DNA of 64,000 nucleotides. It comes from Bacteroidota bacterium. GTDB taxonomy: Bacteria > Bacteroidota > Bacteroidia > UKL13-3. The DNA lies in contig JAIXSO010000032.1 of assembly GCA_027484685.1 (NCBI GenBank), positions 1-64,000 on the forward strand, read 5' to 3'. The position numbers and the translations under genes are program-made. The notes beneath the pieces were generated by a model. It made no database searches. It saw nothing but the letters and a program-made list of their open reading frames with translations, and had not been told where the DNA came from. Positions 1-64,000 of this stretch are shown piece by piece; the stretch's first letter is position 1, and each line of letters starts with the position of its first letter.

Positions 1-297
1 TATTTAAAAACAAATAATGACAATGAGTTGAAAAAGTATGAAGTAAATGATTCTGACAGAACATATCAATTTTGGGAGAGAAACCCATTGAGTATTGAAA
101 TTTATTCAAGAGAAGTAGCAGAACAAAAATTAAGGTATATTCATAATAACCCTTATCAAGAAAAATGGAACTTTATGATTGCAGGCGAGGACGCCTGCAA
201 TGGCGGAATCTATAAACATTCATCAGAGGAATTTTATAATACCAACCATAACGAAATGAATATGCTTACTCATTATTTAGATTATTTTGAAAAATAG
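1..297 (+). CDS. REP-associated tyrosine transposase (RAYT, IS200-like Y1 family), C-terminal part, cut by window edge
   Basis: The reading frame is open to base 1, so this is the 3' end of a longer gene. The segment YQFWERNPLSIEIYSREVA followed by a conserved YIHNNP block is typical of the C-terminal region of Bacteroidota RAYTs, single-strand HUH transposases related to IS200/IS605. The HUH motif and catalytic tyrosine lie outside the window. Family knowledge says RAYTs act on REP palindromes, and three such palindromes lie within the next 800 bases. One REP copy (175-207) is read in frame inside this gene and supplies residues MIAGEDACNGG, between the NNPYQEKW block and the YKHSSEEFY block that usually follow each other closely. 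Whether the protein still works is unknown. Confidence 0.8.
   Translation, partial: YLKTNNDNELKKYEVNDSDRTYQFWERNPLSIEIYSREVAEQKLRYIHNNPYQEKWNFMIAGEDACNGGIYKHSSEEFYNTNHNEMNMLTHYLDYFEK
175..207 (+). repeat. REP palindrome, copy 1 (inside the RAYT gene)
   Basis: The 33-bp unit contains a perfect 10-bp inverted repeat, ATTGCAGGCG (178-187) and CGCCTGCAAT (192-201), around the loop AGGA. It recurs at 301-333 and 800-832. It is 11 codons long, so it keeps the transposase frame open. Confidence 0.9.
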
Positions 298-300
298 ATT

Positions 301-333
301 ATGATTGCAGGCGAGGACGCTTGCAATGGCGGA
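301..333 (+). repeat. REP palindrome, copy 2
   Basis: This is the same 33-bp unit as at 175-207, with one C-to-T change at 321 that weakens the second arm. It starts three bases after the RAYT stop codon. The similarity to the copy at 800 extends upstream over ATTTTGAAAAATA, which here encodes the end of the RAYT protein. Confidence 0.9.
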
Positions 334-343
334 AAGAGATATC

Positions 344-724
344 ATGAAACAAGACATTTTTGTATTAATTATATTCATAACTGTATTGATTACAAATCAA
401 TGCAGCTCAAGAAAAACCAATCAATTTGATTCTCGAGAATATTGGAAAAAAGAGTTAAATGAAATTTTGGCTGACACCTCAAACCAATTTTATGCTGACA
501 CTCTTATTACTAATGAAAAAACTGCATTGGCAATTGCAGAACCAATCCTTGCAGCCAAATATGGACAAACGCAAATAGACAGAGAAAAGCCTCTAGTTTC
601 CATAAAAGTAAACAATTATTGGATTATAAATGGAACATTACCTAATGGTTACGTAGGAGGAACCGCAACTGTCATATTGAGGGCAACAGACGGCAAAGTC
701 ATAAAGTTGATTCATTACAAATAA
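344..724 (+). CDS. NTF2-fold immunity protein (YbbC/YhhH-like), putative lipoprotein
   Basis: The second half contains TALAIAEPILAAKYG, an EKP motif and then WIINGTLPNGYVGGTATV and DGKVIKLIH, the signature order of the NTF2-fold immunity family (Imm-NTF2-2, PF15631; YbbC/YhhH group). Members protect against polymorphic or contact-dependent toxins. The ATG at 344 was chosen because the longer frame from 305 begins inside the REP palindrome. From this start the protein opens with a hydrophobic segment ending in TNQC-SS, a plausible lipobox, so it may sit in the periplasm. No toxin gene is adjacent, so it looks like an orphan immunity gene. The family call is strong; the protective role is inferred. 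Confidence 0.75.
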   Translation: MKQDIFVLIIFITVLITNQCSSRKTNQFDSREYWKKELNEILADTSNQFYADTLITNEKTALAIAEPILAAKYGQTQIDREKPLVSIKVNNYWIINGTLPNGYVGGTATVILRATDGKVIKLIHYK

Positions 725-744
725 AGGATAGCTTATTCTTAGCC

Positions 745-778
745 CTTGTTGGTGTATTAGCGAAGCGTCACCAACAAG
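745..778 (+). repeat. Intergenic hairpin, possible terminator
   Basis: CTTGTTGGTG (745-754) and CACCAACAAG (769-778) form a perfect 10-bp stem with a 14-nt loop, 21 bases after the stop of the immunity gene. No T-run follows, so it may be a dispersed palindromic repeat instead of a terminator. Confidence 0.6.
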
Positions 779-799
779 AAATATTTTGAAAAATAACTT

Positions 800-832
800 A
801 TGATTGCAGGCGAGGACGCCTGCAATGGCCGA
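800..832 (+). repeat. REP palindrome, copy 3
   Basis: The 10-bp arms (803-812 and 817-826) and AGGA loop are perfect. The only change in the 33-bp unit is C for G at 830. It is preceded by ATTTTGAAAAATA, as at copy 2, so the copied unit is longer than the palindrome. Confidence 0.9.
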
Positions 833-844
833 GAAAATACATTT

Positions 845-1252
845 ATGAAAAATCTAAAATTATTTATAGTGGGATTATTCTGCTTGATGTCACTTGTATT
901 GATAGTATATCAATTTGATTTCACTAAACGTAAAATTGCTTCTTATAGCCATAAAATTGAAATCCCTAATTACCTTTTTAAAGTTCATATTATGGAAATC
1001 CGATTTTTTAATAGGTTTTCAAATGCAAAAACAACTGGAATTATTTCATCTGAAAAAATTTTAGATTTTTACAATGATATTCATGGAGAACAAGTAATTA
1101 TAAACTCAAATCCTTTTGGCGGCATTGTGTCTTGGTCTAAAATTAAGAGCGATAGTTTTTCTATTATTTACAGAGACTCTGAAGGTAATTTAAATTCAAA
1201 AGTAACTAATGGGTTATTTTATAATGTCGAAATAAATAGTCATAATGAATAA
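845..1252 (+). CDS. Hypothetical single-pass membrane protein
   Basis: I do not recognise this 135-residue protein. It begins MKNLKLFIVGLFCLMSLVLI, one membrane anchor or an uncleaved signal, followed by a soluble domain of about 110 residues. The ATG at 845 is preferred over an in-frame ATG at 800 because the region between lies in the REP palindrome. Its position beside an immunity gene and REP copies suggests accessory DNA; a role as another immunity protein would be a guess. AT-rich like its neighbours, with no odd codon pattern visible by eye. Confidence 0.55.
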   Translation: MKNLKLFIVGLFCLMSLVLIVYQFDFTKRKIASYSHKIEIPNYLFKVHIMEIRFFNRFSNAKTTGIISSEKILDFYNDIHGEQVIINSNPFGGIVSWSKIKSDSFSIIYRDSEGNLNSKVTNGLFYNVEINSHNE

Positions 1253-1270
1253 AAGAACAAGTCATTTTCA

Positions 1271-1299
1271 GCCGTTGCAGCCTGTCCTAGCCTACAAAG
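1271..1299 (-). repeat. Decayed REP palindrome in inverted orientation
   Basis: Read on the minus strand this stretch matches the REP unit of 178-204 at about 22 of 27 positions with a one-base gap (shared blocks TTGCAG, GTCCT, GCCT and CAA on the plus strand). It closes the REP patch and lies 83 bases before the ATPase gene. Confidence 0.55.
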
Positions 1300-1382
1300 T
1301 CAAAACTAATACAACCGTAACTTCTATTCATTTTATAGTTTTGTATGTAACATGAGCTATTTTTAAAAGCTTATTATTGAAA

Positions 1383-3896
1383 ATGGCTGAGAATAATTTC
1401 AATATAACTGGTTTAACAAGTGAGCAAGTAATTATTGCCCGCAATAAATTTGGCCAAAACAAGCTAGATTATAAAAAAGAAAGTAACTTTTTTGATGCTT
1501 TAAAACGCACCATTAAAGACCCCATGATGATTCTGCTTTTGGTGGCAGCATCTATTTACTTTATGAGTGGCAAAATTGGGGATGGTATTTTTTTAACCTT
1601 TGCCATTGTGTTCCAAACTTCTATTTCGTTATACCAATTTTCGAGAAGTAAAAATGCGTTGGAAAAACTAAAAGATTTTTCGCAACCCAAATGCAAGGTA
1701 ATTCGCAATGGAGAGGTGGTGGAAATAACAAGCCAAGATTTGGTAATGGGCGATAGCATTTTGGTAAACGAAGGCGCAGCCATAGCAGCAGATGGCACTA
1801 TTGTTCACTCCAACGATTTTTCGGTAAATGAGTCTATTTTAACTGGCGAATCGTTAGCTGTGTTAAAAGATAAAACCACAGACGACCATTTTATTTATAG
1901 CGGGACAACTGTAGCCACAGGTTTGGCCGTAGCCACCATTACTGCCATTGGCAACCAAACCAAATTAGGCAAAATAGGAACCAGTTTAGAAAACATAGTT
2001 GAGGAAAAAACACCTTTAGAAATTCAAATTGCCAATTTTGTTAAAAAGATGGCCATTTTTGGTGCACTAGTTTTTATAATAGTTTGGGGTATTAATTATT
2101 GGCATTCCCAAAACATACTAACCAGTTTGCTGCAATCGCTTACCTTGGCTATGAGTATTTTACCAGAAGAAATTCCGGTAGCTTTTACCACTTTTATGGC
2201 ATTAGGTGCTTGGCGGTTAATGAAAATGGGCATAGTGGTAAAACAAATGAAAACAGTTGAAACACTTGGCAGCGCCACGGTAATTTGCACCGATAAAACA
2301 GGAACCATTACCGAAAATAAAATGAGTTTAGCCAAAGTGTTTTTATTGTCGGCCAATAAAATTATTGAACCAAAAGATTTACTAAGTGATGAGGAAAAAG
2401 ACCTGATAAAAACGGCTATGTGGGCCAGCGAACCTACTCCTTTCGACCCAATGGAAATGGCTTTGCACCAAGCGTATACTAACTTAAAAATGGAAGATGA
2501 AAGACCTAATTACAAGTTGGTACACGAGTATGCATTAGATGGTCAACCACCTATGATGACCCATGTGTTTGAAAACAAGGAAGGTAAAAAAATTATAGCT
2601 GCCAAAGGTGCACCTGAAGCATTGATGTTGGTTTCAAAATTAACCGAAAACCAAAAACAACAAATAAACAAAGCCATTGAACTTTTAGCCAATGAAGGTT
2701 ATAGAATATTAGGTGTGGCAATCAGTAATTTTAGCGAGCAAAATTATCCTGAAAAACAACAAGATTTACCATTTGAGTTTAAAGGATTGGTAGCCTTTTT
2801 CGATCCACCAAAACCAAATATAGCGCAAGTGTTAACCGATTTTTACACTGCGGGCATAGCAGTAAAAATTATAACTGGCGATAATGCCGAAACAACCATA
2901 GCAGTAGCCAAACAAATTGGTTTTAAAGGTTTTGAAAATACCATAACAGGCAATGATTTGATGGAATTATCGGATGCAGAATTGAAAACGTGCGTGATGG
3001 AAACAACCATTTTTACGCGTATGTTTCCCGAAGCTAAGTTAAAAATTATCAATGCTTTAAAAGCCAATAACCAAATAGTAGCCATGACAGGCGATGGCGT
3101 TAACGATGGACCCGCTTTAAAGGCAGCACATATTGGCATTGCCATGGGTAAAAAAGGAACTGAAATAGCTAAACAAGCTGCATCGCTTATTTTATTGGAA
3201 GATGATTTATCGAAAATGGTACACGCCATAGCCATGGGTCGAAAAATTTATAGCAACTTAAAAAAAGCCATTCAATACATCATTTCCATTCATATTCCAA
3301 TTATATTAACTGTGTTTATACCCTTGGCTTTAGGGTGGATATATCCTAACATTTTTTCGCCCATTCATATTATATTTTTAGAAATAATAATGGGGCCAAC
3401 TTGTTCTATTATTTACGAAAACGAACCCATGGAAAAAAACACCATGCAACAAAAACCCAAACCACTTACCGATACATTTTTTAATTGGAAAGAACTTTCC
3501 ATAAGCATTGTACAAGGATTGGTAATAACAGTTGGCGTATTGTTTACTTACCAATATGCTATATTTAATTGTTCAAGCGAGGCCATTACCAGAACCATGA
3601 CATTTACAGTTTTAATAGCTTCCAATATTTTTCTTACCTTGATTAATCGCTCGTTTTATTATTCTATATTTACCACCATTAGGTATAAAAACAATATGGT
3701 TCTGTTTATCATTTTTTTAACCGTAACCTTAGTAGCATTGATGCTTTACATAAAACCACTCACTTCATTTTTTGAGTTTGAAACCTTGAGTTTTTTGCAA
3801 TTAGTAACTTGTATTGCAATTGGTTTTGTTTCGGTAATTTGGTTTGAAATAGTTAAAAGATTTAAAAGAAGGAAAAAGAATATTTTGGTAAACTAG
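1383..3896 (+). CDS. Cation-translocating P-type ATPase, calcium-ATPase-like
   Basis: This 837-residue inner-membrane pump has every P-type hallmark: TGES in the actuator domain (154-157), phosphorylation motif DKTGT with Asp304, TGDGVND in the HAD hinge (569-575), and PEEIPV in the fourth membrane helix (261-266). An N-terminal cation-ATPase domain precedes the first helix pair, and about ten helices are expected in all. Heavy-metal CxxC domains and the CPC motif are absent, so it belongs with the P2 (Ca/Mn-like) pumps, but PEEIPV departs from the PEGLP of classical calcium pumps, so the ion is uncertain. The start is ATG 1383; a TTG two codons earlier is less likely. It stands alone, with a strong hairpin after the stop. 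Confidence 0.9.
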   Translation: MAENNFNITGLTSEQVIIARNKFGQNKLDYKKESNFFDALKRTIKDPMMILLLVAASIYFMSGKIGDGIFLTFAIVFQTSISLYQFSRSKNALEKLKDFSQPKCKVIRNGEVVEITSQDLVMGDSILVNEGAAIAADGTIVHSNDFSVNESILTGESLAVLKDKTTDDHFIYSGTTVATGLAVATITAIGNQTKLGKIGTSLENIVEEKTPLEIQIANFVKKMAIFGALVFIIVWGINYWHSQNILTSLLQSLTLAMSILPEEIPVAFTTFMALGAWRLMKMGIVVKQMKTVETLGSATVICTDKTGTITENKMSLAKVFLLSANKIIEPKDLLSDEEKDLIKTAMWASEPTPFDPMEMALHQAYTNLKMEDERPNYKLVHEYALDGQPPMMTHVFENKEGKKIIAAKGAPEALMLVSKLTENQKQQINKAIELLANEGYRILGVAISNFSEQNYPEKQQDLPFEFKGLVAFFDPPKPNIAQVLTDFYTAGIAVKIITGDNAETTIAVAKQIGFKGFENTITGNDLMELSDAELKTCVMETTIFTRMFPEAKLKIINALKANNQIVAMTGDGVNDGPALKAAHIGIAMGKKGTEIAKQAASLILLEDDLSKMVHAIAMGRKIYSNLKKAIQYIISIHIPIILTVFIPLALGWIYPNIFSPIHIIFLEIIMGPTCSIIYENEPMEKNTMQQKPKPLTDTFFNWKELSISIVQGLVITVGVLFTYQYAIFNCSSEAITRTMTFTVLIASNIFLTLINRSFYYSIFTTIRYKNNMVLFIIFLTVTLVALMLYIKPLTSFFEFETLSFLQLVTCIAIGFVSVIWFEIVKRFKRRKKNILVN

Positions 3897-3946
3897 CTTT
3901 TATTTCATCATTCGTAATTAAATGTCGTTTTGTTATGGGAAAGACA

Positions 3947-3990
3947 TTTCGGCTTCGCTCAATGTCCGCGGTCGTTGAGCGAAGTCGAAA
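3947..3990 (+). repeat. 16-bp-stem hairpin repeat downstream of the ATPase gene
   Basis: TTTCGGCTTCGCTCAA (3947-3962) pairs with TTGAGCGAAGTCGAAA (3975-3990) with one G-T mismatch and a 12-nt loop. It is GC-richer than its surroundings and lacks a T-run, so it looks like a dispersed palindromic repeat that might also stop transcription. Confidence 0.7.
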
Positions 3991-4086
3991 CAAATAATAA
4001 TAGAAGTTCAAAAACTTAACTAAACAAAATTAATTCATAATGCATGTTTCATTAGATGACTATCGAATTACGCTCACCATCTGTAA

Positions 4087-4139
4087 TTCAAAATTCATAA
4101 TTGATAATTCATAATTTAAAATTCATAATTCAAAATAAT
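4087..4139 (+). repeat. AT-rich short tandem repeats before the dehydrogenase promoter
   Basis: The stretch is built of imperfect repeats of AATTCATAATT (for example at 4092, 4106 and 4121). It abuts the -7 motif at 4140. Copy-number change could alter promoter spacing, but that is inference. Confidence 0.6.
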
Positions 4140-4148
4140 TACATTTGC
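4140..4148 (+). promoter_or_regulatory. Bacteroidota -7 promoter element
   Basis: TACATTTGC matches the Bacteroidota -7 consensus TAnnTTTG. It ends only 6 bases before the ATG at 4155, so the transcript would be leaderless or nearly so. No clear -33 TTG was seen at normal spacing. Confidence 0.6.
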
Positions 4149-4154
4149 GCCCGA

Positions 4155-5354
4155 ATGAAAACAATTGGAATTATTCGCGAGGGCAAACAACCTGCCGATT
4201 TGCGCACTCCCCTTACTCCTGCTCAATGTGTGGAATTAATGCAAAACTTTACGGGCACTAAAGTAATAGTTCAACCATCAAACGAAAGATGTTTTAGCAA
4301 CGAAGCTTACAGCAATTTAGGCATTGAACTAAACGAAGATTTAAGCAGTTGTGATATTTTATTAGGTGTTAAAGAGGTGCCAACTACCCAATTAATAGCC
4401 AATAAAACCTATTTATTCTTTTCGCATACCATAAAAAAACAATCGCATAACCGCAATTTATTGCGCCATATTTTAGCCAATAATATTACTTTGGTTGATT
4501 ACGAAACATTGGTATGGGATGCAGGAAATCGTATTATTGGTTTTGGCCGTTTTGCAGGCTTAGTAGGAACCCATTATGCATTTATGATGTGGGGGAAAAA
4601 ATATGGTTTTTATAGCCTTAAACCTGCTCACGAGTGCACCGATTTTGCTGATATGCTTTCGCAATACAAAGATTTGCAGCTTTCACCAATGAAAATTGTT
4701 TTATGTGGCGATGGTAGAGTAGCTCATGGTTGTTTAGAGTTATTGCGTAAGCTAAAAATAAGCCAAGTAAGCCAAGAGGAATTTATAGAAAACGATTATA
4801 ATAAACCTGTTTATGTGCATTTGCGCAGCGAAGATTATTATACACGTAAAGATGGAAGAGAATGGGATAAAGCAGATTTTTACAAACATCCAGAAGATTA
4901 TGTTAGCTCGTTTCAACCCTATTACCAAAGAGCTGACATTATGCTAAATGGCATATTTTGGAAACAAGGTATTCCGCCATTTTTTACCCACGAAGAAATG
5001 AAAAGCAGTAATTTTAGAATAAAAATTATCAGCGATATTACTTGCGATATTCCGGGTCCATTGCCATCTACAGTAAAAAGTACCACCATTGAAAATCCTT
5101 TTTATGGCTACAATACATTTTTAGAAAAGGAAGTAGATGCTTTTTTACCCAACTCAATTGATGTGCAAGCAGTTGGTAATTTGCCTTGCGAGCTTCCTAT
5201 TGATGCCTCTACCGAGTTTGGTCAACAATTAATTAGACACGTTTTGCCTTATTTGTTAGTAGAAGATAGCGAGCATATTATTAAAAACGCAACCATAGCC
5301 ACTAACGGAAAATTAACCGAAAAGTATAGTTATTTGAGTGATTATGTTTCTTAG
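4155..5354 (+). CDS. NAD-dependent oxidoreductase of the alanine dehydrogenase/PNT - saccharopine dehydrogenase (Lys1-like) family
   Basis: The protein has 399 residues. The N-terminus (KTIGIIREGKQPADLRTPLTP) is the AlaDH/PNT N-terminal domain. A glycine-rich GDGRVAHG segment near residue 185 is the start of the nucleotide-binding domain. The block RADIMLNGIFW with a later SDITCDIPGPLPST resembles the substrate-binding region of LYS1-type saccharopine dehydrogenases. Annotations of homologues vary between alanine dehydrogenase, lysine-forming saccharopine dehydrogenase and generic oxidoreductase, and I cannot choose from sequence alone. The ATG at 4155 was preferred because the frame's earlier start lies in the AT-repeat and before the -7 motif. 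No lysine-pathway neighbours are present. Confidence 0.75.
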   Translation: MKTIGIIREGKQPADLRTPLTPAQCVELMQNFTGTKVIVQPSNERCFSNEAYSNLGIELNEDLSSCDILLGVKEVPTTQLIANKTYLFFSHTIKKQSHNRNLLRHILANNITLVDYETLVWDAGNRIIGFGRFAGLVGTHYAFMMWGKKYGFYSLKPAHECTDFADMLSQYKDLQLSPMKIVLCGDGRVAHGCLELLRKLKISQVSQEEFIENDYNKPVYVHLRSEDYYTRKDGREWDKADFYKHPEDYVSSFQPYYQRADIMLNGIFWKQGIPPFFTHEEMKSSNFRIKIISDITCDIPGPLPSTVKSTTIENPFYGYNTFLEKEVDAFLPNSIDVQAVGNLPCELPIDASTEFGQQLIRHVLPYLLVEDSEHIIKNATIATNGKLTEKYSYLSDYVS

Positions 5355-5361
5355 GCTGGAT

Positions 5362-5429
5362 GGGATTTGGGAGATGAGAAATGGGAGTTGAGAGATGGGA
5401 AGTGGGAGTTGGGAAATGAGAAGAGAGTG
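5362..5429 (+). repeat. Purine-only repeat tract
   Basis: The plus strand is almost pure purine with T, built of imperfect repeats such as GGGAGTTGAGAGATG and GGGAGTTGGGAAATG. It lies just after the dehydrogenase stop codon. No gene is seen in it. Confidence 0.6.
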
Positions 5430-5529
5430 TTGATATGACTGGAATACAATTACTCTTCAGCAATTTCAACAACCGAATGATATCAAAAATTAAACTCCCG
5501 ATTTATCAGGACAACAAATAATTTAAATA

Positions 5530-5640
5530 GTTCAACAATTTAATCATGCAAGGCGTGAAACCATTTAAGCAGTCTAACAATTCAACAGTTTAACAATTTA
5601 GCAATTTAACAGTTAATTAGTTAAACAAATAAGCAGTTAA
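5530..5640 (+). repeat. AT-rich repeat tract upstream of the ABC transporter gene
   Basis: Imperfect repeats of CAATTTAACAGTT-like units run to within 13 bases of the ABC transporter start. With the purine tract before it, this fills the 298-base gap between genes. No RNA gene or clear promoter was seen. Confidence 0.5.
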
Positions 5641-5652
5641 GCATTACAAAAC

Positions 5653-7533
5653 ATGGCAAAAAGAGGATTTAATAGCAATATAGAACAACAAGCAGAGGTA
5701 GAAAAAGTAAAGGTTTCGAAGGAAAGTTTAAAGGAGGCTTTGGTACTTTTTAAATACATAAAACCATACCAAGGTAAGTTTATTTTTGGTTTGGTGTTTA
5801 TTGCCTTATCGGCTATTTCAACTTTAGCATTTCCTGTTTTATTGGGTAAAATGATTGATGCGGCATCGCCTGGCTCTAGCAGTGCTTTGCCAACTACTGC
5901 AAACAATCCCATACAAAACCAATTTGGCTTCGATATAAAAAACTTGCATTTAGGTTTAAATACTGTTTTACTGTTAATTTTTATACAGTTAGGGTTACAA
6001 ACTTTGTTTTCGTTTATGCGCATTTATCTGTTTACCGAGGTAGGCGAAAAATCGTTAGCCAACATGCGTAAAGATTTATATTCAAAGCTATTAACCATGC
6101 CCATGAGTTTTTATACTGAACAGCGTGTGGGTGAGTTAAGTAGTCGAATTTCTTCTGATTTATCGCAAATTCAAGATGCTATTTCGTTAACTTTAGCTGA
6201 GTTTTTACGTGGATTATTTACTTTGGCTGTAGGCCTTTCGGTTATATTTCTTATTTCAACTAAATTGGCATTAACCATGTTGGGCGTGGTTCCAATCATA
6301 GCCATATTAGCAGTGGTATTTGGAATGCGTATTAGAAAAATGTCGCGCAAGGCGCAAGATCAATTGGCCGAAAGTGGCACCATAGTAAACGAAACTTTTC
6401 AAGGTATAGCTATAGTTAAAGCATTTAGTAGCGAAGCCAACGAAATTAAACGTTATACCAAAAGTGTTTTTGGAGTAGTTGATACGGCCATTACCAATGC
6501 ACGTTACCGTGGAGCTTTTGTTTCGTTTATGATTTTTGGTGTATTTGGTGCAATTGCATTTGTAATGTGGGTTGGAGTTGGTATGGTTCAAAGTGGAGAA
6601 GATGGATTTACCATTGGTAATTTAACCATGTTTGTTATTATTTCAGGGTTTGTAGGTGGAACTTTTGCTGGCTTTGCCGATATGTTTAGTCAGTTACAAA
6701 AAACTTTAGGTGCTACGCAACGTGTGCGCGAAATGTTAAGAGACAAAGGTGAAGACGTAGATTTAATAGAAACACCATTAAACGAAAAATATAAAATTGC
6801 AGGTGAAGTAAGGTTTGAAAATGTAGCTTTTGCTTATCCTGGCAGAACCGATGTAACTGTATTGAACAATATTAGCCTAACAGCAACCAAAGGTCAACAA
6901 ATAGCGCTTGTAGGACCAAGTGGAGCAGGTAAAAGTACTGTTGCCAGTTTGTTATTGCAATTTTATCATACCACGCAAGGGAATATATTTTACGATGATA
7001 AAAATGTAAATGATATACCTTTAAGTCAGTTGCGTAAACAATTGGCTTATGTGCCGCAAGATGTAATGCTTTTTGGTGGAACTTTATTTGAAAATATTGC
7101 CTATGGCAACCCAAATGCAAGTGAACAAGAAGTAATAGATGCTGCTAAAAAAGCAAACGCATTTGATTTTATAATGGCTTTTCCTGAAAAAATGCAAACC
7201 ATAGTTGGTGAGCGAGGCATCAAACTTTCAGGTGGACAACGCCAACGAATTGCCATAGCAAGAGCTATTTTAAAAAATCCTGCTATTTTAATTTTAGATG
7301 AAGCAACAAGTGCATTAGATAGCGAAAGTGAAAGTTTGGTTCAAGAAGCATTAGATAACTTAATGCAAAACAGAACCACTTTTGTTATAGCTCATAGACT
7401 TTCTACCATTAGAAAAGCCGATAAAATTATAGTTATTGATAAAGGAACCGTAGCCGAACAAGGAACCCACGAAGAGCTAATCAAAAACGAAAAAGGAATT
7501 TATAAAAGATTGGTTGATTTGCAGGCTGAGTAA
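5653..7533 (+). CDS. ABC exporter half-transporter (MsbA/MdlB-like, fused membrane and ATPase domains)
   Basis: This 626-residue protein joins a six-helix ABC membrane domain (about residues 35-345) to an ATPase domain. Walker A is GPSGAGKST at 421-429, the signature LSGGQ at 525-529, and Walker B leads into DEATSALD from Asp549; a switch histidine follows in VIAHRLST. Exporters of this size act as dimers and move lipids, drugs or peptides outward; the substrate here is unknown. The start ATG follows directly after an AT-repeat tract. It has no operon partner. Confidence 0.9.
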   Translation: MAKRGFNSNIEQQAEVEKVKVSKESLKEALVLFKYIKPYQGKFIFGLVFIALSAISTLAFPVLLGKMIDAASPGSSSALPTTANNPIQNQFGFDIKNLHLGLNTVLLLIFIQLGLQTLFSFMRIYLFTEVGEKSLANMRKDLYSKLLTMPMSFYTEQRVGELSSRISSDLSQIQDAISLTLAEFLRGLFTLAVGLSVIFLISTKLALTMLGVVPIIAILAVVFGMRIRKMSRKAQDQLAESGTIVNETFQGIAIVKAFSSEANEIKRYTKSVFGVVDTAITNARYRGAFVSFMIFGVFGAIAFVMWVGVGMVQSGEDGFTIGNLTMFVIISGFVGGTFAGFADMFSQLQKTLGATQRVREMLRDKGEDVDLIETPLNEKYKIAGEVRFENVAFAYPGRTDVTVLNNISLTATKGQQIALVGPSGAGKSTVASLLLQFYHTTQGNIFYDDKNVNDIPLSQLRKQLAYVPQDVMLFGGTLFENIAYGNPNASEQEVIDAAKKANAFDFIMAFPEKMQTIVGERGIKLSGGQRQRIAIARAILKNPAILILDEATSALDSESESLVQEALDNLMQNRTTFVIAHRLSTIRKADKIIVIDKGTVAEQGTHEELIKNEKGIYKRLVDLQAE

Positions 7534-7615
7534 TGGCATTTATAAACTAAAGTAGCATTTTGTTTATTATTACAAGAACTCAAAAGCAAAATTTAGCGCA
7601 TGGACCAATATCGTT

Positions 7616-7761
7616 AAGTTAAGGAATTTATGACCTTGAAAAGGTCAAATATTTATAGCAGTCATAAATTGATTGGTGGGTGCGACCCCGATGGGGTCGT
7701 ATGTTTTATGGCAAATATTTTCTATAAACATGTGACTCCTTTGGAGTCATTTCCTTAACTT
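7616..7761 (+). repeat. Cloverleaf-like palindromic element (three hairpins closed by an 11-bp stem)
   Basis: Perfect outer arms AAGTTAAGGAA (7616-7626) and TTCCTTAACTT (7751-7761) enclose three 7-bp hairpins with 3-nt loops: TGACCTT/AAGGTCA (7631-7647), CGACCCC/GGGGTCG (7683-7699) and TGACTCC/GGAGTCA (7733-7749). The three hairpins share the frame GACNYY-nnn-RRNGTC but differ in paired bases, as if structure and not sequence is kept. It lies in the 417-base gap after the ABC gene and carries no open frame of note. It may be a MITE-like element or a structured RNA. Confidence 0.75.
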
Positions 7762-7778
7762 GATTATATTGAGCATCT

Positions 7779-7926
7779 GTCCGAAAGCTTTCGTAATTTG
7801 ATGGGTGTTATTTTTAGTATGTTTTCTATTTTCTATTTTTAAATTAATATAGTTTTTGTGGCTCTTGTTGGTTTTTATACGTTAAAGCCATTCAGCAGCG
7901 ATATTGGTTCGCTTTTCCTATAGCTA
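7779..7926 (+). repeat. Dispersed repeat family R1, copy 1
   Basis: Shares the ordered blocks GTCCGAAAG, GGTGTTATTTTTAGTATG, TTTTCT and TTGTTGGTTTTT, then GCCATT and CTTTTCCTATAGCTAG, with the copy at 8602-8740; the first part recurs at 9294-9383. It sits between the cloverleaf element and the 3' end of a membrane protein gene. Confidence 0.65.
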
Positions 7927-7950
7927 GACTAAATATTTTACACTTTTATT

Positions 7951-8508
7951 TTAATTAGCTATAGTTGAATTGTTTTTGTTTATAATATACCTAATATTTT
8001 TCTTTCTTAACATTTTCAAAATCAGTCGAATTTTTTTTGTTGATGTAATTGCTCTTTGTACCAGCAATTCTTGAGATTTATCTATATTAGTTATTACAAG
8101 TGCAATTTTCCATTTAGTGTAAGGGAGTCCAGATGTTTCAGTTAAATCTATAGTTTGTTTTATTTGAAAATAAATTTCAGAATAAGGAATTACAATGTTC
8201 CCATTTTTTTTTACCTCATTTTTAGAGAAATCAATTACCAAGGATTTAAACAATAAAATCCATTTAATTTCAGTTACGAGATACCAAAATAAATAAAGAG
8301 AAACGAAAACAAAAAGTAAAATAACAAAAAGAGAAATATTATAATGAAGAACAAGAATTACTCCAAAAATCAAAAAAAATAATGTACTTAATGCTAAAAG
8401 TATTATGTTTAAATAAACAAGAAGATTTCTTCTTATAATTTCTATTTTATTATCATAAAACAAAAACGTTATTTCATCAGTTTTGAGTATTTCGAGATTA
8501 ATTTGCAA
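7951..8508 (-). CDS. Hypothetical membrane protein with two central helices and a C-terminal PH-like region
   Basis: I do not recognise this 185-residue protein. Residues 1-28 are soluble, about 30-90 form two strongly hydrophobic helices (LNIILLALSTLFFLIFGVIL and the following segment), and the rest is soluble with a strand-rich region (LVIDFSKNEVKKNGNIVIPY) resembling small bacterial PH-like membrane proteins. The two paralogues at 10079 and 10948 show a broadly similar soluble/membrane plan but no clear sequence match to it. It is the last of five minus-strand genes in the accessory island, bounded by R1 copies on both sides. An immunity or accessory role is inferred only from context. Confidence 0.5.
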   Translation of the reverse strand: MQINLEILKTDEITFLFYDNKIEIIRRNLLVYLNIILLALSTLFFLIFGVILVLHYNISLFVILLFVFVSLYLFWYLVTEIKWILLFKSLVIDFSKNEVKKNGNIVIPYSEIYFQIKQTIDLTETSGLPYTKWKIALVITNIDKSQELLVQRAITSTKKIRLILKMLRKKNIRYIINKNNSTIAN

Positions 8509-8601
8509 CTGTCACCCCCCTATTTTTTAGCAGCTTCTTTAACAGCCGAATTTAAATTCATTGAAATCCCTGCTAGCACCCCCAATGCAAAGGCTAGCGC
8601 C

Positions 8602-8740
8602 CGTCCGAAAACTTTCAGACCTATGCTATTTTTAGTATGTTTTCTAATCATAAACAAATATTATTTTTGCTCTTATTGGTTTGTCAATGCCATAGGAATT
8701 AATCAGCTTTATAGGTTTCCTTTTGTGCTAGTTTGGTATG
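8602..8740 (+). repeat. Dispersed repeat family R1, copy 2
   Basis: Contains GTCCGAAAACTTTCAGAC, an imperfect inverted repeat, then TTTTTAGTATGTTTTCTAAT and ATTATTTTTGCTCTTATTGG, and ends with GTTTCCTTTTGTGCTAG. That last 17-mer recurs exactly at 10918-10934. It fills the gap between two minus-strand genes. Confidence 0.7.
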
Positions 8741-8744
8741 GTTG

Positions 8745-9359
8745 TTAATTTTCGAATAGACTATAATTTGAGAAAAAATAAGTTTTTAAATACGAATATT
8801 TAGTACTGTTTCTTGAAAATAAAGGGAAAATAATTTTTGCAGAATTCAATAAAGTTAGAATTTGGTAAATCTCTTTTTCAAATTCTTTTTCATTAGACCC
8901 AACATAGAAACCATAATTAGAAATTAGCCCGTTTGTGTCAACTTCTAATACTATTTTTATGGCTTCAACAGGTGAACCAAATGAAAGACGCATTTTAGCT
9001 TTTTCATAATTATAATTTCTCTTTATGAACACTAACAACATTTCATTAATAATACTATCTTGATTTGTTCCTATGAATGGATTTATATACACATCTTCTT
9101 TTTTAGTTTGATAAAAGGATAAATTATTATTGCTTTTAATTAGCTGATAGCTAATGCTTGTTTGTGTGCTATCAAAAAATATAAACTCAATTTTTTTATC
9201 ACTAAGGTTTATCATTTTGATTGACGTATTCTGTGAATAAACAAAACCACTAAAGTAGAAAAAAATTATTGTGATTAACTTTTTCCCAACTAGTGTCCGT
9301 CCGAAAGTTTTTGGACTTTGGGGTGTGTTATTTTCACTATGTTTTCTAATCATAAACAA
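8745..9359 (-). CDS. Hypothetical secreted protein with a repeat-derived N-terminus
   Basis: The frame runs 204 residues. Residues 25-43 (GKKLITIIFFYFSGFVYSQ) are a normal Sec signal peptide, but the only in-frame ATG lies 24 codons upstream, inside repeat R1 copy 3. The first 24 residues are therefore encoded by the repeat. Either translation starts at a non-standard codon near 9287, or insertion of the repeat removed the native start and the gene is now impaired. The mature region is of unknown family; a stretch around LEVDTNGLISNYGFYVGSNE is faintly like the C-terminal fold of TonB-type proteins, which I regard as weak. Confidence 0.45.
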   Translation of the reverse strand: MFMIRKHSENNTPQSPKTFGRTLVGKKLITIIFFYFSGFVYSQNTSIKMINLSDKKIEFIFFDSTQTSISYQLIKSNNNLSFYQTKKEDVYINPFIGTNQDSIINEMLLVFIKRNYNYEKAKMRLSFGSPVEAIKIVLEVDTNGLISNYGFYVGSNEKEFEKEIYQILTLLNSAKIIFPLFSRNSTKYSYLKTYFFSNYSLFEN

Positions 9360-9383
9360 ATATTATTTTTGCTATTACTTGGT
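9294..9383 (+). repeat. Dispersed repeat family R1, copy 3
   Basis: Begins with GTCCGTCCGAAAGTTTTTGG and matches copy 2 closely over GTTTTCTAATCATAAACAAA and TATTATTTTTGCT. It lacks the right end. It overlaps the 5' end of the minus-strand secreted-protein gene and ends 6 bases before the stop of the CdiI-like gene. Confidence 0.7.
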
Positions 9384-9388
9384 TATTA

Positions 9389-9808
9389 TCAAAGAATCTG
9401 CAGAGAAAGAAATTCTTCTGTTGCCTTAATTAACTTTGATTTGTTTTCATTTGTTAAGGTAATGATTTCCATTTTTTGTTTAATTCTAGAAACTAATCTC
9501 TCTACAGAGTTTCTTTCAACTGGGTTATTCAACCAATATTGAATATCACTTTTTAAAACAACAAAAAGTAAATCACCCGGATAATAATCACCTGATACAA
9601 ATAAATCCTTATCTAAAATTTCAATTGCTCTTGGAATTAAATACTTTAAACATTGATTCTGTCCAATCATAATTCTTAAATCCTCAACAGTAAACTGACA
9701 AATTAATTTCTTTCGCAAGGTATAAACACGCCAAACTAAATATGAAACATCTTCCTTAGATGGAATATCAAAGTATTTAGCTTCTATTTCTTCAATTGTT
9801 AAATTCAT
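9389..9808 (-). CDS. Contact-dependent growth inhibition immunity protein (CdiI family)
   Basis: The 139-residue protein matches the CdiI_2-type immunity family (PF18593): an N-terminal IEEIEAKYFDIPS helix, then LRKKLICQFTVEDLRIMIGQ, LKYLIPRAIEIL and GDYYPGDLL in the expected order. These cytosolic proteins neutralise the toxic C-terminal domain of a CDI or other polymorphic toxin. No toxin is adjacent. The ATG at 9808 is chosen because the longer frame (to 9862) begins inside repeat R2 and adds residues not typical of the family. It lies between R1 and R2 repeat copies in the accessory island. Confidence 0.8.
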   Translation of the reverse strand: MNLTIEEIEAKYFDIPSKEDVSYLVWRVYTLRKKLICQFTVEDLRIMIGQNQCLKYLIPRAIEILDKDLFVSGDYYPGDLLFVVLKSDIQYWLNNPVERNSVERLVSRIKQKMEIITLTNENKSKLIKATEEFLSLQIL

Positions 9809-9836
9809 TTCATTGATTATTTTATAAATTACCAAC

Positions 9837-9997
9837 TGGTTAGGATTTATAATCCGAATCAACTATTAGAAGGATTCGCAATCCGCTTTTTTCCATATTT
9901 ACCTTAAAACAAATATATTAATTGGTATCATTTTTTTGCTTCATAAATGCTAGTTTGACAAATTACACTGGCAGGGTAAAGCGGTTTGAGAGTTACA
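9837..9997 (+). repeat. Dispersed repeat family R2, copy A
   Basis: Starts ACCAACTGGTT, holds two small hairpins GGATT-tat-AATCC (9842-9854) and GGATT-cgc-AATCC (9873-9885), then TGGTATCATTTTTTTGCTTC and AAATGCTAGT, and GCGGTTTG. The same order of blocks recurs at 10806-10897. It fills most of the 270-base gap between two minus-strand genes. Confidence 0.6.
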
Positions 9998-10078
9998 AAC
10001 TCTATTTTATTTTAAATTCGTTATTTGCAACGCTATTGCCTAGCAAAGAATCTACAAACATTGCAAACAAATACAACT

Positions 10079-10780
10079 CTAATTGATTAGAAAATTATTT
10101 AAAATTAAAACAAATAATAGCATTATTATACTTACAAGTATAATAAAACAAAGAAATCCTTGCAAATACTTTACCTTATAACCCTGAATAAGAATTATCT
10201 CTTGAAATCTATTAGAGAAAAATAACATAAAAGATACGCATGTTAAAGTTGTGAATGCAATTATTGCCCCCAAGCTTAACGGAGATACAGAAAGAACAGA
10301 TAATGAATACTTTGAATACTTTAGAACATTAGGGTTTGATCTTATTTTTAGAATAAAATTAACTAAATCATAGGAAATTGATAAAATCCATATGCAAGAA
10401 ATAATAATTGCAAAAATTCTCTTAATAGGTAAACGTCCAGTTCCTTGCCTTGAAATTATTTTTTTAGAAATACAATTAGTATCGTAAAATCCAGAATCCT
10501 TAATTTTTAAGATTATAGACTCAAAATTTTCAGATGTCCAAAAAATAATTGATTCATTATAATCATTCAAATTATGTTTAATTCTTATTCCTTTTGAAAA
10601 TGAACCATGATAAGGTTCTATAGAAATAATATCTTCTTTTGTAAAAATGAAATAACCAAAAATTGAAGCGTTAAGAGTTAATATATTATCCTCAATTCCT
10701 AAAGAAGCAAAAGGCCAAGTTACATTTGAAATACCAATTCTTGCACCCCCAGTTATCAAAAATTCTTTATTATTATTCAT
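10079..10780 (-). CDS. Hypothetical membrane protein, paralogue of the gene at 10948
   Basis: The 233-residue protein has a soluble N-terminal domain of about 115 residues and three or four C-terminal membrane helices. The segment LNASIFGYFIFTKEDIIS is nearly identical to LNASIFGYFIFDKEDIIS in the neighbour at 10948-11541, and similarity continues over SFSKGIRIKH. The pattern of short strands followed by a basic KGIRI resembles small bacterial PH-like or BPtransfer domains, but I cannot name the family. This copy keeps a full N-terminus with ATG and appears intact. Repeat R2 copies lie on both sides, which suggests duplication by recombination or cassette movement. Confidence 0.6.
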   Translation of the reverse strand: MNNNKEFLITGGARIGISNVTWPFASLGIEDNILTLNASIFGYFIFTKEDIISIEPYHGSFSKGIRIKHNLNDYNESIIFWTSENFESIILKIKDSGFYDTNCISKKIISRQGTGRLPIKRIFAIIISCIWILSISYDLVNFILKIRSNPNVLKYSKYSLSVLSVSPLSLGAIIAFTTLTCVSFMLFFSNRFQEIILIQGYKVKYLQGFLCFIILVSIIMLLFVLILNNFLIN

Positions 10781-10805
10781 TCTATATTACTTTTATTTAG
10801 TTGTT

Positions 10806-10943
10806 AACCAACTGGTTCGAACTTTCAATCCGCTAATTTATTAACTAGTATCATTTTTTGCATTACAAATGCTAATAATATTAAGTGCGGTTTGCAAAAG
10901 AGCACTGACTGGTACAAGTTTCCTTTTGTGCTAGCAAGGAAAC
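10806..10943 (+). repeat. Dispersed repeat family R2, copy B, ending in an R1-type terminus
   Basis: Shares ACCAACTGGTT, AATCCGC, TAGTATCATTTTTTGCAT, AAATGCTA and GCGGTTTG with copy A. Its right end, GTTTCCTTTTGTGCTAG, is the R1 copy 2 terminus, here followed by CAAGGAAAC, which creates an 8-bp hairpin GTTTCCTT/AAGGAAAC (10918-10943). Confidence 0.6.
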
Positions 10944-10947
10944 AATA

Positions 10948-11541
10948 TTAATTAAAGAAACCATCACTCGACAACCCTAAAAACATCAATATAAACATGA
11001 AGTAAATAAATGGCTTTAAATATTCAAAATTATAATTTTTAATTAGGATAAAAGATCTGACTTGTTTAGAAACAAAAAGTAATGAGAACAAAACAATAAT
11101 AAATATGGTTGATATTTGCGGCACACCTATTTTATAATTCAATATTTTATATCGATATAATTCTTCAAAATTTACAAAAATAACATCATTTATAAATGAA
11201 TAAACTGTCATAAGAATTATCAAAATAATAACAGGCTTTTTAATTACTACCCGACCGCTATATTTTTTAATTTCAGTATCAACTTTTTCAGTATCTTCAT
11301 TATTCTCCATTATTTTTTCAATCTCACTTATAATGATATTTGTGCCCGTCAATGGAAAAAAATAAATGTCGTCATAATACGACTCCACTTTATGATTAAT
11401 TTTAATGCCTTTAATGAAACTATCCTCGTATAACTCCAATGAAATTATATCTTCTTTATCAAAAATAAAATATCCAAATATTGAAGCGTTAAGGATTAAT
11501 CTATTATCTATTATTTCAATTGTTGAACAAAGGTAAGGCAC
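10948..11541 (-). CDS. Hypothetical membrane protein, paralogue of the gene at 10079, probably 5'-truncated or frameshifted
   Basis: This paralogue shares the LNASIFGYFIF-KEDIIS block and the soluble-then-membrane plan. The first usable codon in frame is GTG at 11541. Upstream in the same frame the residues AASVGVWR still align with ARIGISNV of the intact copy, but a TGA stop follows at once. An ATG at 11564 lies one base out of frame and would read into the homologous region after a single-base shift. So the natural start seems lost to a frameshift or deletion. The protein may be made from GTG, or the gene may be a recent pseudogene. Confidence 0.5.
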   Translation of the reverse strand: MPYLCSTIEIIDNRLILNASIFGYFIFDKEDIISLELYEDSFIKGIKINHKVESYYDDIYFFPLTGTNIIISEIEKIMENNEDTEKVDTEIKKYSGRVVIKKPVIILIILMTVYSFINDVIFVNFEELYRYKILNYKIGVPQISTIFIIVLFSLLFVSKQVRSFILIKNYNFEYLKPFIYFMFILMFLGLSSDGFFN

Positions 11542-11602
11542 ACGCCAAACACCTACTGATGCTGCTCATTTAATTTTTTTCATATTGATCATATTACTCC
11601 AA

Positions 11603-12529
11603 CTAAAAATAAAACCAATAAAAATCTACACTTGGACCAAACCTAACTGTAGGTAAAGGAATTTTTATATAATTTAAAGCTTGTGTTAGCATTCGTTGGC
11701 CTCCTGTGCGTTGTGGTATTATTTCTCGCCAATCAATATCTAAAGTTAAAAAATATTCGTATTTTCCTTTGCCTTTATTTGCTTCAAGGTTTGTGCCTTT
11801 GTAATAATCGTTCAAGGTATTATCTACTCCAAATCCACCGGCTATAGTAAGGTAATCAGGCCAAATTTTTTCCACCTTTGAACCTTTGGGCAACCAAGTA
11901 TTTACAGTAGCTGTAAGCCAATAAGTATGATTCATATAATCGTCAAACCAATCGGCATATTTAAATTGGTTATAATAATACATATCGCGTTGGTAATAAC
12001 TAAACTTAAAATTAAGTGCTCTAAAATTTTCGGACTTATATTTTAAATAAGGAATGGCACTTCCAATAGTTCCTGCAGCAATATCGCCCATACTAAATCC
12101 ATAAGTTTGCGCAAAACCATCTTTAACTTCAATAAACACATGCATGGTGGTGCCTAAAATAAATGAGTATAAATACGATTTATCATCGTTTAATCCCGAC
12201 CATTTTAAAGCACCATGTAAACCTTCGGCTAATAATAAACCTCCCATTAAATGAGCGCATTTATCCACGTTTTTGGCATATTTATAATCAGGTCCATTAT
12301 CAAAATGAAACGATTGCTTGTTATCGCTCCACCACACATTTTGAACATAAATATAAGAGGCCAATAAGGTTAAACCTGTACCTCCTACCACCGAATAAAA
12401 CTTTAAAGGGTTTGGCTTTTTTACAGTTTTAGAAATGCTATCATTCACTAGGTGTTGACCAATAGCTTGAGTAGAAAAAGCAATTAAAAATAAAATAGTA
12501 ATAAGCAGCGAGGCAAAGGTTTTCAGCAT
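11603..12529 (-). CDS. DUF2279 (YfiM-like) outer membrane/periplasmic protein
   Basis: A signal peptide (MLKTFASLLITILFLIAFST to residue 25) precedes a domain of unknown function related to E. coli YfiM (DUF2279, PF10043). The match rests on KNVDKCAHLMGGLLLAEGLH and the later HVFIEVKDGFAQTYGFSMGD block. The 308-residue length is normal for Bacteroidota members. The function is unknown. The start is supported by a -7 promoter motif just upstream (12535-12542), which implies a nearly leaderless mRNA. It marks the return to conserved chromosome after the accessory island. Confidence 0.75.
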   Translation of the reverse strand: MLKTFASLLITILFLIAFSTQAIGQHLVNDSISKTVKKPNPLKFYSVVGGTGLTLLASYIYVQNVWWSDNKQSFHFDNGPDYKYAKNVDKCAHLMGGLLLAEGLHGALKWSGLNDDKSYLYSFILGTTMHVFIEVKDGFAQTYGFSMGDIAAGTIGSAIPYLKYKSENFRALNFKFSYYQRDMYYYNQFKYADWFDDYMNHTYWLTATVNTWLPKGSKVEKIWPDYLTIAGGFGVDNTLNDYYKGTNLEANKGKGKYEYFLTLDIDWREIIPQRTGGQRMLTQALNYIKIPLPTVRFGPSVDFYWFYF

Positions 12530-12534
12530 TAAAA

Positions 12535-12542
12535 CAAATATA
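12535..12542 (-). promoter_or_regulatory. -7 promoter element for the DUF2279 gene
   Basis: On the minus strand TATATTTG fits TAnnTTTG exactly and ends 5 bases before the ATG at 12529. Confidence 0.6.
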
Positions 12543-12730
12543 TAAATTTTGATATTTTTTAATAGTGAATTTTTAACTCAAAAACCAAATCATAATTAAT
12601 ATTTACTTTACAAATCATGTCAATATTTGTTAAAACAACACCTGTTAGTTATTTTATTTGAATATAACAAAATAGATTTATGTTAAAAAAACATAATTTT
12701 AAAAAGAAACAAACAATTGTTTATTAGATT

Positions 12731-12747
12731 GTTATATTTGATATAAC
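12731..12747 (+). promoter_or_regulatory. -7 promoter element inside a perfect palindrome
   Basis: TATATTTG (12733-12740) is the -7 motif for the gene at 12762. It lies inside GTTATAT-TTG-ATATAAC, a perfect 7-bp inverted repeat. A second inverted repeat, TTATGTT/AACATAA, lies at 12678-12696. A repressor site is possible, but at this base composition chance pairing is also possible. Confidence 0.5.
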
Positions 12748-12761
12748 AATAAAAAAAGATA

Positions 12762-14729
12762 ATGAAAAATCTTATTTTACTAATTGCAGTATGGTGTATT
12801 GTTACTCCCAATACTTACGCTCAAAAATCTAAAATTAATAATAATTGGATTTTTGGTAACAATGCACGATTAATAAATAATTCAGGGAGTTTGATTGCAG
12901 AAGAAATAAAATTTTATAGCCTTGAAGCATGTGCAAGCGTTTCTGATCCCAATACTGGTGAATTATTGTTTTACAGTAATGGTGTGACTGTAATGGATAA
13001 AAATGGTAATATGTTACAAAATGGAGATAACTTAAATGGCTCAGAAACATCTTCTCAAGGAGCTTTAATTTTACCCCATCCAACTATTGACGGGCAATAT
13101 TTATTTTTTACCACTCCCGCATTTACTGTTAACAACAGCGGATTATGTTACAGTGTTATTGATATGAATTTAAACAATGGCTTAGGTGCCATTGTTCCAA
13201 ATAAAAAAAATATATTACTTTATAGAGACGTTGCAGAATCATTAACCTGGACTTACAACTCAGATAGCAGTGGCTATTGGATAGTTACACACGAAAGAAA
13301 TACAAATGCTTTTTTGTGTTTGGAAGTAAACAAAGATGGCATTGGCACCCAAATAATAAAAAGCAGTACAGGACGAAATTGGGAAGGAGCTGGTAATTAC
13401 ATGGCTCGTATTAAAATTAGCCCTGATTATAAGTGGCTTGCTGTTAGTAATTCATTCAATGCCAATTCGTATTTAGGACAAGTAGAATTATACGATTTTG
13501 ATAATTGCACAGGTAAAGTTACGAATGAAATAGTTATTCGGAATTTGCCAAGAATTTGTTACGATGCTGCATTTGCACCAAATAGTAATATCTTATATTT
13601 TACCAATTTAGAATATCCAAGTAGTTTATATCAAGTTAATTTAGCTTCAAAAAACGAATTGGATATAAACAATTCTTTAAGTACCATTTATACTGCACCC
13701 CTTGCCCCTGCTAACCAAAATAGAATCAGATATTTGGGCGGATTACAACTTTACGAAGATGGAAAAATGTATTTAACAGAAAATGGTCAAGAATATTTGC
13801 ATTGCATCAATAATCCAAATGCATTAGGAAATAATTGCAGTTTTGAAGCAAGAAAAATTATTCTCAAAAAAAATACTAAATCTACTTATTCATTGCCTCA
13901 ACATGTTCCAGAAAAACTAAAACCCTCTAAAATAATTTTAGATTCTATATTCATTGCTATTAACGATACTTGTGAAGAAAAAATAAAAAAAGCAAGCCTA
14001 GTAGGTATTGATAACCCCAGCAGCATTAAATGGAAACTGACCAATTTAACCACAAGAGATTCCTCATTTTTAAATAATTCAAAAGAGTTTAACTTTAGTA
14101 ATTTACAAAAAGGAATTTATTTAATTGAGGTAACCGTTAAACAGAATTGTAAAAGCTATTTTGCGTCAAAAAAATTTACAGTTACCAACTGCGAATGTAT
14201 TGGTGAAATAGCTATTAGTGATACCTGTATTGAAAATATAATAAAATTAGAGATTGTATCAAAAGACGCAATTCAAAGCACAAATTGGTTGGTTAAAGAC
14301 GAAAACAATAATGTTATTTCAAAATCGGATATTTTTAAAATAAACCAAAAAAATGATTCTATTCTCAAGATAAATGTGAGGGCAATTGTTCAATTTGAAT
14401 GCAAAACTGATACGTTGTTTAACACCTATAATTTAGCCGCTTGCCCAAAATGCAATTATTTCTTTGCACCTAATGTTTTTACGCCAAATAATGATGGACT
14501 CAATGATGAATTTACTTTTAAAACTTCATGTGAAATTGAAATTTTAAAAACACAAATTTTTAACCGATGGGGTGGTTTAGTTTTTGAAAGTAATGTAGTT
14601 GATAATTATTGGAATGGAACTATTAACAGTATGCCTTGTCCTGATGGCGTTTATTTTTACATAATTGAATATAAATTGAAAGGTTTATCGCAAGTGAATA
14701 AAAAGGGAACTATAACCTTAGTTAGGTAG
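12762..14729 (+). CDS. Cell-surface protein with beta-propeller-like N-terminus and T9SS type B sorting domain
   Basis: A signal peptide (to about residue 20) exports the protein across the inner membrane. Residues 25-360 contain the motifs typical of large Bacteroidota surface proteins with WD40/PQQ-like propellers (NNWIFG, GELLFYSNG, PHPTIDGQYLFFTTP). A cysteine-bearing region follows. The last 90 residues are a gliding-motility-associated CHU_C domain: FAPNVFTPNNDGLNDEF, IFNRWGGLVFES and CPDGVYFYIIEY. That domain routes the protein through the T9SS and often anchors it on the surface. The likely role is adhesion or surface structure; the ligand is unknown. Confidence 0.85.
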   Translation: MKNLILLIAVWCIVTPNTYAQKSKINNNWIFGNNARLINNSGSLIAEEIKFYSLEACASVSDPNTGELLFYSNGVTVMDKNGNMLQNGDNLNGSETSSQGALILPHPTIDGQYLFFTTPAFTVNNSGLCYSVIDMNLNNGLGAIVPNKKNILLYRDVAESLTWTYNSDSSGYWIVTHERNTNAFLCLEVNKDGIGTQIIKSSTGRNWEGAGNYMARIKISPDYKWLAVSNSFNANSYLGQVELYDFDNCTGKVTNEIVIRNLPRICYDAAFAPNSNILYFTNLEYPSSLYQVNLASKNELDINNSLSTIYTAPLAPANQNRIRYLGGLQLYEDGKMYLTENGQEYLHCINNPNALGNNCSFEARKIILKKNTKSTYSLPQHVPEKLKPSKIILDSIFIAINDTCEEKIKKASLVGIDNPSSIKWKLTNLTTRDSSFLNNSKEFNFSNLQKGIYLIEVTVKQNCKSYFASKKFTVTNCECIGEIAISDTCIENIIKLEIVSKDAIQSTNWLVKDENNNVISKSDIFKINQKNDSILKINVRAIVQFECKTDTLFNTYNLAACPKCNYFFAPNVFTPNNDGLNDEFTFKTSCEIEILKTQIFNRWGGLVFESNVVDNYWNGTINSMPCPDGVYFYIIEYKLKGLSQVNKKGTITLVR

Positions 14730-14759
14730 TAAAGAAAATATAACAATATCATACCAAAA

Positions 14760-17192
14760 CTAATCCTTCTCCAACTGCGCTATCATTTTTGCAATTCTAT
14801 CTTCCAGTTTTTCGCTACTTAACTTTTCGCGCAATCTATCTACCATTATTGGGAAACAAAATGGTGAAGCTTGTTCCAAGTTTTTTATAACAATTTCCTG
14901 GCTGTTGATACGAGTTAATGCAGCCCGCAAACGCTTTTCTTCGAGCTGATCGTTCAATACTTCATTATACGATTGTTGTAAAAACAAGTTTTCAGGTTCA
15001 ATATCGTTAAATACTTCAAAAAACATTTTACTACTGGCTTGTAAATGTTTAGCCAACATATTTTTACCCGGAAAACCAGTAAAAATAAGTCCTGCTATTT
15101 TCGCTATATCTCTAAATTTACGCCTAGCCATTTCAGCAGCGTTCATGCTATTGAGCAAATCATTATTCAAATCTTCTAATCCAAAAGCATTGTCGCCTAT
15201 GGCATCTTCAATAGGTATAGGTTCATCGCTTAACAATTCAAAACCATAATCGTTAAAAGCCATTGATATACTTATGGGCTGCATCACTGAAATGCGATAA
15301 GCTATTAAACTAGCTATGCCCTCATGCACCAATCGTCCTTCAAAAGGATAAATAAAAACATGGTAACCATCTTTGGTTTTTAGTTTTTCAATCAATAATT
15401 GATTGGCTTTTGGCACCAACGATAATTGTTGCTGTGTATATAAAATATTGGCTATTGATTGAAACTCTATATTATCAATGCTATTTTGAGGAAAATTATT
15501 TAAGCCTTGCCTTATCATTTCAGATACTTGGCTGCTCAAAGGCATTCGCCCTCCTTGCCAACTTGGAACTACCGCATTCTTTGCATTCGATTTTTTTACA
15601 TATACAATTTGGTTTCGTATTTCTACCAACTCCAGTGTTTTGCCTGCAAACCAAAATACCGAACCTTCTTTTAATTTGGTAAAAAACCATTCTTCTACCG
15701 TTCCAAGCGTTCCACCTTTAACGTATTTAATCACCAAAACCGAATCGCTGGTAATGGTGCCAATGCTTAATCTGTGGCGCATAGCAATTCGTTTATCCAC
15801 TACTTTATAAAGTCCATCATCGGTTATTATTACTTTGTAAAACTCATCGTAAGCCGCTAACGATTTTCCTCCTTTGGTGATATAAGTTAACAACCAATCC
15901 CAATCATTTTCTGTAATATCTTTAAAACAAAAAGTACTTTTTACTTGGTTAAAAATACTTTTTGCGTTGAAACCACTGCCCACTGCAAGCGTTACCAAAT
16001 ACTGACTTAACACATCAAAAGCATTGATAATTGGAATTTTACTTTCCATTTTTCCATCTGATATAGATTGACGCAAAGCAGCGGCTTCCATTAATTCAAG
16101 CGCGTTAGTTGGTACAAAATAAATGATTGATTTAGCTCCAGGTTGATGTCCACTCCTACCTGCTCGTTGTAAAAAACGCGCTACACCTTTGGGCCCTCCT
16201 ATTTGAATAATTTGATCAACTGGTCTAAAATCTACTCCTAAATCTAAACTACTGGTACAAACCACCGCTTTCAGGTTAGCTAAGTGTAAATTTTCTTCTA
16301 CCCAGCTTCTTATTTCGTTACTCAACGAACCATGATGCATAGCTAATTTTCCAGCTAAATTTTCGTTAGCTTCTAACAATGCTTTGTACCAAATTTCGGT
16401 TTGTGCTCTAGTATTAGTAAATATAAGTGAGGTATTGGCTTGCTCAATAATTGGAATAATTTTATCAATTAATTTTAAACCCAAATGACCCGCCCAAGGA
16501 TAATTTTCAACCTCGTTTGGCAATACCGAAATTATTTCAATTTGTTTATCAATTTGAGCTTTAACTAAAATGGTTTGTTCCTTATTTTTTTGCAATAATG
16601 GATACAATAAAACTTGTTTGGCTTCTTCTAAATTACCAATGGTGGCGCTTATTCCCCAAACTTTTAAATTATTACAACTATTCACCAAATAAGAAATAGC
16701 CAATTCCATTTGCACGCCACGTTTGTTTCCAATTAATTCATGCCATTCATCTATCACAATGGCTTGCAAATTTTCAAAAACCTTATCAGCATCTTTTTGA
16801 GCCAACATTAGCTGCAAACTTTCGGGAGTGGTAATTAAAAAATCAGGTTGTTTTTTTGTTAATTTAGCTCTCTCGGCAGCAGTAGTATCGCCTGTTCTAG
16901 TTGCTATTTGCCAATCAATATTCATTTGCTTAGCAGCTTCACTTATGGCTAATTGCAAATCTTTGGTTAAAGCTTTTATAGGGCTTATCCAAATGGCTTT
17001 TATACCTTTTTTACCTTTAAATTGATTGGCTTGCGCCAATATGGGTAATGCCAAAGCAAATGTTTTTCCGCTGCCAGTTGGCGCGTTTAATAAACCACTT
17101 TTACCTTCAAAATAAGCTTGCCAGCATTGTTCCTGAAAAGGAAATGCTTTGTAGCCTTTTTGTTTAAAGTAAGTATGGAGTAGTTTTAACAT
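14760..17192 (-). CDS. Ligase-associated DNA damage response DEXH-box helicase (Lhr-like)
   Basis: The 810-residue protein is a superfamily 2 helicase with APTGSGKT at 37-44, DEWH at 148-151, a SATIG motif III and QRAGRSGHQPG motif VI. Length and order fit the bacterial ligase-associated helicase family (TIGR04121), which normally sits beside an ATP-dependent DNA ligase, a beta-CASP exonuclease and a metallophosphoesterase in a repair operon. None of those partners is within this window, so the gene is separated from its usual cluster. It ends 30 bases from the convergent surface-protein gene. Confidence 0.85.
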   Translation of the reverse strand: MLKLLHTYFKQKGYKAFPFQEQCWQAYFEGKSGLLNAPTGSGKTFALALPILAQANQFKGKKGIKAIWISPIKALTKDLQLAISEAAKQMNIDWQIATRTGDTTAAERAKLTKKQPDFLITTPESLQLMLAQKDADKVFENLQAIVIDEWHELIGNKRGVQMELAISYLVNSCNNLKVWGISATIGNLEEAKQVLLYPLLQKNKEQTILVKAQIDKQIEIISVLPNEVENYPWAGHLGLKLIDKIIPIIEQANTSLIFTNTRAQTEIWYKALLEANENLAGKLAMHHGSLSNEIRSWVEENLHLANLKAVVCTSSLDLGVDFRPVDQIIQIGGPKGVARFLQRAGRSGHQPGAKSIIYFVPTNALELMEAAALRQSISDGKMESKIPIINAFDVLSQYLVTLAVGSGFNAKSIFNQVKSTFCFKDITENDWDWLLTYITKGGKSLAAYDEFYKVIITDDGLYKVVDKRIAMRHRLSIGTITSDSVLVIKYVKGGTLGTVEEWFFTKLKEGSVFWFAGKTLELVEIRNQIVYVKKSNAKNAVVPSWQGGRMPLSSQVSEMIRQGLNNFPQNSIDNIEFQSIANILYTQQQLSLVPKANQLLIEKLKTKDGYHVFIYPFEGRLVHEGIASLIAYRISVMQPISISMAFNDYGFELLSDEPIPIEDAIGDNAFGLEDLNNDLLNSMNAAEMARRKFRDIAKIAGLIFTGFPGKNMLAKHLQASSKMFFEVFNDIEPENLFLQQSYNEVLNDQLEEKRLRAALTRINSQEIVIKNLEQASPFCFPIMVDRLREKLSSEKLEDRIAKMIAQLEKD

Positions 17193-17308
17193 GTAATATT
17201 TACAATAATAAATAATGTAATTTGTTTTTATTCACTTAATAAATGTTTTGCTTTTACTACAAAATAATTAGTACCTCATTTTACCAAAAAAGTTTATAAT
17301 TGCATGGT

Positions 17309-18286
17309 ATGCAGCACTCCAATTCTATTTATAAACTAACAGCTTTATGGGCTTTTGCCGAATGTAGCTTAGGCGGATTAATGCACTTATTTAAAATTCC
17401 GTTTACAGGTTTTTTTGTTGGTGGTTTTGCTGTAGTTATTATTGGTTTAATAGCTCATTTTAGCAATCAAAATTTTAAAACCATTTTACAATCTACTATT
17501 TTAGTAATATTGGTAAAAGCTGCTGTTAGCCCGCAGTCGCCACCCCCAGCTTATTTTGCAGTATTGTTTCAAGGTTTTTTTGGTGCTATTATTTTTGGAG
17601 GATTGGGTTTTAATAAAATAAGTGCTTGTTTGTTTGGAACAGTTGCCATGATAGAATCGAGCTTACAAATGATTATAAGTAAAACCATTTTTTATGGTAT
17701 GAGTTTTTGGAAAGCAATTGATTTATTGTTTAAAAATATTCTAAAAGATTTTGGGCTTGATAGCAATATTTCATTCAGCTTTTGGCTGATACTTAGCTAT
17801 GTTTTACTATATGCCATTTGGGGTTTATTGTTAGGAATTTGGAGCGCCAAGTTGCCCAATAAATTAAGCAACAAATGGACTATCATTTCAAAAGAAATAA
17901 GCAGTATCAATTTAGAAACATTACCAGAAGGTAAACGCACTTTTAAAACTTTTAAGTGGTTAGGAGTTATATTTACATTGGTATTTATTATTACCATTTT
18001 ATGGTTAAATGGCGAAAAAAAATGGGATGCCGTTTTTATAGTTTTCAGAACTTTAGCTGTTATTGGTTTGCTGTATTTTGTGGTGGCTCCTTTTATTAAA
18101 CAACTCATAAAAAAATACTCTGCCAAAAGGCAAAATCAAATAAATGACATTGTAAACGATTTGCCTCAAATAAAACAAACTGCGCAATTGGCTTTTGCTT
18201 TAGCAGGTAAAAACAAAAAAGGTATCAGCAAATACCTTGAATTTGTTTGGATTTTGATTACCTTAACTTTATACCATGAAGCCTAA
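17309..18286 (+). CDS. Polytopic membrane protein of unknown function in a Mo-cofactor maturation operon
   Basis: About seven or eight hydrophobic segments are visible across 325 residues. The N-terminal half has small-residue-rich helices (AECSLGGLMHLFKIP, FFVGGFAVVIIGLIAHF) and a SPQSPPPAYFAVLFQG loop that loosely recalls substrate-binding components of ECF transporters, but I do not recognise the family with certainty. It overlaps the NTPase-MobA gene by 11 bases and so is translationally coupled to it and to fdhD. A role in importing or handling a molybdenum-cofactor-related substrate is inferred from context alone. The ATG at 17309 is preferred over a TTG three codons earlier. Confidence 0.65.
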   Translation: MQHSNSIYKLTALWAFAECSLGGLMHLFKIPFTGFFVGGFAVVIIGLIAHFSNQNFKTILQSTILVILVKAAVSPQSPPPAYFAVLFQGFFGAIIFGGLGFNKISACLFGTVAMIESSLQMIISKTIFYGMSFWKAIDLLFKNILKDFGLDSNISFSFWLILSYVLLYAIWGLLLGIWSAKLPNKLSNKWTIISKEISSINLETLPEGKRTFKTFKWLGVIFTLVFIITILWLNGEKKWDAVFIVFRTLAVIGLLYFVVAPFIKQLIKKYSAKRQNQINDIVNDLPQIKQTAQLAFALAGKNKKGISKYLEFVWILITLTLYHEA

Positions 18287-19355
18287 TATTTTTATATTAA
18301 GCAAAGCCATTCAAACTGGTAAAACCACTGCTTTAATGCAATGGTGCAACATTCAAAAAAACATTGCTGGCATACTTACTCCTGACATAGAAGGCAGCAG
18401 AAAACTATTTGATATTGAGCAAAAAACATTTTATGATTTTGAAGTAAAAAATCCTTTACCAACCGATGAAATAACGCCTATAGGTAAGTTTAATTTTTAC
18501 ACCCAGATATTTGCTAAAGCACAACAAATTATTACGAAAAGTAATGCTGACTACTTAATTATTGATGAAATTGGCAGATTGGAATTAAATCAAAATAAAG
18601 GCCTGGAACCTGTTTTAAGTAAAGTTATCATCACTTATACCAACCATCAAGCTAAAGGCTGTTTAATTTTAGTAATTCGTGATTACTTATTAGAAGATTG
18701 TATAAAAAAATACCAATTACAACAAGCAAAAATAATTCAAGATACAGCAGAAATAACTACAGAAAATGAATGTGTTGGTATGGTATTAGCGGGAGGAAAA
18801 AGCAGCAGAATGACCACTGATAAAGCTTTTTTAAACTATCATGGCAACGCTCAAATTTATTATTTGGCAGAACAATTGAAAATGGTATGTTCTGAAGTGT
18901 TACTATCTATAAACCATAACCAAGAAAGTAAAATAGACAATCTCTTTGAATACATAGTTGATAGTGACAGCTATAAAGATTCTGGACCAATAAATGGATT
19001 GCTTACAGCACATGAAAAATATCCAAATACACCTTTATTGATATTGGCTTGCGATTATCCTTTGCTCAACTTAACTGATATTTTAAACTTAAAATATACT
19101 TTTTTAAAACATCAAAAAACTACCACTTTTTATAACCATCAAACTGGTTTTAGAGAACCTTTATTAGGCGTTTATCATCCAAATGATTTAGCTAAATTAT
19201 TAGCATTTTACAAAAATGGAAATACCAGCCTACAACAATTTTTAAATACCATTGATGCCATAAAATTAGAGCCAACTAATTTGCAAAACATAAAAAGTAT
19301 TGATAATCGTTCAGACTTAGAAGCCATCAAAAATCAAATAAATAGCCACATATGA
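18276..19355 (+). CDS. mobA: Fusion of a THEP1-like NTPase with molybdenum cofactor guanylyltransferase MobA
   Basis: Two domains are joined in 359 residues. The first (about 1-160) is a P-loop NTPase with an unusual Walker A, SKAIQTGKTT (9-18), and the DEIGRLEL motif (97-104) characteristic of THEP1-type nucleotide kinases. The second (166-355) is MobA: nucleotide-binding LAGGKSSRM (171-179), a TDKAF lysine, a SGPINGL segment and LACDYPLL. MobA attaches GMP to molybdopterin to make the guanine dinucleotide cofactor needed by formate dehydrogenases. MobA is more often stand-alone or fused to MobB; here THEP1-like NTPase takes that place. The gene overlaps both neighbours. Confidence 0.85.
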   Translation: MKPNIFILSKAIQTGKTTALMQWCNIQKNIAGILTPDIEGSRKLFDIEQKTFYDFEVKNPLPTDEITPIGKFNFYTQIFAKAQQIITKSNADYLIIDEIGRLELNQNKGLEPVLSKVIITYTNHQAKGCLILVIRDYLLEDCIKKYQLQQAKIIQDTAEITTENECVGMVLAGGKSSRMTTDKAFLNYHGNAQIYYLAEQLKMVCSEVLLSINHNQESKIDNLFEYIVDSDSYKDSGPINGLLTAHEKYPNTPLLILACDYPLLNLTDILNLKYTFLKHQKTTTFYNHQTGFREPLLGVYHPNDLAKLLAFYKNGNTSLQQFLNTIDAIKLEPTNLQNIKSIDNRSDLEAIKNQINSHI

Positions 19356-20209
19356 GTAAACCTTCAGTTGCACCAATTTCTATTGTTAAAGTAAACTTAG
19401 ATGGGCAAATAACTACCAACGATTTATTAGCTGTAGAAGAACCTTTGGAAATTAGAATTGGTTTTGGACCAAAAGAAAATCGTGAACAGCGCAATATTTC
19501 CGTTACCATGCGCACACCTGGAAACGATTTTGAACTGGCTTTGGGCTTTTTATTTACCGAAGGAATTATTGAAAATATACATGAAATAGCTCAAATAAAA
19601 TATTGCACAGAACTAAATAACAAACAAGATAACCAAAACATAGTTCGGGTAGAATTACATGAAAATATTACTATTGATTTTAGCAAACTGCAACGTAATT
19701 TTTATACCACTTCTAGTTGTGGTGTTTGTGGCAAAGCCAGTATTGATGCTATTAAAACAGTTTGTAATATCGAAACAAAAAACAATCCATTTACGGCAAA
19801 TCAATCAATTATATTGGAACTCCCAAATAAACTAAGAGCACAACAAAATGTGTTTGAATATACAGGAGGTTTGCATGCTTGCGCTCTTTTTGATTTACAA
19901 GGTAATTTAGAAATTTTAAGAGAAGATGTTGGCCGACACAATGCTTTGGATAAATTAATTGGTGCAATTGTTGGTAGTCAAAATGGAACCGTTTCTTTTC
20001 AAAATAAGATTCTGTTACTAAGCGGTCGTGCTAGTTTTGAGTTGATACAAAAAGCAGCTATGGCTGGTATTCAAATAATTTGCGCAGTTGGCGCACCAAG
20101 TAGTTTAGCGGTACAAACAGCACAAGAATTTGGTATTACTTTAATTGGTTTTTTAAGGGAAAATAGGTTTAATATTTATAGCAATCCTGAAAGAATAATA
20201 ATAGCCTAA
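19352..20209 (+). CDS. fdhD: Formate dehydrogenase accessory sulfurtransferase FdhD
   Basis: The 285-residue protein has the FdhD signatures TPGNDFELALGFLFTEGII (56-74), the CxxC pair Cys123 and Cys126 in SSCGVCGKAS, and EDVGRHNALDKLIG. FdhD passes sulfur from IscS to the molybdenum cofactor before its insertion into formate dehydrogenase. The start overlaps the stop of the NTPase-MobA gene by four bases (ATGA), so the three-gene unit is one operon. No formate dehydrogenase gene lies in the window. Its stop codon overlaps that of the convergent gene. Confidence 0.95.
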   Translation: MSKPSVAPISIVKVNLDGQITTNDLLAVEEPLEIRIGFGPKENREQRNISVTMRTPGNDFELALGFLFTEGIIENIHEIAQIKYCTELNNKQDNQNIVRVELHENITIDFSKLQRNFYTTSSCGVCGKASIDAIKTVCNIETKNNPFTANQSIILELPNKLRAQQNVFEYTGGLHACALFDLQGNLEILREDVGRHNALDKLIGAIVGSQNGTVSFQNKILLLSGRASFELIQKAAMAGIQIICAVGAPSSLAVQTAQEFGITLIGFLRENRFNIYSNPERIIIA

Positions 20210-21075
20210 TCCATTTTAAAATCGGTAACCATTCCTTTTTGTTTTTCCCAAACTTTACCATTCCAAATCATGTAATCGTAACTACCATCAGGTACATAAG
20301 TTTCGTACATACCTGCATTATCGGGCTTTGGGGGAATAATGTTTTCGTAAATTAATAGTTTGCGTTTTTCTTCGTAACGCAAAGTCATGGTGGCGCTATT
20401 ATTAAACTCCCAAATCATTCTGTATAAAGGTTGTTTGGTTTTAATATCAAAAATAGGAGCTCCAAAGTAAGGTTCATTATCTCTAAAAAATAACACATCC
20501 ATTATCTTTTTATTGCTTTTACTAGTGGCTCCATCCCAACCTAAAAGCGTATAATAAGTTCCTTTTTGAGTTTGGGTTCTTATAATTTTATAATAAATAG
20601 CTCCAAACCAATGATCCGCATCGGTTTCAGCATAAAACACTTTTTCAATGCTATCGCTTCTATCAATTATGGGAAAAAAATCGGGCATGTTATATAATTT
20701 CTTCTCGCGTTTTATTTTTTTGGGGTTCATTTGAATTACGCCAAAATTTCTAAAATGCTCATCATCGCTTGCCACATTCCAAGTAAATATTCTAAAATAA
20801 TCATCAGGTGATTTTATGATAGAAATATTTTTCAATGAATCGAAATTATAAAAATAAGAATTGTTGGTTTTTAATGTTCTAGCAAGGGTTCTAATAAAGT
20901 TTTTACCACTGCTAATTCTGGTCATTTCATCTAAACTAGTCACCATTTTTTGAGCCAAACCACTTAGTCTTATTTCAGCATCTTTTAAAGTATCAAGCGT
21001 TAGTGAGTCAATTTTTTGCGCATGGCTCACCAATCCTAAAAAAATAAAAGTTATTGTACAAAAAATGTTTTTCAT
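20206..21075 (-). CDS. Conserved secreted Bacteroidota protein, function unknown
   Basis: The N-terminus MKNIFCTITFIFLGLVSHAQ is a Sec signal peptide. The rest (about 270 residues) has no motif I can tie to an activity, though tryptophan-rich blocks such as FRIFTWNVASDDEHFRNFGV and YYTLLGWDGATSKSNKK suggest a conserved secreted family seen across Bacteroidota. No sorting domain is present at the C-terminus, so it is probably periplasmic. It converges on fdhD with a four-base overlap of stop codons (CTAA). Confidence 0.6.
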   Translation of the reverse strand: MKNIFCTITFIFLGLVSHAQKIDSLTLDTLKDAEIRLSGLAQKMVTSLDEMTRISSGKNFIRTLARTLKTNNSYFYNFDSLKNISIIKSPDDYFRIFTWNVASDDEHFRNFGVIQMNPKKIKREKKLYNMPDFFPIIDRSDSIEKVFYAETDADHWFGAIYYKIIRTQTQKGTYYTLLGWDGATSKSNKKIMDVLFFRDNEPYFGAPIFDIKTKQPLYRMIWEFNNSATMTLRYEEKRKLLIYENIIPPKPDNAGMYETYVPDGSYDYMIWNGKVWEKQKGMVTDFKMD

Positions 21076-21108
21076 TACGCAATTATAAACGAAAATTAGT
21101 GTTTAATA

Positions 21109-22296
21109 TTATTTACTTGCAGCTCTTCTAGCTCTTTCTTTTAAAATTAAATTCAACTCACGTCCTGTTTGCCCAGCTACACTGGTATTTTCGGCCGCAC
21201 GTCTAAACAAATAAGGCATAACTGCTTTTACTGGACCATAAGGCAAATACTTTGCCACATTATAGCCAGCATTGGCCAAATTATAACTTAAGTTATCGCT
21301 CATTCCGTATAACTGACTGAAATAAATGCGCTTATCATCATTAGCTAAATTGTTGTCAAGCATTAATTGAGCTAATAAACGACTGCTATCTTCATTATGA
21401 GTTCCTGCGCAAATACTTATTCTATCAATATTTTCAATGCAATAAACCAATGAATTGTTGTAATCTTTATCGCTATTTTCTTTAGTGGTTTGAATTGGAT
21501 CTAGGTAATTCAAAGTTTTTGCTCTTTCGCGTTCTTTTTCCATGTAAGCACCTCTAACCAATTTTACTCCTAAAAAATAATTATTGGCTAAAGCATGTTG
21601 GTGACTTTCTTTTAAAAATGCCAATCTATCATGACGGTACATTTGTAAAGTATTATAAACAATGGCTTGTTGTTTATTAAACTTTTCCATCATGGCTGTT
21701 GCTAAATTATCAATAGCCAATTGAATCCAAGTTTCCTCAGCATCAATAAAAATACGAACATTGTTATCGTAGGCCGCTTGGCAAATTTTTTCAATTCTAG
21801 CAACTACTTTTTGGTATTCAGCAGCTTCTTCCACTGTTAACATGTCATTATTGTTTACTTTTTCAAGCAAAGCAAAACGAGCAACACCAGTTACTTTAAA
21901 AACACAAAAAGGAATTTTGGGATTATTCTTAGCTTTATGAATGGTATCAATGGTTTCTTTGCAGGTGTATTCAAAATCCTCCTCAGCTTCTTTTCCCTCT
22001 ACCGAATAATCTAAAATGGTTCCAATATGGTATTTATACAAATTATCTATAGCCAATTCACATTCTGTAATACTCTCACCACCAACAAATTGCTTATAAA
22101 CTGTTTTTTTTATAATTGGTTTAATAGGCAAATGCAGTGCAAATGCAGTTTCAACCAAAGGAGTACCTATTTTTACTAGCCAATTCATTCCTATTGCTTT
22201 AAACAATAAATAAGAAGTACGCAATTCGGTATTGTTTTTCGACTTAAAGGCAATTTCAGTATTTGTAAAATCTAGGTTTAATATTTTATTAGTCAT
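21109..22296 (-). CDS. Proline dehydrogenase
   Basis: This 395-residue FAD enzyme oxidises proline to pyrroline-5-carboxylate, the first step of proline catabolism. It has the PutA-type TIM-barrel features: RIFIDAEETW, MYRHDRLAFL, LVRGAYMEKERERA and, near the C-terminus, YLFRRAAENTS, where the paired arginines bind the substrate carboxylate. It is the monofunctional Bacteroidota form; the P5C dehydrogenase partner is not nearby. It is transcribed divergently from aroB, with 74 bases between the starts. Confidence 0.9.
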   Translation of the reverse strand: MTNKILNLDFTNTEIAFKSKNNTELRTSYLLFKAIGMNWLVKIGTPLVETAFALHLPIKPIIKKTVYKQFVGGESITECELAIDNLYKYHIGTILDYSVEGKEAEEDFEYTCKETIDTIHKAKNNPKIPFCVFKVTGVARFALLEKVNNNDMLTVEEAAEYQKVVARIEKICQAAYDNNVRIFIDAEETWIQLAIDNLATAMMEKFNKQQAIVYNTLQMYRHDRLAFLKESHQHALANNYFLGVKLVRGAYMEKERERAKTLNYLDPIQTTKENSDKDYNNSLVYCIENIDRISICAGTHNEDSSRLLAQLMLDNNLANDDKRIYFSQLYGMSDNLSYNLANAGYNVAKYLPYGPVKAVMPYLFRRAAENTSVAGQTGRELNLILKERARRAASK

Positions 22297-22370
22297 AAAA
22301 TGCTTTTGAAAATAAAGTTTAATTTAGCAGCGCAATATTAAGTTTTTAGATACATTGTTTTACGCTACTG

Positions 22371-23438
22371 ATGAAAGTTATTTACGATAAAAATTATACA
22401 GTTTATTTTGGAACCGATGTTTTAAATCAATTGGCACAAACTCTTATTAATAAAGCATATAGTCATGTTTTTGTTTTGGTTGATGAAAATACTGAAAAGT
22501 TTTGCTTGCCAATTGTTAAACCTTACTTAGAAAATTTTACTGTTATAAAAATTGAAAGTGGTGAAAGAAACAAGAATTTAGCTTCGGCCGAAATGATTTG
22601 GCAATGCTTACAAAAAAATTTAGCCAATAGGAATACTGTCTTACTCAATTTAGGTGGCGGGGTGTTAAGTGATTTGGGTGGTTTTTGTGCCGCCACTTAT
22701 AAACGTGGAATTGATTTTATTAATATTCCAACCACACTTTTGGGTATGGTAGATGCGGCCATAGGTGGCAAACAAGGAATTGATTTAAACCATTATAAAA
22801 ATTTAATTGGCTTATTTAAACACCCTGAACAGGTATTTATTTATCCCCATTTTATTAGTTCGCTACCAAATATTGAAAAAACAAATGGTCTAGCCGAAAT
22901 TATTAAACATGCTTTGGTTGACGATAAAAAACTTTTTGAAAAATTAGTTACAACCCATCAAATTGATTTTGAAAACATGGAGAAACTAATTGAGAAATCG
23001 GCTAAAATAAAGATTGAAATAGTAAATAAAGATCCACACGAAAAAGGATTACGTAAGGTTTTAAATTTTGGTCATACCATTGGACATGCAGTTGAAACAT
23101 TTAGTTTAACTAACGATTCTGAACCTTTAAAACATGGTGAAGCAGTAGCAATTGGTATTATTTGCGAAACTTACATTTCTTATAAACTGTATAATATTAA
23201 TGATAAGGATTTAGAAAGAGTGGTTAAATTTATTACCGCTAATTTTAATAAATACATGCCTAAATGGGATACAAACGAATTATTTAAAATTATGCAAAAC
23301 GATAAAAAAAATAATAATTCGAATATCAATTTTACTTTACTTAAAAAAATTGGTAAAGCTGTAATTGATTGCAATTGCAGCAACGAACTTATTATTGAAG
23401 CATTGGAATTTTATAAAAATCAAGCCTATTTAAATTAA
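22371..23438 (+). CDS. aroB: 3-dehydroquinate synthase
   Basis: AroB converts DAHP to 3-dehydroquinate in the shikimate pathway using NAD and a divalent metal. The 355-residue protein shows GGGVLSDLGGFCAATYKRGI, the PTTLLGMVDAAIGGK block, and the metal-ligand region with NFGHTIGHAVE and a later KHGEAVAIG. Length is normal. It is followed after 4 bases by aroA, so these two pathway genes form an operon. The N-terminus MKVIYDKNYTVYFGTD supports the ATG at 22371. Confidence 0.95.
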   Translation: MKVIYDKNYTVYFGTDVLNQLAQTLINKAYSHVFVLVDENTEKFCLPIVKPYLENFTVIKIESGERNKNLASAEMIWQCLQKNLANRNTVLLNLGGGVLSDLGGFCAATYKRGIDFINIPTTLLGMVDAAIGGKQGIDLNHYKNLIGLFKHPEQVFIYPHFISSLPNIEKTNGLAEIIKHALVDDKKLFEKLVTTHQIDFENMEKLIEKSAKIKIEIVNKDPHEKGLRKVLNFGHTIGHAVETFSLTNDSEPLKHGEAVAIGIICETYISYKLYNINDKDLERVVKFITANFNKYMPKWDTNELFKIMQNDKKNNNSNINFTLLKKIGKAVIDCNCSNELIIEALEFYKNQAYLN

Positions 23439-23442
23439 ACTT

Positions 23443-24678
23443 ATGTTTGGGTTAGTTTATAAAAATACAACTGTGCGTAATATACGTATTGATTTACCTG
23501 CCTCCAAAAGTATCAGTAATAGAGCACTCATTTTAAATGCATTTTACAAAAATTCTATAACACTTAATAACCTTTCCTTAGCCGATGATACACAGCTAAT
23601 GAACTGGGCATTAAACACCAACGAAACACAGCTCAACTTAAAAAATGCTGGTACATGTATGCGGTTTTTAACTGCCTATTTTGCTACTCAAAATAATAAA
23701 GAAATTTCACTTTTGTGCAGCAATAGAATGAAGCAAAGGCCAATTGCTAATTTAGTAAACGCTTTGCAAAATTTAGATGCTGATATTACTTACTTAGAAC
23801 AAAAAAAATTTCCTCCACTATTAATAAAAGGTAAGTTAATTGAAGGTAAAAAAATTACAATTAATGCATCAGAAAGTAGTCAATTTATTACAGCTTTAAT
23901 GCTTATTGCTCCTTTTATAAAAAATGGGTTATGCATGGAACTAACAGGGAATATTGCTTCGTTTGATTATATAAAAATGACTGCCTTATTGATGGAACAA
24001 TTTGGTTTAAATGTAACTATAGATAGTAATATTATTACAATTAAAAATCAAATAGATGTGGCTCCCATTAAAGAATTTACCATTGAAAACGATTGGAGCA
24101 GCGCAGCATTTTGGTATTTAACTTGTTGTTTAAATAATCAAATTGCCATAACGCTAAATAACTTAAGCACAAACAGCATTCAAGGAGATAATATAACTGC
24201 TAAACTATTTGAACAATTAGGTATAATTACCAAACCAATCGACAATAATTTAATTATCCAAAAACAATTAGAAGCTAACTCAACATGTTATTTTGATTTA
24301 AGCAATTGTATAGACCTTGCCCCTGCCCTAACTGTAGCTTGTGCTGCTTTAAACATAAACGCTACTGTAACAGGATTGGAAAATTTAGTAATAAAAGAAA
24401 GCAACCGTTTAGAAGCCATTGTAACTGAACTAAAAAAATTAGGTTATAATGTCTCTAATAATAACAACGCCATATTTACTCATCAAACTAGTTCAATTGA
24501 CCTTAACAAAGCTGTTATAATTAATACTTATGATGACCATAGAATAGCCATGGCATTTGCACCACTTGCTTTAAAGTTTAACAACATAAATTTGGATAAC
24601 TTGGATGTTGTCAAAAAATCTTATCCTAATTTTTTTTCAGAACTAACTAAAGTTGGAATAAAAACTAAAGCTCTTTAG
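23443..24678 (+). CDS. aroA: 3-phosphoshikimate 1-carboxyvinyltransferase (EPSP synthase)
   Basis: The 411-residue protein transfers enolpyruvate from PEP to shikimate-3-phosphate. Visible signatures are LPASKSISNRALIL at the N-terminus (with the catalytic lysine), NAGTCMRFLTAYFA for phosphate binding, and ESNRLEAIVTELKKLG and YDDHRIAMAFAPLAL near the C-terminus. The TCMRFLTA segment has the alanine-poor form common in Bacteroidota, and the chain is slightly short for the family. It lies 4 bases after aroB and overlaps the convergent mscS-like gene by 14 bases. Confidence 0.95.
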   Translation: MFGLVYKNTTVRNIRIDLPASKSISNRALILNAFYKNSITLNNLSLADDTQLMNWALNTNETQLNLKNAGTCMRFLTAYFATQNNKEISLLCSNRMKQRPIANLVNALQNLDADITYLEQKKFPPLLIKGKLIEGKKITINASESSQFITALMLIAPFIKNGLCMELTGNIASFDYIKMTALLMEQFGLNVTIDSNIITIKNQIDVAPIKEFTIENDWSSAAFWYLTCCLNNQIAITLNNLSTNSIQGDNITAKLFEQLGIITKPIDNNLIIQKQLEANSTCYFDLSNCIDLAPALTVACAALNINATVTGLENLVIKESNRLEAIVTELKKLGYNVSNNNNAIFTHQTSSIDLNKAVIINTYDDHRIAMAFAPLALKFNNINLDNLDVVKKSYPNFFSELTKVGIKTKAL

Positions 24679-25477
24679 TAAACTGAATAGAGGTTGGAGT
24701 AGGTTTTTTTATTCCATTGGCATCAAAAGCCAGTTTAATTTTTTCAGTAACACTAAAATGTACATCCCAATAACTTTCAACTGTAGTAAAAGGTCTAACC
24801 GCCAAAGTAATCATTCCATCTTCAGCATTTAAAACAGCCACTTGAGGCGCGGGTGTTGGTAAAACTCCTTCTACTTGGTTACATACTTCTAAAACTATTT
24901 GTTTGGCTTTTTCTAAATCAGTATCTGCTGCTACAGCCACTGTTAAATCAACCCTTAAACTTCCTTGTTTTGAATAATTAGTAATAGTGGCATTAGATAC
25001 GGCACCATTTGCTAGAATTATGGTTTTATGATCAGTAGTTAAAAGTATAGTATTGAATATTTGAATTTCAGTAACTACTCCACTTTGCCCTTGCGATTCA
25101 ATTAAATCGCCAACTTTAAAAGGCTTAAAAACTAAAATTAAAACACCGCCTGCAAAATTTGATAATGAGCCTTGTAATGCCAAACCTACTGCTAATCCTA
25201 ATGCACCAATTATAGCAACAAATGAAGTAGTTTGAATTCCTAACATTCCAGCTACAGTAATCAATAACATAATTTTTAAGGCAACACCTATCATGCTGCT
25301 TAAAAACGATTGTAACGAAACATCTAAACCATTTTTCTTTAATCCTTTTGCAGCTATTTTTGATAACCAGTTTATCAAATATAAACCAATTACAAATACC
25401 AATACTGCTCCTATTAATTTAGGACCAAAAACATAAATAAAACCTAAAAACTGTTGGGTAAGTAAATTTGTTTCCAT
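24665..25477 (-). CDS. Small-conductance mechanosensitive channel, MscS family
   Basis: The 270-residue inner-membrane protein has three N-terminal helices. The third is the pore helix, rich in Gly and Ala (GALGLAVGLALQGSLSNFAGG). A beta domain with FKVGDLIESQGQSG and VTEIQIFNTIL follows, then the C-terminal alpha-beta domain. It opens under membrane tension to release solutes during hypo-osmotic shock. Size matches the E. coli MscS type. Its 3' end overlaps aroA on the other strand. It lies downstream of the LysM gene on the same strand with a 23-base gap. Confidence 0.9.
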   Translation of the reverse strand: METNLLTQQFLGFIYVFGPKLIGAVLVFVIGLYLINWLSKIAAKGLKKNGLDVSLQSFLSSMIGVALKIMLLITVAGMLGIQTTSFVAIIGALGLAVGLALQGSLSNFAGGVLILVFKPFKVGDLIESQGQSGVVTEIQIFNTILLTTDHKTIILANGAVSNATITNYSKQGSLRVDLTVAVAADTDLEKAKQIVLEVCNQVEGVLPTPAPQVAVLNAEDGMITLAVRPFTTVESYWDVHFSVTEKIKLAFDANGIKKPTPTSIQFTKEL

Positions 25478-25500
25478 AAAAAAAATAAAAATATAAAGTA

Positions 25501-28119
25501 TTATTCTACTAAACTGTAACTGATTAAAATATTAGTGTATTGGCTGTTTAGAGCCAATTGTTTTGCTATATTTTTATCTACTTGAATAATTACGTCAGGA
25601 TTATCGTTAACCAAAATACTAGTTACCCTAACATAAATTTTCTTGTAATTTTCAGTACTTGTAATTAAAATTAAAGTTCCCACTGGAACATTTTTATGAG
25701 CAATTCCAATAAACTTATCATCAGATAAATAAGCCAAACCTTTTTCTTCTACAGACTTAATACGGTCTGATTTATCAGCTTTTTTAATAGCCTTTTGTGT
25801 TTCAGGGTCAACAGTATTTAAAGCTAAATAAGGCTTTCTAGCTCTTTCTAAATTAACAATTAAATCTTGACCAACTCTAATTCTATTTTGATATAAATTG
25901 TTCCAATTAGCTATATCAGATGGTGATATTTTATACTTTTTGGCAATACCTTCAATAGTTTCACCATTTTGAACTAAATGTGTAAACGACTCTTTGGTTT
26001 CACCAGGATTAGCATTGGCATGAACTTCTTTAATATTTATGTCTTTAGCTTTGTCCTCTATTGTTTTTTTAGCATTGCTGTCAAGCTTATCAAATGGTGG
26101 TAAAAGTGGATCGCCCCAATTATACCTTGCAGAAGTATCTTTAACCAATGGTAGATTACTAGTAGTATTACTATTGTTTGATGATACTTTAGGATTTGTT
26201 GTTGTATTATTTTCCGCTAACTGATTATTACTAGTAGTGTTTTGATTAACAATATTTTCAGGCTCTGATGCGTTTTTTTCTGCCATCAATTTAGCATTTT
26301 CAGCTTCTACTTTATCAATGTCTAATCCAGTTAGTTTTAGTAAAGTAGCTTTATTAGTTGGTATTAATAACACTTGACCCGTTTTAAGCTTAGGTGTTTT
26401 TAGGTTATTGGTATTAACAATTTTTACATTGGTTGAATAGTTTTCTTTCGCTATTCTACTTAAATCTTCGCCACTTATTACCATGTGTTTAATATAGTAT
26501 TTTCCTAGTTTTTTCAATACAATGTAGTCACCTAATTTTATTTCATTGGCTTTTAAATCTGCAACGCTTTCAGTAAAAACATCTTTTACACTTGGTGCAT
26601 TATCATTACTTGTTGAAGTTGCTTCGGTAGCTTTAGATTCCACCATAGCAGTTTCAACATTCGATTTTTCCAACTGCTTTGATGACACATTTTGAACAGG
26701 AGTTTCAGTTGGAGTGCCAGCAGCAGGAGTGTTATTTTCATTATTATTATTATTATTATTAGCAGAAACTACAGGAATTTTTATAATTCTACCAACTGCT
26801 AAAGTGTTGCTTGTTAAATTATTTCGTTTGGTAATATCAGTAACTGAACAGTTATAATACTTAGCAATATTTTCTATTTTATCGCCATTACCAACTTTAT
26901 AAACTATTAAACTATTGGCACCTTTAAACTCTGTTCTAATTTCTTGACCTTTAATTGTAGGCTTACCTCCACCATTACTATTCACCGAGTTTGTTTTTAT
27001 AGGGCTTTGTGCCTTTGTTACTTTAACTGTGTTGGTTTCTTCATTTGGAATTGAGGATATTGGCTTTTCAACCTCAGTAGATTTAGTTTCTGCTATTGGT
27101 GTTTCTGTTTTTTTAGGACTATCCTGATTTGCGGCAATTTCACTATTATTAGTAGTAGTTATTACTGGTATTTTTATTATTCTACCAACAGTTAACGTAT
27201 TACTAGTTAAGTTATTGCGTTTAGTAATATCAGTAATAGAACAGTTGTAAAATTTGGCAATATTTTCAATTTTATCGCCATTGCCTACTTTATAAACTAT
27301 TAAGCTATTGGCACCTTTAAATTCAGTTCTAAGTTCTTGCCCTTTAATTATTGGCTTTCCACCATTATTGTTTATTGTATTTGTTGAAGGAGGTGTTTCC
27401 GATTTTGTAGCTTTTGCTAAATCTAAATCATTAATGGTAACTTCTGAAGGGGTGACTGGTTTTTCAACTTCAACAGTCTTACTTTCAGTAATTGGTGTTT
27501 CTGATTCAGTAGGTTTCGAAATTTCAGTTGTAACTTTTTCTGCTGGCTGATTTTCTGCTGGAACTGTAGCATTATTAGCAGAAACAACTGGTATTTTTAT
27601 AATCTTACCCGCTACAAGTGTATTATTTACTAAATTATTCTGTTTAGAAATATCACTTACCGCACAGTTATAATATTTAGCTAAATTTTCAATTTTATCA
27701 CCATTACCAACTTTATAAACTATTAAACTGTTACCGCCTTTAAATTCTGTTCTAATTTCTTGACCAAAAATTTGAGGCTTATTTCCATTGGTTTTAACTT
27801 TAGGTTGCACAGGTTCAGCTAAAGCACTTTTAGGGGCATCATTGTTATTATTACCTTCAAAAACAGATTTAATATAAGGAACTTTTAAAGTACTCACACC
27901 TTTTAAAGTTCCCTCAGTTTGAGGATTTTCATCTATCAAAGCCCTTTCTAATACACTAAATTTTTGAGCAATAGACTCCCAAGTATCACCTGGCTTTACT
28001 TTGTAAATAATATAATCTTTTCCCTTAATTGTTCTTATCACCAACTCTTCATTTTGCTGTGCAAAAACCGAATTAATTATAAAATATACTGCAATACAAA
28101 GCGATAGTAAATGTTTCAT
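25501..28119 (-). CDS. Multi-LysM peptidoglycan-binding protein
   Basis: After a signal peptide (1-21), this 872-residue protein carries about six LysM modules: near residues 35-80, 130-178, 268-317, 400-450, 545-595 and 715-762. Modules 2 to 4 are near copies (each with NSLIVYKVGNGDKIEN) and are separated by Pro/Thr/Glu-rich linkers. The C-terminal 80 residues (from GLAYLSDDKFIGIAHKNVPV) resemble a double-psi beta-barrel of the RlpA type. LysM modules bind N-acetylglucosamine in peptidoglycan, so this is probably a periplasmic wall-binding or wall-remodelling protein. No catalytic residues can be assigned with confidence. Confidence 0.85.
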   Translation of the reverse strand: MKHLLSLCIAVYFIINSVFAQQNEELVIRTIKGKDYIIYKVKPGDTWESIAQKFSVLERALIDENPQTEGTLKGVSTLKVPYIKSVFEGNNNNDAPKSALAEPVQPKVKTNGNKPQIFGQEIRTEFKGGNSLIVYKVGNGDKIENLAKYYNCAVSDISKQNNLVNNTLVAGKIIKIPVVSANNATVPAENQPAEKVTTEISKPTESETPITESKTVEVEKPVTPSEVTINDLDLAKATKSETPPSTNTINNNGGKPIIKGQELRTEFKGANSLIVYKVGNGDKIENIAKFYNCSITDITKRNNLTSNTLTVGRIIKIPVITTTNNSEIAANQDSPKKTETPIAETKSTEVEKPISSIPNEETNTVKVTKAQSPIKTNSVNSNGGGKPTIKGQEIRTEFKGANSLIVYKVGNGDKIENIAKYYNCSVTDITKRNNLTSNTLAVGRIIKIPVVSANNNNNNNENNTPAAGTPTETPVQNVSSKQLEKSNVETAMVESKATEATSTSNDNAPSVKDVFTESVADLKANEIKLGDYIVLKKLGKYYIKHMVISGEDLSRIAKENYSTNVKIVNTNNLKTPKLKTGQVLLIPTNKATLLKLTGLDIDKVEAENAKLMAEKNASEPENIVNQNTTSNNQLAENNTTTNPKVSSNNSNTTSNLPLVKDTSARYNWGDPLLPPFDKLDSNAKKTIEDKAKDINIKEVHANANPGETKESFTHLVQNGETIEGIAKKYKISPSDIANWNNLYQNRIRVGQDLIVNLERARKPYLALNTVDPETQKAIKKADKSDRIKSVEEKGLAYLSDDKFIGIAHKNVPVGTLILITSTENYKKIYVRVTSILVNDNPDVIIQVDKNIAKQLALNSQYTNILISYSLVE
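26740..27760 (-). repeat. Internal tandem repeats encoding LysM modules 2-4
   Basis: Three DNA segments centred near 26915, 27310 and 27730 are highly alike (shared blocks such as CCAACTTTATAAACTATTAA and GTTATAATA-TTAGCAATATT) at spacings of roughly 400-420 bases. An in-frame ATT run at 26741-26758 adds a poly-Asn stretch. Unequal recombination could change module number. Confidence 0.7.
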
Positions 28120-28248
28120 TTTACCTAAATTTATTTTGTATCAAAAATACAGCTAAATATCACAAAGTATTAATCTTAAAAATCAATTTATGTGCAACAA
28201 TTGTGGATTGTCTATTTTGGGAGAGAAAATTAATTAAACAATTTTAAA

Positions 28249-28256
28249 TATATTTG
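28249..28256 (+). promoter_or_regulatory. -7 promoter element for the glycosyltransferase gene
   Basis: TATATTTG matches TAnnTTTG and lies 23 bases before the ATG at 28280, in the divergent gap between the LysM gene and the exopolysaccharide locus. Confidence 0.5.
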
Positions 28257-28279
28257 TTCATGAAAAGTTGCTATCACAA

Positions 28280-29152
28280 ATGATTGAAAAAAACCTAATT
28301 ATGGTCACTACACTTCAAGATGATTTATATATTTATAATCTTTTGAAAAGTTTGGATAATAACTTACGAAATATAACCTTAGAAGTTATTGTTGTTTGTC
28401 AAGATATAGAAGTTGTATTTTCACCACAAAATGAACTTTTAACATTAACATTATTGAAAGAAAGTAGAATGAGTCTTTCAAAGGCAAGGAACAAAGCGCT
28501 TACTTTTTTGTATAAAAGAGGCCATGGTTCAGAATATATAATGTTTCCAGATGATGATTCAAGTTTTGATGCAGTTTTTTTTGATAATTTTGGTAATATT
28601 TTAGGCACTAAAAAAAACTATATAGGTTATATTTATAATGAAGGGTCAAAGGAATTATATTTAGGAAAGAAAACAGAAGAAAATAAATTACTTAGTATAA
28701 AAGATTATGATTTAGTTGGATCTCCTAATCAAATTATTCAATATAAAATATTAAACAATAAGTTTTTTTTTAACGAACTTTTGGGAGTGGGCGCAAAGTA
28801 TGGTAGTAGTGAAGATTTTGATTTTTTTGTTAATATAACAATCAGTGGATTTTCTTATTATTTTAAGGAAGGTTTATACAGTTACCATCCCTCAAAAAAA
28901 GAAAATTACACTAATCTCAATCTTACAAGTATTTTAGAAAGATTTAAAAATTATAGTAGTGGCTTTGCTTATGTTTTATTCAAACACAAATTATACCATT
29001 TACTTTTTAATTATTTAATAAGGACATTATTGGCATCTGGCTATTATTTTCTACAATTTAATTTTAAATTGTCGTTTGCCTACTTAATACAATTTTACTA
29101 CAGAATATGTTTCATCTTTAATTTTATGTTTAATTACGGCACACAAAAATAA
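28280..29152 (+). CDS. Glycosyltransferase family 2-like protein
   Basis: The 290-residue protein has a GT-A fold outline: an N-terminal nucleotide-sugar-binding segment (LIMVTTLQDDLYIYNLLKSL), an SLSKARNKAL helix, and the metal-binding acidic motif FPDDDSSF. Later GVGAKYGSSEDFDFFVNI fits the catalytic acidic site of GT2 enzymes. It probably adds a sugar in exopolysaccharide or O-antigen assembly. The ATG at 28280 was chosen over a TTG four codons earlier. It is the only plus-strand glycosyltransferase of the locus and converges, 1 base apart, with the GT4 gene. Confidence 0.75.
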   Translation: MIEKNLIMVTTLQDDLYIYNLLKSLDNNLRNITLEVIVVCQDIEVVFSPQNELLTLTLLKESRMSLSKARNKALTFLYKRGHGSEYIMFPDDDSSFDAVFFDNFGNILGTKKNYIGYIYNEGSKELYLGKKTEENKLLSIKDYDLVGSPNQIIQYKILNNKFFFNELLGVGAKYGSSEDFDFFVNITISGFSYYFKEGLYSYHPSKKENYTNLNLTSILERFKNYSSGFAYVLFKHKLYHLLFNYLIRTLLASGYYFLQFNFKLSFAYLIQFYYRICFIFNFMFNYGTQK

Positions 29153-29153
29153 A

Positions 29154-30305
29154 CTATACCTTTTTTAAAATCTGTTTTAAATATAAATACTCATAACCTT
29201 TTATCATATTTCCTATAGAATATTTTTGAATGGAATTATAGCCATTAATTGCTATTTTTTGTCTTAAATCTGCGTTATTTATCAATAAGGTAATTTTGTA
29301 ACTTAAATCTTCGAAACTACTTTTTGAAAATATTAATCCATTTTCGTTATGATTTATTAGTTCATGGAAAATATCTATATCCGAAACTATTACGGGCAAC
29401 TTCATCAACATTTTTTCAAGTAAGGCAATTGGAAAGCCCTCAAATAATGAAGGAAATACCGCAATTTTTGTGTATGATAATAAATTTAACACATCATTTC
29501 TGTTACCTAATAAAATAACAGAGTTTAAAAGATTATTTTCACCAATAAATGCCTCAATTTTTCGTCTTTCATCTCCTTCTCCAATTAATAGTAAAACAAC
29601 ATTTTTATTTGTTTCAACAACTTTTTTCCATGCTTTTAATAATAAAAGGTGATTTTTACCTACATCTAGTCGCGATAAATAGGTGACAACTGTTCTATCA
29701 TTTATTAACTTTTCAATTTCTAAATTGGTTTGTGGTATAAAATTTTTGAAATCAATTCCATTGTACACTAACTCAACTTTATTTTTAAAGTGTTTGTTTA
29801 AATTATTTTTTATGCCTTTTGAAATAGCAATAATGATAGAATCGTTAAGTTTTAAAGCCAGCTTTTCTGAGTTTAACCTAATCCAATTAACAAATCCTTT
29901 ATTGGAATAATATAAGCCAGAGGTGTGTACGGTATGAAAATGCGAAACCTTAGCTTTTGAAAGTTTAATGGCTAAGCAAATAATAACTAACCAAATAAAT
30001 AAAGCATGACTATGAATAACATGGGGATTTATCTGATTTATTTTTTTTCTAAGCAATAGTATAAGTGGGATAAAAATAGTAACTATCTTAAATCCATTAA
30101 AACTGCGCTCGCTAAAGGGAAGTATATGAATTTTTACATGTGGAAGAAGCTTGGCAGTTTGTTCATTATTATCGTTTGATAATAACACCAAATGAACATC
30201 AAACTTTTCAGTAGAAAGATTATTGCATAAATTAAGTATTACATTTTCTCTGCCACCAATTCCAAATGAATTAGCTATTTGAATAATTCTAATTTTAGAC
30301 TCCAC
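29154..30305 (-). CDS. Glycosyltransferase family 4
   Basis: This 383-residue GT-B enzyme has the N-terminal GIGGRENVILNLCNNLS motif, a middle segment with YLSRLDVGKNHLLLLKAW, and the C-terminal EX7E region FPSLFEGFPIALLEKMLMKLP, in which the glutamates contact the donor nucleotide. GT4 enzymes use activated hexoses and retain the anomeric configuration; the actual sugar is unknown. It is cytosolic or peripheral at the inner membrane. It belongs to the minus-strand part of the exopolysaccharide locus, 105 bases after another glycosyltransferase gene. Confidence 0.85.
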   Translation of the reverse strand: MESKIRIIQIANSFGIGGRENVILNLCNNLSTEKFDVHLVLLSNDNNEQTAKLLPHVKIHILPFSERSFNGFKIVTIFIPLILLLRKKINQINPHVIHSHALFIWLVIICLAIKLSKAKVSHFHTVHTSGLYYSNKGFVNWIRLNSEKLALKLNDSIIIAISKGIKNNLNKHFKNKVELVYNGIDFKNFIPQTNLEIEKLINDRTVVTYLSRLDVGKNHLLLLKAWKKVVETNKNVVLLLIGEGDERRKIEAFIGENNLLNSVILLGNRNDVLNLLSYTKIAVFPSLFEGFPIALLEKMLMKLPVIVSDIDIFHELINHNENGLIFSKSSFEDLSYKITLLINNADLRQKIAINGYNSIQKYSIGNMIKGYEYLYLKQILKKV

Positions 30306-30410
30306 AATATTGAAATGTTAATTTAAAAAAGTTGCCCAATGAGAACCACTATAAAAAAATTTAGGCAAACTTGAAATTGGTAATGACCTTGTTTTTTATT
30401 AATCAGATAG

Positions 30411-31259
30411 CTAATTATTACCTGATTGTTTGATTGATTTTACAATTTTATTGAATGATTTATAAAAAGGCAATAAATTCAATAATTGAAAAAATGATAA
30501 TTGTAAATACCTCCTTTTTGTATTTCTAATTCCAAGTTTTGCTTCAGGATAATCTTTGTATTCACTTAAAATTAAAACTTCGTTTTGCATCATTCTTTTA
30601 ATATTTGAAGATGAATTTGAACTGTGAATTCTATAATAAGCAAGTTTTTTATCTAAATATCCTATTTTGTACTTTTGAGATAATTTTAACCACATATACC
30701 AATCTTCTATATTAATATTTTCATTATATTTTCCTACATTAATAACTGATTCTGTTCTCATTAGCACACCTATTGCAAATACAAAATTACATTTTAAAAG
30801 TTCTTTAAATACTTTTCCATGAAATGGTGTATCTATTATAAAATCCTTTACCAAATTAATATTTTGGTAATAATAATAGCCACTAGTATATACCATTGCA
30901 TAATCCAAGTTACTTTCTAAAAAATTAACTTTTAGTTTAATGCTATCATTTGTTAACCAATCATCGGTTGAAATGCACATAACATATGTTCCAGAACATT
31001 CATTTAGTGCCGTATTTAAATTGTTGGATATACTAAAATTGCCATTTCGTTTTATTGTTTTATAACTTATTGCCGATTTTTGTAATAAGCTTAGCCCAAT
31101 TTGATAAGAATTATCAGTGGAATTATTATCTATAAAAATAATTTCTATGTTATTGTAGGTTTGTTCAAAAATGGAACTAAAACACTGATTGATGTACTTC
31201 TCGTGATTCCAACACAAACAAATAACACTTACCAAAGGATATTTATTATTTTCAGCCAT
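30411..31259 (-). CDS. Glycosyltransferase family 2
   Basis: The N-terminus (PLVSVICLCWNHEKYINQCF) and the FIDNNSTDNSYQIG and CISTDDWL segments are classic for GT2 inverting glycosyltransferases; the TDD motif binds the metal and sugar nucleotide. At 282 residues it has a single catalytic domain and no membrane helix. The INIEDWYMWLKLSQKYKIGY block is the usual ED-containing acceptor region. It belongs to the exopolysaccharide locus, although the T9SS gene pair separates it from the polymerase gene. Confidence 0.85.
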   Translation of the reverse strand: MAENNKYPLVSVICLCWNHEKYINQCFSSIFEQTYNNIEIIFIDNNSTDNSYQIGLSLLQKSAISYKTIKRNGNFSISNNLNTALNECSGTYVMCISTDDWLTNDSIKLKVNFLESNLDYAMVYTSGYYYYQNINLVKDFIIDTPFHGKVFKELLKCNFVFAIGVLMRTESVINVGKYNENINIEDWYMWLKLSQKYKIGYLDKKLAYYRIHSSNSSSNIKRMMQNEVLILSEYKDYPEAKLGIRNTKRRYLQLSFFQLLNLLPFYKSFNKIVKSIKQSGNN

Positions 31260-31639
31260 ATATTATTTTGTTGTAAAAAAACCTCTCATAGATAACAAAT
31301 GTATTAGAAAAAAAAATTTAAACAAGAAACCAATCCGCTAAAACTGTTGATTTAATAGGTATTTATATTTAAATGCTACCCAAAAGCGCTGAAAAGAAAT
31401 AACTTATTTAAACTTAATTTTTTAAGAAAACACTGTATTTTACATAATAAGAAGCAAATGCTGTTTTACAAACCGCAGTTCCTATTAATAGCATTTATTA
31501 TGTAATAATATTAATCTAATTAATATATTTGTTTTACTGCTAACATTTTAAAAAGTAGAATACCAATTCTTAAAATACATGATTCGGATTACAAATTCGA
31601 ACTAGCGGGTACATTAAGAAACAATTTTTAAATAAAACC
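31260..31639. other. 380-base intergenic region with repeat fragments
   Basis: This gap between the glycosyltransferase and the first T9SS paralogue has no gene. It holds the left 45-bp direct repeat (31458-31502) and a fragment similar to repeat family R2 (31581-31612: GATTCGGATTACAAATTCGA then ACTAGCGGGT). No clear -7 motif or RNA gene was seen. Confidence 0.6.
31458..31502 (+). repeat. 45-bp direct repeat, left copy, bracketing the T9SS gene pair
   Basis: ATGCTGTTTTACAAACCGCA followed by GTTCCTATTAATAGCATTTA matches the copy at 34981-35025 at roughly 80 percent of positions and in the same orientation. Confidence 0.65.
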
Positions 31640-33310
31640 ATGAAAAATTTAATTAAAACAATATTTGTACTTTTATTATTGGTGTTTGCCAATTGCATAC
31701 ATGCCCAAAATGCTTGTGAGTTTGATTCGAGTTATAGTAAAGAAGCTCAAGGGCATCGAATACTAGAAACAGAAAGTGGCAATTACCTTCTTGTTACACT
31801 CTCAGGTTTTGATGCTAATTATAGATTTGCTGATAAACTTCTTTTGCAATTAGCACTTATAGACAAATGTGGAAATCAAATTTGGAGAAAAAATATAGAT
31901 TCTATTGGATCTGGTAATGGTAATGTTATTGGTTTTTACAGGGAGAGTATCAATGTCTTGCTCCTTGCTGTAAATAATCTTTTTGAAGGCACAACTTTGT
32001 TTTTTAAAATAGATAGTATTGGTAATGTTATTCACAAATGGAAAAACAACTATGTTTCCGAAAATTTCCAAACAAAAAACATTTTAAAAATTAATTCAAA
32101 CAAGTACTTAACAATTGGTTATCTTGTTCAAAATAGTGGCAATATTACCCATGCTAATTCGCAAATTGTAATGACTGACACGTTTGGCAGTACTTTATTA
32201 ATAAAAAAAATTTATGTAGATTCTAACTCTAAAGGACAAATATTTAACGGTTATAAGCTTTCAAACAACAATATTTTGTTATTAGGGTCGGAAGATAGCT
32301 CCCTAATGATTACTTATATTGATACTTCCTTAACTATAAAAAATATTATTAAAGTTTCTGGCTCAAAAAATATTGAACGATTCAATGAATATATTGTACT
32401 GAGAAAAAATAATACTCAAATACTTTATTCGGCTCCAGTTTCTTCTCAAGGTGTTTATATGGCTAAATTAGATTTGTTAGGGAATTTACTACAAGAAAAA
32501 ACGTTCCCTAGCACTAAATACGGGAAATCAATCATTGGCACTGAAAATATATATTATTTATCAAGATACCAACCTCATGCGTTACTTTCAATTGATAGTG
32601 GTCTTAATATAAATAAAATTGATACATTACGTTACCCTCAACCACCATCAATATACGATGGAAGAGCTATTTTAGATTATATAATTACAAATGATAGTTC
32701 TTTAGTTTTTATTGGTTCTATAGAATATACAAGGAGTACTAGTTATAGAACTACGGTTAATGTATTCAAACAAAGTTTGTTTAATAAAATTAAAACGATT
32801 ACCATTATTGGTGCAAATTTTATTGATCAAAAAAATGGCTTATTACAACTTACCGCTGCCATATTACCAACAAACGCAGCCAATCAACAAGTAATATGGA
32901 GCATTAGCGATACCAACTTAGCTACTATTAACCAAACAGGCTTGGTAACGGCCAAGGCTAATGGAACAGTAGTAGTTACAGCTACCGCAGCAGATGGAGG
33001 TGGCGCAACAGCTACCAAAACCATAACTATAACCAACCAAACTGTAGGCATAAATGAAGTAAACTTAAATAACCAAATTACAGTTTACCCTAATCCTGCA
33101 AGTAACAAATTAATAATAACAACAACCAATAATTTAACTCCTGATGCATCAAGACTGCAATTACAACTACTTGATTTAACAGGTAAAGTTATAGCTAATT
33201 ATAATAACCAAACCGAAATTGATATATCAGCCATAGCTAATGGTATGTATTTGCTGCATATACAAACACCAAATAGAAATGTGGTAAAACAAGTGGTAGT
33301 TAACAAATAA
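31640..33310 (+). CDS. Secreted protein with Ig-like (Big_2) domain and T9SS type A sorting domain, paralogue 1
   Basis: The 556-residue protein has a signal peptide (1-22), a central region of about 370 residues with repeated strand motifs that suggest a beta-propeller, a bacterial Ig-like group 2 domain (around 395-460, with VIWSISDTNLATINQTGLVT and ANGTVVVTATA), and a C-terminal type A sorting domain (ITVYPNPASNKLII, LLDLTGKVI, IANGMYLLHI). It is exported by Sec, then moved across the outer membrane by the T9SS. Signal and C-terminal regions are nearly identical to those of the next gene while the centres differ. Adhesion is a guess. Confidence 0.85.
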   Translation: MKNLIKTIFVLLLLVFANCIHAQNACEFDSSYSKEAQGHRILETESGNYLLVTLSGFDANYRFADKLLLQLALIDKCGNQIWRKNIDSIGSGNGNVIGFYRESINVLLLAVNNLFEGTTLFFKIDSIGNVIHKWKNNYVSENFQTKNILKINSNKYLTIGYLVQNSGNITHANSQIVMTDTFGSTLLIKKIYVDSNSKGQIFNGYKLSNNNILLLGSEDSSLMITYIDTSLTIKNIIKVSGSKNIERFNEYIVLRKNNTQILYSAPVSSQGVYMAKLDLLGNLLQEKTFPSTKYGKSIIGTENIYYLSRYQPHALLSIDSGLNINKIDTLRYPQPPSIYDGRAILDYIITNDSSLVFIGSIEYTRSTSYRTTVNVFKQSLFNKIKTITIIGANFIDQKNGLLQLTAAILPTNAANQQVIWSISDTNLATINQTGLVTAKANGTVVVTATAADGGGATATKTITITNQTVGINEVNLNNQITVYPNPASNKLIITTTNNLTPDASRLQLQLLDLTGKVIANYNNQTEIDISAIANGMYLLHIQTPNRNVVKQVVVNK

Positions 33311-33314
33311 AACC

Positions 33315-34961
33315 ATGAAAAATTTAATTAAATCAATATTTGTACTTTTATTATTGGTGTTTGCCAATTGCATGCATGCCCAAAATGCTTGTGAGTTTGA
33401 TACGCGTTTCTCTTTTGGATTTAAAGCAAGTGAAAAGAGCTCTAATTTAATAGAAACAAAAAGTAATATGTTTTTATTAACTGGTACAAGTGGATATAAA
33501 ACTAATATGTATGATTCAAGACCTGACACCCCTTTTTTTGTAATAAAAAAAATTGATGCTTGTAACAATCAGTTATGGAGCAAAAATCCTTTGGGATTTC
33601 AAAAATCTAATCCATTAGATATATTAGAAGACAACAATGGTGATATTTTAAATGTAATTTCGATAGAAGGAATTAGAAATCTTGTAAAATTAGATAGTAA
33701 TGGTAATTTAAAATGGAAAGTAGAAGTAAAAAACAGTCCTAATTATTTTGCGGCTAAACTTATAAAATTGAATGCTAATAAATATTTATTAGCAGATAGA
33801 GGATTTAAAGGAGGGTCAGTATTAATATTTGATACACTAGGCAATACTATAGCCAAAAGATACATTGATAGTTTAAATTCATTGAGTACAATATACAATG
33901 TTTATTACACTCCAAACAAAAACATAATTTTAACAGGATTGAAAGACTCCTCTATTGCTTTAATAACCACTATAGATACTCTTACTAATACTTTAACTTC
34001 TATAGAGATACCTTTATTAATTAAGGAAAATATTTTTACAATCGATTTAAACAATGAACATTCAGAAATACTGGTTAATGGTTCTGTTACACTTGATAAT
34101 AATCCTTATTTAGCAAGCTACGATATGCAAGGAAAATTAATACGAGACACTACTTTAATGTCGGATTTGTTTAAAAATTCTGGCTGTATAAATTTCACTA
34201 AAAACGAAAATATCTTTTTTATCAGTAATTCTTGGATATTAACAGATTCTAGCTATCAAATCAAAAAAATTGAAAAATCAAAATTAACACTAAACGGATA
34301 TTCTTCACCATTAGGGCTTTCTTCAATAATTAAAAGTTCAAATAACTTTTTTATTGGAATAGGCTACTATTCGGAAGGTTCTGTTTCCGTAAAGACCAAT
34401 ATTCCATATATAAAAAGCATAGTTTCAAATAAAATAATTACATCCATTTACATTATTTCTGGTAGTAATACTATTAACACCCAAGGTGGTTTATTACAAC
34501 TTACTGCTGCCATATTACCAGGTAATGCAACCAACAGACAAGTAATTTGGAGCATTAGCGATACCAACTTGGCTACCATAACCCAAATAGGTTTGGTAAC
34601 AGCTAAGGCCAATGGAACTGTAATAGTTACTGCCACCGCAGCAGATGGAGGTGGTGCAACAGCTACCAAAACCATCACTATTACCAACCAAACCGTAGGC
34701 ATAAATGAAGTAAACTTAAATAACCAAATTACAGTTTACCCTAACCCGGCAAGTAATAAACTAATAATAAAAACAACCAATAATTTAACTCCCGATGCAT
34801 CGGGACTACAATTACAACTACTTGATTTAACAGGTAAAGTAATTGCTAATTATAATAACCAAACCGAAATAGATATATCAGCCATAGCCAATGGTATGTA
34901 TTTGCTGCATATACAAACACCAAACGGAAACTTGGTAAAACAAGTGGTAGTTAATAGGTAA
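33315..34961 (+). CDS. Secreted protein with Ig-like (Big_2) domain and T9SS type A sorting domain, paralogue 2
   Basis: This 548-residue paralogue starts 4 bases after the stop of the first. The nine bases before each ATG (AATAAAACC) and the first 85 bases of each gene agree except for about three positions. The last 480 bases, encoding Big_2 and the sorting domain, are also about 90 percent identical. The central region from about residue 30 to 380 has diverged beyond easy alignment. This shape fits tandem duplication followed by diversification of the exposed domain, with gene conversion or constraint at the ends. Both should be T9SS substrates, probably from one mRNA. Confidence 0.85.
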   Translation: MKNLIKSIFVLLLLVFANCMHAQNACEFDTRFSFGFKASEKSSNLIETKSNMFLLTGTSGYKTNMYDSRPDTPFFVIKKIDACNNQLWSKNPLGFQKSNPLDILEDNNGDILNVISIEGIRNLVKLDSNGNLKWKVEVKNSPNYFAAKLIKLNANKYLLADRGFKGGSVLIFDTLGNTIAKRYIDSLNSLSTIYNVYYTPNKNIILTGLKDSSIALITTIDTLTNTLTSIEIPLLIKENIFTIDLNNEHSEILVNGSVTLDNNPYLASYDMQGKLIRDTTLMSDLFKNSGCINFTKNENIFFISNSWILTDSSYQIKKIEKSKLTLNGYSSPLGLSSIIKSSNNFFIGIGYYSEGSVSVKTNIPYIKSIVSNKIITSIYIISGSNTINTQGGLLQLTAAILPGNATNRQVIWSISDTNLATITQIGLVTAKANGTVIVTATAADGGGATATKTITITNQTVGINEVNLNNQITVYPNPASNKLIIKTTNNLTPDASGLQLQLLDLTGKVIANYNNQTEIDISAIANGMYLLHIQTPNGNLVKQVVVNR

Positions 34962-34980
34962 GATTATGAAAAACAAGTAG

Positions 34981-35025
34981 GTGCTGTTTTGTAAACAGCA
35001 TTTCTTATTATCAGCATTTGCTATG
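34981..35025 (+). repeat. 45-bp direct repeat, right copy; its left part may act as terminator
   Basis: GTGCTGTTTTGTAAACAGCA opens the copy. TGCTGTTT-TGT-AAACAGCA (34982-35000) is a perfect hairpin followed by TTTCTTATT, so it could end transcription of the T9SS pair. The left copy has a mismatch in the same stem. The rest of the gap to 35203 shows nothing further. Confidence 0.65.
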
Positions 35026-35203
35026 CTAAAAAATACAACTCCAGTTGATAAATTTGTTTTAAAATTGGCAAGGTGAAACACGTATAACAAATCCTACCCA
35101 ATGTATCGGTATTAAACCATGCTAGTTGCAAAACTGAATAAGCCAATCCCAAAAATTTAGACGTTACTCATTTAGGGAGCAATTTCATTCTTCATTCTTA
35201 AAT

Positions 35204-36487
35204 TTATAATGCTTTTGTAAACCCTGAATCTGCTCTATCACTTGCAATATTAAATAGAATAGCGATATAGAAAAAATCAGCAATGCCTTTAAGGTTTAAT
35301 ATCATTAATAGCGAAAAACAAAATAAAACAAGTAAATTGTGTTTTTTCATTGCTGTTTTAAGTGAAAATAGTTGAAAAATGAAGTAGGTAATTGTTCCAA
35401 TTAACCCAAAATAATAAATCAATCTCAAAAATCCAACATCAGTTCCCATATAATAACTAGCTGACCTACCTGCTTCTCCTGCAAACTTTCCGTCACCTAT
35501 TAAGTAGGTTTTTAAATTATTAGGCATAATGTACATGGTCTTCAAATCTTCAGTAGATTCGGAAGTTGCTTTTCCTGTTTCGTTAAAATTAATAAATAAT
35601 TCGAAGCCAAATTTGAATAAACTTTGAAACTGTTCAGCTATTTTTGGAAAAAAAACTATGAACAAAATAATAAAGAAGCAAGGCACTAAAATAACTAGCA
35701 AAATAAACTTCCAAGAGTTATTGAAGAAAAAACCTTTGATGGAAATGTAAGGAGTAAAAATGTATGCTAACCCTAATATTGCCCCTATTAAGGTTGTTCT
35801 TGACATCATCATACCAATAGTAAATATAAAAATAAATAGGGTAGCGTACTTAATTAATTGATTAATACCCATAATTCTGTGCCTTATATTAAATGCTAAA
35901 AGTATTAAAGTAAATGAATTAATAATACCTAACCCAAAAAACTTAGTACCCAACCCTACCAATCTAAATTGGGCAGTTTGGTTTAGTTTTGCTATATCAA
36001 AATCGTCAATAACCTGAATAGTATTAATAAATTTACCAAATTGTGGAAACAAGTACATACTAAGTGAAACACACATTTGTACAATAACAACATTGATGAT
36101 TAAGTTAGAAATGAAAAAATGATCAACGTTATGAAAATTTTTATTGATAAATATCTTTATTGGTACATAAGCCAAATAAATCAATATCATTGAAAAAATA
36201 TATTTAATGTATTCTGGATCTCTTGTGTCATTAATAAACAACGTAATAATGGAAATAATTGCCATTAAAATCAGTAAAACCAGACTAGTAATTTGACTCT
36301 TTTTTATTTTAAAATTACTTGGATTTTTTAAATTATTAAGGTAGGTAATAAAAACTATAATAAATCCAAAAAAACTAATTACAATTCTTGTGCTAATTGC
36401 CCCTGGTACAAATTTAAATAAGGTTGGAAATAGATAGAAAAAAACCAGAAAAACCAGAATCAAATACTTAAAAGTACCAAGTTTCAT
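35204..36487 (-). CDS. O-antigen/exopolysaccharide polymerase or ligase-like membrane protein (Wzy-like)
   Basis: The 427-residue protein has about eleven hydrophobic segments and one large periplasmic loop (around residues 280-355) before the last helices, the arrangement of Wzy polymerases and WaaL ligases. The short motif GDGKFAGEAGRSASYYMGTD in that loop is like the GxG-containing region seen in Wzy_C-type proteins. It sits 2 bases downstream of the Wzz-like gene, which makes Wzy, the polymerase of lipid-linked repeat units, the better guess. Sequence identity in this family is too low for certainty. Confidence 0.7.
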   Translation of the reverse strand: MKLGTFKYLILVFLVFFYLFPTLFKFVPGAISTRIVISFFGFIIVFITYLNNLKNPSNFKIKKSQITSLVLLILMAIISIITLFINDTRDPEYIKYIFSMILIYLAYVPIKIFINKNFHNVDHFFISNLIINVVIVQMCVSLSMYLFPQFGKFINTIQVIDDFDIAKLNQTAQFRLVGLGTKFFGLGIINSFTLILLAFNIRHRIMGINQLIKYATLFIFIFTIGMMMSRTTLIGAILGLAYIFTPYISIKGFFFNNSWKFILLVILVPCFFIILFIVFFPKIAEQFQSLFKFGFELFINFNETGKATSESTEDLKTMYIMPNNLKTYLIGDGKFAGEAGRSASYYMGTDVGFLRLIYYFGLIGTITYFIFQLFSLKTAMKKHNLLVLFCFSLLMILNLKGIADFFYIAILFNIASDRADSGFTKAL

Positions 36488-36489
36488 AT

Positions 36490-37557
36490 TTAAGCAATAT
36501 TATTCTTGGGGCTGTAAAAGTTTTTTAAAAAACTTGATACAAAAACAAGAAAGGATAGTAAAACTGAACCAAAAATTGCGGTGCTCAGTTTCGACATTTT
36601 TTTCTTAAATAAAGGTAGGGTTGGACTATCAACAATTTGAAAAAATGGAGTTTGATTATCCAATGAAAACTTTGCAATTTCCTGATTTTTAATCACTTCA
36701 GCATACATTAAACTTAACATTTCAATATCTCTTTTTGTTCTTTCCAAATTAACTTTTCCTTGCATTCTTACCAATCTAAGGTTTTTGTCAATTTCTTGTG
36801 CTCCATAATTTTCTAATGAGTACAAAATATTTTTTATTGAATCAGCCCTGTTTTTTATAATATTAAATGTTCTTAGTTGCTTTGAAATTGTTTTATTCGT
36901 ATAGTAAACACTGATATTTTCGTATAATTGATTTATAAAATGAAGCGATAAATTTTCGTTAATTGAGCTAAATTCCATTATTACAATTCCAGATGACTGA
37001 GAAACAATACCAGTTTTCTTTTTGCTTTCAATTAATAGTTGTTTTGATTCCACAATTTTAGAAACTAATATATCTAATACTTTATTCTCCTTGTATGTTA
37101 ATTTATTAATTTCGGTATTTTGAAAACCTACAAAATCTTTAAGAGAAGTATCTGATTTAAACGAATTGAGTAATTCATATGTTTCAATATAATGATTTGC
37201 TAAAGAAGTTTTTTTACCATTTATGTCAGCAGATTGTAGCAAGGTTTTGCCAAGTAAATTTCTTGAAAAGGAAATAAACATTAATTTGTCGTCATTTACA
37301 TTTCCAGATCCTCCAATTCCAATTCCTGCTAAACTTGCCAATGATGAAATATTTAGTGCTGGAGAGCCATCATTTTCGTTTAATAAAAAAGAAAATTGTG
37401 CCTTGTAAATGGGTTTTTGAAAATAAGCATAACCAAATCCAATAATTCCTCCGAAAAATCCAGTTATTAATAATAACTTCCATTTTGATAAACCAAATGT
37501 GAAAACTTTTTTAAAAAAGTCAACAATGTCTTTTAAGGTTACATAATTATTTTCCAT
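36490..37557 (-). CDS. Polysaccharide chain-length determinant protein (Wzz-like)
   Basis: A membrane helix near residues 28-45 (LLLITGFFGGIIGFGYAYF), a periplasmic alpha-rich region of about 270 residues and a second helix near 330-347 with the preceding PTLPLFKKKMSKLS proline motif make a Wzz topology. No tyrosine kinase domain is fused, unlike Wzc. Wzz sets the chain length of O-antigen or capsule made by Wzy. It lies 8 bases after the Wza-like gene and 2 bases before the Wzy-like gene, so the three form one operon. Confidence 0.85.
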   Translation of the reverse strand: MENNYVTLKDIVDFFKKVFTFGLSKWKLLLITGFFGGIIGFGYAYFQKPIYKAQFSFLLNENDGSPALNISSLASLAGIGIGGSGNVNDDKLMFISFSRNLLGKTLLQSADINGKKTSLANHYIETYELLNSFKSDTSLKDFVGFQNTEINKLTYKENKVLDILVSKIVESKQLLIESKKKTGIVSQSSGIVIMEFSSINENLSLHFINQLYENISVYYTNKTISKQLRTFNIIKNRADSIKNILYSLENYGAQEIDKNLRLVRMQGKVNLERTKRDIEMLSLMYAEVIKNQEIAKFSLDNQTPFFQIVDSPTLPLFKKKMSKLSTAIFGSVLLSFLVFVSSFLKNFYSPKNNIA

Positions 37558-37565
37558 TTTTATAT

Positions 37566-40013
37566 TTATCTTGAAATAGTAATAATCAAAAAAACCAAAG
37601 TAGTTAAACTTGTTGCAATGGTAGTTATTTCAACCAAACTTACCGGTTTTTTTACATCCTTTTTAGGAATAACTATTTCGCAACCTGGTTTAATTTTGGG
37701 ATAAAATTTAACAAATAAAAAGTTTTTAGTAGCCTTTACAGTTCCATTGGCATATACTACATAAGCTTTTCGTCTTAATGCTTTTGAACTAAACCCACCT
37801 GCATTTTGAACAAAGCCTTTTAAACGATTTGCGTTATTCACATTTACTCTTGCAGGGTATAACACCTCACCAGAAACTAAAACTGTTTGACGTTCGGATG
37901 GAACTTTAATTATATCTCCATCTCTTAGCAATAAATCAGCTTTTGAGCCTGGTTTTTTAAGAATTTCATTAATATCAATACCTACTATATCAAATATCTC
38001 ATTTTGATCTTCTTCAATTTTATCTTGTATATCAGCAGTATCTTTACTTTGACGTTTTAATGCTTTTATTTTGTTAAGCTTTATGTAGTTTTCAGTTTCA
38101 CTTTGTAATTTTTTCCTTAACAAAATAGTCCCATTTTTGCTTCCAATTGCTGTAATACCTCCGCATCTTTTAAATAAATCTGATATTTTTTCATTATTTT
38201 TTTCTAAAGAATAACTACCAGGGTATAAAACTTCTCCTTCAATTATCACATTTTTTTGTGGTTCATAACCTGGTAACCTGAAAATAGTAACGATATCAAA
38301 AGGTTCTAAATTAAAGCTTAAATCAGCATTATTCTTCAAATCTTTATTTAGCTCAAATTGCTTAACAATGGCAATCTCAGAGTTATTTTTTGTTTTATCA
38401 ATATCAAATTTTCTCCTTGAAACCTCTACCCTATTAATTGCTGCATCCTCTTTTAAGCCACCTGCTGCAATTATCAAATCCTCAATTTTCATATTTTGAG
38501 CAAATGGAAAAACGCCTGGCTTAATAACTTGACCATTAATTGTAACATTGTAGCTTTCTTTCAAATCAAGTTTTGAAGCAATTTGAATCATATCCTCCCT
38601 CCTAAGTTCAATATCATTTACTTTTCCTGTTTTTACATCTTCTAAATTCAAAGAAAGCATACTCAAACTATTATCATTATTTAACCTGTAAATAATTGCA
38701 CGTGTTAAAAATGCATCTTCTTTTAAACCTTCAGCTTTATTGATTAATTTCAAAACTGTTAAACCATTTTCCAAAGCATAAGCACCTGGTCTAAAAACAG
38801 CACCTTTTATTTGAACCCTATTTTCAAAACGCTCCAAAAGTTTATCAACGGTGTAAATATCTCCGCTTTTAGGAGCAAACATCGAAAATATTCCTTGTTC
38901 AATATCTGCTACACTTTTTTCTTTGTTAGTATTTCTAATTACTTTAATACGTTCTTTATAAGCATCATTGGTAAATCCTCCAGCAAAATTTAATAAATCC
39001 TTCAAAGTTTCATTTTTAGTTACTTCAAAAAAACCTTCTCTTTTTACTTCACCCCTAACTTCCACTTTATTTTCATAAGGACTAATTTTTATTATATCTT
39101 GGTCTTGAAGCCTGATATTACCTTTTGCATCAGCTTTTAGCATAAAATCATAAATATCAAGAATGGCTACAACTTTGTTATTTCTTACTACTTTTATATT
39201 TCGCATCGAACCATTATTGTTTGGTCCGCCTGACACATACAGGGCATTAAAAACGGTGGCCAACGAAGGTAGTGTATATGTTCCAGGTAAATTTGCTTCG
39301 CCTACAATTAATATTTTTATACTTCTAATATTGCCTAAAGTAATATTTACTTTGGTTTCACCAGTATTTATTCTATCATAAACGCTCGAGAGTGCAGCAA
39401 TAATTCTAACTTTTGCCTGCTCAATAGTTAAACCAGAAACTTGAACAATACCAACCAATGGAATACGAATATTTCCATCAGGGCTAACTTTTAATTTAAA
39501 TGCTTCTTCAGAATAACCATATATATCAATAATCAATTCATCATCAGGACCTAGTTGATAGTTTTGGGGTGTGGCAATTTTTAAATTGGGTTCAAAGGTT
39601 AGGTTTTTATTGTTGAATAATTCTGAACCAAATACTTTACTTTTAGTTGCAACTAATGTTTCATTTTCTTTTTTGCTTAAATCATTTCCGTTAGTTCTAT
39701 CAGTATTTTGATTTGACTTTTCGGTAGTTTTTGTTGGTAAGTTATTGATACGATCTTTCAATTTAACGAATTCCTCAGCAGGCATATTTCTGCGTTTGGC
39801 TTCTGCTTCAAGTTGAGTTATTGAAAGTCCGTTCTCTTGAACTTTTGTCCAAAATTCAGCTATTTGATCATCATTTACTTCATCTATTTTTATAGTTGAA
39901 ATATTTTGAAGACTAAGTGGTTGTTGAGTTTGAGCATAAAGTGAATTTGTTGTTGTATAAATAAAGCATAAAACTGCAAAACAAAAATTAATCCACTTTC
40001 TTTTATTAGTCAT
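37566..40013 (-). CDS. Polysaccharide export outer membrane protein with SLBB domains (Wza-like)
   Basis: After a signal peptide ending near YAQ (residue 28), the 815-residue protein has a poly-export domain (YQLGPDDELIIDIYGYSEEAF, VSPDGNIRIPLVG), followed by about five or six SLBB repeats (recurring motifs such as ILIVGEANLPGTY, VEVRGEVKREG, VQIKGAVFRPGAY and VIIEGEVLYPGSY) and a C-terminal membrane segment. Family members form the outer-membrane channel for polysaccharides. It is longer than E. coli Wza because of the extra SLBB repeats, as is common in Bacteroidota. The ATG at 40013 is used because it begins a good signal peptide; a start 14 codons earlier would not. Confidence 0.9.
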   Translation of the reverse strand: MTNKRKWINFCFAVLCFIYTTTNSLYAQTQQPLSLQNISTIKIDEVNDDQIAEFWTKVQENGLSITQLEAEAKRRNMPAEEFVKLKDRINNLPTKTTEKSNQNTDRTNGNDLSKKENETLVATKSKVFGSELFNNKNLTFEPNLKIATPQNYQLGPDDELIIDIYGYSEEAFKLKVSPDGNIRIPLVGIVQVSGLTIEQAKVRIIAALSSVYDRINTGETKVNITLGNIRSIKILIVGEANLPGTYTLPSLATVFNALYVSGGPNNNGSMRNIKVVRNNKVVAILDIYDFMLKADAKGNIRLQDQDIIKISPYENKVEVRGEVKREGFFEVTKNETLKDLLNFAGGFTNDAYKERIKVIRNTNKEKSVADIEQGIFSMFAPKSGDIYTVDKLLERFENRVQIKGAVFRPGAYALENGLTVLKLINKAEGLKEDAFLTRAIIYRLNNDNSLSMLSLNLEDVKTGKVNDIELRREDMIQIASKLDLKESYNVTINGQVIKPGVFPFAQNMKIEDLIIAAGGLKEDAAINRVEVSRRKFDIDKTKNNSEIAIVKQFELNKDLKNNADLSFNLEPFDIVTIFRLPGYEPQKNVIIEGEVLYPGSYSLEKNNEKISDLFKRCGGITAIGSKNGTILLRKKLQSETENYIKLNKIKALKRQSKDTADIQDKIEEDQNEIFDIVGIDINEILKKPGSKADLLLRDGDIIKVPSERQTVLVSGEVLYPARVNVNNANRLKGFVQNAGGFSSKALRRKAYVVYANGTVKATKNFLFVKFYPKIKPGCEIVIPKKDVKKPVSLVEITTIATSLTTLVFLIITISR

Positions 40014-40199
40014 ATTTATTGAAAAAACCATATTATATCGAAGCGCAAAGTACAAATAAAATAGAAAAACACAATTTTGTCTCCTTAAAATTAAAAGTTA
40101 AGTCAGGTGTCAAATCAATTTCTGAATAGTATTGATAAGTTGTTGGTACATTAAGCATTAAATTTAATTATTTCGTTTTTTGTATTTATTACAAAATTT

Positions 40200-40799
40200 A
40201 TGGATAAAATAAAGTTAAATGTACTAGGATTAAGTAGCGGACAAACAAGTGGAAGTTACACTTTAATTTTAGGTGAAGCCAAAGGAAACAAGCGTTTACC
40301 CATTGTTATTGGTAGTTTTGAAGCTCAGGCTATAGCTATAGAAATTGAAAAAATTGTGCCTTTCAGACCAATGACACACGATTTATTTTTGAGCTTTTTT
40401 AAGGAGTTTGGAATAGAATTAGTTGAAGTACAAATTTATAATTTGCACGAAGGGGTTTTTCATGCCAAACTTATTTGTGAACATTTAGGTATTTTAAAAG
40501 AAATAGAGGCAAGAACTAGTGATAGTATTGCTTTGGCTGTACGTTTTAAATGTCCAATTTATACTTTTGAAGATATTATTGAAGAGGCGGGAATTATTGT
40601 AGACGCTGCTGAAGAAGAAAATATTTTTGATGACGATATAGTAGAACAAAAAATAAATGTAAAAACAGGAGGAAGCAATAACGATTTAGGTAAATTGCCC
40701 CTAGAAAATTTAAATCAATTATTAAATGAAGCGTTAGCTGTAGAGGATTATGCCTTAGCTGCTAAAATTAGAGATGAAATTGATTTAAGAAAAAAATAA
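40200..40799 (+). CDS. Bifunctional nuclease (BFN/DUF151) family protein with C-terminal UVR motif
   Basis: Residues 1-135 form the DUF151 domain: LPIVIGSFEAQAIAIEIE, RPMTHDLF, and EARTSDSIALAVRFKCPIY are its standard blocks. Residues about 165-199 (LNQLLNEALAVEDYALAAKI) are a UvrB/UvrC-type UVR interaction motif. Plant members of the family have DNase and RNase activity; bacterial roles are less clear but may involve repair or stress. The 199-residue length is typical for Bacteroidota. A nucleoside transporter gene follows after 37 bases on the same strand. Confidence 0.85.
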   Translation: MDKIKLNVLGLSSGQTSGSYTLILGEAKGNKRLPIVIGSFEAQAIAIEIEKIVPFRPMTHDLFLSFFKEFGIELVEVQIYNLHEGVFHAKLICEHLGILKEIEARTSDSIALAVRFKCPIYTFEDIIEEAGIIVDAAEEENIFDDDIVEQKINVKTGGSNNDLGKLPLENLNQLLNEALAVEDYALAAKIRDEIDLRKK

Positions 40800-40836
40800 A
40801 AAATCCATTATAGATTATAAATATTACTAAACCTTT

Positions 40837-42159
40837 ATGAGCATTAAATACCGTCTTACAATAATGAGTTTTCTCCAATTTTTTGTTTGGGGAGCATGGT
40901 TAATTACAATTGGGACCTATTGTTTTAACGCAAAAGGATGGACAGGAGCAGAATTTGGCGCAATTTTTTCCACATTAGGGCTTTCATCATTATTTATGCC
41001 AGCAATCACCGGAATAATTGCAGATAAATGGATTAATGCAGAAAAATTATATGGTATCCTTCATATTTTATATGGAATTGTTTTGTTTTTTGTACCAAGC
41101 ATAAATAATCCAAATACTCTGTATTATTTAATTTTTGGAGCCATGATTTGTTATATGCCAACTATTTCATTATCAAATTCTATTGCTTATACTATTTTAA
41201 AGAATAATAAATATGATGTTATTAAAGATTTTCCACCAATAAGAGTTTGGGGAACAATTGGTTTTATTGTTGCGATGTGGTTTACAAATATTTTTAGTTC
41301 TAATAATCCACCAATTTTTATTCGAGATTTTGGCTTAAAAATTGGCAATTTAATCTCAACATTTTTTGGTAATCCCATATATGCTAATCAATTTTATATA
41401 GCTTCTTTATTCGCGGTCATTCTTGGCGTTTATTCATTTACTTTGCCTAAATGTCCACCACAAAAACTAATCTCAAAAAATACTTCATTATCAGAACAAT
41501 TAGGATTGAATGCTTTTAAGTTATTTGCAAATTCTAAAATAGCCCTGTTTTTACTTTTTTCACTTTTTTTAGGTGCAGCGTTACAGCTAACAAATATGTA
41601 TGGTGACGCCTTTTTGGATGATTTTGGGAAAATAGAACAATATAAAAATTCATTTGTAGTGGAAGGTAGAACTATCATTATGTCTATTTCTCAAATTTCT
41701 GAAACATTATTTATTTTAGCCATACCATTTTTTTTAAAACGTTTTGGAATCAAACAAGTCATGTTGATTTCTATGGTAGCATGGTTTTTGAGATTTGCAT
41801 TATTTGCTTATGGCGATCCTTCAGGCGGTTTGTGGATGATCATTTTATCATGTATTGTTTATGGAATGGCATTTGACTTTTTTAATATTTCGGGTTCTCT
41901 ATTTATTGAAACATCCACAGATTCTTCAATAAGATCGAGTGCGCAAGGCCTATTTATGATGATGACGAATGGGATAGGTGCTTTTTTAGGAAGTAAAATT
42001 AGTGGAATTATAATTGATAAATACTTTACCATCAATGGAACCAAAGATTGGCATTCTATTTGGATTTCGTTTGCTATTTATGCAGCTATTATTGCTATTA
42101 GTTTTACAGTACTTTTCAAGCACAAGCACAATCCGAAAGAACTAGAAAATGTTATTTAG
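40837..42159 (+). CDS. Nucleoside:H+ symporter-like MFS transporter
   Basis: Twelve hydrophobic segments fill 440 residues. The opening MSFLQFFVWGAWLITIGTYC and the SSLFMPAITGIIADKW loop match the nucleoside:proton symporter (NupG-type) branch of the major facilitator superfamily. The repeat of this pattern in the second half (GMAFDFFNISGSLFIE) fits. Members import nucleosides with protons. It probably shares a transcript with the BFN nuclease gene upstream, and the pair may suggest nucleic-acid salvage, which is inference. It overlaps the convergent recX gene by 8 bases. Confidence 0.85.
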   Translation: MSIKYRLTIMSFLQFFVWGAWLITIGTYCFNAKGWTGAEFGAIFSTLGLSSLFMPAITGIIADKWINAEKLYGILHILYGIVLFFVPSINNPNTLYYLIFGAMICYMPTISLSNSIAYTILKNNKYDVIKDFPPIRVWGTIGFIVAMWFTNIFSSNNPPIFIRDFGLKIGNLISTFFGNPIYANQFYIASLFAVILGVYSFTLPKCPPQKLISKNTSLSEQLGLNAFKLFANSKIALFLLFSLFLGAALQLTNMYGDAFLDDFGKIEQYKNSFVVEGRTIIMSISQISETLFILAIPFFLKRFGIKQVMLISMVAWFLRFALFAYGDPSGGLWMIILSCIVYGMAFDFFNISGSLFIETSTDSSIRSSAQGLFMMMTNGIGAFLGSKISGIIIDKYFTINGTKDWHSIWISFAIYAAIIAISFTVLFKHKHNPKELENVI

Positions 42160-42628
42160 TATTTAATTGTTTAACCACATCCCAAACTAAGTCTGTTTCA
42201 AAACCTCTACTTACCAAATATTGAGCAGTTTTATTTGCTTTTACTAAAAAATTCTTGTCTTTTATAGCTTTATATTTCTGAACAGCTTCTTTTTCTAAAA
42301 CTTCCATATATTGCTCATTATCAATTTCCTCTAACCCTTGTTTTATGCAATATTCCGAAATTTTTTTAAGTTTCAATTCTTGCTTAATTTTATTTCGTCC
42401 CCATTTTTTTACCCTGAATTTTCCACCTGCAAAAGCTTTAGCAAAACGTTCCTCATTCAGGTAGTTCTGAATAATTAATTCAGCTATAACTTGATCTGCA
42501 TCTTCGTAATAAACACCGTATTCAGCTAATTTGTTAGTTACTTCAAGGTGACATCTTTCTTGGTAAGCGCAATAATTAGCCAATTTAAGTAATGCTTGCT
42601 GTGGAGTAAGTTTTATTTCTTTTTTCAA
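42152..42628 (-). CDS. recX: Regulatory protein RecX
   Basis: RecX binds RecA filaments and limits recombinase activity. The protein shows its three-helix repeats: ALLKLANYCAYQERCHLEVTNKL, then YLNEERFAKAFAGGKFRVKKWG, then KTAQYLVSRGFETDLVWDVV. There is no in-frame ATG at the 5' end, so a TTG must be used. I place it at 42628, giving 158 residues, because a -7-like TATTTTTG lies at 42652-42659 on the minus strand. A TTG at 42667 would add 13 residues and cannot be ruled out. No recA is nearby. It is divergent from the MFS gene at 42708. Confidence 0.85.
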   Translation of the reverse strand: MKKEIKLTPQQALLKLANYCAYQERCHLEVTNKLAEYGVYYEDADQVIAELIIQNYLNEERFAKAFAGGKFRVKKWGRNKIKQELKLKKISEYCIKQGLEEIDNEQYMEVLEKEAVQKYKAIKDKNFLVKANKTAQYLVSRGFETDLVWDVVKQLNTK

Positions 42629-42695
42629 ATGAGGATGTTTAAATGAATGGACAAAAATATGATACAATTAACTAAAAATAACCAATTGCAATTAT

Positions 42696-42703
42696 TAGTT
42701 TTG
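42696..42703 (+). promoter_or_regulatory. -7 promoter element, nearly leaderless
   Basis: TAGTTTTG fits TAnnTTTG and ends 4 bases before the ATG at 42708. It lies in the short divergent space shared with recX. Confidence 0.5.
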
Positions 42704-42707
42704 AACC

Positions 42708-43952
42708 ATGCAAAATAACAAAAAATCAATCCAACTTTTATTCTTAGCAAACGGAATAAGTGGATTTGCACAAGGAGTCAGCATGCTTTCTATTCCTTGG
42801 TATTTTGCCAAAACAAATAACTCACAGGTTTTTAACTACTCCTATGCCTTGTTAACTTTTATAGTTATGTTTTTTGGACTTTATGCAGGAACATTGGTTG
42901 ATAAATTTAGTCGTAAAAATAATTTTTTATATACTTCATTGGTATGTGGTTTTCTACTATTTGCCATTGCAAGTTATGGCTACATAAATAATTCATTACC
43001 TGCATTTTTAGTTATAAGCGTTTTTGCTATAACTATGCTAAATTACAATATACACTATCCCACTTTATATGCATTTGGCCAAGAAATTTCAAAACCTGAG
43101 CAATATAAATCTGTCAATTCAAATATTGAAATTGTAGGCCAATCAACGTCCATACTTTCTGGTGGATTTGCAGCCATTTTGTTGGATGGAACTGATTTTT
43201 CAGTTGGTAATATAAACTTTAAAATAAATGCTTGGCAAATTCATGATGTGTTTATGATGGATGCCATCACCTATTTTATGGCGGCTGTTTTAATTTATTT
43301 TATTCCATACACACAAACCAAAACTATTGGAGATATAAATGAAAGTATAGTAAGACGCTTAAAAAATGGATTTAATTATTTGAAACAAAACCAATCAATT
43401 TTAATTTTTGGTATTTGTAGCTACATGGTGTTTGCCATGCTTTTGGTACAAATTCATGCGGTATTACCTATTTACATAAAACAACATTTAAATGCTCAAG
43501 GAGATGTATTTGCCTTAGCTGATACCATTTATGCAGTTGGCGCATTAAGTGCAGGATTTTTTATTAATAAACTTTTTCAAAATAAATCAATTATTCAGGT
43601 AATTATAGCTTTAACGGTTGTCGTTGCTTCTATCTTTTTTGCGGCTTCGGTTAGTAAAAGTATTTTGGTTATTTATTTGGTCAGCCTTATTTTAGGATTT
43701 TGTAATGCAGGTATTAGGGTTTTGAGGTTAACGTACATGTTTAAGCACATACCCAATGTTTTAATGGGACGTGTTGGCAGTATTTTTAATTTAATAAATG
43801 TTTTTACCCGAAGTGTTTTTATCTTTATCTTTTCACAATCTTTCTTTTCATTCCAAAATAATATAGTTTATGCTTATGCCGCCATGGCATTTTTTTTATT
43901 GTTATCGGCTGCAATGTTGATGTTAGTTAAAGGAAAATTGGCTAAAAACTGA
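42708..43952 (+). CDS. MFS transporter (MFS_3-like efflux family)
   Basis: The 414-residue protein has about twelve membrane helices. The GLYAGTLVDKFSRKN loop between helices 2 and 3 is the MFS motif A region, and the plan resembles multidrug or macrolide efflux transporters of the MFS_3 group. A long insertion with NINFKINAWQIHDVFMMDAI precedes helix 6. The substrate is unknown. The gene has its own -7 promoter and no operon partner downstream; 148 bases separate it from the next gene. Confidence 0.8.
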   Translation: MQNNKKSIQLLFLANGISGFAQGVSMLSIPWYFAKTNNSQVFNYSYALLTFIVMFFGLYAGTLVDKFSRKNNFLYTSLVCGFLLFAIASYGYINNSLPAFLVISVFAITMLNYNIHYPTLYAFGQEISKPEQYKSVNSNIEIVGQSTSILSGGFAAILLDGTDFSVGNINFKINAWQIHDVFMMDAITYFMAAVLIYFIPYTQTKTIGDINESIVRRLKNGFNYLKQNQSILIFGICSYMVFAMLLVQIHAVLPIYIKQHLNAQGDVFALADTIYAVGALSAGFFINKLFQNKSIIQVIIALTVVVASIFFAASVSKSILVIYLVSLILGFCNAGIRVLRLTYMFKHIPNVLMGRVGSIFNLINVFTRSVFIFIFSQSFFSFQNNIVYAYAAMAFFLLLSAAMLMLVKGKLAKN

Positions 43953-44025
43953 TAATTTTATTGTAAAAATTTAATTAAATATTTTCTTTAAGATTTTTTT
44001 TGGAGATAGTTATTTTAAAAACCAT

Positions 44026-44033
44026 TACATTTG
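44026..44033 (+). promoter_or_regulatory. -7 promoter element for the DUF1573 gene
   Basis: TACATTTG fits TAnnTTTG; a TTTG at 43999-44002 is a possible -33 element, with slightly long spacing. The ATG at 44101 is 67 bases downstream, giving a real 5' leader, unlike most genes here. Confidence 0.5.
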
Positions 44034-44100
44034 AAATTGAAATTTTTTGGTACAACATTTGTAACACACTAAATAAATTAAATAAAAATATAACAATACA

Positions 44101-44544
44101 ATGAAAAAGTTAATTATTACCGCTTTAGTAGCCGTAGCTACTTTTATGAGTGCAAATGCTATTGCACAAACAACTACAACTCCTGCAGTAGCTCCTGCAA
44201 CACAAGAAAATCCAAATCAAGCTGATATTACTTTTGAAAAAGAAACTCACGATTTTGGAACTATTCCTCAAGGTGTACCAGCTACTTACACTTATGTATT
44301 TAAAAATACAGGCAAAGAGCCGTTAATTATTACAAACGCTGCAGCTGGTTGCGGATGTACAACACCTGAGTGGACAAAAGAGCCAATTAAACCAGGTCAA
44401 AAAGGTTATGTAAAAGCTACTTATAACGCTGCATCGCCTGGAACTTTTAACAAAACAGTTACAGTAATGAGTAATGGAAAAAAATCGCAAGTAGTATTAT
44501 ACTTAAAAGGTGAAGTAAAACCTGCTGAAGCTCCAAAACAATAA
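44101..44544 (+). CDS. DUF1573 domain-containing secreted protein
   Basis: A signal peptide (MKKLIITALVAVATFMSANA to residue 23) is followed by a short Thr/Ala/Pro-rich linker and a single Ig-like DUF1573 domain. That domain shows FEKETHDFGTIPQGVPATYT, FKNTGKEPLIITNAAAGCGC and PGTFNKTVTVMSN. The family is abundant in Bacteroidota and its role is unknown; a periplasmic or surface location is likely. A perfect 40-bp palindromic terminator follows the stop codon. The high use of preferred codons and long leader suggest strong expression, which is inference. Confidence 0.85.
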   Translation: MKKLIITALVAVATFMSANAIAQTTTTPAVAPATQENPNQADITFEKETHDFGTIPQGVPATYTYVFKNTGKEPLIITNAAAGCGCTTPEWTKEPIKPGQKGYVKATYNAASPGTFNKTVTVMSNGKKSQVVLYLKGEVKPAEAPKQ

Positions 44545-44560
44545 TTTTAGAATAAAACAA

Positions 44561-44600
44561 TAAAAAAGCCCAACTTTAAATTTAAAGTTGGGCTTTTTTA
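44561..44600. terminator. Bidirectional intrinsic terminator (perfect 40-bp palindrome)
   Basis: TAAAAAAGCCCAACTTTAAA is followed directly by its exact reverse complement. The GC core GCCCAAC/GTTGGGC is flanked by A and T runs, so it can end transcription from the DUF1573 gene and from gldN. Confidence 0.9.
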
Positions 44601-44603
44601 TTG

Positions 44604-45449
44604 TTAATTATCGTATTCATCGTGCTCCCTTTTCATGAGTTCATCTTGTAACAATTGATTTTCTAATATTGCCCCTACCCCATTATCTCGGTATTCGGCT
44701 TGGTCTTTTATATAAAAATCAAATTGATTACTTACTTTTATTACATAACTCGAAAAATAGCGACCTTCAAAAAATGCATCAAAGCTCATAAGGGCAGCAT
44801 CATTTTGTCTATTAAATATACATTTTTTAGCTAATAAATTTCTAACATCTTTGGGTTTAGCCACATTATTGTAATAATACCTAAACACGCATAAATCTTG
44901 ATCTCCTAAATCAACTCCAGCAATTTTCATTTTATAAACAGGTGCTATACTTAAAATTTTGATAGAGAAAGAGCTATGTTTTTTATCGTAATACCAATCT
45001 TCAACTATGCGCAGTTTATATATTTGGCGCAAAGGATCAAAAGGTGTGATAATGGTATCCGTTTTAACATTATCGGGATTGTTTATATCGGGATTTTCGA
45101 CATACTGCGTGTCAGTTCCAAACGACAAAACTTTTTCGGGCGAATAAACACTTGTACAACTATCGTTTTTAAAAGGAACCAATTTTCTAGTTTTAATGGC
45201 ATCGTAAAGCAATGATGGCAAAGCGTTTTTAGGATACATCAAAACTTGATTTTGCTTTTCGCGCAAATCAATAATTCTAACCACACGTTTGCTAAAATTA
45301 ACATCACCTTCTCGTAAAGGTCCCCAAGGTGTTGGCACATTTTGCTCAATGGAATTACAAACATTATTAATTGGATTTTGCTGAGCCTTTGCAACAAAAT
45401 TATGAGCTAATAATATGCCACTACAAAACACTATTGCTTTAAATTTCAT
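44604..45449 (-). CDS. gldN: Gliding motility / T9SS protein GldN (PorN)
   Basis: The 281-residue periplasmic protein matches GldN: signal peptide to about residue 23, then PWGPLREGDVNFSKRVVRII, IDLREKQNQVLMYP, IYKLRIVEDWYYDKKHSSFS and VDLGDQDLCVFRYYYN. GldN and GldK form the periplasmic ring of the type IX secretion system. It is normally the last gene of gldKLMN, but here neither gldK, gldL nor gldM is adjacent; the upstream gene is mpl. So it is an isolated copy, either the only GldN of the cell or a second paralogue. T9SS substrates occur elsewhere in the window. Confidence 0.85.
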   Translation of the reverse strand: MKFKAIVFCSGILLAHNFVAKAQQNPINNVCNSIEQNVPTPWGPLREGDVNFSKRVVRIIDLREKQNQVLMYPKNALPSLLYDAIKTRKLVPFKNDSCTSVYSPEKVLSFGTDTQYVENPDINNPDNVKTDTIITPFDPLRQIYKLRIVEDWYYDKKHSSFSIKILSIAPVYKMKIAGVDLGDQDLCVFRYYYNNVAKPKDVRNLLAKKCIFNRQNDAALMSFDAFFEGRYFSSYVIKVSNQFDFYIKDQAEYRDNGVGAILENQLLQDELMKREHDEYDN

Positions 45450-45476
45450 GTATTTTATAACGTAATATGGTTAAAA

Positions 45477-46817
45477 TTATTGGTTAAAATTTAAATCCAT
45501 TCCATCAAAAGTACCACTGCTCATTAACAATAAATTTTCGGTTTGAGTGTAATGGCTTTTGATAAATTTACTTAGTTCATTTTTATCTGTAAATACTTTT
45601 ACATCATTACCAAAACCTGCTGCCACTTCAACTTCGTTAAGCATTGGCATTTTTTTCATTTCTAACGCATGTTTGCTAAATAATACAGCCTTTACATCTG
45701 CTGCTTGCATGCTATTATGATATTGAGGTAAAAAATCCTTATTTAAACTACTAAACGTATGCAATTCATAAACAGCTATAAGTTTTCGCTCAGGATTTAA
45801 CTCGCGTACGGCATTTACCGTAGCTTTTAATTTAGATGGCGCATGTGCAAAATCTCTAATAATCAACGAATTGCTACTTTCATATAAAGTTTCAAGCCTT
45901 TTAGCAGTTCCTTTAAACGATTGAATAGCTTCGTAAAATTGTTCTTCACTTACTCCAGCCGCTTTACAAGCGTGTTTGGCCGCCATCATATTTTGTAAAT
46001 TATGAGTTCCAAAAAACTTTAAAGCCACTTCGGTTTGATTTGGTTTTATGTAAACCACACCATTTTTTACCTCAAAATTTGGAGTTACATACGGAATTTT
46101 TTCAGCCTTAATATTGGCTGAATCAATCAGTTTTTCAACTTCAGGATCGTTATTGCTGTATATAATACTTCCATTTTCAGGCAAGGCTTCAACAAATATT
46201 TTAAATTGCTCAACATAGTTTTCAAAAGTTGGAAACACATTGATATGATCCCAAGCAATGCCTGTTATAATACCAACATTAGCTTTATAAACATGAAATT
46301 TAGGTCGTAAATCCAAAGCCGAAGTTAAATATTCATCACCTTCAAACACAGCAATTTTAGAGGTATTGCTTAAACCAACCATGGTTTCAAAACCTTCTAA
46401 AATACTTCCAACCAAATAATCGAACTCTATATTACATTTTTGCAAAACATGTAAAATCATTGCTGTTGTAGTGGTTTTACCATGGCTTCCACCAACTATT
46501 ATGCGGATTTTATCTTTAGTTTGCTCATACATATATTCTGGAAAAGAATATATTTTTAAACCTAATTCTAAAGCTTTTAACATTTCAGGATTATCTTTTC
46601 GGGCATGCATTCCTAAAATGATAGCATCTAAGTTTGGAGTAATATTATTTACATCCCAACCCATTTTGGTTGGTAGTAAACCATATTTTTCAAGTCTTGA
46701 TTTTGCAGGCTCATAAATTTCGTCATCGCTACCTGTAATTTTATAACCTTTTTTATGCAAAGCAATAGCCATATTATGCATTACGGCCCCGCCAATTGAA
46801 ATAAAGTGAATGTTCAT
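45477..46817 (-). CDS. mpl: UDP-N-acetylmuramate:L-alanyl-gamma-D-glutamyl-meso-diaminopimelate ligase
   Basis: Mpl recycles the murein tripeptide by joining it to UDP-MurNAc. The 446-residue protein is of the Mur ligase fold: an N-terminal Rossmann motif (FISIGGAVMHNMAIALHKKG), ATP-binding GGSHGKTTTTAMI, the central VFEGDEYLTSALDLRPKF block, and the C-terminal domain with RDFAHAPSKLKATVNAVRE. The early ISIGGAVMHN and DEYLTSALD blocks separate Mpl from MurC. It lies 27 bases upstream of gldN on the same strand, so the two may be co-transcribed. Confidence 0.9.
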   Translation of the reverse strand: MNIHFISIGGAVMHNMAIALHKKGYKITGSDDEIYEPAKSRLEKYGLLPTKMGWDVNNITPNLDAIILGMHARKDNPEMLKALELGLKIYSFPEYMYEQTKDKIRIIVGGSHGKTTTTAMILHVLQKCNIEFDYLVGSILEGFETMVGLSNTSKIAVFEGDEYLTSALDLRPKFHVYKANVGIITGIAWDHINVFPTFENYVEQFKIFVEALPENGSIIYSNNDPEVEKLIDSANIKAEKIPYVTPNFEVKNGVVYIKPNQTEVALKFFGTHNLQNMMAAKHACKAAGVSEEQFYEAIQSFKGTAKRLETLYESSNSLIIRDFAHAPSKLKATVNAVRELNPERKLIAVYELHTFSSLNKDFLPQYHNSMQAADVKAVLFSKHALEMKKMPMLNEVEVAAGFGNDVKVFTDKNELSKFIKSHYTQTENLLLMSSGTFDGMDLNFNQ

Positions 46818-46974
46818 TTTTTAAAAATAAGATTGGCAATTTATACTTTGCAAATATTATAACGAACCTAGTTTTATTCACAACTCATTAACTTAAATAG
46901 ACATTAAAGCTATTTATATAAAATAATACTTAATCATACATTTTTTATAAATATTGCATCTTGAACAATAAATA

Positions 46975-47529
46975 ATGAAAGTCTTAAATACAACTAATAG
47001 CTATTGCGTTGGAATTATTCCTAGTTCCTCAACTTGTAGCATTATTGCCGAATTTAAAGCCCAAATTGAAGTAAAATATAAAATTAAAAATGCGCACGCT
47101 TTTTTACCATTAATTAAACTAACCGATCATTTTAATTGGGATGAGAAAAATGATTTTTTATTAATTGATAGTTTAAAAAAATACACCGCCCAATCATATT
47201 CCATGGAATTGGAGTTTTCGGGCTTTGAATTAATTGACGACAATTTTTATTTGAATATTAACGATAAAAAACAAATTGGCGATTTTCAACAAAGCTTAAA
47301 ATATTTTTTAGAAATACATAATAAAATAGCTTTTGAAAACTATAGTTTAAATAATTTTGACCCGAAATTACTGCTTTTTGGTTATCAAGAAACGCAACGT
47401 AAATTGAACAAAATTTGGACAGATTTAAAGGAAAATTCGTTCAATATACATTTTATAGCAAATAAGTTATGTTTAATAAACTGCATATCAAACAACTACG
47501 AAATTGTAAAAGAATTTGAGTTAGAGTAA
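46975..47529 (+). CDS. 2H phosphoesterase/2'-5' RNA ligase-like fold protein lacking both catalytic motifs
   Basis: The 184-residue protein follows the 2H phosphoesterase plan: an opening strand with YCVGIIPSSS, a helix (CSIIAEFKAQIEVKY), a strand where the first HxT motif should be, and a second half-repeat. At the first site the sequence reads FLPLIKLTDHF and at the second FDPKLLLFGY, so neither has histidine at the catalytic position. If the fold call is right, this is a degenerate, probably non-catalytic member. The assignment rests on pattern and length only, so confidence is limited. It is a lone gene between mpl and the small gene at 47602. Confidence 0.5.
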   Translation: MKVLNTTNSYCVGIIPSSSTCSIIAEFKAQIEVKYKIKNAHAFLPLIKLTDHFNWDEKNDFLLIDSLKKYTAQSYSMELEFSGFELIDDNFYLNINDKKQIGDFQQSLKYFLEIHNKIAFENYSLNNFDPKLLLFGYQETQRKLNKIWTDLKENSFNIHFIANKLCLINCISNNYEIVKEFELE

Positions 47530-47548
47530 AATTATTATTGAAACAAGA

Positions 47549-47579
47549 TTGACAATAAGATAAATAAAATTATATTTGC
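47549..47579 (+). promoter_or_regulatory. Bacteroidota promoter with -33 and -7 elements
   Basis: TTGAC begins at 47549 and TATATTTGC lies at 47571-47579, with 19 bases between TTG and TA, which is the spacing expected for the Bacteroidota sigma factor. The start codon of the small gene is 23 bases further on. Confidence 0.7.
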
Positions 47580-47601
47580 GCCCAATAAAAAATAGACCAC
47601 C

Positions 47602-47739
47602 ATGTTTACACGATTAAAAAGAAAAGACAGAAGAAATAAAACTAAATCACATTTACGCGTACAACGCATTAAATTGAACACTCAATTAGTAAAAGTAAAA
47701 TCGCCAAACACTGAGCGTACTGTTATTATTGAAGGATAG
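47602..47739 (+). CDS. Small basic protein, 45 codons, function unknown
   Basis: The frame encodes MFTRLKRKDRRNKTKSHLRV and continues to TVIIEG. It is highly basic in its first 20 residues (11 Lys, Arg or His) and lacks a signal peptide or cysteine motif. It is flanked by a well-spaced promoter (47549-47579) and a textbook terminator (47760-47788), so it looks like a complete, independently expressed gene. The basic N-terminus suggests RNA or ribosome binding, but it is not a ribosomal protein I can recognise (not bL34, bL36 or bS21). Short length means gene callers may miss it. Confidence 0.65.
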   Translation: MFTRLKRKDRRNKTKSHLRVQRIKLNTQLVKVKSPNTERTVIIEG

Positions 47740-47759
47740 TATTTCTACAAAAATATTTT

Positions 47760-47790
47760 AAAAGCCAAAATTTAACATTTTGGCTTTTTT
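47760..47790 (+). terminator. Intrinsic terminator after the 45-codon gene
   Basis: AAAAGCCAAAA (47760-47770) pairs perfectly with TTTTGGCTTTT (47778-47788), with a 7-nt loop and a T-run. It ends only 11 bases before the ung start codon, so ung must depend on read-through or a promoter within the terminator region. Confidence 0.85.
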
Positions 47791-47801
47791 TGTTTATTAC
47801 C

Positions 47802-48485
47802 ATGAACTTTAACCAAATTCAACCCGATTGGTTGCCCATTTTTGAACGCGAAGCATCAAAGCCTTATTACCAAAAAATAGTGGCTCAAATAAGCTTAGAT
47901 TCAGCCAATGGAAACATAATTTTTCCTCCCGAAAATCAAATATTTGAAGCTTTTAAGTTAACTTCATTGCAAAATACCAAAGTAGTAATTTTAGGTCAAG
48001 ATCCATACCATGGCGATGGGGAAGCCAATGGAATTTGTTTTTCGGTAAATAAAGGAATAAAAGTTCCTCCCAGTTTACGAAACATTTATAAAGAATTAGC
48101 TACCGACATAATCCATTTTGAAATACCCAACCATGGTAATATTGAAAACTGGGCCAAACAAGGTGTTTTATTACTCAACACAAGTTTAACGGTAATAAAA
48201 GACCAAGCAAACTCGCACAATAAAATTGGTTGGCATCAGTTTACCAATAAAATAATTGAAACCATTTCGAATCAAAAAGAACACGTGGTATTTATTCTTT
48301 GGGGTAAAAATGCCATAGAAAAAGTCCAATTCATTAACCCAAACAAACATTTAGTTTTAAAAGGAGTTCACCCTTCGCCACTTTCAGCCTCAAGAGGATT
48401 TTTTGGTTGCAAACATTTTTCAAAAACAAATGAGTATTTGGTTTCTAAAAACTTAATTCCTATCAATTGGCTAATTGATTCGTAA
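47802..48485 (+). CDS. ung: Uracil-DNA glycosylase, family 1
   Basis: Ung removes uracil from DNA to start base excision repair. The 227-residue protein has the water-activating loop GQDPYHG (65-71), the uracil-binding LLLNTSLTV segment and the minor-groove loop HPSPLSASRGFFGCKHFS. All key residues are present. The ATG at 47802 fits the family N-terminus; a TTG four codons earlier lies inside the terminator T-run. Apart from possible read-through from the small gene, no promoter was found. Confidence 0.95.
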   Translation: MNFNQIQPDWLPIFEREASKPYYQKIVAQISLDSANGNIIFPPENQIFEAFKLTSLQNTKVVILGQDPYHGDGEANGICFSVNKGIKVPPSLRNIYKELATDIIHFEIPNHGNIENWAKQGVLLLNTSLTVIKDQANSHNKIGWHQFTNKIIETISNQKEHVVFILWGKNAIEKVQFINPNKHLVLKGVHPSPLSASRGFFGCKHFSKTNEYLVSKNLIPINWLIDS

Positions 48486-48640
48486 AAATATGCTCGTCCC
48501 TTCGGTACTGTAATTGACCTTGGTTAATTATTTGCTATTATAAGTTTGCTTCTAAAGGCTATTTTATAATTGATTGAAAATTTGATTTATACATATTGGT
48601 AACATGCAAATTTAAAGTATAGCAAAAATTACAATCCAAC

Positions 48641-48681
48641 AAAAAAGCTGCTTTTAACACTTGGTTCAAAGCAGCTTTTTT
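48641..48681. terminator. Bidirectional terminator between ung and phaC
   Basis: AAAAAAGCTGCTTT (48641-48654) pairs with AAAGCAGCTTTTTT (48668-48681) around a 13-nt loop. It has A and T runs on both sides and serves two convergent genes. The rest of the 223-base gap shows nothing else. Confidence 0.85.
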
Positions 48682-48708
48682 TCAAAATTCACCAATCACA
48701 AATTATGG

Positions 48709-49758
48709 TTAGCTTTTTTCAGCAACCCATTTTGCTACTTTTGGTGCTAATTCTTTTTGCGATTTTGCTCCTACAAAAACTCCAATATGTCCACCAGGAA
48801 AGGCGTATAACTCTTTGTCTTTTGAACCAATTAAATCATTTACTGGAATAGTAGAGCTATTAGGAATAATATTATCTTCTGTAGCATACACATTTAAAAA
48901 TGGCATTTTTACATTCTTCAAATCAACTTTGCGGCCACCAATTTCAAGTTCGCCCTTAATTAATTTATTGTCGCGCCATAAATCTTTAATGTATTTTCTA
49001 AACATTTCACCGGCTAAATCAGGGCAATCGGCTTTCCATTTTTCCATGCGCAAAAAGTTGAGCAATTTGGCTTCATCTTCCATCATATCCATTACACCAA
49101 AATATTTGCTAATATCCATACTTGGTTTAAGCGAATTAAAACCAGCACCAAGCATATCGGCCGGAATAATTCCCAAATTATCAACCATAGCATCTACATC
49201 AAGGTCTTTTGTCCATTTGTAAAGCATGCAAGAGCCTTTATCGCTAAAATCGTAAGGTGTAACATACACAGTTAAAGACTTTAATTTTTCGGGAAACAAG
49301 GCAGCGTAAATGGTACTAAAAGTTCCACCTTGGCAAATTCCCATTTTATGGATTTTATCGTTTTTGGTAGTTTTTCTAATAAAATCAACTGCACCACCCA
49401 TAAACTCAACAATGTAATCTTCCATGGTTAAATACATATGTTGGCGTTTAGGATAACCCCAATCCATAATGTAAATATCCAAACCTTCGTCTAATAATTT
49501 TTTCATTAAACTACGGTCGGGCTGCAAGTCCAAAACATCATGTCTATTCATCATGGCAAACGAAACCAAAACTGGAATTTTAACTTTAGCAGGTGTATCA
49601 CGCTTATAATGATACAATTTTACTAAATCATTTTGCCAAACTAATTCCTTAGGGGTAGTTGCTATTTCTACATCTTTAATATTTTGTAGTACTTCATAAC
49701 CTTTAGCAAGCTTTTCACTTGTTTTGGTCATTTCTTCCATTATTGTTTGAATACTCAT
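48709..49758 (-). CDS. phaC: Class III poly(R)-hydroxyalkanoate synthase, PhaC subunit
   Basis: The 349-residue alpha/beta-hydrolase-like protein fits PhaC of class III: length near 350, lipase-box GICQGG (140-145) with catalytic Cys142, and VYATEDNIIPNSS and FPGGHIGVFVG blocks carrying the Asp and His of the triad. It polymerises hydroxyacyl-CoA into storage polyester on granules. Class III enzymes need a PhaE partner, and neither phaE nor phaA/phaB is within the window. The ATG at 49758 gives the expected N-terminus; a longer frame from 49812 begins in the promoter region. Confidence 0.9.
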   Translation of the reverse strand: MSIQTIMEEMTKTSEKLAKGYEVLQNIKDVEIATTPKELVWQNDLVKLYHYKRDTPAKVKIPVLVSFAMMNRHDVLDLQPDRSLMKKLLDEGLDIYIMDWGYPKRQHMYLTMEDYIVEFMGGAVDFIRKTTKNDKIHKMGICQGGTFSTIYAALFPEKLKSLTVYVTPYDFSDKGSCMLYKWTKDLDVDAMVDNLGIIPADMLGAGFNSLKPSMDISKYFGVMDMMEDEAKLLNFLRMEKWKADCPDLAGEMFRKYIKDLWRDNKLIKGELEIGGRKVDLKNVKMPFLNVYATEDNIIPNSSTIPVNDLIGSKDKELYAFPGGHIGVFVGAKSQKELAPKVAKWVAEKS

Positions 49759-49900
49759 AACTTTTGTTATATTTTTACTAATGCGAATAAAGTAATTTAT
49801 ATCAATTAGCAATACATTTATTAAATTTTTAATATCTTCATTTATAGCGTATTGATTATTTTGGTTGAAATATTATTTTATCAATATTGTTTAGTAAGGT

Positions 49901-49908
49901 TACATTTG
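49901..49908 (+). promoter_or_regulatory. -7 promoter element, nearly leaderless
   Basis: TACATTTG fits TAnnTTTG and ends 7 bases before the ATG at 49916. Confidence 0.55.
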
Positions 49909-49915
49909 ATGCAAA

Positions 49916-51001
49916 ATGAAATGTAGCTTTTTAATTTTTACTGTTTTTATTGTGTTTTCGTGCTCGGTTCCACATTATCCTAAAAAATATGAAAAACTTG
50001 GTATTTATAGTCACGATACCTTAAAGGAATATAGCATAAATCTAGATAAGAGTAACCAAATAAATATTCAATATTTAGGTTGCGGAAACATTTTTATTAA
50101 ACATGGTAAAGATGCCATTTTATTTGACCCATTTTTTTCAAATGCCAGAGGTTATAAAGTAGCACTTGGAAAAATTAAATTTAACCAAAAATACTTTGAT
50201 AAAGGAACTTATTTTTTAAATAGGTTTGGTAATACCTATGAATCAATCAATACTATTTTTATTTCTCATTCACATTACGATCATTTATTAGACTTAAGTT
50301 ATTTATTAGAAAATAAACTAATTAGCAGTAAAACTAAAATATATGGAGATAAGTCATCCCAAACAGTCATTCAAAATTTTATTCAAAATAATCCATTTAT
50401 AAACCAAGATAGTTTTGTTTACAAACATAAAAATGAGCCTAAATGGATAAAAGTAAGTAATGAAATGCGAGTATTGGTACTGCCTTCGTTTCATGCGCCA
50501 CATATAGCTAATATTCACTTTATGCATGGCCAATGCGATAGCAACTATTTTAAAAATTACACCAGCACCAACCAAAAAGTTAAAGCTGGTCAATTTAAAG
50601 ATGGTAATACTTTTGCTTATTTGGTAGATATTTTGAGTAATGATTCCGTAACCCTTAGGTTACTTTTAAAAGGAGCAGGTTGTGCTATAAACAATGGTAA
50701 ACTATTTGAAGAATTGCTACTTGAACACAATGTAGATATTGCTTTGCTACAAGTGGCATCTGCTAATTTTACTGATTGTTATCCGCAAAATTTAATCAAT
50801 CAAATTAAGCCTAAAAAAGTAATTTTAACACATTGGGAGGATTTTTTTAAACCGTATGCACCTAAAAAAATAAAAACAGTAAGGGCTACCAATTTCAACT
50901 ACTTTTATAAAAAAATAAAAGCCTCCGAAGAGGCTAATTTTAATTGGGGAAGTAAATATATAATGCCAAACCCTGGCACTATGATTATTTATAACTATTA
51001 G
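49916..51001 (+). CDS. MBL-fold metallo-hydrolase lipoprotein
   Basis: The first 15 residues form a lipoprotein signal with the lipobox FSCS (Cys at 16), so the protein is probably membrane-anchored outside the cytosol. The metallo-beta-lactamase fold is shown by HSHYDH (119-124 region), a downstream SFHAPH histidine site, and LTHWEDFF near the C-terminus. The ILFDPFFSNARGY segment is like YtnP/UlaG-type hydrolases. The substrate is unknown. It stands alone between phaC and apaG; the stop overlaps that of apaG by four bases. Confidence 0.8.
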   Translation: MKCSFLIFTVFIVFSCSVPHYPKKYEKLGIYSHDTLKEYSINLDKSNQINIQYLGCGNIFIKHGKDAILFDPFFSNARGYKVALGKIKFNQKYFDKGTYFLNRFGNTYESINTIFISHSHYDHLLDLSYLLENKLISSKTKIYGDKSSQTVIQNFIQNNPFINQDSFVYKHKNEPKWIKVSNEMRVLVLPSFHAPHIANIHFMHGQCDSNYFKNYTSTNQKVKAGQFKDGNTFAYLVDILSNDSVTLRLLLKGAGCAINNGKLFEELLLEHNVDIALLQVASANFTDCYPQNLINQIKPKKVILTHWEDFFKPYAPKKIKTVRATNFNYFYKKIKASEEANFNWGSKYIMPNPGTMIIYNY

Positions 51002-51384
51002 TTGTTTTTAAATGGAACTATTAATTGAAATTCGGGTATTGCTACTTTCAATTCTTTTCCATCAAACTGACGTTGCATAATATAATAACCACTCATTTTT
51101 CCAAACTCACTTTCAAGCGCGCAACCCGATACATAAGTATATTTTTCGTTTGGCTCTAACACAGGCTGAAAACCAACTACACCGTCACCATCTACTTCGC
51201 TTAAGCCGTTAACAGAATCGATTATATCCCAATGTCTGCGTAATAGTTTTAAAGTATATTCGCCCTTATTTTCAATGGTAATTCTATAAGCAAACATATG
51301 GTTTCCATCCATATTGTTTAACTTATCGTTTTGGTAATAAGTTTCAACACTAATTTGAACATCATTAGAAATAGCAACTGGCAT
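50998..51384 (-). CDS. apaG: ApaG domain protein
   Basis: The 128-residue protein is a single ApaG fold: VQISVETYYQNDKLN, YRITIENKGEYTLKLLRRHW, VNGLSEVDGDGVVGFQPVLE and SGCALESEFGKMSGYYIMQ in the usual order. ApaG was linked to Co2+/Mg2+ handling in enterobacteria; the molecular role is uncertain. Length is typical. It converges on the MBL gene and is separated by 94 bases from the start of the next minus-strand gene's 3' end. Confidence 0.95.
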   Translation of the reverse strand: MPVAISNDVQISVETYYQNDKLNNMDGNHMFAYRITIENKGEYTLKLLRRHWDIIDSVNGLSEVDGDGVVGFQPVLEPNEKYTYVSGCALESEFGKMSGYYIMQRQFDGKELKVAIPEFQLIVPFKNN

Positions 51385-51478
51385 ATTATTATAACTTATT
51401 TTTATAAAAAATGTTTTATTTTATTCTCTAACTAAATTACTTTATTTTAAATACTAAAATAAACTAAAATTCAATGTT

Positions 51479-54415
51479 CTAAGGAAGTGCATTGAATTTT
51501 TGCATACAGAAGTCGTAACCATCGTTTTTACCTAAAATTTTATATTGATTAGCTAAATCGAACCAAGCTTGTTTAAAGTTAGGATTCATACCCAAACAAT
51601 ACTCGTAATTAGAGGCTGCTTTGGTATTATTTTTAACCATTTCGTACGATTTTCCTAAATAGTAAAATATTTCAGGCGATTGACCATTGAATTTTAAAGC
51701 AGTTTCAAGCCTGTCAATTGCACCATTATAATCGTTCATATTTAAATATGCCAATGCCGAATAATAATACGCTTCAGTAATATTGTTTTTATAAGTAGTG
51801 GCTTTTACGCACGCATCAATACATTTTTGGTATTGTTTTAGGTTAAAATACAATAACCCTTTATTGGCGTAAGCAGTGTAATTTTCAGGGAAAATTTCAA
51901 TTGATTTATCAAAAGCTTTTTCAGCTAAATCAAATTGATTGTTTAACATCAACGCAAAACCATACATTCTGTTTGCTTCTTCACTTTTTGGTTCCCATAA
52001 TACTGCTTGGTTAAAATAAACTACTGCAGAGTCAAACCTTTTAGCATCAATCGCTTTATAACCTAAAGGCATATAGTTAACTTCACGTTTAACAACAGCA
52101 GCTAATGGAACATCATCTGCCATTACAGTAAATACTGTTCCTTTTGGAGGAAACGCACCATTTAACAACTCATTTTTTGAATATGTTCTGGTAGTTAAAA
52201 TTAAATAATCCCATTCAGGTTTTTGTTCTTCATATTCTCTAACCCATTGGAATTGAATATTTGGATTAATTTTATTGGCATAATACGAAGCTGTTAGTGG
52301 CTCATTATTAATGCTAACCAAAAGTTTTTTATTAGGTTCTTGCTTTGCAATCCATTCGCCTGCAGCTCTGCATGAGTTAGAATAATAATCGGTTTCGTAG
52401 TTTCCGTAAGCTCCATTTATTCCACCTACTAATTCGTTAAAATAAACATATTGATTAGGGTGATTTTTTATAAACCAATAAGTTGGTTTAACAAAAAGTC
52501 CAACCAAAACAGCTAACGAAACGTATTGAACAATTTTATTATTGTTTCCTAACAAATAATCAAATGCCACAGCAGCTAAAGTTACCATTGAAGGTACAAT
52601 GAATAAATAATGACGCCATCCATTGTAATAATTAATATTTGAATACTCAACATAAGCAATTGGGAACACTACCATGAATAATAACATCAAGGACATGCCA
52701 ATTCCAATACTTTCTTTTATCCATTTTATTAAAATTACAAACAATCCCGAACCAAGCAGTAAATACAAAGGATTTCCAATTGATAAAAACTTAATTACAT
52801 AATACCAAGGAGCTTGTAAAAGCATGTACATACGTTTACCTTCAAAAATCTCTACATTATTGGTATAAAACGAGTTATCGCTGGCTTTTGCAAAGGCTAT
52901 AAATGGGTTTTTAAATGGATTTAACAATCCATAAGGCCATAATAAAATACCTAAAATATAACCAACAACAGCTACAGTTATAAAAACTTTAAAATACTTA
53001 CCAATTAATTTAAACGGTTGATTATTTTTATTTTTAAATAACCATAAAAACTGAATTCCTAAAAACAAACCAAAATAAGCCACAATTAAGAAAGCGCCCA
53101 CACGTGAAGCAATACCTAACCCAATAGCCATACCAAGCCATACCAAATTACTGGTGGAAGGTTTGGGCATTGATTTGAGTATTTTAATAAAAAAATACAA
53201 CGACATGGCAAAACTTGAAGCAAATGGAATATCAGTTGGGTTATTCATAGAGTTTCCAAACCAACCAGGATTAAATACCATAAAAATAATGGCTAAAATC
53301 CCTCCTCGCCAACCAACTAATTGCTTTACAGCCATACCGCAGAAAATAACCCCAATTAAACCATAAAGTGCATTGATAAAATGGCGTGTTTCAAACTGAG
53401 GTAAACCAAAAGTGGTGTAAACAATGGCAGAAACTGTATTTATTTGCTCACCATAAAAACGATATGCTTGACGGATAAAATCGGAGCTTCCTTTTGGTTC
53501 AGCTACTGCCGAACTATCTTCGCCCATGGTAGCAAACCATTTGTATGATAATTGAGAATAATCGTTATGCTGGCGCTCATCCCAAGTCATACCAAAATCG
53601 CCACTGAAATAGGGCATGGCAAACGTAGATAGTAGCACCAAAACAAAAAATAACAATCTGTATAATGGGTGATTGCCATTTTTTAAAATATTTAAATTGG
53701 GAATTTTTAACTCGGCTAAAGCTGCGGTAACAAAATAATTGTAACGCATGGCAATGGCCTTAAATGGAAACAATAAAGCTCCACCAATTCCATTTTCAGG
53801 TGTTTTATTATAAGCCGAAACTGTATAATCTGTAATTTCTACTGCACTGCATTTGGCAGTATAAAGCATAGAAAGATGACTAGTAGCAGCCACCACTTTA
53901 GTTGAAAATAAATTTAATAAATCGTCCGTTTTACCAATTAATACTGGTACCGATGTTTGGTTTAATTGCAACGGTGTAAAAAAATGCAAACTGGCATTAT
54001 AAATTTTATTGCCAAAGCTGCTTTTACCTGCTTGGGTAGTATATCCTATTGCATTTGATTTTACGTTACGCTTATTGGTATTTACCCAATTTATGATACT
54101 GTTTAAATTAAGCTCGTTAAAGTTCTCGATACAAATAGTATTTGTACCTGAGGCTAATTTCAAAGCTTCTTTATACGAAACAGCTAATGAACTACCTGCT
54201 TTTAAAATAGTTGCTTTACCTTTTCCGCTTAATTCGTTAAAACTTTTATTACTACTTACTAAATCATTGTTTGAAGTAATAAAAAAACACTCAATATCGG
54301 CTTTTGCCTTTAATATATATTGGCAAATGTTATCGATGGCTTTATCACCTCCATTATTTGCATCAATTGGAAGTAATAACGATATTCTTGATTCTACTAA
54401 AGCTTGTTTTTCCAT
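51479..54415 (-). CDS. Large membrane glycosyltransferase-like protein: GT-A-like N-terminus, GT-C core, TPR C-terminus
   Basis: The 978-residue protein has three parts. Residues 1-230 resemble a GT2-type domain (SLLLPIDANNGGDKAIDNIC) that has lost clear DxD motifs. Residues 250-670 hold about ten helices with MTWDERQHNDYSQ early in the core, which carries the DE motif typical of GT-C (GT39-like) enzymes that use lipid-linked sugars. Residues 780-978 contain about five TPR units (for example AYANKGLLYFNLKQYQKCID). It may glycosylate surface proteins or lipids, with the TPR part acting as a docking platform. It is the last gene of an operon with a methyltransferase and a GT2. Confidence 0.7.
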   Translation of the reverse strand: MEKQALVESRISLLLPIDANNGGDKAIDNICQYILKAKADIECFFITSNNDLVSSNKSFNELSGKGKATILKAGSSLAVSYKEALKLASGTNTICIENFNELNLNSIINWVNTNKRNVKSNAIGYTTQAGKSSFGNKIYNASLHFFTPLQLNQTSVPVLIGKTDDLLNLFSTKVVAATSHLSMLYTAKCSAVEITDYTVSAYNKTPENGIGGALLFPFKAIAMRYNYFVTAALAELKIPNLNILKNGNHPLYRLLFFVLVLLSTFAMPYFSGDFGMTWDERQHNDYSQLSYKWFATMGEDSSAVAEPKGSSDFIRQAYRFYGEQINTVSAIVYTTFGLPQFETRHFINALYGLIGVIFCGMAVKQLVGWRGGILAIIFMVFNPGWFGNSMNNPTDIPFASSFAMSLYFFIKILKSMPKPSTSNLVWLGMAIGLGIASRVGAFLIVAYFGLFLGIQFLWLFKNKNNQPFKLIGKYFKVFITVAVVGYILGILLWPYGLLNPFKNPFIAFAKASDNSFYTNNVEIFEGKRMYMLLQAPWYYVIKFLSIGNPLYLLLGSGLFVILIKWIKESIGIGMSLMLLFMVVFPIAYVEYSNINYYNGWRHYLFIVPSMVTLAAVAFDYLLGNNNKIVQYVSLAVLVGLFVKPTYWFIKNHPNQYVYFNELVGGINGAYGNYETDYYSNSCRAAGEWIAKQEPNKKLLVSINNEPLTASYYANKINPNIQFQWVREYEEQKPEWDYLILTTRTYSKNELLNGAFPPKGTVFTVMADDVPLAAVVKREVNYMPLGYKAIDAKRFDSAVVYFNQAVLWEPKSEEANRMYGFALMLNNQFDLAEKAFDKSIEIFPENYTAYANKGLLYFNLKQYQKCIDACVKATTYKNNITEAYYYSALAYLNMNDYNGAIDRLETALKFNGQSPEIFYYLGKSYEMVKNNTKAASNYEYCLGMNPNFKQAWFDLANQYKILGKNDGYDFCMQKFNALP

Positions 54416-54417
54416 TA

Positions 54418-54969
54418 TTATATTTTTTCGAAAACAAATAAATTATTTAACCCAAATTGGAATGTTTTTTTACAAATTAATTTAAAATCTTTTGCAAAAA
54501 TCTTTTCTGTATCACTTGGTTTAAAACCATAATGCTCATGCAATTGCATGCCATCAATTAATTTTAATTTACCCAATATATCAAGTATTATATCTACTTG
54601 AGGCGAGGGAACTGTAATAATTACCTTACCACCCTTTTTTAAATATTTAGCGCAATTTTCGCCTAACTGTTTTTGTTCTTCTGTTGGCACATGTTCAAGC
54701 ACAGCAAGCATAGTTATGGCATCAAATAAAGGTGTATTTTCGTTAGCCAAAGCATCTGGAAAATAGCCGGGAATTATTTTATATTTACCTTTATTTTCAA
54801 CTTTACTAATAGTGGGCTCAATGCCTACACCAGCATCAATTAAATGGTTCAGTTTTTCAAACATTACACCATCATCGGTACCAATGTCTAACACATTACT
54901 TCCTTTTGTTATAAACTTTTCAGCTTTCGAAATTCTTACGTTTTGTAGATATATATCTAATTTCTTCAT
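54418..54969 (-). CDS. Class I SAM-dependent methyltransferase
   Basis: The 183-residue protein has motif I VLDIGTDDGVMFEKL near residue 25, an acidic GIEPT loop, motif IV FDAITMLAVLEHVP and post-motif KKGGKVIITVPSP. These are standard for Methyltransf_11/23 enzymes. The natural substrate may be a lipid or sugar acceptor in the adjacent glycan pathway: the gene lies 2 bases after the GT2 gene and 2 bases before the large GT-C gene, so all are co-translated. No membrane segment is visible. Confidence 0.8.
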   Translation of the reverse strand: MKKLDIYLQNVRISKAEKFITKGSNVLDIGTDDGVMFEKLNHLIDAGVGIEPTISKVENKGKYKIIPGYFPDALANENTPLFDAITMLAVLEHVPTEEQKQLGENCAKYLKKGGKVIITVPSPQVDIILDILGKLKLIDGMQLHEHYGFKPSDTEKIFAKDFKLICKKTFQFGLNNLFVFEKI

Positions 54970-54971
54970 TT

Positions 54972-56171
54972 CTATTTTTTATTCACCCCAAGTACACTTA
55001 AAAAAAAGCTCGACAAAATAATTTGCAAACCAATGATAATACATACCACCGAAGGTATTACCAATCTTAAAATGGATGAATAATCCAAATAACCAAAGTT
55101 GGCTTTATTCCAAATCATTAATGAGTAAACCGAACCGCCAATACCTAAGGCTGTAACTATTAAACCTACTATTAAAGCCGATTCTAAATTTACATATTTA
55201 TACATTTTATTCAATGTTTGATTTTGGGGTAAAAAACCAACTTGAATAGCGTATGTTCTGGTAAAAATAGCAAAATTTATGGCCTGAAAACCTGTAATTA
55301 CAAATGCAGCAGCATATAGCAATGTATTGGTATCTAAGTACATATTAAATAAATGAACTGGCCCCTGAATAATGAAAACACCCATAATAAAACCTAATAA
55401 CATTAAGAATATACCAGGTATTAAGAATAACCATTTGGGGCTGTATAAAAGTAAAAACCTCAAATGTCTCCATCCATCGCGCCAAGTTCTTAAATGTGGC
55501 GGGCGCGAGCGTCCATCTGGCGAAAGTGTAGTTGGAACTTCGGCAATTTTTAAATTAAATATGGTTGCTTTAACTACCATTTCGCTTGCAAACTCCATTC
55601 CTGTGGTTTGTAAGTTTAAAAGCGAAACAATGTCTTGTCTAAAACCACGTAAACCACAATGAAAATCTCCTGCTTTGCTTCCAAAAAATAACCTTCCTAT
55701 AAAAGATAAAACAGGATTACCCAAGTAACGATGTAAAAAAGGCATAGCACCTTTAGCTACTCCACCTTTAAAACGATTACCCATCACTAAATCGTAACCA
55801 TTGCGCAGCTCTTGAACAAAAAGAGTTAAATTACCAAAATCGTAACTATCATCACTATCGCCCATAATTACATATTTTCCATAACTGGCCTCAATAGCTC
55901 CCATTAAGGCACTTCCGTAACCTTTTCTTGGAACATCTATAACCCTAGCTCCAAGATTTCTGGCAATTTCTTGGCTACCATCAGTACTTCCATTATCACC
56001 AATTACAACCTCGCCTTTTACATTGTTATTTTTTAACCAAGTATTAGCTTTAGTTATACAAATGGCAAGCGTTTCCGCTTCGTTTAAGCATGGCATTACA
56101 ATGCTTAATTCTATATCTTTATTATTTGTCACTTGGATGTGATAGGTATTTATAATATTGTTAATCAACAC
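54972..56171 (-). CDS. Glycosyltransferase family 2, dolichyl-phosphate-mannose-synthase-like, with C-terminal membrane helices
   Basis: The first 250 residues are a GT2 domain: LSIVMPCLNEAETLAICI, GDNGSTDGSQEIA, GKYVIMGDSDDSYDF (with the DSDD metal site) and GNRFKGG. Four to five hydrophobic helices follow. Such enzymes load a sugar onto a polyprenyl phosphate, which GT-C enzymes such as the downstream one then use. The first gene product of the operon is a small lipoprotein whose 3' end overlaps this gene by 11 bases. The start at 56171 fits that coupling. Confidence 0.85.
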   Translation of the reverse strand: MLINNIINTYHIQVTNNKDIELSIVMPCLNEAETLAICITKANTWLKNNNVKGEVVIGDNGSTDGSQEIARNLGARVIDVPRKGYGSALMGAIEASYGKYVIMGDSDDSYDFGNLTLFVQELRNGYDLVMGNRFKGGVAKGAMPFLHRYLGNPVLSFIGRLFFGSKAGDFHCGLRGFRQDIVSLLNLQTTGMEFASEMVVKATIFNLKIAEVPTTLSPDGRSRPPHLRTWRDGWRHLRFLLLYSPKWLFLIPGIFLMLLGFIMGVFIIQGPVHLFNMYLDTNTLLYAAAFVITGFQAINFAIFTRTYAIQVGFLPQNQTLNKMYKYVNLESALIVGLIVTALGIGGSVYSLMIWNKANFGYLDYSSILRLVIPSVVCIIIGLQIILSSFFLSVLGVNKK

Positions 56172-56355
56172 TATCCTCAGCCAAAGTGTCTGCGCCTATT
56201 TCAGCTTGAATGGCTTTCATTAATGAGTCGCTAGCTGCTTGTTCATTGTTTACAAGGCTATCAACAGTTTTTTCTTCTTGTGTATTTAAAGGTGCATCAT
56301 TGGTGCAACTTGCTATCAATGCTATGATTGATAATGATGTAAATATTTTACGCAT
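56161..56355 (-). CDS. Small putative lipoprotein
   Basis: The 64-residue product starts MRKIFTSLSIIALIASCTND, a textbook lipoprotein signal with Cys17. The mature part is 48 residues, acidic and rich in Glu, Asp and Ala. I do not recognise it. It overlaps the GT2 gene by 11 bases and so appears to be translated first in the operon. Whether it works with the glycosyltransferases is unknown. Confidence 0.65.
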   Translation of the reverse strand: MRKIFTSLSIIALIASCTNDAPLNTQEEKTVDSLVNNEQAASDSLMKAIQAEIGADTLAEDSVD

Positions 56356-56459
56356 ACTTTTTTTATGGTTAATTGCTCAAATAAAGGTAAAAAACAGTTT
56401 TTAACAAAATATAGCTTTGTAAAACAATTTTACCCAAAAACACAACAGATTTATTTATT

Positions 56460-57392
56460 TTAAAACTTACCCCAATTGGTTAATTCATCTTGTGTAAAAA
56501 GTTCAGGATAAAAAATTCTTAATTGAAAACGTGGAGGCAAGTATTTTTGCCAATTGGTTCCACCTGTTGCAGCCACATCTTCTTTAGGTTTTTGCAAATA
56601 TTTTACAGCCGATTTATAATGCATTAATGGCCAATTTACATTTACATTTAAATCTAAATTACGCAGTTCAGTAATTAAATCTTGGTTTTGTTTATCGTTA
56701 TCGTTCAAAGATTTATAAATAGCCCAAAGATTACATTCATTATTTGAGTGAGCCAAACGCAATAACTCTGCGCCATATTTTTGCTCAAATTTGGTTAAAG
56801 TTAAAGTTTTATTTCCTGTATCGGTTTCGGTAGCTCCAGCTTGCCAATAAATGTATTTAAATTGCTCTTCAATACTCTTATCTTTTAATTCATCGCGCTT
56901 ATCTTTAGCCACCAATCTATCAAAACTAGTAGCATACATTTCAATCATGCGGTATTGTGCACTTTGAAAACCGCTAGCTGGTAATAAACTCATTCTAAAC
57001 TTTAAAAATTGCTCTGGCTCCATGCCATCTACCATTATTTCAAAACTATTGGCCAAGTTTTTAAAATAAGCATTAATACGCCTCACTCTTTCAGTAAAAA
57101 ACTTTACAGAAATATCATTTCTTGCTGCAGCAATTTGCTCCATTTCGTGTAACGAAAGTTTAAAATACAATTCCGTAATTTGATGATAAATTATAAATAT
57201 CATCTCGTCAGGAATTAAAGTTTTAGGCTTTTGAAGTGTTAATAAACTATCAACAGAAATGTAGTCCCAATAGTGGGTATAATCTTGATATAATAAACCC
57301 TCTAAATAGCTTTTAAAATTTTGTCCTTGGGCACTGTACTTTTCTTTAATTTTACCAATTAATGAAATAACTTCGTTATCAATATTTTCCAT
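56460..57392 (-). CDS. kynA: Tryptophan 2,3-dioxygenase
   Basis: The 310-residue protein opens the indole ring of tryptophan to N-formylkynurenine using haem. It matches the bacterial family in FKSYLEGLLYQDYTHYWDYI, DEMIFIIYHQITELYFKLSLHEMEQI (with the residues contacting tryptophan), ASGFQSAQYRMIEMYATSFD and the LMHYKSAVKYLQ block near the C-terminus. Later kynurenine-pathway genes (kynureninase and the rest) are not within the window. The adjacent gene on the same strand is rfbC, 10 bases upstream, so the two may share a transcript although their functions are unrelated. Confidence 0.9.
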   Translation of the reverse strand: MENIDNEVISLIGKIKEKYSAQGQNFKSYLEGLLYQDYTHYWDYISVDSLLTLQKPKTLIPDEMIFIIYHQITELYFKLSLHEMEQIAAARNDISVKFFTERVRRINAYFKNLANSFEIMVDGMEPEQFLKFRMSLLPASGFQSAQYRMIEMYATSFDRLVAKDKRDELKDKSIEEQFKYIYWQAGATETDTGNKTLTLTKFEQKYGAELLRLAHSNNECNLWAIYKSLNDNDKQNQDLITELRNLDLNVNVNWPLMHYKSAVKYLQKPKEDVAATGGTNWQKYLPPRFQLRIFYPELFTQDELTNWGKF

Positions 57393-57402
57393 TGTATTCT
57401 GT

Positions 57403-57945
57403 TTAAAAAGGGCTCACAAAGTTTTTTATTGTTGGCAATACTTTGTCTTTATCGCTAATTAATGGGTCTTGACTATGCCATTTTATGTCTAAATCACTAT
57501 CATTCCAAAGTAATCCGCCTTCACTTTCTTTGTTATAAACATTAGTACATTTATATAAAAAAATAGTATTGTCTTCCAATGTTTCAAATCCATGAGCAAA
57601 ACCTGGAGGAATAAAAAACATGGTTTGATTTTCGGCTGATAATTTTATAGAAAAATGTTGTCCATAAGTTGGTGAATTTTTTCTAATATCAACTGCAACA
57701 TCCATAACTGCTCCTTGAATTACTCGTACCAATTTACCTTGATCAAAAGGTGGAGCTTGAAAATGTAAACCACGTACAATTCCCTTTTGTGAAAGGCTTT
57801 GATTATCTTGAACAAATTCCAACTTGATGCCTGCTGCAAAAAATTTATCTTTATTATAACTCTCGTAAAAATAACCTCTTGGGTCGTTAAAAACCTGAGG
57901 TTGAATAACTAACAATCCTTCAATTGGGGTGGTTGTAATTTGCAT
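57403..57945 (-). CDS. rfbC: dTDP-4-dehydrorhamnose 3,5-epimerase
   Basis: The 180-residue cupin converts dTDP-4-keto-6-deoxyglucose towards L-rhamnose. Signatures are the N-terminal PIEGLLVIQPQVFNDPRGYF, SLSQKGIVRGLHFQAPPFDQ (the catalytic His in GLHFQ) and FIPPGFAHGFETLEDNTIFLY. Length and order are normal. rfbA, rfbB and rfbD are not adjacent. It presumably supplies rhamnose for the surface glycans encoded elsewhere. It is 15 bases downstream of the HerA-like gene. Confidence 0.95.
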   Translation of the reverse strand: MQITTTPIEGLLVIQPQVFNDPRGYFYESYNKDKFFAAGIKLEFVQDNQSLSQKGIVRGLHFQAPPFDQGKLVRVIQGAVMDVAVDIRKNSPTYGQHFSIKLSAENQTMFFIPPGFAHGFETLEDNTIFLYKCTNVYNKESEGGLLWNDSDLDIKWHSQDPLISDKDKVLPTIKNFVSPF

Positions 57946-57960
57946 AATTTTATTAATATT

Positions 57961-59511
57961 TTAAAACCAAGAACTTGACTTTTTTGTAGATTTTCCTCCC
58001 AAACCTAGTGCTCCTAATAAGCTACGAGTTATAATCTGCGCAGCAGTTCGGCCTACTTGTTTGGTTACAGGGCTACTTAAAATTTGTTCTAAAGTTGATT
58101 TTTCATTTCTACTTGCCTTTACCTCTTTTTGCTCCTCGGCTTGCGCTTGACTTTGGGCTGCCGCTTGTTCTAATTTAGCATTTAAAATTTCATAAGCACT
58201 TTCACTATCAATATTTTGGTTATACTTAGCCAAAATACGCGATTTTGAAACCAAAGCATCAATTTCTTCATCGGTTAAAATATCCATTCTTGACTTAGGT
58301 GCACAAAGCATGGTAGCAGCCAATGGTGTTGGAATTCCTTTCTCATTTAAACAAGTAATTAAAGCCTCACCCATTCCTAATTGTGTAATTAACTCATCCG
58401 TTTTGTAAAAATCAGATAAAGGATAGTTTTCTGCAGTTTGCTTAATTGTTTTTCTATCGTTAGCAGTAAAGGCACGCAAAGCGTGTTGAACTTTTAAACC
58501 TAACTGACCAAGCACTGAAGCAGGGACATCAGCTGGATTTTGAGTACAAAAGAAGATACCTACACCTTTGGAGCGAATCAATTTGATAATGGTTTCGATT
58601 TGCTGTAAAAGCGCTTCGCTTGCTTCTTGAAAAATTAAATGTGCTTCATCAATAAATAAAACCAATTTAGGCTTATCCATATCACCTTCTTCGGGCAATG
58701 TAGCATAAAGTTCAGCCAACAAACTCAACATAAATGTAGAGAATAATTTAGGTTTATCTTGAATGTCAGTTACTCGTAAAATAGAAATTACGCCTCTTCC
58801 ATCATCGCTAATGCGCATTAAATCATCTACTTCAAAACTTTTCTCACCAAAAAAGCTATCAGCTCCTTGTTGCTGCAGTTCAATTATTTTGCGTAAAATA
58901 GTTCCTGTAGATGTAGTTGAAATTTTGCCATAATCTTTCTCCATTTCAGCCTTGCCTTCATTGCTTATGAATTGCAATACTTTAATAAAATCTTTTAAAT
59001 CTAGTAAAGGTAATTGAGCATCATCGCAAAATTTAAAGATCATAGCAACAAAACCCGCTTGGGTTTCATTTAAATCTAAAATTTTTGATAATAATATTGG
59101 GCCAAATTCACTAACAGTAGCTTTTAATTTAACACCTTTTTGTTTGCTAAGAGAAAGTAATTCAACAGGATATGATTGAGGACTATAGTTTAATCCAATT
59201 TTTTGATACCTTTCGGTAATTTTATCATTTACAACTCCTTGCGCAGCTATTCCACCTAAATCTCCTTTTATATCCATTAGCAAAACAGGAACACTAGCAT
59301 CACTTAAGCCTTCGGCTATAGTTTGCAAAGTTTTAGTTTTACCAGTACCCGTGGCTCCAGCTATTAAACCATGTCGATTTAAGGTTTTTAAAGGTAAATT
59401 GATGGCACAACCAGCTATTACCTCGCCATTAAGCATGGCCGCACCTAACTGAATACACTCACCTTTGAATGTATATCCACTTTTTATTTGTTCAATAAAC
59501 TGTTCTTTCAT
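57961..59511 (-). CDS. HerA-like ATPase (DUF853 family)
   Basis: The 516-residue protein has a P-loop GATGTGKT (52-59), a Walker B plus DEAH in VLFIDEAHLIF, and VGIFFCTQNPADVP and LRAFTANDRKTIKQ blocks typical of DUF853/HerA-C proteins. Such P-loop ATPases form hexameric rings and pump DNA in end resection in archaea; the bacterial DUF853 group is poorly characterised. The C-terminal 80 residues are low-complexity (Ala/Gln/Lys). No NurA nuclease is beside it. Confidence 0.85.
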   Translation of the reverse strand: MKEQFIEQIKSGYTFKGECIQLGAAMLNGEVIAGCAINLPLKTLNRHGLIAGATGTGKTKTLQTIAEGLSDASVPVLLMDIKGDLGGIAAQGVVNDKITERYQKIGLNYSPQSYPVELLSLSKQKGVKLKATVSEFGPILLSKILDLNETQAGFVAMIFKFCDDAQLPLLDLKDFIKVLQFISNEGKAEMEKDYGKISTTSTGTILRKIIELQQQGADSFFGEKSFEVDDLMRISDDGRGVISILRVTDIQDKPKLFSTFMLSLLAELYATLPEEGDMDKPKLVLFIDEAHLIFQEASEALLQQIETIIKLIRSKGVGIFFCTQNPADVPASVLGQLGLKVQHALRAFTANDRKTIKQTAENYPLSDFYKTDELITQLGMGEALITCLNEKGIPTPLAATMLCAPKSRMDILTDEEIDALVSKSRILAKYNQNIDSESAYEILNAKLEQAAAQSQAQAEEQKEVKASRNEKSTLEQILSSPVTKQVGRTAAQIITRSLLGALGLGGKSTKKSSSWF

Positions 59512-59641
59512 AAAAATGCTTTTGGCTATATGCTGTTAGCAGTTTAGTATTAGCAACTATTGGTTAAAATGATAGGAAATTAATTATTGCAATAAAATTA
59601 TAATTTAAACAATTTATCAATTATTAAATCAAAAAAATTAT

Positions 59642-59962
59642 TTATGCTTGCCCAGTAGGACCACCAAAATTCATAGGAAAAGGAGGCATCATATCTGGTA
59701 AATTAATTTCTCCTACTTGGTCTTCATATTTCCTAACATTATCGCTAAGTGCTAATAACAAACGTTTTGCATGTTCAGGTGTTAGTACAATACGCGATTT
59801 AACTTTGGCTTTTGGTACTCCAGGCATTATACGCACAAAATCAAGCACAAACTCACTGTTGCTATGAGTTATTATAGCTAAATTGGCATAAATTCCTTCA
59901 GCCATTTCTTCGCTTAATTCAATATTTAATTGGTTTGATTCGTTAATTGGTTCATTACTCAT
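59642..59962 (-). CDS. DUF3467 domain-containing protein
   Basis: The 106-residue protein contains the DUF3467 core: ELSEEMAEGIYANLAIITHS, SEFVLDFVRIMPGVPKAKVK, SRIVLTPEHAKRLLLALSDN and a PPFPMNFGGP tail. The family is small and common in Bacteroidota, and its function is unknown; strand-rich prediction suggests a binding protein. It lies between the sensor kinase and the HerA-like gene on the same strand, with gaps of 72 and 130 bases. Confidence 0.85.
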   Translation of the reverse strand: MSNEPINESNQLNIELSEEMAEGIYANLAIITHSNSEFVLDFVRIMPGVPKAKVKSRIVLTPEHAKRLLLALSDNVRKYEDQVGEINLPDMMPPFPMNFGGPTGQA

Positions 59963-60034
59963 ACTTGCAATTATAAATTATTTTTGCTTTAAAAAGCCAC
60001 AAAAATAGCAGTATGTATAAAGTGTTAGTATTTT

Positions 60035-61081
60035 TTACTGGGCAGATTTTAGTGTAAACCCAAAAGTGGTACCTTGACCAATGGTGCTGCGCACATTAAC
60101 TGTTTGTTGATGAGCCTCTATAATGTGTTTTACAATAGCCAAACCTAAACCAGTTCCTCCAACTTCATCGTTTCTAGTTCTGCTTTTATCAACACGGTAA
60201 AATCTTTCAAAAATACGCGGCAAATATTCTTGACTTATGCCTTCGCCAGTGTCGGCTATTTCTACCAAAATATTGTCGCCCATTACATAATAAGCAGCCG
60301 ATGTAAATCCATTTGGTTTGCCATATTTAAGCGAGTTACCAACCAAATTAACCAAAACAGTTCTAATTCTATATTTATCAGCTAAAACCATAAATGGTTT
60401 ATTGCAACCCTCTTTTATGGTAAGTTCAATTCCTTTTTCTTTGGCTTTAACTTCAAACTGTTCATACACATCTTTGGTTAATGAATTGATGTCAAATAAT
60501 TCTTCATTCATTTGAAGTTCGCCACTTTCCAACTTCGATATTTCAAGTAAATCGGCCACTAAATCGCTCAATCTGTCGGTGCTTTTTGCCGCTTTTTTTA
60601 AAAACTTAGTATTCACCTCTGGATCATCCATTGCTCCATCTAACAAAGTATGCAAGTAACCTTGAATGCTAAAGATAGGTGTTTTTAATTCATGACTTAC
60701 ATTACCCAAAAACTCTTTTCTAAAATCAGCCACTTTCTTCAGTTGGTCAATTTCCATTTTTTTATCCCTAGCCCAATTAATTACCTCTTTACTCATTTCA
60801 AAAATAGGGTCTTTATCCCAATCAAAATTTTCGAGCACTGCATCATACTTTTGAGTTTTTAAGCTATGAATAGTTTTATAAATCAACTTTATTTTTCTGT
60901 AAATAAAAAACTCAAGTGTATAGAAAAATAAAAAAAATGATAAACCAGAAGTAAGTGTAAATATGATAATTACATTGATAATACTTGAATCTAAAATAAA
61001 ATACATTACTAAAGCCACCACCGTAGCTATAATACTTGAAACCAATAAGGCTATATGTATAGGTTTAGGATTTCTAATCAT
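60035..61081 (-). CDS. Two-component sensor histidine kinase (PhoR-like)
   Basis: Two N-terminal membrane helices (residues about 10-30 and 38-60) with almost no periplasmic loop precede a HisKA domain with His130 in NVSHELKTP and a HATPase_c domain (NLVGNSLKYGKPNG, ADTGEGISQEYLPRIFERFY, GTGLGLAIVKHI). The lack of a large sensor domain suggests that it senses membrane state or a partner. No response regulator lies next to it in the window, so its target is unknown. A 71-residue membrane protein gene precedes it by 23 bases on the same strand. Confidence 0.85.
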   Translation of the reverse strand: MIRNPKPIHIALLVSSIIATVVALVMYFILDSSIINVIIIFTLTSGLSFFLFFYTLEFFIYRKIKLIYKTIHSLKTQKYDAVLENFDWDKDPIFEMSKEVINWARDKKMEIDQLKKVADFRKEFLGNVSHELKTPIFSIQGYLHTLLDGAMDDPEVNTKFLKKAAKSTDRLSDLVADLLEISKLESGELQMNEELFDINSLTKDVYEQFEVKAKEKGIELTIKEGCNKPFMVLADKYRIRTVLVNLVGNSLKYGKPNGFTSAAYYVMGDNILVEIADTGEGISQEYLPRIFERFYRVDKSRTRNDEVGGTGLGLAIVKHIIEAHQQTVNVRSTIGQGTTFGFTLKSAQ

Positions 61082-61104
61082 TTTATTATCAATAATTTAC
61101 AGTT

Positions 61105-61320
61105 CTACTTTTTAATAATACGAATTAATCTAAAAATTCCGTATAAAAACATGGCAATACCCAAAGTGTATTTTACCCAATTACTTACTATTAAAGGAAC
61201 TTTATCAAATAAAATACTCGCTCCAAGCACTAAATAAAATAAACCCATAATAGCGCCAAAGTATTTTACAATATTGCCAACTTTATTTTCACGTTCTTCT
61301 CTAATTTCGTCTAAACTCAT
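61105..61320 (-). CDS. Small two-helix membrane protein, function unknown
   Basis: The 71-residue protein starts with a short charged segment (MSLDEIREERENKVG) and then has two hydrophobic helices (YFGAIMGLFYLVLGASILF and YTLGIAMFLYGIFRLIRII) joined by a short loop. I do not recognise it. It lies just after the tonB terminator, 23 bases upstream of the sensor kinase gene, and may be its membrane partner, which is inference from position. Confidence 0.7.
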   Translation of the reverse strand: MSLDEIREERENKVGNIVKYFGAIMGLFYLVLGASILFDKVPLIVSNWVKYTLGIAMFLYGIFRLIRIIKK

Positions 61321-61347
61321 AGTTTTAAGTTATGTATTAAATAAAAT

Positions 61348-61379
61348 AAGCTTGCTAAACTAATGTTTAACAAGCTTAA
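61348..61379 (-). terminator. Intrinsic terminator after tonB
   Basis: TAAGCTTG (61348-61355) pairs with CAAGCTTA (61372-61379), extended by TAAAC/GTTTA with one mismatch. On the minus strand a T-rich run follows, so it terminates the exbB-exbD-exbD-tonB transcript. Confidence 0.8.
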
Positions 61380-61403
61380 ATTATATTATTAAATTGTAAA
61401 TAG

Positions 61404-62204
61404 TTATTCTCCTAAATTGAAAACTACTGGCATTGTATAATAAACAGGTACAGGTCTACCTGCCTGACGACCTGGACTCCATTTAGGCATACCTTTAATT
61501 GCCTTTTTAGCAGCCTCCTCAATTCCAAAACCTAAAGGATCTTTATTCAATATTTCAATTTTATCTATGCTACCATCAGCCATCACTGCAAAACGAACCA
61601 TAACTTTTCCTTCAATATTATTCTCTCTTGCAACGGGAGGATAAACTAGATTTTCGCCTAGCCATTCATACATTTTTTCCATTCCCCCAGGAAACTCGGG
61701 ACTAATTTCTGCTTCTAACAAAATTTCACCCTCTCCATTTCCATCGCCTGATGGTTCTATTAAAACCTCTTTAGCTCCATCAACCCCTTCTACAGTTTGT
61801 GTACCAGCATCCACTTTCTCTAACTCTACCTGAGCTGGAGGTGGTTCTGTTACATCTTCATCCTTCTTAATCTCAGGTGGAGTAAATTTAATGGTACTCT
61901 TAACCGGAGGAGGTGGTGGTGGCGGTGGTGGCGGTGGCGGTGCATCTTCATCCATTGGTGGTGGTGCATCCAGTTTTGTTACCTCAGCCTCTACTACAAT
62001 ATTCTCTTTTGGTATTTGCGATTTCACATAGTTAATAATAACTGGTGCCGCAATTGCTAAAGAAAATCCAATAATAGAAAATATGATACCTTTTATGGTA
62101 TAGTTGCTACTTTTTTTACGCAACACAAAGGCACCATATTGTTGGTTACGGCCTTCAAAGACCATATTAACCCAATTATTATCAAAAATACTTGTATTTG
62201 CCAT
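61404..62204 (-). CDS. tonB: Energy transducer TonB
   Basis: TonB couples the proton gradient to outer-membrane transport. The 266-residue protein has a cytosolic N-terminus with the Bacteroidota NNWVNMVFEGRNQQYGAFVL motif, one membrane helix (40-58), a Pro-rich spacer with 12 consecutive prolines (89-100), and a C-terminal TonB domain (PEFPGGMEKMYEWLGENLVY, VMVRFAVMADGSIDKIEIL, WSPGRQAGRPVPVYYTMPVV). The gene lies 3 bases after exbD, and the transcript ends at the hairpin at 61348. Confidence 0.95.
   Translation of the reverse strand: MANTSIFDNNWVNMVFEGRNQQYGAFVLRKKSSNYTIKGIIFSIIGFSLAIAAPVIINYVKSQIPKENIVVEAEVTKLDAPPPMDEDAPPPPPPPPPPPPVKSTIKFTPPEIKKDEDVTEPPPAQVELEKVDAGTQTVEGVDGAKEVLIEPSGDGNGEGEILLEAEISPEFPGGMEKMYEWLGENLVYPPVARENNIEGKVMVRFAVMADGSIDKIEILNKDPLGFGIEEAAKKAIKGMPKWSPGRQAGRPVPVYYTMPVVFNLGE
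61906..61941 (+). repeat. GGN microsatellite encoding the TonB polyproline run
   Basis: GGAGGAGGTGGTGGTGGCGG continues as GGT/GGC codon-phase repeats, encoding the proline run on the minus strand. It is the most GC-rich spot in the region and could change length by slippage in steps of three bases. Confidence 0.75.
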
Positions 62205-62207
62205 ATG

Positions 62208-62864
62208 TTATTTTTTTTCTTTTAAAGCTGCTTCCAATAAAGGAGCAGAACTTTTTATTAATTCCTTTTCAGGATCCGAAATATCTACTATAGCATAACG
62301 TCCAATATTACAAATTAGCATTTCGTCAAGTATATCAACTATATTACTAAATTTAGCATTATCATCCGCTTTAATAATTACAATTAAACCTTCTTTATCG
62401 GATTTTAATCGTGAAATATTTGCTTTCATATCTGACTCAGACATTTTGTTTATTTTGAATAAATCTTTATAAACTTGCACTGAATCAATGTTTGGAACAC
62501 GCTTTCTATTTTCGCGCAATAACATCGGTCTAATACCACCTGCACTGTAATCAGTAATTTGTGGAGTCATTGGGTCTAATGTTACTGGATCGCTAAAATA
62601 GTACATTACCTGGTTATTTCCAGTTAATAAAACTGTTACCGTTTGAGATACTTTTACAGCTGTTTTTTCATCATCTGTAGGCTTCACCGGCATATTCAGT
62701 TCCATTGTTTTTGGTTTGTTAAGCGATGTGGTTAACATAAAAAAGGTAATCAATAAGAAACCCAAATCTACCATAGGAGTAAAATCTACCCTAGTTGAAA
62801 GTTTCTTACCTTTTGGTTTCCCACCTTTTTTATGGCCACCCCCGCCACCTTCTATTTCTGCCAT
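62208..62864 (-). CDS. exbD: Biopolymer transport protein ExbD, copy 2
   Basis: The 218-residue protein has a Gly/Lys-rich N-terminus (MAEIEGGGGGHKKGGKPKGK), the membrane helix VDFTPMVDLGFLLITFFMLT with the conserved Asp that carries protons, and a periplasmic domain ending in VDISDPEKELIKSSAPLLEA. It belongs to the ExbB/ExbD motor that powers TonB. Bacteroidota clusters often carry two ExbD paralogues, as here; this one is larger. It is 3 bases from tonB and 22 bases after the other exbD. Confidence 0.9.
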   Translation of the reverse strand: MAEIEGGGGGHKKGGKPKGKKLSTRVDFTPMVDLGFLLITFFMLTTSLNKPKTMELNMPVKPTDDEKTAVKVSQTVTVLLTGNNQVMYYFSDPVTLDPMTPQITDYSAGGIRPMLLRENRKRVPNIDSVQVYKDLFKINKMSESDMKANISRLKSDKEGLIVIIKADDNAKFSNIVDILDEMLICNIGRYAIVDISDPEKELIKSSAPLLEAALKEKK

Positions 62865-62886
62865 TATTTAATTCCTTTCTTTAAAA

Positions 62887-63483
62887 TTATTGACCACCTT
62901 CCATTGATGTAATAAAATTGAATCTATTAACATCTCTATCTTGAAGGGTTTTAATTACTTGTTTTATTGCAGGATAACTTACCTCTCTATCGCCTTTAAT
63001 AGCAACACGAACACCATTATTGGTATATCTACTTTGCATTACCCACTCTCCTAATTCATTATTTAATGAATCGTAAGGAATTCCTGTTGATGGCATTTCT
63101 TTACGTTTTTCTGGACTTAAGTTTATATACTGCTTTAACTGCGCAATTGGCATTCCAAAGCTACTCATGTTTGAAAACTTAGTAGTTTCCTCATCAGTAA
63201 ATGTAATATTAAACTTTTTACCCATTTTTTCAAGTAAAGTTTTCTTATAGTGCTCTCCTTGTAAATCAAAGAAAACCCTATTGTCATTGCTGATTGTAAT
63301 AAGCATTACATCAACATCAGGAAGTGGAATTTCGGCAACAGATGATGGCGTTAACACCTGAACTGGTTCATCGGGTTTGAACTGTGTAGCTAACATAAAA
63401 AATGTTAACAATAGGAACGCAACGTCTGTCATTGCAGTCATATCTACCGATGTGCTCTTACGAGGTACTTTTACTTTAGCCAT
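62887..63483 (-). CDS. exbD: Biopolymer transport protein ExbD, copy 1
   Basis: The 198-residue protein begins MAKVKVPRKSTSVDMTAMTD, and its membrane helix (VDMTAMTDVAFLLLTFFMLA) carries the conserved proton-channel Asp. The periplasmic part ends with GVRVAIKGDREVSYPAIKQV, typical of the ExbD fold. It sits between the ExbB-like gene (63 bases upstream) and the second exbD. The two ExbD proteins share the plan but differ in length and sequence, so they may form a heteromeric periplasmic part. Confidence 0.9.
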   Translation of the reverse strand: MAKVKVPRKSTSVDMTAMTDVAFLLLTFFMLATQFKPDEPVQVLTPSSVAEIPLPDVDVMLITISNDNRVFFDLQGEHYKKTLLEKMGKKFNITFTDEETTKFSNMSSFGMPIAQLKQYINLSPEKRKEMPSTGIPYDSLNNELGEWVMQSRYTNNGVRVAIKGDREVSYPAIKQVIKTLQDRDVNRFNFITSMEGGQ

Positions 63484-63546
63484 TTGTCTGTTTTATTTTT
63501 TTAAAATTATAAAATTTAAATATGCAATTATTAATTGCCAATAAAA

Positions 63547-64000
63547 CTAGCGTTTGTGTGCTGCTGCAAAGTTTTGAACTATAGTGAAACCAGCTTCGTC
63601 AATTGTATAAGTAATTTTATCAATTTTAGTTGTAAATACGTTATACATAATAATAGCGATAGCAGAGTTACCAATACCTAAAGCTGTATTAATAAGTGCC
63701 TCAGAAATACCAACCGCTAAAGCAGATGAATCAGGAGCACCAGCGTTACCTAAAGCCGAGAACGCCTTGATCATACCTAGTACTGTTCCTAATAAAGCTA
63801 CTAACGTAGATACTGAAGCCATTGTAGCAATAATTACTAAGTTTTTTTCTAACATTGGTAATTCTAATGAAGTTGCTTCTTCTAATTCTTTTTGAATAGC
63901 TAATACCTTTTGGTCTTTATCCATAGTGCTTTCGCCTTCCATTTCTTTGTATTTTTTCAAAGCAGCTTTAACAACATTAGCTACCGAACCCTGTTGTGCA
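63547..64000 (-). CDS. exbB: MotA/TolQ/ExbB proton channel family protein, cut by right window edge
   Basis: The frame stays open to base 64000, so the 5' end is missing and at least 151 residues are visible. It carries ExbB/TolQ features: the LLGTVLGMIKAFSALG helix with small residues and the ISEALINTALGIGNSAIAII helix that lines the proton path. The ALAVGISEALI motif is typical. A TTG at 63960 is unlikely as the start, because the upstream residues (AQQGSVANVVKAA) continue the family pattern. It heads the exbB-exbD-exbD-tonB operon. Confidence 0.9.
   Translation of the reverse strand, partial: AQQGSVANVVKAALKKYKEMEGESTMDKDQKVLAIQKELEEATSLELPMLEKNLVIIATMASVSTLVALLGTVLGMIKAFSALGNAGAPDSSALAVGISEALINTALGIGNSAIAIIMYNVFTTKIDKITYTIDEAGFTIVQNFAAAHKR

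What the first reader, a model, noticed from the sequence alone, without database searches (positions are those of the whole stretch)
7616..11541. Repeat-separated island of small same-strand genes with immunity proteins
Five small minus-strand genes (7951, 8745, 9389, 10079, 10948) are each divided by a copy of repeat family R1 or R2. One is a clear CdiI-type immunity protein, two are membrane paralogues, and none has an adjacent toxin. Tandem genes plus interspersed homologous repeats look like a cassette array that gains and loses units, in the manner of polyimmunity loci. The layout is seen directly; the array interpretation is inference.
Basis: partly seen in the sequence, partly recalled or inferred. 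Interest (0 to 1): 0.62.

Follow-up and report, generated by a model that had tools for sequence, protein, structure and literature searches.

The report
Orphan immunity island with REP-type repeats
This is a small AT-rich cluster of genes that probably protect a Bacteroidota bacterium from neighbours' toxins; most of the repeats between them are ordinary miniature mobile elements scattered through the genome, not special cassette-exchange sites, so the locus is interesting but of a known kind.

Summary
The layout is real: five small minus-strand genes (7951-11541), each separated by an R1 or R2 copy, between a convergent ABC transporter and a DUF2279 gene. The reading "heterogeneous polyimmunity locus" holds up. 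Gene C is CdiI_3 (Pfam E 2e-26). A relative of E overlaps the end of an RHS-repeat gene. A relative of A/B lies in a cluster with a T6SS TssD and Imm22/Imm51/OmdA proteins. No toxin is adjacent in the window. Gene A is broken by an in-frame TGA and D has no detected relative. The "cassette array" reading is not supported. R2 is a miniature derivative of a REP-associated tyrosine transposase (RAYT) element: in three congeners its halves flank a 181-aa RAYT, and elsewhere it lies between housekeeping genes. R1 is local: a thrice-copied leader plus gene start with a REP-like hairpin. The five families do not travel together, and no gene-plus-repeat unit was found elsewhere. R2 is moderately over-represented in small-gene islands (5/12 sites vs 7/61 control gaps, p=0.02), which tolerance of insertions would also give. 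Ordinary in kind. A truer cassette-like array, with Rhs-tip/small-gene pairs and two tyrosine recombinases, lies on another contig (C61).

The parts
10948..11541 (-). gene A, paralogue of B, 5' end broken by an in-frame TGA (likely pseudogene)
   Evidence: tblastn of B through one TGA; 34% aa identity to B
10806..10915 (-). R2b, miniature RAYT-derived element, internally shortened
   Evidence: alignment of 19 R2 copies
10079..10780 (-). gene B, PH-like beta domain plus C-terminal membrane helices, probable orphan immunity protein
   Evidence: model pLDDT 74 with weak PH-like hits; relative in a TssD/Imm22/Imm51 cluster
9985..10066 (-). R3, REP-type repeat with copies on at least seven other contigs; also beside the RAYT on C71
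9829..9972 (-). R2a, miniature RAYT-derived element ending about 20 bp upstream of the ATG of C
9389..9808 (-). gene C, CdiI_3 immunity protein (start corrected to ATG at 9808)
   Evidence: Pfam PF18616 E=2.2e-26
9290..9384 (-). R1a, leader repeat that supplies the start of ORF D
   Evidence: 80% identity to R1b
8745..9353 (-). gene D, secreted-looking protein, no detected relative
   Evidence: no match in 394 other genomes; no Pfam hit
8590..8720 (-). R1b, leader repeat with CCGAAAACTTTCAG hairpin
8520..8651 (-). 43-codon ORF starting in R1b, 11 nt ahead of E (coding status uncertain)
   Evidence: no relative in 63 other genomes of the family
7951..8508 (-). gene E, two membrane helices plus beta domain, probable orphan immunity protein (TTG start)
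   Evidence: relative overlaps the end of an RHS-repeat ORF; model pLDDT 83
7776..7900 (-). R1c, decayed leader repeat, no ATG, cut by the 165-bp element
7606..7772 (-). 165-bp dispersed element with 21-nt terminal inverted repeats and internal hairpins (MITE-like)
   Evidence: at least 6 copies at 85-94% in own genome

Best explanation
The locus is a horizontally acquired, partly decaying heterogeneous polyimmunity island. Each gene would make a small, often membrane-bound protein that neutralises a toxin domain delivered by competing bacteria (CDI, Rhs or T6SS type), so the cell is protected without making the toxin. The repeats are not part of that mechanism. R2, R3 and the 165-bp element are miniature REP/RAYT-type mobile elements that landed in intergenic gaps which tolerate insertions. 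R1 is a locally duplicated leader/gene start. Recombination between them may delete or duplicate genes occasionally, but nothing shows a dedicated cassette system. Shown: gene layout, CdiI_3 identity, toxin-linked relatives of E and of A/B, R2's derivation from a RAYT element, dispersal of the repeats. Inferred: immunity function of A/B, D and E, acquisition by transfer, passive accumulation of repeats.
For: C is CdiI_3. The E relative's ATG overlaps the end of a 1191-aa RHS-repeat ORF, and the B relative lies in a run of small genes with TssD, Imm22, Imm51 and OmdA. The island is 26.8% GC against 33-36% for its neighbours, and the genes are absent at DNA level from nine congeners. R2 1-124 and 126-195 flank a 181-aa RAYT in three congeners, and own contig C62 has a frameshifted version. 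R2 lies between housekeeping genes in many places. The 165-bp element has at least 6 copies.
Against: D has no relative at all. The immunity role of A/B and E rests on one toxin-linked relative each; the other relatives found (L123, L124) are not next to toxins. R2 is enriched in small-gene islands, which leaves some room for a role in moving genes.
Confidence: 0.75

Rival explanations
1. Cassette array: gene-plus-repeat units are gained and lost by homologous recombination between R1 or R2 copies, in the manner of rAID arrays or integrons.
For: Every gene is bounded by a repeat in the same orientation. R2 is over-represented in small-gene islands: 10/18 sites with both flanking ORFs under 250 aa vs 7/61 control gaps, or 5/12 vs 7/61 after collapsing sites per island, p=0.02. 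A/B are paralogues with an R2 between them.
Against: R2 is a RAYT derivative found between housekeeping genes in congeners. The two island R2 copies are diverged and shortened in different ways. No recombinase in the window: the six Phage_integrase hits are on other contigs. No R1- or R2-bounded unit was found elsewhere.
Confidence: 0.12
2. R1 is a functional shared leader (promoter, start and N-terminal tag) that has been placed in front of several immunity-type genes, so that R1a-D and R1b-small ORF-E are expressed alike.
For: The ATG and frame stay open in R1a and R1b, with a 6-nt (in-frame) length difference. R1 occurs nowhere else in the genome.
Against: The third copy has no ATG. No relative of the 43-aa ORF in 63 genomes, and no exact match to the 24-nt core in the genome-contig collection (the window's own genome may be left out there). 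The conserved core includes a hairpin close to CCGAAAGCTTTCGG, which recurs elsewhere in sampled parts of this genome, so a REP-like origin is also possible.
Confidence: 0.2
3. The small genes are ordinary accessory genes or anti-phage genes unrelated to toxin immunity.
For: A, B, D and E have no significant Pfam or NCBIfam family.
Against: CdiI_3 in the middle of the run, RHS- and TssD-linked relatives, and no PADLOC hit.
Confidence: 0.12

Closest known systems
Heterogeneous polyimmunity loci (Zhang et al. 2012, PMC3482391)
   Same: Clustered, structurally unrelated small immunity-type genes without toxins; known in Bacteroidetes
   Different: Only one of the five belongs to a named immunity family; one is broken; mobile elements or leader repeats lie in every gap
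rAID, recombinase-associated acquired interbacterial defence (PMC12247911)
   Same: Array of co-oriented short AT-rich orphan immunity-type genes with repeated intergenic sequence
   Different: No tyrosine recombinase in the window; the repeats are REP/RAYT-type or local, not one motif at each gene. rAID is described from Bacteroidales; the order of this organism was not identified here
REP elements and RAYT elements (PMC3733652, PMC2817692, PMC3116915)
   Same: R2 is made of short hairpins, is extragenic and dispersed, and its ends flank a RAYT gene
   Different: R2 is long (about 160 nt, several hairpins) and looks like a RAYT element with the gene deleted, closer to a MITE than to a classical 20-40 bp REP

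Membership tests
heterogeneous polyimmunity locus | several structurally unrelated immunity genes clustered | tested here: met
   C = CdiI_3; E and A/B families have one toxin- or T6SS-linked relative each; D unassigned, so met in part by inference
heterogeneous polyimmunity locus | no cognate toxin adjacent | tested here: met
   flanks are an ABC transporter and a DUF2279 gene
heterogeneous polyimmunity locus | proteins neutralise toxins | not testable with these tools
   needs co-expression
rAID | co-oriented short genes (about 100-300 codons) | tested here: met
   139-233 codons, all minus strand
rAID | array genes under 41% GC | tested here: met
   22.6-27.4% GC, but the window itself is 30.8%, so not discriminating
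rAID | predicted tyrosine recombinase upstream of the array | tested here: not met
   no PF00589 hit in the window; six on other contigs. The array's upstream side lies inside a 374-kb contig
rAID | conserved intergenic sequence motifs | tested here: inconclusive
   repeats are present but of four different kinds, three of them dispersed in the genome
RAYT/REP-derived miniature element (for R2) | ends shared with an element that encodes a RAYT | tested here: met
   L062, L064, L065; decayed copy on C62
RAYT/REP-derived miniature element (for R2) | hairpin-forming | tested here: met
   consensus folds at z -2.4 (2 of 200 shuffles as good); the island copies are decayed and do not stand out, z 0.65 and -1.3
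RAYT/REP-derived miniature element (for R2) | extragenic, dispersed | tested here: met
   27 matches on 16 contigs of the own genome; contexts

The most novel reading that the evidence does not exclude
REP/RAYT-derived repeats act as recombination seams that gather, duplicate and shed orphan immunity genes in this Bacteroidota lineage, a transposon-debris route to polyimmunity without a dedicated recombinase.
Probability: 0.12. Interest if true: 0.55.

Novelty: new member of a known kind. Interest (0 to 1): 0.3.

Why it matters
It adds an orphan-immunity island from what looks like an environmental Bacteroidota lineage and points to two unannotated protein families (E and A/B) as likely immunity proteins. 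It also warns that repeats between immunity genes need not be cassette sites: here R2, R3 and the 165-bp element are mobile debris. If the enrichment of R2 in small-gene islands holds genome-wide, REP elements would be a testable route for turnover of immunity genes.

Tried and rejected
Looked for the empty site: DUF2279 orthologues in congeners are not next to the ABC transporter, so no clean empty-site comparison was possible. R1 as a widespread element: rejected. R2 as a portable promoter: rejected as a general role, since by my hand count from the maps its 3' end faces a co-oriented gene at 13 of 18 own-genome sites but only 4 of 17 sites in relatives (binomial p 0.10 and 0.05). Fold search for E gave nothing usable; for B only weak PH-domain-like hits, none below E 0.001. 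Plasmid search with B: no match. A scan of 85,000 species' genomes for relatives of E returned only two loci, the same ones already found.

Full report
Observation. Two starts need correction: C begins at an ATG at 9808, downstream of R2a, and A is broken, because its similarity to paralogue B continues upstream through a TGA. R1 is well beyond chance (84 bits against at most 34 in 200 resampled sequences). Two more repeats were missed, a 165-bp dispersed element at 7606-7772 and R3 at 9985-10066.

Genes. C is CdiI_3 (PF18616, E 2.2e-26). E has relatives in 2 of the 63 other genomes held for its order. In one of them (L125) the relative's ATG overlaps the end of a 1191-aa ORF with an RHS-repeat match, the classical toxin-immunity arrangement. 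B has two clear relatives in 394 other genomes of the phylum sample and one weak partial one. One clear relative lies in a run of small genes with TssD, Imm22, Imm51 and OmdA proteins. B models as a PH-like beta domain with C-terminal membrane helices (pLDDT 74; weak PH hits, none below E 0.001). D has no detected relative. Different genomes hold different members: C in G009 and G061, E in G009 (another contig) and G077, B in G391 and G182. The five do not travel as a block. The island is 26.8% GC, the neighbouring genes 33-36%, and none of the genes is found at DNA level in nine congeners, which fits horizontal acquisition.

R2. Aligning copies gives a consensus of about 160 nt with several short hairpins. 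In L062, L064 and L065 its 5' and 3' halves flank a 181-aa ORF of RAYT type, about 45% identical to ORFs of the window's genome that match Pfam Y1_Tnp. The join in R2 falls between the transposase start and its stop, so R2 is that element with the gene deleted. Contig C62 of the same genome carries a frameshifted copy with the gene. R2 copies in relatives mostly lie between housekeeping genes. In the own genome 27 matches were found on 16 contigs: several in core gaps (C16, C12, C55, C71), several in small-gene islands (C10, C36 with a SUKH protein, C34, C39, C61).

Enrichment. With 18 scorable copies, 10 had both neighbours under 250 aa against 7 of 61 control gaps (p 0.0003). Copies within an island are not independent; collapsing by hand gives 5/12 against 7/61 (p 0.02). 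Controls were eight arbitrary 20-kb stretches, not the whole genome, and gaps were not matched for length. I read this as suggestive, and as equally expected if islands simply tolerate insertions.

R1. Three copies, only here. R1b contains the start of a 43-codon ORF ending 11 nt before E; R1a supplies the start of ORF D; R1c has no ATG and is cut by the 165-bp element. The frame stays open in R1a and R1b and the indel is a multiple of three, which favours a duplicated gene start. But all three copies also hold a near-copy of a hairpin, CCGAAAGCTTTCGG, that recurs in sampled parts of this genome, and neither of the two folded copies folds better than shuffled sequence. Coding or REP origin is left open.

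Judgement. A heterogeneous polyimmunity island, in part inferred, decorated with REP/RAYT-type debris. The rAID resemblance fails on the recombinase. The statement that R1/R2 make cassettes lacks any positive case. The better candidate for a cassette-like array in this genome is contig C61, listed under things noticed.

Noticed in passing
G000 contig C61 (L106 1-5000, L167 1-8818): Array of six ORFs that share an Rhs-like start of about 40 aa but differ afterwards, most followed by a small ORF, plus two tyrosine recombinases (PF00589). Units are separated by a repeated terminator-like hairpin AAACCGCTTTAGCCAAAAACTAAAGCGGTTT, which also occurs on C39, C10 and C60. A truer cassette-like array than the window island.
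   Followed up: partly
window 1-1252: Second small immunity-type island: the C-terminal end of a RAYT-like ORF, then an Imm-NTF2-2 gene (326-724, Pfam E 1.3e-21) and a 150-aa ORF, with copies of a TTGCAGGCGAGGACGCCTGCAA REP hairpin between them.
   Followed up: partly
L172 7660-9530 (G000 contig C36): Four R2 copies interspersed with small genes in a run that also holds a SUKH immunity protein.
   Followed up: partly
window 8715-8731 and 10918-10934: A 17-nt sequence CTAGCACAAAAGGAAAC (minus strand) follows both gene A and gene D; not seen elsewhere in the sampled genome at up to 2 mismatches. Unexplained.
   Followed up: partly
window 31640-34961: Two tandem paralogous secreted genes (556 and 548 aa) with near-identical C-terminal sorting-type domains, with an R2 copy just before the first and just after the second.
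   Followed up: no
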